The position numbers and the translations under genes were made by a program. The notes beneath the pieces are model-generated. The model was given only the letters and a program-made list of their open reading frames with translations. It was not told the origin of the DNA and did not search any database. 32,299 bases of DNA from Synergistaceae bacterium. GTDB taxonomy: Bacteria > Synergistota > Synergistia > Synergistales > Synergistaceae. This document shows positions 1 to 32,299 of the stretch, piece by piece. How positions within the stretch are numbered: position 1 is the stretch's first letter; each line of letters opens with the position of its first letter. The stretch spans positions 1-32,299 of the forward strand of contig JAIRKI010000094.1 of the NCBI GenBank assembly GCA_031260185.1. Direction: 5' to 3'.

Positions 1-2
1 AT

Positions 3-455
3 GTGTCTCTTCTCGGCTACGAATGTGTCGGGACGGAGTTGCGCAAATCCGGCGGGGCGGTTCGGATTACGGTTTTTATCGATTCCGCGGGCGGAATCGG
101 ACACGCCGACTGCGAGCGGGTCTCCGGGGTTTTGTCGGATTTTCTCGACGAGGCCGAACGCGGGTGCAAGGCGTTTCCCGACGGGAAATATTTTCTGGAG
201 GTCAGCTCGCCGGGCATTGAAAGGCCTCTTTACACAGAGGAACATTACGCGCGTTTTGCCGGAAAACTCGCGGCGCTTCGCGTAAAGGGTCTCGGCAAGA
301 TAACGGGACGCATAGTTTCGTGCGCGGACGGGATCGTCGCCCTCGATACCGGCGATGGGAATGTCCGGCGCGTGAGTTTCGGCGACATAAGAAAAGGCAG
401 CCTCGCTTTCGACGAGGGGAACAAGTGCCGGGCGTCGAGGCCGTCGCAAAAATGA
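3..455 (+). CDS. rimP: Ribosome maturation factor RimP (5' end outside window)
   Basis: ORF open at the window edge; GYECVGTEL, VRITVFIDS, LEVSSPGIERPL motifs typical of RimP; directly upstream of nusA. Confidence 0.9.
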   Translation: MSLLGYECVGTELRKSGGAVRITVFIDSAGGIGHADCERVSGVLSDFLDEAERGCKAFPDGKYFLEVSSPGIERPLYTEEHYARFAGKLAALRVKGLGKITGRIVSCADGIVALDTGDGNVRRVSFGDIRKGSLAFDEGNKCRASRPSQK

Positions 456-468
456 GGAGGGACACGGA

Positions 469-1596
469 TTGCAGATTGGGAAGGATTTGATAAAAGCCCT
501 GAAACAGATAGAGGTCGAAAAAGACCTTCCGACGGAGATAATAATCTCGAGCCTCGAGGCCGCGATGGCGTCCGCCTACAAAAAATATAAAAACGGCGGG
601 CAGACGGTCGAGGTTCATATAGATACTATAAACGGGGAGATATCAATAGCGGAAAAATATCATATAGTGGAGGAAGTCGCAAACCCCGATTGCGAATGGA
701 CGATAGAACAAGCCCGCAGCAACGGGAACGAAATCGTCGGCATAGGCGATTTCGCGTACGTGGAGGTGAATCCCGAAAACTTCGGGCGCATCGCGGCGCA
801 GACGGCGAGGCAGGTCATAATTCAGCGGCTGAAGGACGCGGAGCGCCAGATAATTCTGAACGAGTTCGCCGATCGCGAGGGCGACATGGTCGTGGGGATG
901 ATTTTCAAGGCGGAGGGAGATCAGGTACTGGTTCGTCTGAACGACAGGACGGAGGCGTACCTGCCGAAAGAGGAACGCATATCGGACGAGACGTACTCGC
1001 CGGGGGAGAGGATGAAATTCCTTCTCCTTCAGGTAAAAAAAACCACGCGAGGCCCGAGGATAATCGTCTCCAGGACTCATCCGTCGCTTCTGAAGCGTCT
1101 GCTGGAGTTGGAAGTGCCCGAGATCGCCGAGGGCACCGTCGAGATAAAAAATATCGTGAGAGAAGCCGGGGCCAGGGCAAAAATCGCCGTGCGGTCGCTC
1201 GACATGAACGTGGATCCTGTCGGCGCTTGCGTGGGCGAGGCCGGCAAGCGTATAAAATACATAAGCGACGAACTCGGGGGCGAGCGCATAGACGTGATAA
1301 TATGGAGCGATGACGCCGCGCAGTTCGTGCGCAACGCCCTGTCTCCGGCCAAAGTGGCCAGGACGGAACCCGTGTTCGAACAGGAAAAATCACTCAGGGT
1401 GTTCGTCAAACAGGATCAGCTGTCGCTGGCGATAGGCAAGGCGGGGCAGAACGTCCGTCTGGCGGCGCGGATCACGGGCTGGAAAATAGATATCAAGGTG
1501 ATCGAGCCGGAAAGACTGCCCACGCTTCAGGACCTGTTCGACGACATAACGAAAACGACCGGAGAATCGCTTTGGCAGGACCTTCCGAAGAACTGA
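469..1596 (+). CDS. nusA: Transcription termination/antitermination protein NusA
   Basis: 375 aa; S1/KH-domain motifs (VGACVGEAGKRIKYISDELGGERIDVI, LAIGKAGQNVRLAARITGWKIDI); TTG start. Confidence 0.95.
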   Translation: MQIGKDLIKALKQIEVEKDLPTEIIISSLEAAMASAYKKYKNGGQTVEVHIDTINGEISIAEKYHIVEEVANPDCEWTIEQARSNGNEIVGIGDFAYVEVNPENFGRIAAQTARQVIIQRLKDAERQIILNEFADREGDMVVGMIFKAEGDQVLVRLNDRTEAYLPKEERISDETYSPGERMKFLLLQVKKTTRGPRIIVSRTHPSLLKRLLELEVPEIAEGTVEIKNIVREAGARAKIAVRSLDMNVDPVGACVGEAGKRIKYISDELGGERIDVIIWSDDAAQFVRNALSPAKVARTEPVFEQEKSLRVFVKQDQLSLAIGKAGQNVRLAARITGWKIDIKVIEPERLPTLQDLFDDITKTTGESLWQDLPKN

Positions 1597-1874
1597 CGAA
1601 ACCGCGGCCGCGCAGGGCGAGAAAATGCGCCGGCTGCGGCATGGAGCGCCCGAAAGGCGAGATGCTGCGCGTGGTACGCGCGCCGGGCGGCGCGGTCTCG
1701 ATCGACGCTTCGGGACGCGCGCAGGGAAGAGGGGCTTATATATGCCGCGACGCCGCGTGTCTCGGCAACGCGCTCAAAAAAAACGCGTTCGCGAGGGTTT
1801 TGAAACATCCTGTCGATCGTTCGTTCTACGGCGAAGTCGCGAAGTTTTTGGAGGGTGAAGCCGGTGACGGGTGA
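1572..1874 (+). CDS. ylxR: YlxR family (DUF448) RNA-binding protein
   Basis: RKCAGCGMERPKGEMLRVVRAPGG motif; position between nusA and infB; overlaps nusA 3' end. Confidence 0.88.
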   Translation: MAGPSEELTKPRPRRARKCAGCGMERPKGEMLRVVRAPGGAVSIDASGRAQGRGAYICRDAACLGNALKKNAFARVLKHPVDRSFYGEVAKFLEGEAGDG

Positions 1875-2214
1875 GGCCGCCCGAAGCATACTTTCGCTTC
1901 TCGGGCTGGCGCGAAGGGCGCGCGAACTCGTGATCGGGCAGGACAGGGTTTTCGGCGCGCTGAGGGCCGGACGAAAGTTATGCGCCGTAGCGTCGGAGGA
2001 TTGCTCGCCGAACGTGCTGCGCAAGGCGCGGCGGGCGATGCGCGATGTCGTCGTGATTCCCGGCCTGACGGGCGAATCGCTCGGCGTTGCGGTGGGAATC
2101 GGCAGGGCGAAGATAGTGGCCCTTCCTTCCGGGAGCGGCTTTACGAGAAAAATTACAGACTTGGTCGAAATAAAGGGGGGGGGTTGCGCGGATGAACAAG
2201 ATCAGAATTTATGA
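1855..2214 (+). CDS. L7Ae/L30e-like ribosomal protein family (YlxQ-like)
   Basis: LLGLARRARELVIGQDRVFGALRAGRKLCAVASEDCSPNVLRKA; canonical position before infB; GTG start. Confidence 0.8.
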   Translation: MKPVTGEAARSILSLLGLARRARELVIGQDRVFGALRAGRKLCAVASEDCSPNVLRKARRAMRDVVVIPGLTGESLGVAVGIGRAKIVALPSGSGFTRKITDLVEIKGGGCADEQDQNL

Positions 2215-4282
2215 ACTTTCGAAACTGCTGGGCCTAACAAATCCGGAACTGCTTGCGGCGCTATCCGCACTCGATATCAAAGTGAAGTCTCACTCGAGTT
2301 CTCTGGATATGGAAACGGCGCAACTGGTAGAAGACCATGTAAATAAAACGAAAAACGGCGGTCGTCCGCATGAAATCGATTCCGCGGCTGAAAAAACAGG
2401 AAAAAAATCCGATTCCGCCGTTGTGCTGCACGTCGGCGAAAACGCCACGGTGGGCGATATCGCCAAAAAACTGGGGCGGCCGCCCGCCGAACTCGTGAGG
2501 ATGCTCATAGGCAAAGGGTTTATGATACCGGCGAACACCGTCCCTTCGGAGGACGCGATAACCGTCATAAACGCGGCTTTCAACCGCGAGATCAAAATGG
2601 ACGGGGAGATAGCGGAGGAAGAACCCCCGGCGGACGAACCGCCGCCGGAGCCGGAACCAAAATCGGAACCGGAGCCGGAGCCGGAAGAACGGCGGCGGGA
2701 AGACGCCGAAAAAACGGAGGGAAAAAAATCCGTCCCCGCGCGGAAGGCGCTTATTCCCGACGCGCCCGACGCCAAACCCAGGCCGCCCATCGTGACGGTT
2801 TTGGGACACGTCGACCACGGAAAGACGACGCTCCTCGATTTCATCCGCAAGACCCGCGTCACCGAGGGGGAAGCCGGAGGCATCACTCAGCATATCGGAG
2901 CGTACAAGGTGGAGTACAACGGCAACCGGATAGTGTTTCTGGATACTCCGGGCCACGAGGCGTTTACCTCGATGAGGGCCCGCGGCGCGAGCGTCACGGA
3001 CATAGCCGTTCTCGTCGTGGCCGCCGAGGACGGCGTGATGCCGCAGACGCTCGAGGCCGTGAACCACGCGAAAGCCGCCGGCGTGCCGATAATCGTGGCC
3101 ATCAACAAGGTCGACAAGCCGGACGCGAAACCTGAACGCGTGCGCCAGCAATTGTCCGACCACGGTCTCGTTCCCGAGGAATGGGGCGGGGACGTGATCA
3201 TGGTCGAGATATCCGCGAAGACCGGTCATGGGGTGGACAACCTTCTCGACATGGTGCTTCTGGTGGCGGAGATGGGCGAGCTGAAGGCGTCCGAATCCGT
3301 CGCGGCGACGGGAGTGGTGGTAGAGGCGAATCTCGATAAGGGCAAGGGGCCCGTCGCGTCCGTGATAGTTCAGCAGGGAACCCTGCGGCGCGGAAATATC
3401 GTCGCGACCGATACTTCCTGGGGCAAAATAAGGGCGATGCTCGACGACGAGGGACGCCCGACCGCCGCCGCCGGCCCCGGTTCCCCCATAGAGGTGCTTG
3501 GATTCGAGACCGTGCCGATGCCCGGCGAGACATTCAGGCTCATAGTCTCGGAGCGCGAGGCGAAAGACCTCGCGGCTGTCGCTTCCCGCAGGGAAGTCTC
3601 GGGTCAGGGACGCGGTTCCATGACGCTGGAGGAACTTTACAGCCGGATGCAAACCGGTGACACCCCGCGGCTCAACGTTATTTTAAAATGCGACGTCCAA
3701 GGTTCTCTGGAGGCGTTTCATTCCACGCTGATGAAGATGAGTAGCGACGCCGTGAGGATCAATATAATCCATGAGGGCGTCGGGCGTATTTCGGGGTCGG
3801 ACGTGGATCTCGCGGCGGTTTCGCGCGCCGTCATAATAGGTTTCAACGTGAGGCCCGACGCGAACGCCAAAAAACTGTCCGAGGCCGAAAATGTTCAGAT
3901 ACGCCTTTATCGGGTCATATACGACATGCAGGAGGACATAAAATCGGCGCTCGAGGGAATGCTAGCGCCGACGCTGCGCGAAAATACGGTCGGGACCGCC
4001 GAAATCCGGAATATCTTCAAAATTCCGAAGGCGGGCAGGATAGCCGGATGTTTCGTCCGGGACGGCGCGATAAAACGAAGCGCGAAGATCAGGGTGGTCA
4101 GAGACGGCATAGTCCTCTGGGACGGTTCTCTCAGCAGTCTGAGGCACTTCAAGGACGACGTGAGGGAGATATCGGCCGGCAACGAGTGCGGTCTCAATTT
4201 CGCCGGTTTTCAGGATTTTCGCGAGGGCGATATCGTGGAGGCGTACGAGATGCTCTCGGAGAAACAGACCCTCGATATATGA
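2192..4282 (+). CDS. infB: Translation initiation factor IF-2
   Basis: 696 aa; [35 protein letters not shown]-motifs; Pro/Glu-rich linker. Confidence 0.97.
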
Positions 4283-4590
4283 AAACGTGGGTCGGCGTCG
4301 TCAGCCTGTCGATGGAGATATCTGGCGCCGCGAGCCTGAAAGACAGGAGACAGGTGACGAGATCCCTCTCCGACAGGCTCAGGAAGCGTTTCAGCGTTTC
4401 ATGCGCCGATCTCGGGCCGGACGGAATGTGGAACATGGCCGACATCACGGCGGTGTTCGCGAGTTCCTCCCATCGGGAAGCCGAAACCCGCGCGGAGCGG
4501 TGTCTCGCGTTTCTGCGCGGGGCGGAGAACGAGGGCGAATTTGTCATTCCAGAAACGAGACGCGAGGTTTTTGCCCATGGCGACTTTTAG
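4279..4590 (+). CDS. DUF503 family protein (YlxP-like)
   Basis: [50 protein letters not shown] overlap with infB stop. Confidence 0.85.
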   Translation: MKTWVGVVSLSMEISGAASLKDRRQVTRSLSDRLRKRFSVSCADLGPDGMWNMADITAVFASSSHREAETRAERCLAFLRGAENEGEFVIPETRREVFAHGDF

Positions 4591-4939
4591 GATAGAGCGG
4601 CTGAACAGGGAATTTCTGCGCGATATGGCGGACATCGTCGCGAACAGACTGAAGGACGAGCGGCTGAGGGACGCGATGCTCACCGGCGTCGAATGTTCGC
4701 GTGATTTGAGCCACGCGAAGGTTTACTTCACCGTTTTGGATTATTCATCGGCGGAGGGGGTAAAATCTGCGCTCGACTCATGCGCCGGGCGCATCAGGGG
4801 GTTTCTCGGCCGCGACATGCGCGTCAGACAGGTGCCGGAACTGCGTTTCGTGTTCGACGACTCGGAGCGCAAGGCGAGAGAAATCGACGCGCTCATCGAC
4901 CGCGTCATGAAAGAGGATTCGTTTGGAAAATCACAGTGA
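4577..4939 (+). CDS. rbfA: 30S ribosome-binding factor RbfA
   Basis: FRIERLNREFLRDMADIVANRLKD...VTVxLSHAKVYFTV...LRFVFDDS; position in operon; ATG at 4577 within the 4541-4939 ORF. Confidence 0.9.
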   Translation: MATFRIERLNREFLRDMADIVANRLKDERLRDAMLTGVECSRDLSHAKVYFTVLDYSSAEGVKSALDSCAGRIRGFLGRDMRVRQVPELRFVFDDSERKAREIDALIDRVMKEDSFGKSQ

Positions 4940-5939
4940 CGCGATCGAAAAAATCGTCCGTCTCCTGGACGCGTCGGACTCGTGGCTGGTATTGAGCCAT
5001 GAGAATCCGGACGGTGATACCCTCGGCTGCGGGGCCGCCTTGACGCGCGTTGGACTGCGGCTCTCCAAAAAAGTGATTCACGCGTGTCCGGATCCGTGTC
5101 CGGCAAAATATTCATACTTGTTCGGCAGTTTCGATTTGCTTACGCCCGAGAACCTGCCGGAGGGTTTTCCGGGCGCCGGAGGGGTAGTGATATGCGTTGA
5201 CGCCAGCACCGCGGCGCGCGCGTTTCCCCGGGCGGGTTCGCGCGGTTTCACGTGCCCTCTGGTAAATATCGATCACCACCCGGACAACGAACGTTTCGGC
5301 GACGTCATATGGGTGGATCCGACGGCTTCGGCGACCGGCGAGATGATCACGGAACTGATATCGGCATCCGGGTGGGGATTTCAAAAAGACGAGGCCGAGG
5401 CGCTTTACACGGCCCTCATATCCGATAACGGCGGTTTCAGTTTCGAGTCCACGACGCTCAAAAGCCACGCCGTGGCGATGACGCTCATCGAGGCGGGCGT
5501 CTCCCCGGGCAAGATATCGGAAAAGCTGAATTCGAGCCTGTCGGAGGGCGTTCTGAACCTTTGGGGCAGAGCCATGACGCGGACTGCCGTCTTCGCGGAC
5601 GGCGAGTGCGCGGTTTTTTGGCTGACCGCCGAAGATTTTTCGCGGACCGAAACCACGCGCGACGCCGCTGAGAACCTGGTCAATTTTCTTCTGAGGATAA
5701 AAGGCGTGAAGATGGCCGCCCTGTGCGGCGAAATGCCCGCCGTCGGGGGAGAAAAACGCGTAAAGGCCTCGCTGCGCGCGCGCGCCCCTTTCAATGCCCG
5801 CGAAGTGGCGGCGGTCTTCGGCGGCGGCGGTCATAACCTCGCCTCGGGATGCGTCATGAGCGCGGGTGTTTCGGAAGCGGTATCTCTGTTGCGGAAAGAG
5901 ATGACACGTCATGTTTCAAGGTTTCATACCGATAAATAA
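4923..5939 (+). CDS. nrnA: DHH-family phosphoesterase (NrnA/RecJ-like bifunctional oligoribonuclease/PAP phosphatase)
   Basis: SHENPDGDTLGCGAAL, NIDHHPDNERFGD, GGGGHNLASGC (DHHA1) motifs; between rbfA and truB. Confidence 0.88.
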   Translation: MENHSDAIEKIVRLLDASDSWLVLSHENPDGDTLGCGAALTRVGLRLSKKVIHACPDPCPAKYSYLFGSFDLLTPENLPEGFPGAGGVVICVDASTAARAFPRAGSRGFTCPLVNIDHHPDNERFGDVIWVDPTASATGEMITELISASGWGFQKDEAEALYTALISDNGGFSFESTTLKSHAVAMTLIEAGVSPGKISEKLNSSLSEGVLNLWGRAMTRTAVFADGECAVFWLTAEDFSRTETTRDAAENLVNFLLRIKGVKMAALCGEMPAVGGEKRVKASLRARAPFNAREVAAVFGGGGHNLASGCVMSAGVSEAVSLLRKEMTRHVSRFHTDK

Positions 5940-6966
5940 ACCCGTGGGTTTACGAAGTTCCGCGTGCGTTGAAAAAATAAAACGGATACTCGGAAATAAA
6001 ATAAAAGTCGGACACGGTGGGACGCTCGATTCCTCCGCCGGAGGCGTTCTCGTCATACTGCTCGGCGCCTCGACCCGGCTTTCCGAATATGTCACGCGGA
6101 TGCCCAAAACCTACAGGGCTACGCTGAAGCTCGGTTCGGAGACGACGACGTGCGATTACACGGGCGGCGTGACCGCGACGGGAGACGCCCGAAATATACG
6201 CGAGTCCGACGTCGATTCGGTCATTCCGCGTTTTTTGGGATGGAGGATGCAGATGCCGCCGGATATATCGGCGATACACGTCAACGGTCGGAGAGCGCAC
6301 GAGATTCGCAGGGCGGGCGGAACGCCCGATTTGGCCGCTCGCCCTGTGTTCATAAAAAGCGTGCGCCGCGAGGACCCGATATCGCCCGAAGGAGAATTGA
6401 GCCTGACAATAAGCTGCGGCAAAGGCGTCTATGTGCGCGCGATAGCGCGGGACATGGGCAGGATTCTCGGTTGCCGCGCCCATATAGCCTCGCTCGTCAG
6501 GCTCGCGACAGGGCCCTTTTCGCTGGAGAGCGCCTTGCGCGTGGACGGGAATTTTTCCGTCCGGCGGGAAGATTTGGCGTCGTTCGTGTATCCCCCGGAA
6601 TCTCTGGGGAGTTATCTGCCGCTTTATTCGGCGGGAGACGGCGACGCCGCGAAACTGGCGCGGGGGCGGACGATATTGTTTTCCGCCGTCAGGCGCGAGA
6701 CCAGCGGCGCGTACTGCCCGGGCGGCGTCATAATCATATCGCGGCGGGACGCGGTGACCGTCGCGACGCTCGACAGGATCGGCGGGACGACGGTGGTGAA
6801 GCCCGAGATCAATATAGAACAACAGGCAAAACCTTTGGGCTCTGCCCCAAACCCCGCCGGGGAGCCAGCTCCCCGGACCCCTCTTACAAATTATGAAGAG
6901 GGCGCGGGCGCGTCCCGCCGCTCTTCTCGGGGGAGCTTGCTCCCCGCCGGGTTCGGGCGCCCATAG
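5911..6966 (+). CDS. truB: tRNA pseudouridine(55) synthase TruB with an element-derived C-terminal tail
   Basis: GFIPINKPVGLRSS, KVGHGGTLDSSAGGVLVILLG, GKGVYVRAIARDMG; last ~46 codons lie in the palindromic element at 6827-6999. Confidence 0.93.
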   Translation: MFQGFIPINKPVGLRSSACVEKIKRILGNKIKVGHGGTLDSSAGGVLVILLGASTRLSEYVTRMPKTYRATLKLGSETTTCDYTGGVTATGDARNIRESDVDSVIPRFLGWRMQMPPDISAIHVNGRRAHEIRRAGGTPDLAARPVFIKSVRREDPISPEGELSLTISCGKGVYVRAIARDMGRILGCRAHIASLVRLATGPFSLESALRVDGNFSVRREDLASFVYPPESLGSYLPLYSAGDGDAAKLARGRTILFSAVRRETSGAYCPGGVIIISRRDAVTVATLDRIGGTTVVKPEINIEQQAKPLGSAPNPAGEPAPRTPLTNYEEGAGASRRSSRGSLLPAGFGRP

Positions 6967-6999
6967 GCCCGACGCGCCTACGGGGAGCCCGAGGTTTTG
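6827..6999. repeat. Palindromic dispersed element, copy A (MITE/REP-like, terminal inverted repeats)
   Basis: Ends CAAAACCTTTGGGCTC...GAGCCCGAGGTTTTG are near-inverse; contains perfect hairpins CCGGGGAGC-CA-GCTCCCCGG (6857-6876) and GGGGAGC-TT-GCTCCCC (6930-6945); 21-bp inverted match to copy C. Confidence 0.75.
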
Positions 7000-7016
7000 A
7001 ACCGGAGGATAGTGTC

Positions 7017-8006
7017 ATGATAGCGGCGGTCGGGGCTTTCGACGGTTTCCACAAGGGACATCAGGCGTTATTGGAGCGCGCGCGGACGATAGCCGCCGGC
7101 GCGCGCCGCGATTGGGGAGCGGTTACGTTTGCGCGGCATCCCGATGAATTTATTTTTCCTGAAAAAAATTTTAAATTTTTATATTCCCAAAAAGAACGGC
7201 GGATGCTGGGGCGTTTTTTCGCGATTCCGACAGTCCGCGAGATTGAGTTTACGCCGCGAATCGCGAACATGTCCCCGGCTGAATTTCTCGATTTCATATC
7301 GGGCGAGTTCGGCGTGGACGGGATAGTGGTGGGGGAGGGCTTCCGGTTCGGCAAAAACCGTGAGGGAACCGCCGATTTCCTGTCGGGCGAATGTCAAAAG
7401 CGGAATTGGCCGCTCGGAATCGTGTCTGCCGTGAACGATCTTCGGGGAGAGCCGATATCGAGCACTTCGATAAGGGACACGGTTGCCGCCGGCGATATGC
7501 GTTACGCGTGGGAAACGCAGGGACATCCGTATTTTTGCGCCGGCCTTGTAGTGCACGGAAACGAAAGAGGCAGGACGATCGGTTTTCCGACCGCCAATTT
7601 GGAAACAGCCCCCGAAAAAGTCGGCGCGAGACGGGGAAGCTACGCCGCGCTGGCGTTCGTAAACGGCCATTGGCGCGCGGGCGCGGCCAATATCGGCCTC
7701 AACCCAACGTTCAACGACGTCCGGGGAACGCGTTTCGAGGTGTTTTTGCTGGATTTCGAAGGCGACATTTACGGCGTAGAAATCGCCGTGTTTCTGCTGG
7801 AGCGTCTCCGCGACGAAACGCGTTTCGCGAACATCGATGAACTGAAGGAACAGATCAGCCAAAACGTCGGAGAAACCCGAGAAATCGCCGAACGCTTCCT
7901 GCGCGCCGAACAAGCGTTATGGGAAAAATTTCGCGAGGCTTTCGCAAGAAAAAAACCCGCAGACCCCGCCCGCACCCGCCAGGGAGCCGGCTCCATTTTT
8001 CTTTAA
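7017..8006 (+). CDS. ribF: Bifunctional riboflavin kinase/FAD synthetase with repeat-derived C-terminus
   Basis: AVGAFDGFHKGHQALL, GEGFRFGKNREG, ISSTSIRDTVAAGD, GRTIGFPTANLE, GxNPTFND motifs. Confidence 0.95.
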   Translation: MIAAVGAFDGFHKGHQALLERARTIAAGARRDWGAVTFARHPDEFIFPEKNFKFLYSQKERRMLGRFFAIPTVREIEFTPRIANMSPAEFLDFISGEFGVDGIVVGEGFRFGKNREGTADFLSGECQKRNWPLGIVSAVNDLRGEPISSTSIRDTVAAGDMRYAWETQGHPYFCAGLVVHGNERGRTIGFPTANLETAPEKVGARRGSYAALAFVNGHWRAGAANIGLNPTFNDVRGTRFEVFLLDFEGDIYGVEIAVFLLERLRDETRFANIDELKEQISQNVGETREIAERFLRAEQALWEKFREAFARKKPADPARTRQGAGSIFL

Positions 8007-8064
8007 AGGGGTCAAAGGGACTGGTCCCCTTGCGGGGTACGGGGCGGAGCCACGTTGTTTTGCC
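7950..8064. repeat. Palindromic dispersed element, copy B
   Basis: 8006-8064 matches 20436-20494 over 59 bp with one visible mismatch (AAGGGGTCAA[A/G]GGGACTGGTCCCCTTGCGGGGTACGGGGCGGAGCCACGTTGTTTTGCC); shares AGGGAGCCGGCTCC with copy C. Confidence 0.8.
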
Positions 8065-8093
8065 TGCGCCCTGTTTTTAATAAGTTTGGCGAT

Positions 8094-9539
8094 CTAGCCG
8101 TTCTTCTCCCTGTTGAGATAATTGTCGCAGGCGATGGCCGCGTTTCTGCCTTCGTCTATCGCCCGCACTACGAGCGAAGGCCCGCTTCGCATATCGCCGG
8201 CGGCGAATACCGTGGGCAGGCTGCTCTGATAATCGGAATTATTGGCCGCGACATACCCTCTTGAGTCCACTTCCAACTGAAGCTGCTCTGTCAGCGCCCG
8301 TTCCGGCCCGGTGAACCCCATGGCCGTTATCACCATGTCCGCAGGAAACTCCGTTTCGGCGCCGTACGCCGCTTCTTCCACGCTCACCGCCACCACGGAC
8401 GCGACTTTGCCCTTGCGGCCTTTTATCTTGCGGACAGTTGTGAGAAAATGCCTGGGATCCTCTCCGAAGAGAGCTATCGCTTCCTCTATGCCGTAGTCGG
8501 TCTTTCGCACTCTCGGCCACATCGGCCACGGATTGTCCTCCGCCCGCGATTCGGGCGGGCAGGGGAGAATCTCGAACTGAACCACGCCCGACGCGCCCTG
8601 TCTTATCGCCGTGGCGACGCAGTCCGTTCCGGTGTCGCCGCCGCCCACCACGACTACGCGTTTATTTTTGGCGTTTATTGAATTCTTTCCGGTCGGGGCG
8701 TTGCCCGGTAACCGCTTCGCGGCGGCTGAAAGGAACTCCATCGCGGTATGCGTGCCCTTCAGGGCGGAGCCCTCGACATCGAGTTTGCGTTCGTTTGTCG
8801 CTCCGCAGCACAGAACAACGGCGTCAAACTCGCTGAGCAGCCTGATGACCGGCATATCCACGCCGACTTCCGTGTTCAGCGCGAACTTGACGTTTTCCTC
8901 GGCCATGATTCGGATTCTGTTCTCGACTATCGATTTTTCGAGCTTCATGTTGGGTATGCCGTAGGTAAGCAGTCCGCCCGGACGCTCGGCTCTTTCGAAT
9001 ACGGTCACGTCGTTCCCGAGGCGGTTGAGCATGTCCGCGCAGGCGAGCCCGGACGGCCCCGAACCGACTACCGCCACTCTCCCGCCGGTGCGCGTTTTTG
9101 GAACGCGGGGACGTATTTTTCCGTTCTCCAGCATATAGTCGACTATATATCTTTCTATATTTTTTACCGTCACCGGGAGTTCATGTTCTCCCAGCGTGCA
9201 TGATCCCTCGCAGAGCGCCGGGCAGACTCGTGACGTGAACTCGGGAAACGGGTGGGTCATGATAAGTCTTTCATACGCTCCCTCTATGTCTCCGTGATAT
9301 ACGAGGTCGTTTATTTCGGGTATGAGGTTGCCCAAAGGACAGCCTATGACGCCATTCCGAAGCGTCACGCCGGCGTGACAGAACGGCACGCCGCAGTCCA
9401 TGCAACGGGCGCTCTGCCGGGTTATGGTCCCGGTATCGGCCGGCAGGGTGAAGTCGAAACAGTCCCTCACCCTTTCATCCGCGGGCCTGTGAGCGGCCTC
9501 GATCCTGTCATATTCCATAAAGCCCGTCGGTTTTCCCAT
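8094..9539 (-). CDS. gltD: Glutamate synthase small subunit (GltD-like, NAD(P)-dependent FAD oxidoreductase)
   Basis: CMDCGVPFC, CPALCEGSC, VAVVGSGPSGLACADMLNRLGNDVTVFER, VVVVGGGDTGTDCVATAIRQGA. Confidence 0.95.
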   Translation of the reverse strand: MGKPTGFMEYDRIEAAHRPADERVRDCFDFTLPADTGTITRQSARCMDCGVPFCHAGVTLRNGVIGCPLGNLIPEINDLVYHGDIEGAYERLIMTHPFPEFTSRVCPALCEGSCTLGEHELPVTVKNIERYIVDYMLENGKIRPRVPKTRTGGRVAVVGSGPSGLACADMLNRLGNDVTVFERAERPGGLLTYGIPNMKLEKSIVENRIRIMAEENVKFALNTEVGVDMPVIRLLSEFDAVVLCCGATNERKLDVEGSALKGTHTAMEFLSAAAKRLPGNAPTGKNSINAKNKRVVVVGGGDTGTDCVATAIRQGASGVVQFEILPCPPESRAEDNPWPMWPRVRKTDYGIEEAIALFGEDPRHFLTTVRKIKGRKGKVASVVAVSVEEAAYGAETEFPADMVITAMGFTGPERALTEQLQLEVDSRGYVAANNSDYQSSLPTVFAAGDMRSGPSLVVRAIDEGRNAAIACDNYLNREKNG

Positions 9540-9551
9540 GACGCGAACCCC

Positions 9552-12500
9552 CTAATCCTTTTTCTCTTCCGGTTTGCTGCCTTGCCGTGTTTCGTTGAAG
9601 GCGTAAAGCGGCGCGTCCTCATCGGGCACTCCGGCATCCCCGGCGCTCTTCATGGCGTCGAGCGCTTTTTTGTAGGCGTCCGGCATCACCTTTACGAAAG
9701 ATTTGAGTTTTTTTTCGAAATCATTCAGTATCGTTCCGGCGACGAAGCTTCTGGTATATTCAAAATGCCGTTCCAGCATATTTCTCAAAATCATCTCATC
9801 ATCCCCGTCCGGCGCGGTAAGGTTCACGAGGCCGGTATTACAGTTGCCGCGCAGCCGGTCGTCGGGATCGTGGACGTATGCCACGCCGCCCGACATTCCC
9901 GCGCCGAAATTTTTGCCGGTCGGCCCGAGTATCAGGACGACTCCGCTGGTCATATACTCGCAACCGTGGTCGCCCACGCCTTCGACGACCGCGACGGCGC
10001 CGCTGTTTCTGACGCAGAAGCGCTCGCCCGCCACCCCGCTGATATATGCTTCTCCGGATGTGGCGCCGTAAAGCGCGACATTGCCTATGATGACGTTTTC
10101 GCCGTCTCGGGGCGTCCATCCGCCGGGAGGGGCGATGATTATCCTGCCTCCCGAGAGCCCCTTTCCAACGTGATCGTTGGCCTGTCCCCGCAGTTCGAGG
10201 GTCACTCCGCGCGCCAGGAACGCGCCGAAGCTCTGGCCGGCGCATCCGTCGAAAATCAGCCTCACCGAATCGTCCGGCGCCCCGGCTGTCCCGTATCGCC
10301 GCGCTATCTCCCCGGACAGCATCGCGCCGACCGTCCTGTCGGTGTTGTCTATGGCAAATCGCGAGACGATCTTCTCGCCGCGTTCCAGCCTCGGCATACA
10401 GAGCGGGATCAGCGTGTTCCTGTCGAGCGACCTCTGCAGCATATGTTCCTGCGGGAAGTGGAAGTAACGGTCTTCCTTCCTGTCGATTTGCGACGGTTGC
10501 GACAGAAGTCTCGAAAGTTCCACCGTGCGCGCCTTTTCGTCATTTATCTTGGACTTTGCCCCTAACAGTTCAACGTGTCCTATCAGCTCGTTGAAAGTGT
10601 GCGCTCCAACCACGGCCATCCACTCGCGAACCTCCGTCGCTATAAATCGCATGAAGTTTTCGACGTGTTCCGGCTTGCCGCGGAATTTTTTCCGAAGCGA
10701 CGGGTTCTGTGTGGCAATGCCGACAGGACAGGTGTCGAGGTTGCAGACCTTCATCATGTCACAGCCGAGCGCGACCAGCACGGCGGAAGCAAACCCGAAT
10801 TCCTCCGCGCCGAGCAAGGCGGCTATCACCACGTCGCGCCCGGTCAGCAGCTTCCCGTCTGTTTCAAGCGTGACGCGATTTCTGAAATTATTCAACAGCA
10901 GCGTCTGATGTACTTCGGCGAGGCCCAATTCCCACGGGAGGCCGGTGTGACGGATGCTGCCGCGAGGCGCCGCTCCGGTGCCACCGTCGTATCCGCTTAT
11001 GGTTATGACGTCGGCCAGGCCTTTCGCGACGCCAACCGCTATCGTGCCGATTCCGGCCTCGGAAACCAGCTTGACGCTTATCCTCGCCCGTCTGTTGGCG
11101 TTTTTGAGATCGTAGATGAGCTGCGCCAGATCCTCGATCGAGTATATGTCGTGATGGGGCGGCGGCGATATGAGCGCCACGCCCGGCGTGGAGTTTCTGG
11201 CGCGCGCTATCCACGGATACACTTTCGTTCCGGGCAGATGTCCGCCCTCCCCCGGCTTCGCGCCCTGCGCCATCTTGATCTGTATCTCGGCGGCGTTGTT
11301 CAGGTAAGCTATTGTCACGCCAAACCGCGCGGACGCGACCTGTTTGATGGCGCTGGACGAACTGAGGCCGTCCTCGCGCGGCTCCCACCGTTCGGAAAGC
11401 TCGCCGCCCTCGCCGCTGTTGCTCTTGGCGCCCAGACGGTTCATGGCTATCGCGATACATTCATGAGCCTCTGGGCTGATCGATCCGTAGGACATGGCCC
11501 CGGTCTTGAAGCGCCTCACGATGCTCTCCGCCGGTTCAACCAGGTCGAGTGAAATCGGCTTTCCTTTGGCGGCTATGTTCAGCAGTCCCCTTATGTTTTT
11601 CAGATAATCCGCGCGGCTAGTGACGATAGACGAAAATTTCTTGAAAAGTTCGTAGTCTCCGGTCCGGCACGCTTGCTGAAGGCAGTATACGCTCTCGGGA
11701 TTAAATAAATGACGTTCTCCGCCGCGGCGCCATTTCATCTCCCCTCCTGGGTCCAGCGGCTCGCCGGCCGTCAGGGAATTGAAGGCGTTCTCATGGCGCG
11801 CCACGCTCTCGTTCTCTATCTCGTTCAGGGTGACTCCGCCGATCCTCGTGACAGTGCCTGTGAAATATTCGTTTACGACCTGTTCGCTCACTCCGAGGGC
11901 TTCGAATATCTGAGCGCCCTGATAGCTGCGGACGGTCGAAATGCCCATCTTCGAGATTATCTTCACGATACCTTTTGTGAGAGCTTCCATATAGTTGGAT
12001 ACGGCGGTCTCTTCATCCGCGTCTATGGCCCCTCGGCGGGACATGTCGCGGATTATCCCGTACGCCAGATATGGATTTACCGCGTCGGCGCCGTATCCTA
12101 TGAGCGCGGCCAAGTGGTGCGTTTCCCTGGGTTCCCCGCTCTCGATGACAATGCTCGCCCTGGTGCGCATTTTTTTTCGGATCAGATGATGATGTAGCCC
12201 CCCCGCGACGAGCAGGGCCGGTATCGGCGCCATGTTCTCCCCGGCCCCCCTGTCGGAAATGATTATCAGGTTATAACCGTCCGCGACGGCTGTATCGGCG
12301 GCGAACATTATATTGTCGAGCGATTTTTTGAGCCCGTTCGACTGCTTGCCGTTAAAAAGCATCGGCAGGGTGATCGCTTTGAATCCGCGCTCGTCTATGT
12401 TGCGGAGTTTCAGAAGTTCGTCGTCGGATATGACGGGAGTGCCGTGACGAATCATGCGGCAATTTTCTGGGCCTGGCACGAGCATGTTGCCCTCGCTGCC

Positions 12501-14288
12501 GAACTGGACGCCCGACGACGTCACGTTCGCCTCGCGGAGGGCGTCCAGCGGCGGATTCGTGACCTGGGCGAACATTTGTTTGAAGTAGTTGTAAAGCAGT
12601 TGGGGGCGCTCGGAAAGGACGGCCAACGGAATGTCGGCGCCCATCGCCGATATGGGTTCCTCCGAATTCTCGGCCATCGGTTTCAGGATGAGCGTCAGGT
12701 CTTCCCACGTATAGCCGAATATCTTCTCCGCCTCCAACAATGCGCGGGGCTCGAAATCCGCGTTTTCCGCGGAGACGGAGAGCGATTCGAGGCCAACGAG
12801 GTCTTTCATGAGCGCGTGTTCGTAAGGAGAAAGCGTGCCAGCCTCCCGTTTTTCCCTGATCATATCGCGCCATCCCGTGCCGGCGCCTTGTTTTTTCGGC
12901 AGATCGGCCAACCGGAGCACATTCTCCTCAATCCATTTTTTGAAGGGCGCGCTCGACGCGATGGAGGATTTTATCTCGTCGTCCTCTATTATCCGCCCCT
13001 GCCCGGTATCGACAAGCAGCATCCTGCCGGGACGCAGCCTGTCCTTGCGGATTATTTCCGAATCCGGTATCGGAAGCACTCCGACCTCGCTCGACAAGAT
13101 AACCATATTGTTTTTGGTCACGAAATACCTGGAAGGGCGCAACCCGTTCCTGTCCAGCCTCGCTCCGGCGATGACGCCGTCGGTGAAAGCGATGGCGGCA
13201 GGTCCGTCCCAGGGTTCCATGAGACAGCTCGCGTACTCGTAAAACGCTTTCCTTCCGGGTTCCATGGCGTCGTCTTTTTCCCAGGGCTCGGGTATGGCCA
13301 TCATCAGCGCGTAAGGCAGCGTGTAACCGGCGTTCATCATGAACGTCAGGAAATCGTCCAGCATCGCGGAGTCGCTTCCGTCCTCGTTTATGATGGGGAG
13401 TATCTTCCCGTAATCCGCCCCGTACTTTTCGGATTTCAGCGCCGATTCGCGCGCCTTTATCCAGTTGACGTTGCCGCGGATAGTATTTATTTCACCGTTA
13501 TGGATGATGTGCCTGATGGGGTGCGCTCTCTCCCAGCTCGGGAACGTGTTGGTGGAATACCGCGAGTGAACCAGGGCTATCGCGCTCTCTACGTCCCCGT
13601 CGCGGAGATCGATGTAAAACGCGTCCATCTGGCGCGGGATCAGCATACCCTTGTACACGATCGTCCGCGACGATATGCTCGCCAGGTAAAAATACGGGTC
13701 GGACTCCGTATATTTCACATTCCTGATGCGCGCGAGAGAAAGTTTTGAGACGACGTACAGCTTTCTCTCGAAATCCTCGCGGGACATTCCGCCGGGGCGC
13801 CTGATGAAAACCTGGAGTATGGCGGGGCATACGTCCCTCGCCGTTTTGCCGACTGCGGCGGGATATGTCGGCACATGTCTCACGCCTATCGTTTCCATGC
13901 CTTCGGATGCGACGATGTCCCCGAATGCGGCGAGCGTTTTTTCGCGCCTCGGCATGTCCGGCGACGCGAACAGCATGGCGACTCCGTACATGCCCTCGTC
14001 GGGAAGATTTATTCCCATTCCCTCGCAGTCGCGTTTAAGGAAACGGTGAGGTATCTGTATCAATATCCCGGCGCCGTCGCCAACCTCTGGATCCGCCGCC
14101 ACTCCCGCCCTGTGCGTCAGGTTGATCAGCACTTTCAGCGCGTCGCGGACCAGGGCGCGCGATTTCACGCCCTCAATGCTGACCAACATCCCTATGCCGC
14201 AGGCGTCGTGTTCGAACTTCGGGTCGTACAAACAGTTATTTCCGGGATCGTGAATAATTTTTTTCCGCATGATATCCGCTTCCTTCAA
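9552..14288 (-). CDS. gltB: Glutamate synthase large subunit
   Basis: 1578-aa ORF; N-terminal HDACGIGMLVS amidotransferase Cys, central FMN/Fe-S region (CNLDTCPVGIATQ), C-terminal GXGXG repeats; likely start is the internal ATG at about 14270 (MRKKIIHDPG). Confidence 0.96.
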   Translation of the reverse strand: MKEADIMRKKIIHDPGNNCLYDPKFEHDACGIGMLVSIEGVKSRALVRDALKVLINLTHRAGVAADPEVGDGAGILIQIPHRFLKRDCEGMGINLPDEGMYGVAMLFASPDMPRREKTLAAFGDIVASEGMETIGVRHVPTYPAAVGKTARDVCPAILQVFIRRPGGMSREDFERKLYVVSKLSLARIRNVKYTESDPYFYLASISSRTIVYKGMLIPRQMDAFYIDLRDGDVESAIALVHSRYSTNTFPSWERAHPIRHIIHNGEINTIRGNVNWIKARESALKSEKYGADYGKILPIINEDGSDSAMLDDFLTFMMNAGYTLPYALMMAIPEPWEKDDAMEPGRKAFYEYASCLMEPWDGPAAIAFTDGVIAGARLDRNGLRPSRYFVTKNNMVILSSEVGVLPIPDSEIIRKDRLRPGRMLLVDTGQGRIIEDDEIKSSIASSAPFKKWIEENVLRLADLPKKQGAGTGWRDMIREKREAGTLSPYEHALMKDLVGLESLSVSAENADFEPRALLEAEKIFGYTWEDLTLILKPMAENSEEPISAMGADIPLAVLSERPQLLYNYFKQMFAQVTNPPLDALREANVTSSGVQFGSEGNMLVPGPENCRMIRHGTPVISDDELLKLRNIDERGFKAITLPMLFNGKQSNGLKKSLDNIMFAADTAVADGYNLIIISDRGAGENMAPIPALLVAGGLHHHLIRKKMRTRASIVIESGEPRETHHLAALIGYGADAVNPYLAYGIIRDMSRRGAIDADEETAVSNYMEALTKGIVKIISKMGISTVRSYQGAQIFEALGVSEQVVNEYFTGTVTRIGGVTLNEIENESVARHENAFNSLTAGEPLDPGGEMKWRRGGERHLFNPESVYCLQQACRTGDYELFKKFSSIVTSRADYLKNIRGLLNIAAKGKPISLDLVEPAESIVRRFKTGAMSYGSISPEAHECIAIAMNRLGAKSNSGEGGELSERWEPREDGLSSSSAIKQVASARFGVTIAYLNNAAEIQIKMAQGAKPGEGGHLPGTKVYPWIARARNSTPGVALISPPPHHDIYSIEDLAQLIYDLKNANRRARISVKLVSEAGIGTIAVGVAKGLADVITISGYDGGTGAAPRGSIRHTGLPWELGLAEVHQTLLLNNFRNRVTLETDGKLLTGRDVVIAALLGAEEFGFASAVLVALGCDMMKVCNLDTCPVGIATQNPSLRKKFRGKPEHVENFMRFIATEVREWMAVVGAHTFNELIGHVELLGAKSKINDEKARTVELSRLLSQPSQIDRKEDRYFHFPQEHMLQRSLDRNTLIPLCMPRLERGEKIVSRFAIDNTDRTVGAMLSGEIARRYGTAGAPDDSVRLIFDGCAGQSFGAFLARGVTLELRGQANDHVGKGLSGGRIIIAPPGGWTPRDGENVIIGNVALYGATSGEAYISGVAGERFCVRNSGAVAVVEGVGDHGCEYMTSGVVLILGPTGKNFGAGMSGGVAYVHDPDDRLRGNCNTGLVNLTAPDGDDEMILRNMLERHFEYTRSFVAGTILNDFEKKLKSFVKVMPDAYKKALDAMKSAGDAGVPDEDAPLYAFNETRQGSKPEEKKD

Positions 14289-14330
14289 AAAAATTCCGCT
14301 ATTTCCAAAAATTCAAAAAACAATTTATAA

Positions 14331-14360
14331 ATTCTATCACAGGAGCGCGATTTGTTACAA
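14331..14360 (-). promoter_or_regulatory. Putative sigma70-type promoter for gltBD
   Basis: On the minus strand: TTGTAA (14360-14355), 18-nt spacer, TAGAAT (14336-14331), about 60 nt upstream of the likely gltB start. Confidence 0.45.
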
Positions 14361-14431
14361 GTAAAAAATAAAAAATCCAAATTCAGGTGTGCCGGCGCTG
14401 TAACGCCCGTCGGTGGGGGAGAACAAAATCA

Positions 14432-14474
14432 GGCGGCGGCCGGAGGACATTGCCCAATCCCCCCGGCCGCCGCT
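14432..14474 (-). terminator. Putative intrinsic terminator following the Synerg-CTERM remnant
   Basis: Perfect inverted repeat CGGCGGCCGG (14434-14443) / CCGGCCGCCG (14463-14472), followed on the minus strand by ...TGATTTTGTT. Confidence 0.55.
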
Positions 14475-14513
14475 GTCGGTTTTACGTTCTGACGTTCGTC
14501 CCTATATCGGAAT

Positions 14514-14777
14514 TCAGCTCCGTTTGCCGCGGATCAGAACCATCCCCGCAAGCGCCAGAAGCCCGAACAGACCGCCGAATCCGGCGTCGCATCCGCTGTT
14601 GTTGTCGCGCTTGACGAGCGCGGCGTCCAAGTTTTCCTTCGTCCATTTATTCTTCCCTGATTTCACTGTAACGTCGGAAATAGTCTCACCGGCATTCAAA
14701 TTTTCGATAATTTTTGCCGCATCGGCGACGTTTAAACCGTTCTTAAGCGTTATCGACGCCCCTGTAGCATCAACCTA
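14514..14777 (-). pseudogene. 5'-truncated remnant of an exported protein with Synerg-CTERM-like sorting domain
   Basis: Frame reads (stop)VDATGASITLKNGLNVADAAKIIENLNAGETISDVTVKSGKNKWTKENLDAALVKRDNNSGCDAGFGGLFGLLALAGMVLIRGKRS(stop): Cys-Gly-rich motif, hydrophobic helix, basic tail; no signal peptide and only a TTG as possible start. Confidence 0.65.
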
Positions 14778-14796
14778 AAGGACTCTTTACCGGTCT

Positions 14797-14822
14797 CGCC
14801 AAACACCCCTGATGGTTTGGCG
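14797..14822. other. Perfect inverted repeat upstream of ilvD
   Basis: CGCCAAAC-ACCCCTGATG-GTTTGGCG. Confidence 0.5.
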
Positions 14823-14934
14823 CAAGCGTTTATTATCGGGGAGGAATTCATCGGCGGCGGCGGAGATATGATATGATTGTGGCGTCGGGCTGGACGGTTG
14901 GAAACGAGCTTGAAAAAATCGGGGAGTGTTGTTT

Positions 14935-16617
14935 ATGCGCACGAAAAACAGTGACAGCGTCAAAATCGGCGTCGAACGCGCGCCGCACCGGTCGCTTCTT
15001 TACGCGGACGGATTCGCCGACTGGGAGATCGAGCGCCCGTGGGTTGGCGTGGTCAACTCGGCGAACGCGATAATTCCCGGTCACAACCATTTGGGAACTC
15101 TCGTGCAGGCTGTCAAGAGCGGGATTTACGCCGCGGGGGGACTGCCGATCGAGTTTCCGACAATCGGCGTTTGCGACGGGATAGCGATGAACCACAGGGG
15201 GATGAAATACTCGCTCCCCAGCCGCGAGCTGATCAAGGATACCATCGAGACCATGACGTACGCGCACGGCTTTGACGCCCTCGTGATGGTGACGAACTGC
15301 GACAAAATCATTCCCGGCATGGCGATGTCCGCGCTGTCGCTGAACATTCCGTCGATAATTTTATCCGGCGGGCCGATGCTGCCCGGCTTCCACGAAGGCC
15401 GTCGCGTCGGTCTGCTGAGCGTCTTCGAGGGAGTGGGGAAATTTATAGCGGGCGAGATTACCGAGGACGACATGAGGGAGATGGAACGTTCCGTGTGCCC
15501 GACCTGCGGCTCCTGCGCCGGAATGTACACGGCGAACACCATGAACTGCGTTTTGGAGGCGCTGGGCCTGGCCCTGCCCGGCAATGGAACGATCCCGGCC
15601 GTGTACTCCGAGAGGGCGCGGCTCGCGAAGGACGCGGGCAGGGCGATAATGAACCTCATAGAGCGCGGCGTCCGCCCGAGGGACATAGTGACGCCCGACG
15701 CCGTGAAAAACGCGCTCGCCGTCGATGTCGCGCTGGGAGGCTCGACGAATACCTGCCTCCACATACCGGCGATAGCGCATTGCGCCGGTTTCGAGGCGCC
15801 GCTGTCGCTCGTCGACGAAGTGAGCCGGAAGACGCCGCACCTCTGCGCGATGAACCCGGCCGGACCGCATTTTCTGGTCGACCTTTATCACGAGGGCGGC
15901 ATTCCCGCCCTGATGGCGCGGCTTCTCAAAGGAGGCCTGTTGTCCGGCAAACCTCTCACCGTGACGGGGCGGACGGTGGCCGAGAATCTGAATGATGTAA
16001 AAGTGATCGGTCACGAAGTTATCCGACCGCTCTCTAATCCCGTCCACGCCGAGGGCGGGCTCGCGGTACTGTACGGAAATATCGCGCCGAACGGATGCGT
16101 CGTCAAACAGAGCGCGGTGCTGCCCGAAATGATGACGCACGAGGGCCCGGCACGGGTGTTCGACGGGGAGGAAGCGGCGTTTGAGGCGATATCGTCGAGG
16201 AAGATAAAGCCGGGCGACGTGATAGTGATAATCAACGAGGGGCCCAGGGGCGGCCCCGGCATGAGGGAGATGCTGCTGCCGACGTCGACGCTCGCCGGGC
16301 TGGGGCTCGACTCGTCGGTGGCGCTCATCACCGACGGACGTTTTTCCGGGGCGTCGCGCGGCGCGTCGATAGGGCACGTCTCGCCCGAGGCGGCGAGCGG
16401 CGGGCCTATAGGGCTCGCGCGCGACGGCGACATAATCAAAATAGACATCGGCGCGCGCGGCGTGGAACTCGCCGTATCCGACGAGGAACTCGCGTCGAGG
16501 GCGGCGGAAAATAAACCGGCGCTCAAGCCCGCGGGCAGCTCCTACCTGGAGCGTTACAGGGAAAACGTCACATCGGGTTCCGACGGGGCCATTTTTAAAA
16601 TTTTCAAAGGAGAATAA
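14935..16617 (+). CDS. ilvD: Dihydroxy-acid dehydratase
   Basis: Full-length Ilv[68 protein letters not shown] begins 14926, best RBS/ATG at 14935. Confidence 0.96.
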
Positions 16618-16623
16618 ATCATC

Positions 16624-17685
16624 ATGGAAAAACGCGTCAGAAAAGTGAGAGTGACCGAAACATGCCTCATCATGCTCACGGTTTTAGCAGTCGGTTTTGT
16701 CCTGAGCAGGGCGGAGCGGGTCGCGATCCCTCTCACGCTGGCGTTCATACTGACGCTACTGCTGTATCCGGTGGTGAAGGCGGGAGCGCCGCGCAAGATA
16801 CCTCCGATAGTGATGGTCATGGTCATTTTGGTCTGCTTTGTCGCCGTATTCGCCCCGCTCGGCGTGTTTCTCAACGCCAGGCTCCAGAGTACCCTGGCGC
16901 TTTTGCCGGAATATCACGAAAAACTGGTGAGCCTCGGCAGGACATTCCTGCAAAAATATCAGATGCCGTCCGTGTTCTGGGACTCTATAAACTGGTACAA
17001 CACGATAGGGCGGTATCTCGGCAACATGACGGGTTTTCTGATCAACTGGCTCGGCAATCTCGCGATGGTCATGGTGTTCCTCATCTTCATGCTTCTCGAA
17101 TCCCCCTACATGAAAAACCGCCTTAACGCCGCGTTTACCGGAGAAAACGGGGAGACCGTGGCACGCGTGTCCGACAAGATAGTGAGCCAGATATCCAAAT
17201 ATCTGCGCACGCTCACCGTAATAAGTTTTTCGACGGGCGTGTGCGTGTGGTTCGCGCTGTGGCTCATCGGCGTCGAATTCGCCATCATGTGGGGAGTGCT
17301 GGCGTTCGTGCTGAACTTCATACCGACTTTGGGCTCCATTGTCGCCTCCGTTCCGCCGATTCTGGTCGCGATAGTCCAGTATTACCCGAACCCCACGCCC
17401 GCCGCGCTGGCGTCGTTGGCGCTTCTCGCGATTCAATTCACGATAGGAAATATACTCACGCCGAAAATAATGGGCGACACACTCGACCTCAGCCCGGTCG
17501 TCATACTGATATCGCTGATGTTCTGGGGGATTATCTGGGGCGTGGTGGGCGCGCTTCTCTCGGTTCCGATAACGGTGATGATAAAGATAATCTGTGAGAA
17601 TGTGGCGGGATTGGACTTCGTGGCGGTGCTCATGAGCGCTCCGAGAGAGAGCCATCTCGACCGCGCGGAGGAGATACGATCTTGA
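16624..17685 (+). CDS. AI-2E family transporter (UPF0118 permease)
   Basis: 353 aa, multiple hydrophobic segments; FVLNFIPTLGSIVASVPP and GNILTPKIMGDTLDLSPVVILISLMFWGIIWGVVGALLSVPI typical of the family. Confidence 0.92.
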   Translation: MEKRVRKVRVTETCLIMLTVLAVGFVLSRAERVAIPLTLAFILTLLLYPVVKAGAPRKIPPIVMVMVILVCFVAVFAPLGVFLNARLQSTLALLPEYHEKLVSLGRTFLQKYQMPSVFWDSINWYNTIGRYLGNMTGFLINWLGNLAMVMVFLIFMLLESPYMKNRLNAAFTGENGETVARVSDKIVSQISKYLRTLTVISFSTGVCVWFALWLIGVEFAIMWGVLAFVLNFIPTLGSIVASVPPILVAIVQYYPNPTPAALASLALLAIQFTIGNILTPKIMGDTLDLSPVVILISLMFWGIIWGVVGALLSVPITVMIKIICENVAGLDFVAVLMSAPRESHLDRAEEIRS

Positions 17686-18050
17686 TAGCCGGCGTGGGGA
17701 CTGATTTGTGCGCGATCTCGCGGATGAAACGCGCCGTGGAGAACGATTATTTCGTGAAAAAAATTTTCGTCGCGGAGGAGATCGAATACGCCATGTCTCG
17801 GGGCGAACCCGCGCGGCATTTCGCCTCCGCTTTCGCCGCCCGCGAGGCGCTATCCAAGGCGACGGGGCTCGGGATGTTCGGCATGGGGCTGTCGGCCGTC
17901 TGGGTGCGGCGCACGGATAAAGGGCCGATTTTCATGATGGACGGCGGGACATCCGAAAGACTGCGATCGCGAGGCGCCGATAAATGCTGGCTCTCACTCA
18001 CTCACGAGGGAGATTTCGCGCTCGCGTTCGTCGTGCTGGAGAGCGCCTGA
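17682..18050 (+). CDS. acpS: Holo-[acyl-carrier-protein] synthase
   Basis: IAGVGTDLCAISRMKRAV...FASAFAAREALSKATGLG...LSLTHEGDFALAFV. Confidence 0.93.
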   Translation: MIAGVGTDLCAISRMKRAVENDYFVKKIFVAEEIEYAMSRGEPARHFASAFAAREALSKATGLGMFGMGLSAVWVRRTDKGPIFMMDGGTSERLRSRGADKCWLSLTHEGDFALAFVVLESA

Positions 18051-19567
18051 TGAAATATTATTACGGGTCCGAAGCCGTCAGGGCCGCCGACAAAAAAGCC
18101 GCCGAAGCGCTGTGCGTTTCTGGCGAGGTGTTGATGGAGAACGCCGGACGCGCGGCGGCCGAGATAATCGCGGCGCGTTACCCCGACGCCGGGTCGTTTC
18201 TAGCGCTGTGCGGCCCTGGGAATAATGGCGGTGACGGATTCGTAGCAGCGCGGCATCTCGACGTCATGGGCAGGAAAGCCGAAATCATTTCCGTTCGAAA
18301 TACGTCCGAATACACGGGCGAGGCGCGCTTCGCGGCGATCGCCGCAGAAAGATGCGGGATAAAAATTTCCGTCTCGCGCGATATGAGCGACGCCGCGATA
18401 AGGGACGCGCTCGAATCGTCCGTCGTGGTGGACGCCCTGCTTGGTGTCGGCGCGAGCGGCGAGCCAAGAGGCGAGGTGAAACGCCTCATCGAGATGTCCG
18501 AAGGATTAGGAGCGGGAGCGGTTTCACTGGATATTCCGAGCGGCGTCGGCCCGGACACGGGAGAAGTTGGCGCGGTTTCGTTCCTCGCGGATCTGACCGT
18601 TTCTTTTCTCGCGCTGAAACCGGCCCACGCGATAGCGCCGGGCGCTTTGATGTGCGGGGAGACCGTGACGGCCGGAATCGGCGTGAAACCCGAACTCGCG
18701 CTCGACGCGGCGCCGGAGCTGACAGGGTATGATGCCTCCGATATTCCGGCCATGTTTCCCCGGCGCGGAAAAAATATTCACAAGGGCTCCAGAGGCTCGC
18801 TTCTCGTCGTGGGGGGCTCGTCGAATTTCAGGGGCGCTCCCGTGCTGTCGTCCCTCGCGGCGCTGAAGGCCGGATGCGGGCCGGTCGCTCTCGCGGCGCC
18901 CGCGAGCGTGATAGCGTCGGCGGCATCGCTGCTGCCGGAGGCAATTTTCATCCCGCTCCCCGAGGATGACGGGCACGTCCGTTTCGCGGGCTTCGAGGAA
19001 GCCCTGTTCCCCTTCGCCGATAAATTCGACACGCTCGTGCTGGGGCCGGGGTTCGGGCTGAGCGACGACGCGATGAAGGTCTCGCGTTTTCTGTGCGGCG
19101 CGTGGCGCAAGCCCATGCTCGTCGACGCGGACGCGCTAAAGGCGGGTTATGAAATTCGCCTCGATAACGCGGTCGCCACGCCGCACGCGGGCGAGGCGTC
19201 ATTTATTTTGGGCGTCCCGCCCGCCGAAGTGGAAAAACACAGACTGCGTTCGTGCCGGAAACTCGCGGAAAAATTCGGCGTCGCGATCCTGAAGGGACCC
19301 CGCACGCTCATCTCCGACGGTTTAAAGACGAATGTCGCGCTGGAGGGCGGCCCGGAATTGGCCGTGCCGGGTTCCGGCGACGTGCTGTCGGGAGTGGTCG
19401 GCGCTTTCCTCGCGGCGGGATTGAAACCGCTCGACGCCGCGACTTTGGGGGCCGTCGTCCACGGCGCCGCGGGAGAACGCCTCGCCGCCTCGAGAGGCGT
19501 GAACGGCGTCCTGGCGCGCGACATAGCGGGAGCGATGAGGGAAGTTGCACTATTTAAAGAGACGTAA
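18050..19567 (+). CDS. nnrD: Bifunctional NAD(P)H-hydrate epimerase / ADP-dependent NAD(P)H-hydrate dehydratase
   Basis: MENAGRAAAEII, CGPGNNGGDGFVAARHL (epimerase); GSRGSLLVVGGSSNFRGAPVLSSLAALKAGCG, GSGDVLSGVVGAFLA (dehydratase); TGATG overlap with acpS stop. Confidence 0.93.
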   Translation: MKYYYGSEAVRAADKKAAEALCVSGEVLMENAGRAAAEIIAARYPDAGSFLALCGPGNNGGDGFVAARHLDVMGRKAEIISVRNTSEYTGEARFAAIAAERCGIKISVSRDMSDAAIRDALESSVVVDALLGVGASGEPRGEVKRLIEMSEGLGAGAVSLDIPSGVGPDTGEVGAVSFLADLTVSFLALKPAHAIAPGALMCGETVTAGIGVKPELALDAAPELTGYDASDIPAMFPRRGKNIHKGSRGSLLVVGGSSNFRGAPVLSSLAALKAGCGPVALAAPASVIASAASLLPEAIFIPLPEDDGHVRFAGFEEALFPFADKFDTLVLGPGFGLSDDAMKVSRFLCGAWRKPMLVDADALKAGYEIRLDNAVATPHAGEASFILGVPPAEVEKHRLRSCRKLAEKFGVAILKGPRTLISDGLKTNVALEGGPELAVPGSGDVLSGVVGAFLAAGLKPLDAATLGAVVHGAAGERLAASRGVNGVLARDIAGAMREVALFKET

Positions 19568-19781
19568 AGCCGCGCACGAGACGGAGCGTCCCCAAAAAAC
19601 GCGATTTCGTGGGCCGTTGATGACGTTTTTCAGCCTTGTTCTGTCAGGCGTGTTCATAGCCGTTTTCAAATCGAAAAACCCGGAAATGAACATCAAGCCG
19701 ACCTTGATCATGTTCGGCGCAGTGGCGCTGGGATGCGCGGTGATGATCTTTGTCTCGCGAAGGAAAAAGGACGATGACTGA
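19545..19781 (+). CDS. Small hypothetical membrane protein (two predicted TM segments)
   Basis: MTFFSLVLSGVFIAVF and PTLIMFGAVALGCAVMIFVSRRKKDDD; overlaps nnrD 3' end and the tsaE start. Confidence 0.6.
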   Translation: MHYLKRRKAAHETERPQKTRFRGPLMTFFSLVLSGVFIAVFKSKNPEMNIKPTLIMFGAVALGCAVMIFVSRRKKDDD

Positions 19782-20340
19782 AAGAGTTGCCGGAGATGAT
19801 TTGACCTGCGGGTTTCCCGATATCCCCGTCGATGACGGGGAAGGGACAAAAATGATCGGCGGAATCCTGGCGGCGGAGATATACGGCGGGCTCGCCGTCG
19901 TGTTGACCGGCCCGCTCGGCTCGGGCAAAACGGCGCTCGTAAAGGCCGCGGCCGGCGCGTTGGGAATCGAGTCCGTCAAAAGCCCCACGTTCGCGACGGA
20001 GGCCGTTCACCGCGCTTTCGCCGCGCCGGGATTCGACATCGTCCACGCCGACCTCTACAGGCTGGATTCCGGTCAAATCGGCCTTGATACGGAACTCCGG
20101 TTCGAGGAATACCTGTCGGATCGCCGCGCGGTTTTGTTCGTCGAGTGGGGCGAAAGATGGAACGCGCCGAAAACCGACTGCTGGAGGGTGGATATTTCCT
20201 CGCCCGATCCTTCGAATCCCGACGCCCGACTCTTCGGCTTCAGGGCTTTCGGCGCGGAAGCGTCGCGGCGCCTCGCCAAAGCCTACGGCAGGATGCTCGA
20301 CGCGCTCGCGGAATCCCAAATCCGCGGGGAAAACCCTTGA
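19774..20340 (+). CDS. tsaE: tRNA threonylcarbamoyladenosine biosynthesis ATPase TsaE
   Basis: VVLTGPLGSGKTALVKAAA, SPTFATEA, HADLYRLDS, FVEWGERW. Confidence 0.93.
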   Translation: MTERVAGDDLTCGFPDIPVDDGEGTKMIGGILAAEIYGGLAVVLTGPLGSGKTALVKAAAGALGIESVKSPTFATEAVHRAFAAPGFDIVHADLYRLDSGQIGLDTELRFEEYLSDRRAVLFVEWGERWNAPKTDCWRVDISSPDPSNPDARLFGFRAFGAEASRRLAKAYGRMLDALAESQIRGENP

Positions 20341-20508
20341 GGCCCCGCCTCAAACTCCGGCAGGGAGCCGGCTCCCCCGCGAAGAGCGGCGGGACGCGCC
20401 CGGACCCTCTTACTGGTGAAAACAAAAAAATTAATAAGGGGTCAAGGGGACTGGTCCCCTTGCGGGGTACGGGGCGGAGCCACGTTGTTTTGCCCGCGGG
20501 TTTTGAGG
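20330..20508. repeat. Palindromic dispersed element, copy C
   Basis: Flanked by AAAACCCTTG...GCGGGTTTTG near-inverse ends; 20436-20494 nearly identical to 8006-8064; 20381-20401 (GAAGAGCGGCGGGACGCGCCC) is the exact reverse complement of 6906-6926. Confidence 0.8.
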
Positions 20509-20521
20509 AATCGGGACGGCG

Positions 20522-21181
20522 TTGCTGACGCTCGCTATAGACTGCGCGTTGCGGCGCGTTGGCCTTGGCTTGTCCGACGAGGAGAAAATTCTCGGCGAAT
20601 TCTCCCGCGACGCCGGGACACGACAGGCCGAACTTCTGCCTTCGTCCGTCGCGAATTTTCTGTCGTCCTTCGAGTATGCCGTGAGGGATGTCGACCTGAT
20701 CGCCGTCACGGAGGGCCCCGGATATTTCACGGGCCTCCGCGTGGGCATGTCATACGCCGCCGCTCTCGCCGAAAGCGTAGGCGCGTTCGTCGTCGCGGTT
20801 CCGACATTGCTCGCGATGGCTCTGCCGTTGCTCGGCATATTCAAGTCCGCCGGCTCGCCCGTCACGGTCGCGCCGCTCATCCCGGCGGGACGAGGCTCGG
20901 TCTACGCCGCCGTTTACGGGTACAATGGCGACAAGATAACGGCTTCATTGGAGCCGTCTCACATCGAGACTTCCGATTTCGCGAACGTCATCGGCGCCTT
21001 CGACGCCGCGCGCCGGCCGATCCTGACCGGCGTCGCGCTTCCGGATGAGTTAGCGTCACGCGGTTACGCGATGACAGCGCCGCCCCCCTCTATGCCGTCC
21101 GGCATACTGGAAGCCGCGCGTTCGCTCGCACCCATTGACCCCGCCCAAATCCGCGCGGTTTATCTGAGGGAACCGGGTTAA
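20522..21181 (+). CDS. tsaB: tRNA threonylcarbamoyladenosine biosynthesis protein TsaB
   Basis: LAIDCALRRVGLGL, TEGPGYFTGLRVGMSYAAALAES; downstream of tsaE; TTG start. Confidence 0.88.
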   Translation: MLTLAIDCALRRVGLGLSDEEKILGEFSRDAGTRQAELLPSSVANFLSSFEYAVRDVDLIAVTEGPGYFTGLRVGMSYAAALAESVGAFVVAVPTLLAMALPLLGIFKSAGSPVTVAPLIPAGRGSVYAAVYGYNGDKITASLEPSHIETSDFANVIGAFDAARRPILTGVALPDELASRGYAMTAPPPSMPSGILEAARSLAPIDPAQIRAVYLREPG

Positions 21182-21208
21182 ATTTTCTCACTCGCAGAGC
21201 CTGATAAG

Positions 21209-21271
21209 CCGCCGAGACAATTTTTCCTCGGAACTCAACGCTCGGCGGATTTGCCGCGATACGAGGAAAAA
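21209..21271. other. Interlocking inverted repeats between convergent tsaB and the TusA-like gene
   Basis: CCGCCGAG (21209-21216)/CTCGGCGG (21241-21248) and TTTTTCCTCG (21221-21230)/CGAGGAAAAA (21262-21271) in a-b-a'-b' order. Confidence 0.6.
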
Positions 21272-21301
21272 AGATAGTCCGACGATAGGATAATGCGTTA
21301 T

Positions 21302-21661
21302 TTATGTCATATTTTTTGGTTTCGTGCAATATCTAGTATGCAAACACGCCCTGGCCTTACCGGCCATGACGCCCGCGTCGGCGCCGGGACTGTCCACGGA
21401 CACTATCGCGGCGGGCGCGCCGCTCTTTGACATATCGCTCGCGATGGTGACGAGGCAGCGGCTCGAGCCCTCGTCTTCCCAGGGAAAGCCATATCCGCTT
21501 CCGGCCGCCATTTTCCCCAGATTCCGCACCGCCGTGATATTGTCGACCAGAACCGACACGCCGTCCGCCCCGGGCTCCGTCAACGCTTTTTTCGCGCTGA
21601 TCACCGGAATTGGGCAAGGCTGCCCCGACATATCTGTCGTTTTCAGAACATCCACCTCCAA
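21302..21661 (-). CDS. TusA-like protein (N-terminal YedF-type, selenium-associated)
   Basis: DMSGQPCPIPVISAKKAL...GVSVLVDNITAVRNLGKMAAGSGYGF; next to selD; lacks a recognisable full DsrE-like domain. Confidence 0.75.
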   Translation of the reverse strand: MEVDVLKTTDMSGQPCPIPVISAKKALTEPGADGVSVLVDNITAVRNLGKMAAGSGYGFPWEDEGSSRCLVTIASDMSKSGAPAAIVSVDSPGADAGVMAGKARACLHTRYCTKPKNMT

Positions 21662-21679
21662 TAAATAAAACTCACGCGC

Positions 21680-22714
21680 TCACGCGAAATCGACCAATTT
21701 CTCCCCTCGAGGGATGACTTCACCGATTACCGCCGCGAGCGGATCTCCTTCGCGAATCGCGGACAGCAATGACTCAGCCTCGTCTTCAGCCACGGATATA
21801 AGCAACCCTCCGGAAGTTTGCGGGTCAAACAGCAACTCCTGAGTGGCAAACGGCAGTTTGCCGACATCGACGCGCTCTCCGGCGTAATTCCGGTTTCTCT
21901 GTCCCGCCGCCGTCAGCAGATATTCGTCCGCGTACGACACAGCCCGCGGAACGACCGGCAGGTTGTCGGGAAAAAGACGTATGCTCACCCGATCCGCCGC
22001 CATCTCCAAAACGTGCGCCAAAAGACCGAAACCGGTGATATCCGTACACGCGCTCACGTCATATCCCTTCGTCATCTCTTTCGACGCCGCCATGTTCAGC
22101 CGTTCCATGGACGAGACCGCCGCCGCGACGGCGCTTTCGTCGGCCATTCCGCCGCGTGACGCGGCCATGACGATCCCGACCCCGAGAGGTTTTGTCAAAA
22201 TCAACTTATGGCCGGCGGTCGGCCTGTCGTTGCGTATAAAAGAACCGGTCCCGACGATGCCGGTCACGGCCAGACCGTATTTGGGCTCCTTGTCGTAAAT
22301 CGAGTGGCCGCCGCCAAGCACGGCTCCCGCCTCGACGATTTTTTCCGCTCCGCCGCCCAGAATATCTTCCAATATGGCCGCGTCCATGGTCTCCGGGAAA
22401 CAGACCAGATTCAACGCGAGCAAAACCTTGCCGCCCATTGCCCAAACGTCGCTCATGGCGTTTGCCGCGGCTATCCTGCCGAAGGTTCGCGGATCATCGA
22501 TCATCGGGCTGAAAAAATCGACGGTGGAGATGACGGCTTCGTCTTCGCTGACCTGATAGACCGCCGCGTCGTCGCCGGACTCGAAACCGACCAAAAGATG
22601 TTCGTCCGAAAACTCGGGCAGAGTCCGCAACAACGCGGACAGCTCCCCGGGGCCGATCTTGGCGCCGCACCCCCCGCTCGTGCAATTCGAAATAATCGTT
22701 CTCTCACTCTTCAA
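21680..22714 (-). CDS. selD: Selenide, water dikinase (Cys-type active site)
   Basis: TSGGCGAKIGPGELSALL, GDDAAVYQVSEDEAVISTVDFFSPMIDDPRTFGRIAAANAMSDVWAMGG, TDITGFGLLAHVLEMA. Confidence 0.95.
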   Translation of the reverse strand: MKSERTIISNCTSGGCGAKIGPGELSALLRTLPEFSDEHLLVGFESGDDAAVYQVSEDEAVISTVDFFSPMIDDPRTFGRIAAANAMSDVWAMGGKVLLALNLVCFPETMDAAILEDILGGGAEKIVEAGAVLGGGHSIYDKEPKYGLAVTGIVGTGSFIRNDRPTAGHKLILTKPLGVGIVMAASRGGMADESAVAAAVSSMERLNMAASKEMTKGYDVSACTDITGFGLLAHVLEMAADRVSIRLFPDNLPVVPRAVSYADEYLLTAAGQRNRNYAGERVDVGKLPFATQELLFDPQTSGGLLISVAEDEAESLLSAIREGDPLAAVIGEVIPRGEKLVDFA

Positions 22715-22995
22715 ATGAATTCCCCCCTGATCGAGGCGGACGCGTTCAACTGGATATACGCGTTCCGCCCCTGTTCCTCTGTTCTCGAAAACACGCCCGA
22801 ATACGGCACGTTGTTGTTTTCAAGACATTCGACGGCGGCGGCCGGCGATTTACGGGACAACCTCAGGCAAAAACCGCACCCGGCTCTGACTGCGGACGGA
22901 GTGGGCATCACCGTCGTTGAAATTCCGTCTCCGGAAAGGACCTGTTCGGCGATTATGGCGCTCGAAACGTTCGCGAAGTCGATTATCGCTTCCAT
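22711..22995 (-). CDS. DUF3343 family protein (putative Se/S carrier-like)
   Basis: Short protein with VRAGCGFCLRL motif; stop overlaps selD start. Confidence 0.75.
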   Translation of the reverse strand: MEAIIDFANVSSAIIAEQVLSGDGISTTVMPTPSAVRAGCGFCLRLSRKSPAAAVECLENNNVPYSGVFSRTEEQGRNAYIQLNASASIRGEFI

Positions 22996-23038
22996 CGAGG
23001 CAATTCATCCTCCGGGACGCGCACGCGAAATCACCCGC

Positions 23039-24001
23039 TCAAGCCATTGTCATGACTGTGCCGGCATGGCCTTCCAACGCGTCCGCGGCCTTGTCGAGCG
23101 ACGTTATGACAGCTTTTTTGCCGGGGAACCGCCGCACGAATTTTATCGCGGCCATAACCTTCGGGAGCATACTGCCGGGGGCGAAGTGCCCTTCGCTCAC
23201 ATACTCGATGGCCTCGGCCACCGTTACGCGCTCCAGGCTTTTTTGATCGGGCTTGCCGTAGTTGAGGAAAATTCTGTCAACTCCGGTCAATATCAGCAGA
23301 CAGTCGGTCTCCATTTCCTCAGCGAGCAACTCGGCGGCGAGATCCTTGTCTATCACGGCCGCGGCGCCGGTGAGCGAGCCGTCCATGTTTTCCGTCACCG
23401 GGATACCGCCGCCGCCGGCGGTTATCACTATCGTACTGTCCCAGAGACGCTTTATGGAATCGAGTTCGACGATCCGGAGCGGCGTCGGCGACGCTACGTA
23501 ACGCCTCCATCCGCGCCCGGCATCCTCTTTCATCACGTAACCTCTTTCACGGGCAACGCGTTTGGCTTCCTTCTCGGTGAAGAATGGGCCTATGGGTTTC
23601 GTCGGCTCCCTGAACGACTCGTCATTTTTGTCGACCACAACCTGCGTGAGTATCGTGACCACTGGGACGTTGCGGTTCCTGTTCCTTATCGCGTCACGCA
23701 GGCACTGCTGAATCTGGTATCCGATATAACCCTGGCTCATGGAGCCGCAGACGTCGAACGGCATGGCAGGAAGACCCTCTTCGATCTGAGCCGCCGTCTC
23801 CTGAGAAAGCACGATACGCCCGATCTGCGGCCCGTTGCCGTGAACTATGGCCATTTCATAACCTTTGAAATTGATGTCGGCCAGGCGTTCACATGTTCTG
23901 CGCACCACGCCGAGCTGAGCCTCCGCCGTCGGCGGCGTGTTCGCTTCCTGAAGCGCGTTTCCTCCCAGAGCTATCACCACTTTGCTGAAACCCATCAACA
24001 A
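23039..24001 (-). CDS. arcC: Carbamate kinase
   Basis: VIALGGNALQ, AIVHGNGPQIG, ITAGGGGIPV, VDKDLAAELLAEEM, APGSMLPKVMAAIKFV. Confidence 0.95.
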   Translation of the reverse strand: MLMGFSKVVIALGGNALQEANTPPTAEAQLGVVRRTCERLADINFKGYEMAIVHGNGPQIGRIVLSQETAAQIEEGLPAMPFDVCGSMSQGYIGYQIQQCLRDAIRNRNRNVPVVTILTQVVVDKNDESFREPTKPIGPFFTEKEAKRVARERGYVMKEDAGRGWRRYVASPTPLRIVELDSIKRLWDSTIVITAGGGGIPVTENMDGSLTGAAAVIDKDLAAELLAEEMETDCLLILTGVDRIFLNYGKPDQKSLERVTVAEAIEYVSEGHFAPGSMLPKVMAAIKFVRRFPGKKAVITSLDKAADALEGHAGTVMTMA

Positions 24002-24149
24002 GCCTCCTTAAAGCTCGAATGAACATAATAAATTATTGTCATTATACATATCGAGGCATGCTCGTCAACGAGGTTACGTGCCCGACGCGCAAGTCACGGT
24101 TTTTTCCGCGAAATTATACGCGCGGTACCAGCAATTTTTGGGACGTGAT

Positions 24150-24330
24150 GTTTTTTATGTTTAATTTTGAAGACCTTGATTTTCGCGTTGATATTCTCAA
24201 TCAGAATATGCTCGCGAGAAATATGGCGGTTTTCACTCTTTCTGTGATATCATTGTGCCGTTGGATACGCGCGGGGATGTCCGCCGGTGAATTGCTCGAG
24301 AAGTTTGATAAGGAGAATGTACAGACGTGA
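24150..24330 (+). CDS. Small hypothetical ORF translationally coupled to ppk (start uncertain within ORF 24019-24330)
   Basis: C-terminal part MFNFEDLDFRVDILNQNMLARNMAVFTLSVISLCRWIRAGMSAGELLEKFDKENVQT; stop TGA overlaps ppk ATG (TGATG). Confidence 0.45.
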
Positions 24331-26450
24331 TGAACGGCGAAGCGGCGGAAGTTCCGCCGCAAGATAATCCTGAAAAGAGAAACGAGTACATAAATCGGGA
24401 ACTGAGCTGGGTGCGCTTCAACCGGAGAGTTCTCGACGAGGCGTTCGACAAGTCCAAACCGCTTTTGGAACGGGTGAGGTTTGCCGCGATTTTCGCGAAC
24501 AACCTCGACGAGTTTTTCATGATAAGGGTCTCCGGTCTGGTGCGGCAGCTCAAGAACGGGGTGGTTTCCCTGCCTCCGGACGGAATGACCCCGTTGGAAC
24601 AGCTCGTCGCCATTCGCAAGGCCATAGCGTCGGACGCAAAAAGATTGCTCGAGTGCTGGCACGGCGAACTTCAGCCGGAGTTGCGCGAGAACGGCATAGA
24701 AATACTGAATTTCAGGCAAATATCCGAAAAACAGGGACATTTTCTCGACCGGTATTTCAAAAACGAGATATTTCCGACGCTGACGCCGCTCGCGTTCGAT
24801 CCCGGACACCCTTTTCCGCATATCTCGAACCTCAGCCTGAGTTTCGCCCTCGCGCTCCGCGACGAAAAGGGGCACGAACGTTTCGCGAGGCTCAAAATAC
24901 CCGAGTCGTTCCCGAGGCTCTTTCAGATACCGCCCGAATCCGGAAGCAAAGATGACGGGATGGGATTGCGCGGTTCGCGGACCGCGACGTTCGTGTGGCT
25001 CGAGGATATCATAGAGGCAAACCTGAGCGCGCTGTTTCCCGGAATGACCATAGAGGGCGCCGTGTTGTTCCGCGTCACGAGGGACACCGATTTCGAGATA
25101 GAGTCGGACGAAGCCGAAGACCTGCTCCATTCCATACGCGAGAACGTGGAAAAACGGCGTTTCGGCCTCGCCGTCAGGCTCCAGACAGAGCGCGGGGTCC
25201 CGAAGCGCATAAGGGAAATTTTGACGCGCAATCTCGAATTGGACACATTTCAGGTATATTCCACTGAATTCCCCGTGGGGCTGTCGTCGCTGATGCAGCT
25301 TTACAGCCTCGACCGGCCCGAATTGAAATATCCGCCCTTCACGCCGGGAATGCGCCGCGAGACCCGCGACAGGCATAAGATATTCGACGCCGTCCGCGAG
25401 CGCGACATACTGCTCTATCACCCATACGACAGCTTCAAGCCGGTGGTCGATTTCATATGCGAATCCTCGCGTGATCCGGACGTGCTCGCGATAAAGCAGA
25501 CGCTTTACAGGGTGGGGGCAAATTCGCCGATAGTCGACGCGCTCAAGGATGCGTGTTCGAGGGGCAAGCAGGTGGCCGCCCTGGTGGAACTCAAGGCGCG
25601 GTTCGACGAGGAGAACAACATCGGCTGGGCGAGGGCGCTCGAAAGCGCGGGCGTCCACGTCGTCTACGGCCTGCCGGGACTTAAGACCCACGCCAAGATA
25701 TGCCTGGTCGTCAGGCGCGAGAAGGACGGAATCAGGCGTTACGTCCACCTCGGCACCGGAAACTACAACGCCGTCACCGCCGGCATCTACACCGATTTCG
25801 GGTTGTTCACCGCGAACCCCGACATAGGCGCCGACGCCTCCGACCTTTTCAACGTGCTCACCGGCTACTCGGCGCTGAAAGAATACCGTAAACTGCTGGT
25901 GGCCCCGCATACCCTCCGGCGCGAGATAATATCGAGGATAGACCGCGAGATAAGCCGTCACGCCGAGAGCGGGGACGGCCGCCTGATATTCAAGCTCAAC
26001 GCCGTCTCCGACAAGGAGAGCATCGACGCGCTCTACCGCGCTTCCCGCGCCGGAGTCGAAATCGACCTGCAGGTGCGCGGCATCTGCTGTCTCAGACCGG
26101 GCGTCGCGGGTTTGAGCGAGAACATCAGGGTATCGAGCATCGTCGGGCGTTTCCTCGAACACACTCGCGCTTTTTACTTTCGCAACGGCGGCGACGGGGA
26201 ACTGTACCTCGGCAGCGCCGACCTCATGACGCGCAATCTCGACCGCCGCGTCGAATGTCTCTTTCCCGTGGAGTCGCCCGAGATACGCCGTGAGATAATG
26301 GATTCGATACTGCCCGCGCATCTGGCCGACAATGTCCAGTGCCGCGAACTCGGCCCGGACGGAGCGTACGCGAAACTCGCCCCCGGCGACGCCCCCGCCG
26401 TCGATTCGCAGCGGGCGATGCTGGAACTGCGATGCGGTTTGAGGGAGTAA
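24330..26450 (+). CDS. ppk1: Polyphosphate kinase 1
   Basis: YINRELSWVRFNRRVLDEA, LLYHPYDSFKPVVDFI, IKQTLYRVGANSPIVDAL, KTHAKICLVVRREKDGIRRYVHLGTGNYN. Confidence 0.96.
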   Translation: MNGEAAEVPPQDNPEKRNEYINRELSWVRFNRRVLDEAFDKSKPLLERVRFAAIFANNLDEFFMIRVSGLVRQLKNGVVSLPPDGMTPLEQLVAIRKAIASDAKRLLECWHGELQPELRENGIEILNFRQISEKQGHFLDRYFKNEIFPTLTPLAFDPGHPFPHISNLSLSFALALRDEKGHERFARLKIPESFPRLFQIPPESGSKDDGMGLRGSRTATFVWLEDIIEANLSALFPGMTIEGAVLFRVTRDTDFEIESDEAEDLLHSIRENVEKRRFGLAVRLQTERGVPKRIREILTRNLELDTFQVYSTEFPVGLSSLMQLYSLDRPELKYPPFTPGMRRETRDRHKIFDAVRERDILLYHPYDSFKPVVDFICESSRDPDVLAIKQTLYRVGANSPIVDALKDACSRGKQVAALVELKARFDEENNIGWARALESAGVHVVYGLPGLKTHAKICLVVRREKDGIRRYVHLGTGNYNAVTAGIYTDFGLFTANPDIGADASDLFNVLTGYSALKEYRKLLVAPHTLRREIISRIDREISRHAESGDGRLIFKLNAVSDKESIDALYRASRAGVEIDLQVRGICCLRPGVAGLSENIRVSSIVGRFLEHTRAFYFRNGGDGELYLGSADLMTRNLDRRVECLFPVESPEIRREIMDSILPAHLADNVQCRELGPDGAYAKLAPGDAPAVDSQRAMLELRCGLRE

Positions 26451-26454
26451 CTTC

Positions 26455-27390
26455 ATGGGGGGGGGGGGGGGCGTTGTCGTCGCCATTCCATGCTACAACG
26501 AAGAGCGAACGATAGCCAAAGTCGTGTCGGATTTCAGGCGGGCGCTCCCCGAGGCGCGCGTCATAGTGTTTGACAACCGATCGACCGACATGAGCGCGAA
26601 GTTGGCGGTCATCGCGGGCGCTGAGGTAATTTACGTCGGCCGCCGGGGCAAGGGCGCCGTTTTGAGGCATCTTTTCCGTGAGATAGACGCGGACGTTTAC
26701 CTCACGGCTGACGGCGACGACGCGTGTCCGGCCGATACGGCGAAAGATCTGATTTCCCCGATATTGAACGGCGATGCGGATATGGCCATAGGCGACAGAA
26801 TATCCGGGGGCGGCTACAAGCGGGAGAACAGGAGAAAATTTCATAATTTCGGCAACGAGCTCGTCAGCGCGCTGGTCAACGGGTGTTTCGGCGCGGAGAT
26901 ACGCGACGTGATGTGCGGTTACAGGGCTTTCAGCAGGAGATTGGCCGTCAATGTGCCCATACTCTCGGACGGTTTCGAGGTGGAGACAGAGATGACCGTC
27001 AAGTGTCTCGAAAGAAAGCTCGCCATCGCGCAGATACCGATCCCCTTTCGCGACAGGACAGCCGGAACCCAGTCGAAACTCAGGACTTTTCGGGATGGAA
27101 TCAAAGTCTTGCATACCATTGCCAGTACGTTAAAAAATTATAAGCCGCTCGCTTTTTTCGGGACGTTCGGTCTTATGTTCGCGTGTTTCGGGCTTTTTTG
27201 CGGAGCGCCCATTATAATGGATTTTGTGAGAACCGGCGGCACGCCGCGCGTCCCTCTGTCCGTACTGGCCGCCGGATTGGAACTCGTCGCCATGACGTTT
27301 TTCATATGCGCGTTCATCCTGGATACGATGATCGCCTACGAAAGATCCCGAAACGAGATGGAGATACTCAAATTCGGCGATCGCGAATGA
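26455..27390 (+). CDS. Family 2 glycosyltransferase (polyprenyl-phosphate sugar transferase/DPM1-like, two C-terminal TM segments)
   Basis: VVVAIPCYNEERTIAKVV, VFDNRSTD, TADGDDACPAD, DVMCGYRAFSRRLA; C-terminal hydrophobic helices; start codon embedded in poly-G. Confidence 0.88.
   Translation: MGGGGGVVVAIPCYNEERTIAKVVSDFRRALPEARVIVFDNRSTDMSAKLAVIAGAEVIYVGRRGKGAVLRHLFREIDADVYLTADGDDACPADTAKDLISPILNGDADMAIGDRISGGGYKRENRRKFHNFGNELVSALVNGCFGAEIRDVMCGYRAFSRRLAVNVPILSDGFEVETEMTVKCLERKLAIAQIPIPFRDRTAGTQSKLRTFRDGIKVLHTIASTLKNYKPLAFFGTFGLMFACFGLFCGAPIIMDFVRTGGTPRVPLSVLAAGLELVAMTFFICAFILDTMIAYERSRNEMEILKFGDRE
26457..26471 (+). repeat. 15-nt poly(G) tract at the GT2 start codon
   Basis: Direct reading: CTTCAT followed by 15 G then CGTTGTCGTC. 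Confidence 0.95.
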
Positions 27391-27403
27391 GGGGGTAAAA
27401 ATC

Positions 27404-28654
27404 ATGCGTGAGATATTGGAATCGAAAAAAATCTTGGTTGCGCTACTTTTATGTTTTGTCCTGGTCGCCGTAACCGATGTCATAATTCCCGGAAAGACAT
27501 ATATGCCGGATGAGAACGCTTACTTGCGGCAGACAAAGAGCGTGGCTGAAACTGGTATTCTGGCTTTGGGAGAGCACAGGGCGGCGAATATGCCGATCCC
27601 CATGATAATTTACGCTCCTTTTTACAGATTGTTGGGAAATGAAAGCGTCTTTATAAAATTTGTCCGGGTGATTCAGGCTTTGGCGCATATAGTGACGGCG
27701 ATTGGCGCGGCGTCGATAGCTTTTTCCATCTTCAAGAACAGGGCGACGGCGATTATAACGTTGTTTGGAACGGCGATATATCCATCGTTATTGGCATATC
27801 AATGCCTGCTGTTGACCGAGACGTTATTCACGTGTTTTCTTGTTCTGGGCTTCGCTTTTCTTTACGCCTGGAGACCTGAACGCCCTGGTGCTTTCGTGCT
27901 GTCGGGGCTGTGTTTCATGTTGTCCCTTTATACCCGGCCCGTGATAACTATGCTGATGCCCCTGTTATTTCTCGCCAGAGGATTTGTAATTTTTGATCAT
28001 ACAGGGCGGCGCTTGAGATATTGCCTTTATTCCTGCATCATATTTCTCGTGTGCGCCGCGCCCTGGTGGATAAGGAACTGGAATATTTTCGGCGAGTTCG
28101 TTCCCTTTACGACATACGCGTCGAGAAATCTATACCTCGGAAATAATCGCGGTAATTTTACGGGGGGAGTGGAATGGAGTACTGACGCCCCGCCCGAGGA
28201 AGTGGCGGAATTGCTGTCCGCGGGGAGCGAGACGGAAATATCCCGGGCGTTTACCGCGAAGTCAATATCCTATATTCGCGAAAACAAAGTTGTGTTTCTC
28301 GCTAACGCATGGAAAAAATTCAAGCGATTCTGGAATTTTACCCTGAATACCGATTCTGCAAAACTTCCCAAGTATTTTCAGTATTATAACATAGCGTCCA
28401 TTTTGAGCTGGGGAACGGCGTTTTTTCTCGCTCTCGCCACCTTGTGGAGAAAACGTAAGGAGTGGTTCGTATTGCTGCCGCTCTTTTTACTCGTAGGTTA
28501 TTACGTATTTGTTCATGTCGTGACAATCGCTTCTTTGAGATACCGTCTTCCGATAGAACCATTTTTTGTCATCCTGGGGGCGGACAGCCTGCGCGTTATT
28601 TTCGAGCGTTCAGGCGTTGGAAAGTCGTCTGTTGAACAGGATAACGCGCGATAA
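27404..28654 (+). CDS. Polytopic GT-C/GT39-like membrane glycosyltransferase
   Basis: 416 aa, ~10 hydrophobic segments; early PDENAYLRQTKSVAETG loop with acidic residues typical of GT-C lumenal/periplasmic loop 1. Confidence 0.75.
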   Translation: MREILESKKILVALLLCFVLVAVTDVIIPGKTYMPDENAYLRQTKSVAETGILALGEHRAANMPIPMIIYAPFYRLLGNESVFIKFVRVIQALAHIVTAIGAASIAFSIFKNRATAIITLFGTAIYPSLLAYQCLLLTETLFTCFLVLGFAFLYAWRPERPGAFVLSGLCFMLSLYTRPVITMLMPLLFLARGFVIFDHTGRRLRYCLYSCIIFLVCAAPWWIRNWNIFGEFVPFTTYASRNLYLGNNRGNFTGGVEWSTDAPPEEVAELLSAGSETEISRAFTAKSISYIRENKVVFLANAWKKFKRFWNFTLNTDSAKLPKYFQYYNIASILSWGTAFFLALATLWRKRKEWFVLLPLFLLVGYYVFVHVVTIASLRYRLPIEPFFVILGADSLRVIFERSGVGKSSVEQDNAR

Positions 28655-29819
28655 CAAGTACGCCGGTTACGCCGTCGTGACCGACGGTCTTTGGAGAAAA
28701 AGCGTCAGCGTGGTGAGATCCTTGGGTAAAGCCGGTTATCACGTCGCCGTGATGGGCGATACTTACGCGACGACCGGGTTCTGGTCGAGGTATACGGCTT
28801 CGCGTCACGTATGCGCGTCGGCCTCCGACGACGTGGGCGCTTTTGGCCGCGGTCTGTTCGAACTGCTGGGGAGTTACGACATAAAACCGGTGCTGTTTCC
28901 TATGGAGGACGCGAGCATTGTTTGGTGTTCCGCTCATCGCGGGGAGATTCTGCCGTTAGCCGACATATTGTTGCCGCCGGATGATTCTTTGAGCCATGCC
29001 GAGAACAAAGCGGATACCATAAAACTTGCGGCAAATCTAGGCATACCTTGCCCGAAAACGTATTTCGCGCATAATCCTGAAGAAGCAGAACATTTCGCGG
29101 GTCTGTTTGTACGGAGAAGTTTCGTGGTGAAACCGTTCCATGGTTCCGGAGCAGTCGGTGTAAAATATTTGAATTCCGGGGACAAAATCGACTGGAACAC
29201 ATATTTCGTAGCGTATGGGCCTTGTCTGATACAGGAACGCATCCCGGAATCGGGAGAAGCTCTCGGGGTTTCGGTGCTGATGGATACTTGCGGCCGGCTT
29301 GCGGCAGCTTTTACCCACAAGAGGACGGAACAGTATCCGAATTCCGGCGGTGCAAGCACGCAGAGGATAAGTGCCCGAAACGACGAAGTCATGCGTCAAA
29401 GCGTCAAATTGCTCGAATCTCTCGGTTGGCGCGGGGTCGCTATGGTGGAATGGAAGAAGGAGCCTGTCAGCGGCAAATACCTTCTCATGGAGATAAATCC
29501 CCGTTTCTGGGGCAGTCTTGAACTGGCCGTCCGCTCGGGGGTCGATTTTCCGTTGTTATACGCGAGGGCCGCGCAAAAACTGGACACGGAACCGGCAAGC
29601 GAATATAAAACAGGCATCAAATGCCGCTGGCTGTTGCCGGGCGATATATTGAGGTACATCACAAAAAAAAACAGAGAAGGTATAGGGGATTTCATGCGCG
29701 GGATACTGAACGAGAGCGAGGAATGGGACGTCTCGGACAAAAGAATTTTTTTGTTTTCCATATTGTGTCAGGCATATCTCGCGTTGAACCCAAAATACTG
29801 GAAGTTCCTCAGGAGATGA
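28632..29819 (+). CDS. ATP-grasp domain protein (carboxylate-amine ligase-like)
   Basis: AVVTDGLWRKSVSVVRSLGKAGY, ENKADTIKLAANLGIPCPKTY, FVVKPFHGSGAVGV, LIQERIPESGEALGVS, LLMEINPRFWGSLELAV; probable TTG start at 28632, overlapping the GT-C 3' end. Confidence 0.82.
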   Translation: MNRITRDNKYAGYAVVTDGLWRKSVSVVRSLGKAGYHVAVMGDTYATTGFWSRYTASRHVCASASDDVGAFGRGLFELLGSYDIKPVLFPMEDASIVWCSAHRGEILPLADILLPPDDSLSHAENKADTIKLAANLGIPCPKTYFAHNPEEAEHFAGLFVRRSFVVKPFHGSGAVGVKYLNSGDKIDWNTYFVAYGPCLIQERIPESGEALGVSVLMDTCGRLAAAFTHKRTEQYPNSGGASTQRISARNDEVMRQSVKLLESLGWRGVAMVEWKKEPVSGKYLLMEINPRFWGSLELAVRSGVDFPLLYARAAQKLDTEPASEYKTGIKCRWLLPGDILRYITKKNREGIGDFMRGILNESEEWDVSDKRIFLFSILCQAYLALNPKYWKFLRR

Positions 29820-29826
29820 CTCTGCC

Positions 29827-30666
29827 GTGGCGAATATTTTTTCAGTCGATCTGGAGGATTGGTATCACGCGAATTATAACCGCGGCTCGGAAAGCGGCGT
29901 CGCGCGGGGCGAATCGATAATTCCACGGAATGTAATGAAAATCCTCGATCTGTTGGACGAAAATGGCTCTAAATGTACTTTTTTCGTGCTCGGGCAGGTA
30001 GCGGAAAAATTCAAGGACATATTGAGAGATATCGCAGCGAGAGGACACGAGATAGCCTCACACGGATTCGACCACAAGCTCGTATACAGCCAGACCGAGA
30101 AAGAATTCCGAGAGGATGTCCGCCGCGCTAAAGGCACGCTCGAAGAGATAACGCGAAAGGAGATAAAAGGTTACCGCGCCCCTTCGTGGTCTATAACGGC
30201 TCGTTCGCTATGGGCCTTGCCAATATTGCTGGAAGAGGGTTATAGATACGATTCGAGCATATTTCCCACGCAAAACTTCATGTACGGGATAAAAAACGCC
30301 CCCAGATTCGCGCATGTCCACAATCTCGCGGCCGGAAACTTACTTGAGGTACCTCCTTCCACCGTGAGGTTTTGCGGGACGAATATTCCATTCTCCGGTG
30401 GGTTTTATTTCAGGGTATGTCCTGAATTTATGATAAAGACATTCTCGCGTATCGTGAGCCGAAGCGGGTATCCGACGGTGTTTTACATTCATCCGAGGGA
30501 GATAGATACGCGCCAGCCACGGCTTGAACTGACTTTCAAGAACAAGTTTATTCATTACGCCGGAATTAAAAACTGCCTGAAAAAATTGACTTCCATCATG
30601 TCGGCTTTCCCGATGACATCGATTGAAATTTTTTATGGAAAATTTTTCCGTGAGGGCGTCTTATGA
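29827..30666 (+). CDS. Polysaccharide deacetylase, DUF3473/exosortase-cluster (TIGR03006-like) type
   Basis: NIFSVDLEDWYHANY, CTFFVLGQVAEKF, HEIASHGFDHKLVY, GYRAPSWSI, FYIHPREIDTRQPRLELTFKNKFIHYAG; GTG start. Confidence 0.85.
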   Translation: MANIFSVDLEDWYHANYNRGSESGVARGESIIPRNVMKILDLLDENGSKCTFFVLGQVAEKFKDILRDIAARGHEIASHGFDHKLVYSQTEKEFREDVRRAKGTLEEITRKEIKGYRAPSWSITARSLWALPILLEEGYRYDSSIFPTQNFMYGIKNAPRFAHVHNLAAGNLLEVPPSTVRFCGTNIPFSGGFYFRVCPEFMIKTFSRIVSRSGYPTVFYIHPREIDTRQPRLELTFKNKFIHYAGIKNCLKKLTSIMSAFPMTSIEIFYGKFFREGVL

Positions 30667-31505
30667 AAGACGCGAACATGATGAAATGCGCGGTGTGCGG
30701 CGGGGTTATGCCGAAAGATGAAGCGAGTTACTATTCTTGCGCCTCCTGTGGATATATGGCGTCCGACATGAGAGCGTCCGCCGGTTCCGAATCGGCGGAC
30801 GCTCTTGAATCGGTGCGGGTCGCCAACTTCGGCGATATATGCGGGGTATTGAAATCGCGGTATTCCCCCCCCCTGAAAAGTGTTTTGGACATTGGCTGCG
30901 CGGGAGGTTTGTTTTTGAAATTCGCCGCCGGTGAAGGTTTTGATTGCTTCGGTCTGGAACCGGAACCGGCTAAGGCGTCCTTGGCGCGTGAGCGCGGATG
31001 CGTTGTCGGGACTGGTTTCTTTCCCGATGCGGAGTGGCTCGGCGGGAAAAAGTTTGACGTAATTATTTTCAACGATTCCTTCGAGCACATCCCAAATCTG
31101 GCGGGCGTCATAAATGGGATAAAACGACACCTTAACGAAAACGGCGTCGCCGTAATCAATCTTCCGTCGAGCGGAGGCATAATATTCGCGGTAGCGTCGC
31201 TGCTGTCAAAATTTGGCGTATGGGGTCCTCTGCATCGTTTATGGCAGAGGGGCATCGTTTCTCCTCATCTGCACTACTTCAACCCGAAAAATCTGGAAAT
31301 CCTGTTCGCGCGAAACGGATTCAAAATGGACCTCGTTTTGCGCCTTAAATATTACTCACTGGATAGATTGTGGACAAGATGCCGTTACCATTCGTCCATT
31401 TTTGCATCCGTGATTTCATTTTTGGGACTCCTGTTGCTGTATCCTTTTTCAAGATGGAAGAGCGATGTATTCGCGGCGTTTTTCAGGAGAGATATGAAAA
31501 ACTGA
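30663..31505 (+). CDS. Class I SAM-dependent methyltransferase with N-terminal zinc ribbon
   Basis: CAVCGGVM...YYSCASCGYM zinc ribbon; VLDIGCAGGLFLKFAAGEGFDCFGLEP motif I; FNDSFEHIPNL; overlaps previous stop. Confidence 0.85.
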   Translation: MKDANMMKCAVCGGVMPKDEASYYSCASCGYMASDMRASAGSESADALESVRVANFGDICGVLKSRYSPPLKSVLDIGCAGGLFLKFAAGEGFDCFGLEPEPAKASLARERGCVVGTGFFPDAEWLGGKKFDVIIFNDSFEHIPNLAGVINGIKRHLNENGVAVINLPSSGGIIFAVASLLSKFGVWGPLHRLWQRGIVSPHLHYFNPKNLEILFARNGFKMDLVLRLKYYSLDRLWTRCRYHSSIFASVISFLGLLLLYPFSRWKSDVFAAFFRRDMKN

Positions 31506-31507
31506 GG

Positions 31508-31715
31508 TCCTCGCACCGGAGTGGTTATCCTGGATAACTGTTCCACGGACAGGAGCGCCGAACTTGCCGCCGAAGCGGAGGTTATTTACGTGGAGAGGCA
31601 GGGCAAGGACGCCGTTTTGAGATATGTTTTCAGGGAGATAATGGCGGACATCTACGTGACGGCTGACGGCGACGGCGTGTGTCCGGCCTGCGCCGAGAAA
31701 GATTTGATAATTCCG
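31508..31715 (+). pseudogene. Frameshifted partial copy of the family 2 glycosyltransferase (paralogue of 26455-27390)
   Basis: LDNCSTDRSAELAAEAEVIYVERQGKDAVLRYVFREIMADIYVTADGDGVCPACAEKDLI aligns with FDNRSTDMSAKLAVIAGAEVIYVGRRGKGAVLRHLFREIDADVYLTADGDDACPADTAKDLI. Confidence 0.85.
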
Positions 31716-31894
31716 TTATATTCGCGCGCGCCCTTTTTAAACCATGAGTACCCTTTATAAAACTTCCCCTCCGGAACATTTGGGAGCCCTGTTAAAACAG
31801 TGATATCATGATGTCTTTTTCTCAAAGATAAACAAATATCATTAATCCTGAAATTTTCAGGCCAAAAATACTGACTTACCACCAGAATTTTCAT
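31710..31894 (-). pseudogene. 3'-truncated WbuB/WcaI-like (GT4-type) glycosyltransferase, N-terminus only
   Basis: MKILVVSQYFWPENFRINDICLSLRKRHHDITVLTGLPNVPEGKFYKGYSWFKKGAREYNGI is a typical N-terminus; frame then enters antisense GT2 remnant; RBS GGGGAGAG before ATG at 31894. Confidence 0.75.
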
Positions 31895-31997
31895 ATATGT
31901 CTCTCCCCTTTTTTCATCGGAAAAAAATTTCACGCCGACGTACCTCCTTGAAAAATACAGTTCAATACGGTTTTAAATTATTTTCGACAAATTAAAC

Positions 31998-32299
31998 TCA
32001 TTTCATTAAATTTATTATCGCTATCCCAATTAAGACAAAGACGCTTCCGGCGATGCCGCCGGGCGAAGTCTTTTCATGCAGTAAAAAGATCGCCCCAAGG
32101 AAAACGCAGATACACATTAAACCGCTTAAAACCGGTACGATATATGTAATTTTATATTTTGTAAGTATAATCATAAAAACCAGAAAGCTGACGATATAGG
32201 CGATAAACCCGATTACGGTCAAATAGTTAATTTCAAGCCGTAATATTCCGTTTTGGAAGGATATCGCCGTTTTTATCCTGTTATTGCCGAGTTTATAAA
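31998..32299 (-). CDS. SMR/EmrE-like small membrane protein (5' end outside window)
   Basis: GFIAYIVSFLVFMIILTKYKITYIVPVLSGLMCICVFLGAIFLLHEKTSPGGIAGSVFVLIGIAIINLMK; frame stays open upstream to the window edge. Confidence 0.7.
   Translation of the reverse strand, partial: YKLGNNRIKTAISFQNGILRLEINYLTVIGFIAYIVSFLVFMIILTKYKITYIVPVLSGLMCICVFLGAIFLLHEKTSPGGIAGSVFVLIGIAIINLMK

Follow-up and report, generated by a model that had tools for sequence, protein, structure and literature searches.

A 15-G homopolymer within the start codon of a Synergistaceae glycosyltransferase gene as a probable phase-variation switch

Does an uninterrupted run of 15 G residues that begins inside a start codon turn the gene behind it on and off? 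The window analyzed here, a 32,299-nucleotide stretch corresponding to one contig (C83) of a metagenome-assembled Synergistaceae genome (1.43 Mb, 140 contigs, 72.9% complete), carries such a run at the 5′ end of a GT2 glycosyltransferase gene. A sequence-only reading of this DNA had described the run as lying within the start codon, and a direct count confirms this placement, with the G of the ATG as the first residue of the run. The features that bear on the question are the following.

26457 to 26471, + strand: putative slippage tract, a 15-G homopolymer that starts with the third base of the ATG at 26455-26457
26455 to 27390, + strand: GT2 glycosyltransferase gene, 311 aa, open (ON) at 15 G
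26441 to 26447, + strand: Shine-Dalgarno-like GAGGGAG, 7 nt 5′ of the ATG, read from the sequence
26432 to 26434, + strand: upstream ATG, in a frame that a tract of 13 or 16 G would connect to the gene

We interpret the tract, with a probability of roughly 0.84, as a slipped-strand contingency locus that is currently ON and is one of several in this genome. Under this mechanism, slipped-strand mispairing during replication would add or remove G residues in the run. At 12, 15, or 18 G, a ribosome starting at the ATG at 26455 would make the full enzyme (ON), and at the remaining lengths it would meet a stop after 18 to 40 codons (OFF), with weak expression from the ATG at 26432 a possible exception at 13 or 16 G. 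Frame prediction gives an open frame of 309 to 313 aa for the G9, 12, 15, 18, and 21 alleles, a TAG stop after 18 to 21 codons for G11, 14, 17, and 20, and a TGA stop after 37 to 40 codons for G10, 13, 16, and 19. The earlier estimate of a TAG at about 20 codons with 14 G is borne out (19 codons); for 16 G, the predicted TGA is correct, but it falls at a computed 39 codons instead of about 45. Gain or loss of a single G would break the gene, as would be expected of a contingency locus, and no later start occurs before codon 24. The first downstream in-frame candidate is a GTG at that codon, past the AIPCYNEE/nucleotide-binding motif, in agreement with the earlier claim that no start lies ahead of the catalytic core. 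The upstream ATG at 26432, which the same reading had overlooked, has a GGAA before it and could provide a weak third expression state at 13 or 16 G, or may be a chance occurrence.

The length of the tract sets it apart from the other G runs of the window, which number 20 of 5 G, three of 6 G, none of 7 or 8 G, and one of 9 G. By a first-order Markov estimate, runs of at least 15 G are expected ≈9e-5 times in the window and 0.008 times genome-wide, so the tract is far beyond chance length, as slipped-strand contingency loci are. The single 9-G run, at 2175-2183, lies immediately 5′ of the infB start codon and overlaps the end of the preceding gene. At the start of the glycosyltransferase gene, RNA structure showed no excess stability (z = -0.34). 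Tract length itself is to be read with the uncertainty that attaches to homopolymers in a fragmented metagenome assembly, here a single one.

Comparison with related proteins indicates that the start codon is genuine and the tract new. The window protein begins MGGGGGVVVAIPCYNEE, with a leader that consists entirely of glycine and is encoded throughout by GGG. Relatives from Synergistaceae begin MSSEKKIVVAIPCYNEE, MGEETRIVVAIPCYNEE, MQNSNRIVVAIPCYNEE, and MTSNGRIVVAIPCYNEQ, and one from a bin labeled Holosporales begins MKRYDEIVVAIPCYNEA. All five share a six-residue leader before IVVAIPCYN and the same start position, which rules out a mis-called start codon; the leader sequence itself is not conserved. 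Because GGG accounts for just 21% of glycine codons in the sampled window genes, and the relatives have no glycine run at this place, the six-glycine leader is not forced by the protein. A G run at the start position was found in none of the five related genes, one of which has an A9 run at the position of the tract. Since the relatives lack the tract yet use the same start codon, we regard the tract as a gain in the window lineage, most likely a recent one. The sequence-only reading had held that orthologs lacking the tract and starting elsewhere would speak against a switch; in the relatives the tract is indeed absent, but the start is shared.

The gene behind the tract is intact. Its product matches the GT2 profile PF00535 with 63.5 bits, above the gathering score of 23.3, and its closest solved structure is the dolichyl-phosphate mannose synthase 5mlz. 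The best NCBIfam model is AglJ (TIGR04182, E 2e-61), followed by a dolichyl-phosphate hexose transferase. The protein thus resembles AglJ/DPMS-like GT2 enzymes in its whole-length TIGR04182 match and in its structural match, but it differs from AglJ in scoring far under the equivalog cut-off of that model (207.9 versus 325 bits), and for this reason we do not assign its substrate. Hydrophobic stretches near the C-terminus were noted by eye, and by class the enzyme is a predicted polyprenyl-phosphate sugar transferase. Relative to the gene of a sister species (G001), differences number 93, 39, and 22 at codon positions 3, 1, and 2, respectively, a pattern that indicates purifying selection.

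The gene stands at the head of a glycan cluster, and its surroundings are as follows.

24327 to 26450, + strand: polyphosphate kinase gene ppk1, which ends 4 nt ahead of the putative switch gene's ATG
27404 to 28654, + strand: membrane protein directly 3′ of the GT2 gene, with weak PMT_2 (GT-C type) similarity (E 5e-5, below the Pfam cut-off)
28566 to 29819, + strand: ATP-grasp protein of the same cluster, from profile matches
29827 to 30666, + strand: polysaccharide deacetylase of the XrtA/PEP-CTERM type (TIGR03006)
30663 to 31505, + strand: methyltransferase of the same cluster, which holds a C9 tract
30865 to 30873, + strand: the C9 tract, where the sister species has CCCCACTTT, with a 3-nt gap

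The gene order of the cluster is kept in the sister species, with 87.5% DNA identity over 4.9 kb. The sister contig starts 48 bp past the 15-G tract, and the counterpart of the tract falls outside it. Over the same 4.9 kb there are only two gaps, both of 3 nt; one of these is the C9 run, which probably grew recently and in frame. At the end of the cluster (31506-31720) we also observed a remnant of a second GT2 copy, with a 198-bp match 86% identical to the sister gene. Within this setting, the enzyme would most likely load a sugar onto a polyprenyl-phosphate carrier, for a glycan made or decorated by the downstream cluster; here we infer both sugar and acceptor. Switching would then give some cells of the population an altered surface glycan.

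A record of changes in run length is available from a dispersed repeat of the form TTTTTGGAGAA-G(7-11)-TGACATTTTCACTG, which occurs in ten copies (C22, C43, C49, C50, C61, C79, C99, C115, C119, and C121) and probably represents one end of an insertion sequence. The flanks are common to nine of the ten copies and, insertion junction aside, differ there at one base. The most variable part of the repeat is its G run, which reads 7, 9, 9, 9, 9(A), 9(AG), 10(A), 11, and 4-A-4 in nine copies. The repeat copies and the C9 gap show that G/C runs change length over evolutionary time, which is distinct from a 15-G tract that switches among living cells; variation of the tract in the present-day population is our inference. 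A separate observation on C121 concerns long dinucleotide repeats near a contig end (about 160-510), which in one frame translate as (CV)n and (RE)n.

Companion tracts in the same genome point to a system of several loci. With contig ends and the dispersed repeat left out of the tally, runs of at least 12 G occur at C32:4627 (G12), C40:13944 (G16), and C42:1896 (G13) and in the window (G15), where the first-order Markov estimate is 0.4 genome-wide. All four lie in genes for a methyltransferase (C32 and C40) or a glycosyltransferase (GT4 in C42, GT2 in the window), although the C32 methyltransferase has housekeeping neighbors and is not clearly a glycan gene. The C40 glycan cluster, which also encodes a Bac_transf sugar transferase and a DegT aminotransferase, has a G9 run in a NeuD-type acetyltransferase gene and a G10 run in a PylC-like ATP-grasp gene, and both genes are split at the run. 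In the first, TIGR03570 positions 3-48 match upstream and positions 59-201 downstream in another frame. In the second, a 25-residue upstream piece matches positions 1-24 of a carbamoyl-phosphate-synthase-like model (E 3e-4), and PylC-like_N positions 16-96 match downstream in a different frame; relatives of this gene are too distant for tract lengths to be compared. Both splits look as expected of OFF alleles. The C-terminal tail of the GT4 gene and an unassigned gene at C23:20647 also appear split, by eye only. Other runs of at least 9 G follow a MATE gene, precede infB, lie in a gene of unknown function, or sit near contig ends, and one further run follows a gene that reads as ribosomal protein L23. 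Overall, several candidate loci are present in the genome, concentrated in surface genes, as read from hand-chosen frames rather than from a blind enrichment test. Loss of mismatch repair can be set aside as a cause, since the genome retains a MutS gene whose open frame is long. The presence of MutS counts somewhat against a switch, as it tends to reduce slippage, though without preventing it altogether.

To see how far this pattern extends, the tracts of relatives may be considered, again in hand-chosen reading frames and not as a blind enrichment test. The nearest named relatives are Synergistaceae genomes such as Nc350_bin37 and Kf353_bin45, presumably from termite-gut samples. In a genome of the same genus (G009), G19 lies in frame within a GT2 domain, a WbuX-type N-acetyl sugar amidotransferase gene carries C13 at its 5′ end, and G11 occurs in both a radical SAM gene and an acetyltransferase-like gene. 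A genome of the same family (G031) has G13 in a GT2 gene, a TylF methyltransferase gene with C12 at its 5′ end, and C12, C13, and G10 in radical SAM genes. A G11 run divides its α-1,3-fucosyltransferase gene (GT10; G031:C33 5867-7061, L250) between two frames, the first matching FucT_N and the next Glyco_transf_10. Profile matches place splits of the OFF-allele kind in the NeuD, ATP-grasp, and G031 fucosyltransferase genes, the window gene itself being ON. In G001, G002, and G009, C11-C17 runs lie inside or beside signal peptides, assigned by eye, of secreted proteins. Prepilin-like genes with an N_methyl motif have G11 or G12 at the 5′ end or just before it in G004 (L258, near 1081) and G031 (L248, near 2002).

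Shorter runs are a different matter. In G015, a high-GC, single-contig genome of the same family, G10-11 runs lie mostly in in-frame housekeeping genes, which rules out the notion that every G10 run is a switch and makes such runs alone weak evidence. Elsewhere in the family, the single-contig genome G025 has a G10 run between TTGACT and TAAAAT (G025:C1:3083917-3087927, L195, around 2001), a promoter-like spacer in which transcriptional phase variation is possible. In G055, from another family of the order, we observed about 20 runs of G10-13, mostly intergenic and many of them after an AT-rich, TATACTT-like stretch.

The G015 runs, found even in ftsZ and a Mur ligase gene where switching would be senseless, lend some weight to a reading in which the run has expanded neutrally within an N-terminal leader that is dispensable and tolerates it, mutates occasionally, and is no selected switch. 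The unconserved leader and the absence of the tract from related proteins fit this reading as well. It is nevertheless improbable, because it leaves unexplained why glycosyltransferase or methyltransferase genes hold all four runs of at least 12 G that lie clear of contig ends when 0.4 such runs are expected genome-wide, why tracts split two or more further glycan genes, and why the bias toward surface genes recurs in relatives.

An assembly or sequencing artefact, with a real run length other than 15 and split genes produced by homopolymer errors, has a very small chance of being correct. The tract is known from a single assembly, several other G runs sit no more than about 100 bp from a contig end, and some of the splits could indeed be assembly errors. 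Against this, the tract joins unique sequence on both sides, its length keeps the gene exactly in frame with a start that relatives share, and the pattern recurs over many different genes and genomes. HiSeq 2500 and 4000 instruments are four-colour machines, free of the false poly-G of two-colour chemistry. These instruments were used in a large termite-gut metagenome study (PMC9137090), the probable source of relatives like these; the genome of the window presumably belongs to the same study, in which case false poly-G would not be expected in it. Slippage of the polymerase or ribosome at the run, yielding a fixed protein mix from one DNA sequence, is hardly credible, for although polymerase slippage at long homopolymers is discussed in PMC3711429 and could rescue split genes, the examples cited in that paper mostly concern runs of A or T, the gene is already in frame so that its output could only drop, and the repeat copies differ in length at the DNA level.

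What favors a slipped-strand contingency locus, and bears out the earlier proposal of a candidate phase-variation switch, is the conjunction of a conserved start, an intact gene under purifying selection, tracts in surface genes, split genes, and variable runs in repeats. This mechanism predicts tracts in surface-glycan genes, splits at those tracts, and G runs of variable length, and the observed pattern fits.

Loci of this kind are well known. Poly-G contingency loci of Campylobacter jejuni lie in surface-glycan and flagellar genes and feature long in-gene G runs, ON/OFF switching by frame, and several loci per genome; PMC8224891 deals with phase variation of phage receptors in Campylobacter. 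The window locus shares the long in-gene run, the association with surface-sugar genes, the multiplicity of loci, and the frame-based logic; unlike those loci, it occurs in a Synergistaceae genome with MutS present, and its run begins in the start codon itself. Neisseria lgtA and pglA, which act in LPS and pilin glycosylation, likewise have a glycosyltransferase frame switched by the length of a G/C homopolymer, but there the run is internal, whereas that of the window starts at the ATG. The Haemophilus lic loci use alternative starts in different frames, and the ATG at 26432 could similarly add a third level at 13 or 16 G; the repeat is mononucleotide here and tetranucleotide there, and the second start is a candidate. 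The split GT10 gene of G031 resembles Helicobacter pylori futA/futB, phase-variable α-1,3-fucosyltransferase genes with poly-C runs, with the difference that it belongs to a relative and the window gene is a GT2 gene.

What may be new is the lineage. Among the papers searched on Synergistetes/Synergistota we found no report of phase variation, consistent with the sequence-only reading, which was not aware of an established case there. A large survey that includes two Synergistetes genomes counts frame transitions and, in its available portion, does not name such genes (PMC3711429), and a general homopolymer survey makes no mention of the phylum (PMC2831843).

The presumed benefit of switching would be evasion of phages or of the host or its protists. 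A more ambitious proposal, which we consider unlikely in its full form, is that termite-gut Synergistaceae possess a large, fast-turnover repertoire of G/C runs in genes for surface glycans, pilins, and secreted proteins, in which the genes are specific to each species, many surface combinations arise, and some loci have three levels by way of a second start. Homopolymer phase variation is best known from vertebrate mucosal bacteria. If a multi-gene repertoire of this kind does exist in insect-gut bacteria, it would suggest that surface switching responds to something besides vertebrate immunity, phages or gut protists for example, and split glycan genes in such genomes may be OFF alleles rather than pseudogenes.

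Follow-up and report, generated by a model that had tools for sequence, protein, structure and literature searches.

Phase-variable surface sugars are best compared with the contingency loci of Neisseria (lgt) and Campylobacter, in which intragenic poly-G tracts lie within glycosyltransferase genes and slippage by a single base kills the protein; in the Neisseria LOS contingency genes these tracts comprise 9-15 G (PMC5953494). Glycosyltransferases of the AglJ/DPM1 type are found together with GT-C enzymes in S-layer N-glycosylation, in GtrB systems with GtrA and a GT-C, and in ArnC/ArnT, while a deacetylase with a DUF3473 extension is known from XrtA-associated systems (TIGR03006). Here, a locus resembling each of these in part is described from a 32,299-nt stretch of DNA (hereafter the window) belonging to an uncultured Synergistaceae MAG (G000, 73% complete), whose closest kin appear termite-associated. 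We consider it moderately probable that its five genes make up a phase-variable, recombining surface-glycan cassette at the 3' side of the polyphosphate kinase gene ppk.

A five-gene block behind ppk

Five ORFs, all on the + strand, span 26455-31505 and either overlap or lie 7-13 nt apart, the first beginning after a 4-nt gap from the ppk stop (Table 1). The ORF coordinates thus confirm the arrangement described in the first-pass annotation. The stop of the deacetylase gene and the start of the methyltransferase gene overlap as ATGA, and TTG at 28632 is the likeliest ATP-grasp start since the sister locus carries an identical TTG. A search for Rfam elements in the window found none. Four of the families originally proposed were matched by profiles (Glycos_transf_2, 63.5 bits; ATP-grasp_3, 41 bits; DUF3473, 123 bits; Methyltransf_23, 85 bits), whereas the GT-C assignment has only a PMT_2 match below cut-off.

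The block lies beyond chance because its gene order recurs unbroken in a sister species (G001), where the proteins are 83-94% identical gene by gene. This congener holds the one further full set among 188 Synergistota genomes. The expectation that the five families co-occur was therefore borne out for the whole set in a single congener and nowhere else among these genomes, and a widespread five-gene system was rejected after 80 GT2 relatives from other genomes had been considered alongside them. The GT2 and GT-C pair alone occurs at three loci (L025, L026 and L027), and in relatives is mostly found behind ppk(-CHAD).

Table 1. Features at the 3' side of ppk in the window
Feature	Coordinates	Strand	Basis
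ppk (polyphosphate kinase 1)	24327..26450	+	TIGR03705, 859 bits
G15 homopolymer, candidate phase-variation switch, GT2 codons 1-6	26457..26471	+	
GT2, AglJ/DPM1-like predicted polyprenyl-phosphate glycosyltransferase, mosaic	26455..27390	+	PF00535
GT-C-like multi-TM putative glycosyltransferase (PMT/ArnT-like)	27404..28654	+	weak PMT_2
ATP-grasp predicted carboxylate-amine ligase (presumably COG3919-like)	28632..29819	+	ATP-grasp_3
NodB-fold polysaccharide deacetylase with DUF3473 extension	29827..30666	+	PF01522 + PF11959
Class I SAM methyltransferase, N-terminal zinc ribbon, C-terminal hydrophobic segment	30663..31505	+	PF13489
GT2 relic, approximately codons 36-105	31521..31730	+	nt identity to sister cassette's GT2
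5' fragment of family 4 glycosyltransferase-like gene (MKILVVSQYFWPENF...)	31737..31894	-	family by eye from translation

Poly-G/C tracts in the GT2 gene and across the genus

The G15 tract takes in the G of the GT2 start ATG and fills codons 2-6 in frame, where relatives carry five ordinary codons. The codon spacing from the tract to the conserved VVAIPCYNEE is exactly preserved. As in contingency loci, a long in-frame homopolymer is here combined with an early frameshift on length change, a gain or loss of 1 or 2 nt leaving a product of 19-39 aa. Slippage by one or two bases would thus remove GT2, though the other four genes may continue to be read, and the decoration would therefore be switched. 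The proposal that the poly-G tract could gate the first step of the pathway is accordingly plausible, and gains support from the tracts that further glycan genes in the genus carry.

Within the window's own genome, all four internal tracts of at least 12 nt fall in glycosyltransferase or methyltransferase genes, namely a GT2 (label C83), two methyltransferases (labels C32 and C40) and a GT4 (label C42); if 5-10% of genes are of these kinds, p is approximately 6e-6 to 1e-4. Congener G009 has an in-frame G19 tract in a GT2 gene behind ppk-CHAD, an out-of-frame G17 tract in the methyltransferase gene next to it and a C13 tract in a WbuX-type amidotransferase gene. A Zn-ribbon methyltransferase gene of G002 carries a C15 tract, and several internal tracts of that genome are situated in DNA that is unrelated or non-coding. 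Across the genus, long internal poly-G/C tracts thus sit for the most part in genes for glycosyltransferases, methyltransferases and sugar amidotransferases, fully so in G000, largely in G009 and partially in G002; two genes are out of frame, and the in-frame and out-of-frame states are seen in different genes. This distribution is the pattern of contingency loci.

Could the G15 tract nevertheless be inert, a chance or assembly feature encoding five glycines in an ordinary surface-glycan operon that does not vary in phase? The tract is known from one assembly, and the sister contig starts at about GT2 codon 23, downstream of the tract position. Some contig-end poly-G/C tracts of these MAGs, which were set aside, are likely artefacts, so sequencing error could add Gs, and the C9 tract of the window's methyltransferase gene has no counterpart in the sister. 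Against this, a run like G15 is expected only ~4e-5 times per window by extrapolation of the window's run-length decay, or 4e-4 times by an iid estimate. The exact spacing to VVAIPCYNEE and the clustering of long internal tracts in glycan genes of two to three species, with two of these genes out of frame, also argue against an inert run, and we regard this alternative as rather unlikely.

Predicted activities of the cassette

GT2 belongs to the DPM1-type superfamily, with a GT-A domain (PF00535), a TADGDDACP motif containing DxD and two predicted TM helices at the C-terminus. It matches DPM synthase (PDB 5mlz, E 1e-10) and scores 207.9 bits against AglJ (TIGR04182), under the cut-off of 325. 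GT2 would form a polyprenyl-phosphate sugar, of which the GT-C-like protein is the likely user, moving the linked sugar onto a glycan at the membrane's outer face. The GT-C-like protein scores 23.9 bits against PMT_2 (cut-off 26.1), and a homologue matches PMT at 19.8; comparison with the PDB gave no match and its structure model is poor (pLDDT 51). Its family has five members, seen here only in Synergistaceae, with 48-94% identity to the window's protein and an invariant PDE motif near the N-terminus. Judged from these sequences, the pairing of a donor-making DPM1-like GT2 with a GT-C user put forward in the first-pass annotation is supported as a prediction. As a general rule, the association of such GT2s with a membrane neighbour is weak: 27 of 71 loci have a same-strand neighbour with at least 6 predicted TM segments, compared with 17% of all ORFs.

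The remaining genes encode modifying enzymes. The deacetylase has D8, E10, D11, H79, H83, R117 and H222 invariant in alignment, and would take off an N-acetyl group to free an amine. The predicted ligase, whose family we take to be COG3919-like, would then join a carboxylic, probably amino, acid to this amine. It has an ATP-grasp fold, including residues that bind ATP and Mg (invariant K167 and an EINP motif), is above the ATP-grasp_3 cut-off, and its AF2 model (pLDDT 76.5) best matches the folds of 2pn1 (E 2e-17) and the L-amino-acid ligase RizA. The methyltransferase, with two CxxC pairs at its N-terminus, may cap a residue; its gene contains a C9 tract, a possible second switch that the sister does not conserve. 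No polymerase or flippase is present in the cassette, so the glycan backbone must be built elsewhere.

Homologues of the ATP-grasp protein, 25-35% identical over most of its length, occur in glycan loci of haloarchaea, Bacilli and proteobacteria. They lie beside a sugar deacetylase in G059 and in N. bangense and beside a DUF2334 deacetylase in G105, and are found in the orders GT2-deacetylase-PHP-ATP-grasp in Natribaculum and PIG-L-GT4-ATP-grasp in Priestia and Cytobacillus. This recurring neighbourhood would fit the possible aminoacyl or peptidyl modification raised in the first-pass annotation, but it is not universal, as 9 of the 15 plasmid ATP-grasp loci inspected have no annotated deacetylase nearby. 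A literature search on ATP-grasp enzymes with polysaccharide deacetylases found nothing on point.

In bacillithiol- and mycothiol-like logic, GlcNAc is deacetylated and an amino acid is then ligated. The deacetylase and ATP-grasp enzyme, perhaps with the methyltransferase, could likewise make a small soluble amino-sugar conjugate, leaving only GT2 and the GT-C-like protein related to the envelope. The PIG-L deacetylase-GT4-ATP-grasp units on Bacilli plasmids, which recall BshA/BshB plus a ligase, are consistent with this. However, the present deacetylase falls into the NodB/DUF3473 type, which is used on polysaccharides, the genes are adjacent to or overlap with those of the GT2 and GT-C membrane enzymes, and other Synergistota homologues sit among glycosyltransferases, making a soluble product improbable.

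The ppk site and comparison with known systems

If the five genes are a phase-variable surface-glycan cassette, why do they follow ppk? The kinase gene is present across the genus, where its usual partner in relatives is CHAD (confirmed in one); the genes to its 3' side vary, being mostly surface-glycan genes that differ in each congener, and in G006 a GT-C gene lies directly behind it. In the sister, the full cassette is on a separate contig and the only ppk found in the genome is a distant one. Because different, mostly glycan, genes follow ppk in each congener, the link is positional, with ppk marking an insertion site, and ppk is probably outside the glycan pathway. The earlier claim of an operon coupled to ppk therefore stands as 4-nt adjacency, while a functional link is weakened by the CHAD and varying genes of relatives. 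That operon translation follows ppk, tuning glycan decoration with polyphosphate synthesis under stress, fits the short gap, an ATG at equal distance after ppk in G004 and a search between ppk and GT2 that found no terminator-like site, but is quite unlikely given the congeners in which ppk is followed by CHAD and differing genes or directly by opposite-strand genes, and given the separate contig and distant ppk of the sister.

The GT2 gene is a mosaic. Codons 1-180 diverge from the sister cassette and the 3' part is close (fourfold sites in the 5' and 3' parts compared with the sister, 32/58 versus 9/54, p=3e-5). Beyond the methyltransferase gene, the GT2 relic is closer to the GT2 of the sister cassette (86% nucleotide identity) than to that of the window (73%), and the GT4-like fragment is broken where it joins the relic. 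Homologous recombination inside GT2 may have brought in or reshuffled the cassette, leaving the relic 3' of the methyltransferase gene. It is possible, and we suggest it only tentatively, that the genus keeps the 3' side of ppk(-CHAD) as a dedicated site for the variable expression of surface-glycan cassettes, diversified simultaneously by homologous recombination within shared GT2 genes and by poly-G phase variation of GT2. Such a system would be the first of its kind described in Synergistota, within the literature searched.

A search of the literature on phase variation in Synergistetes/Synergistota found nothing on point, and in the literature searched the phylum is hardly studied in this respect. 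If the proposed switching is real, Synergistota gut bacteria would share the on/off trick of mucosal pathogens for surface sugars, presumably countering phages or host defences. The pairing of a deacetylase with a COG3919-like ATP-grasp enzyme also offers an assignment that can be tested for the large family to which the enzyme belongs, the substrates of which are stated nowhere in the literature found.

The earlier reading as a glycan-modification operon is supported, and no named system with this combination of genes was found, in keeping with the first-pass annotation. The GT2 gene resembles the Neisseria and Campylobacter loci in its intragenic poly-G, the length of which matches those of the Neisseria LOS genes, but belongs to another phylum and an uncultured host, and has its tract directly at the start codon. 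GT2 is closest to AglJ (TIGR04182) and likewise has a GT-C-like neighbour; compared with the AglJ, GtrB and ArnC systems, the differences are that GT2 scores under the AglJ cut-off, that the family of the GT-C-like protein is seen here only in Synergistaceae and that there is no GtrA flippase. The DUF3473 deacetylase is shared with XrtA-associated systems, and its TIGR03006 score is borderline above cut-off (276.3 versus 276.2 bits). However, exosortase (PF09721) was not detected in either operon-bearing genome, G000 (73% complete) or G001 (97% complete), so that an XrtA/exosortase system was rejected and the earlier label "exosortase-cluster-type" is misleading. The COG3919-like ligases of haloarchaea, Bacilli and proteobacteria are alike in having deacetylase or glycosyltransferase neighbours in many cases, and differ from the present locus in gene order.

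Distribution of the cassette and its site behind ppk

The five genes following ppk (GT2, GT-C, ATP-grasp, DUF3473 deacetylase and Zn-ribbon methyltransferase) are confirmed, all in one orientation and tightly packed, on a complete 32,299 bp contig of a 1.43 Mb MAG (73% complete). The families named in the first-pass annotation are upheld, with GT-C the least certain assignment. For the ATP-grasp gene the likeliest start is a TTG that overlaps the end of GT-C, since an identical TTG is present in the sister locus. The closest named relatives are Synergistaceae MAGs, for which a termite-gut origin is suggested by the literature and isolate-style names.

Co-occurrence of the five families, in unchanged gene order, beyond this genome was borne out by a single congener (G001, the sister), and no further full copy was present among 188 Synergistota genomes. 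The sister locus, a 4,903 bp contig (L032), begins within GT2 and stops within the methyltransferase; amino-acid identities to the window are 83% (GT2), 94% (GT-C), 89% (ATP-grasp), 90% (deacetylase) and 84% (methyltransferase). Across the same 188 genomes these two have the ATP-grasp and deacetylase pair, and a remote version of it (26% and 34% identity) is present in G059, where the two genes overlap and two GT4-looking genes follow. GT2 and GT-C occur without the other three genes in G001 (a second copy), G003 and G040.

Is the operon coupled to ppk, as first proposed? A CHAD gene is next after ppk in G003, G005, G009 and G040 (domain confirmed in G003, assigned by sequence resemblance in the others), followed by GT2-GT-C (G003, G040), a membrane protein (G005) or, further downstream, a methyltransferase-GT2 fusion (G009). 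Directly behind ppk lie GT-C alone, with a sugar-nucleotide cluster, in G006, and a convergent methyltransferase in G002. The window has no CHAD gene there; GT2 stands in its place, and ppk is rearranged on both sides. Different DNA thus lies behind ppk in different relatives, and ppk is therefore a marker of a variable glycan site: the adjacency stands, but a pathway link to polyphosphate is not needed. Upstream of ppk the window keeps only a C-terminal fragment of the gene found there in relatives, apparently because of a deletion at a short repeat.

The five genes are a genuine cassette for glycan decoration; it is rare, built from familiar kinds of parts and located at a variable site.

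Coordinates of features in the window and in contig C11 of congener G009 (locus L187)
Feature	Position	Strand	Remark
G9	2175-2183		8 nt upstream of infB-like start codon at 2192, near expected ribosome-binding site
Gene preceding ppk in congeners	24240-24400		cut down to C-terminal fragment
ppk	24327-26450		
Five-gene operon	26455-31505	+	
G15	26457-26471		takes in G of GT2 ATG, fills codons 2-6
Likely ATP-grasp start (TTG)	28632	+	
C9 in methyltransferase	30865-30873		absent from sister gene
GT2 relic	about 31521-31730		immediately 3' of methyltransferase
GT4-like gene	31737-31894	-	broken 5' fragment
EamA/EmrE-like gene	32004-32299	-	small, multi-TM, at contig end
G17 (G009 C11)	36-52		in next methyltransferase, out of frame
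G19 (G009 C11)	1189-1207		in GT2 part of fusion behind ppk-CHAD, in frame

Probable recombination within GT2

Between window and sister, 32/58 fourfold sites differ in GT2 codons 1-180 against 9/54 in codons 181-311 (Fisher p 3e-5), and 22-27% differ in the remaining cassette; no comparable step was seen in comparisons with outgroup GT2s. At the DNA level the relic shares 86% identity with the sister GT2 and 73% with the window's own copy. One crossover within GT2, through circular cassette integration or unequal crossover of a tandem copy, would yield a chimeric GT2 at the head of the cassette and leave a 5' piece of GT2 after its end; we can only infer the route, because later deletions have to be assumed. 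Alternatively, an old CHAD start may have recombined with GT2, with the poly-G tract left where the two met. The opposite-strand genes at the contig end seem to represent a second glycan locus joined to the relic.

Predicted chemistry

The deacetylase retains NodB-type metal and catalytic residues and the ATP-grasp enzyme its ATP/Mg residues; the modelled ATP-grasp structure finds matches in 2pn1, RizA (an L-amino-acid ligase) and PurK. Deacetylation would come first, with ligation by the ATP-grasp enzyme second. ATP-grasp homologues lie near NodB-type (Natribaculum, N. bangense, Halorussus, Haloprofundus, G059), DUF2334 (G105) and PIG-L deacetylases (Priestia, Cytobacillus), yet no sugar deacetylase is annotated near the homologue at nine other plasmid loci inspected, so this order is reasonable but unproven. 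On Priestia megaterium and Cytobacillus plasmids (L281, L282), a PIG-L deacetylase, GT4, COG3919-like ATP-grasp and kinase-like gene stand in a row suggestive of a pathway for amino-sugar conjugates that is as yet uncharacterised; the ATP-grasp gene occurs on 37 Priestia plasmid records.

Homopolymer tracts and known contingency loci

Four GT2 relatives (L025, L026, L027, L035) keep M and five other codons ahead of the same VVAIPCYNE motif, so the assembled G15 is the in-frame length; tracts of 13, 14, 16 or 17 give predicted products of 19-39 residues. Four genes hold all internal tracts of at least 12 nt in this genome: this GT2, two methyltransferase genes and a GT4 whose 3' end is out of frame. 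Besides its G19 and G17, G009 carries a C13 where a WbuX-type N-acetyl sugar amidotransferase gene begins and another tract at the beginning of one for an outer-membrane-like TPR protein; G002 has a C15 within the zinc-ribbon region of a methyltransferase, and the remaining G002 tracts hit unrelated genes or lie in non-coding DNA. The complete G015 genome has tracts of 10-11 nt only, so such lengths may be background. The methyltransferase's C9 might serve as an additional, weaker switch.

Contig-end tracts have the appearance of artefacts and were left out of the counts. The ends of several contigs from two MAGs (L218, L224, L260, L266, L268, L270) are alike GC-rich and low in complexity, with poly-G/C up to C70, and are probably sequencing or assembly artefacts.

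The cassette is probably phase-variable; the combination of parts is new, and apparently so is the phylum for a poly-G switch. The tracts resemble known contingency loci (PMC5953494) in the kinds of genes hit, their lengths and their mixed frames.
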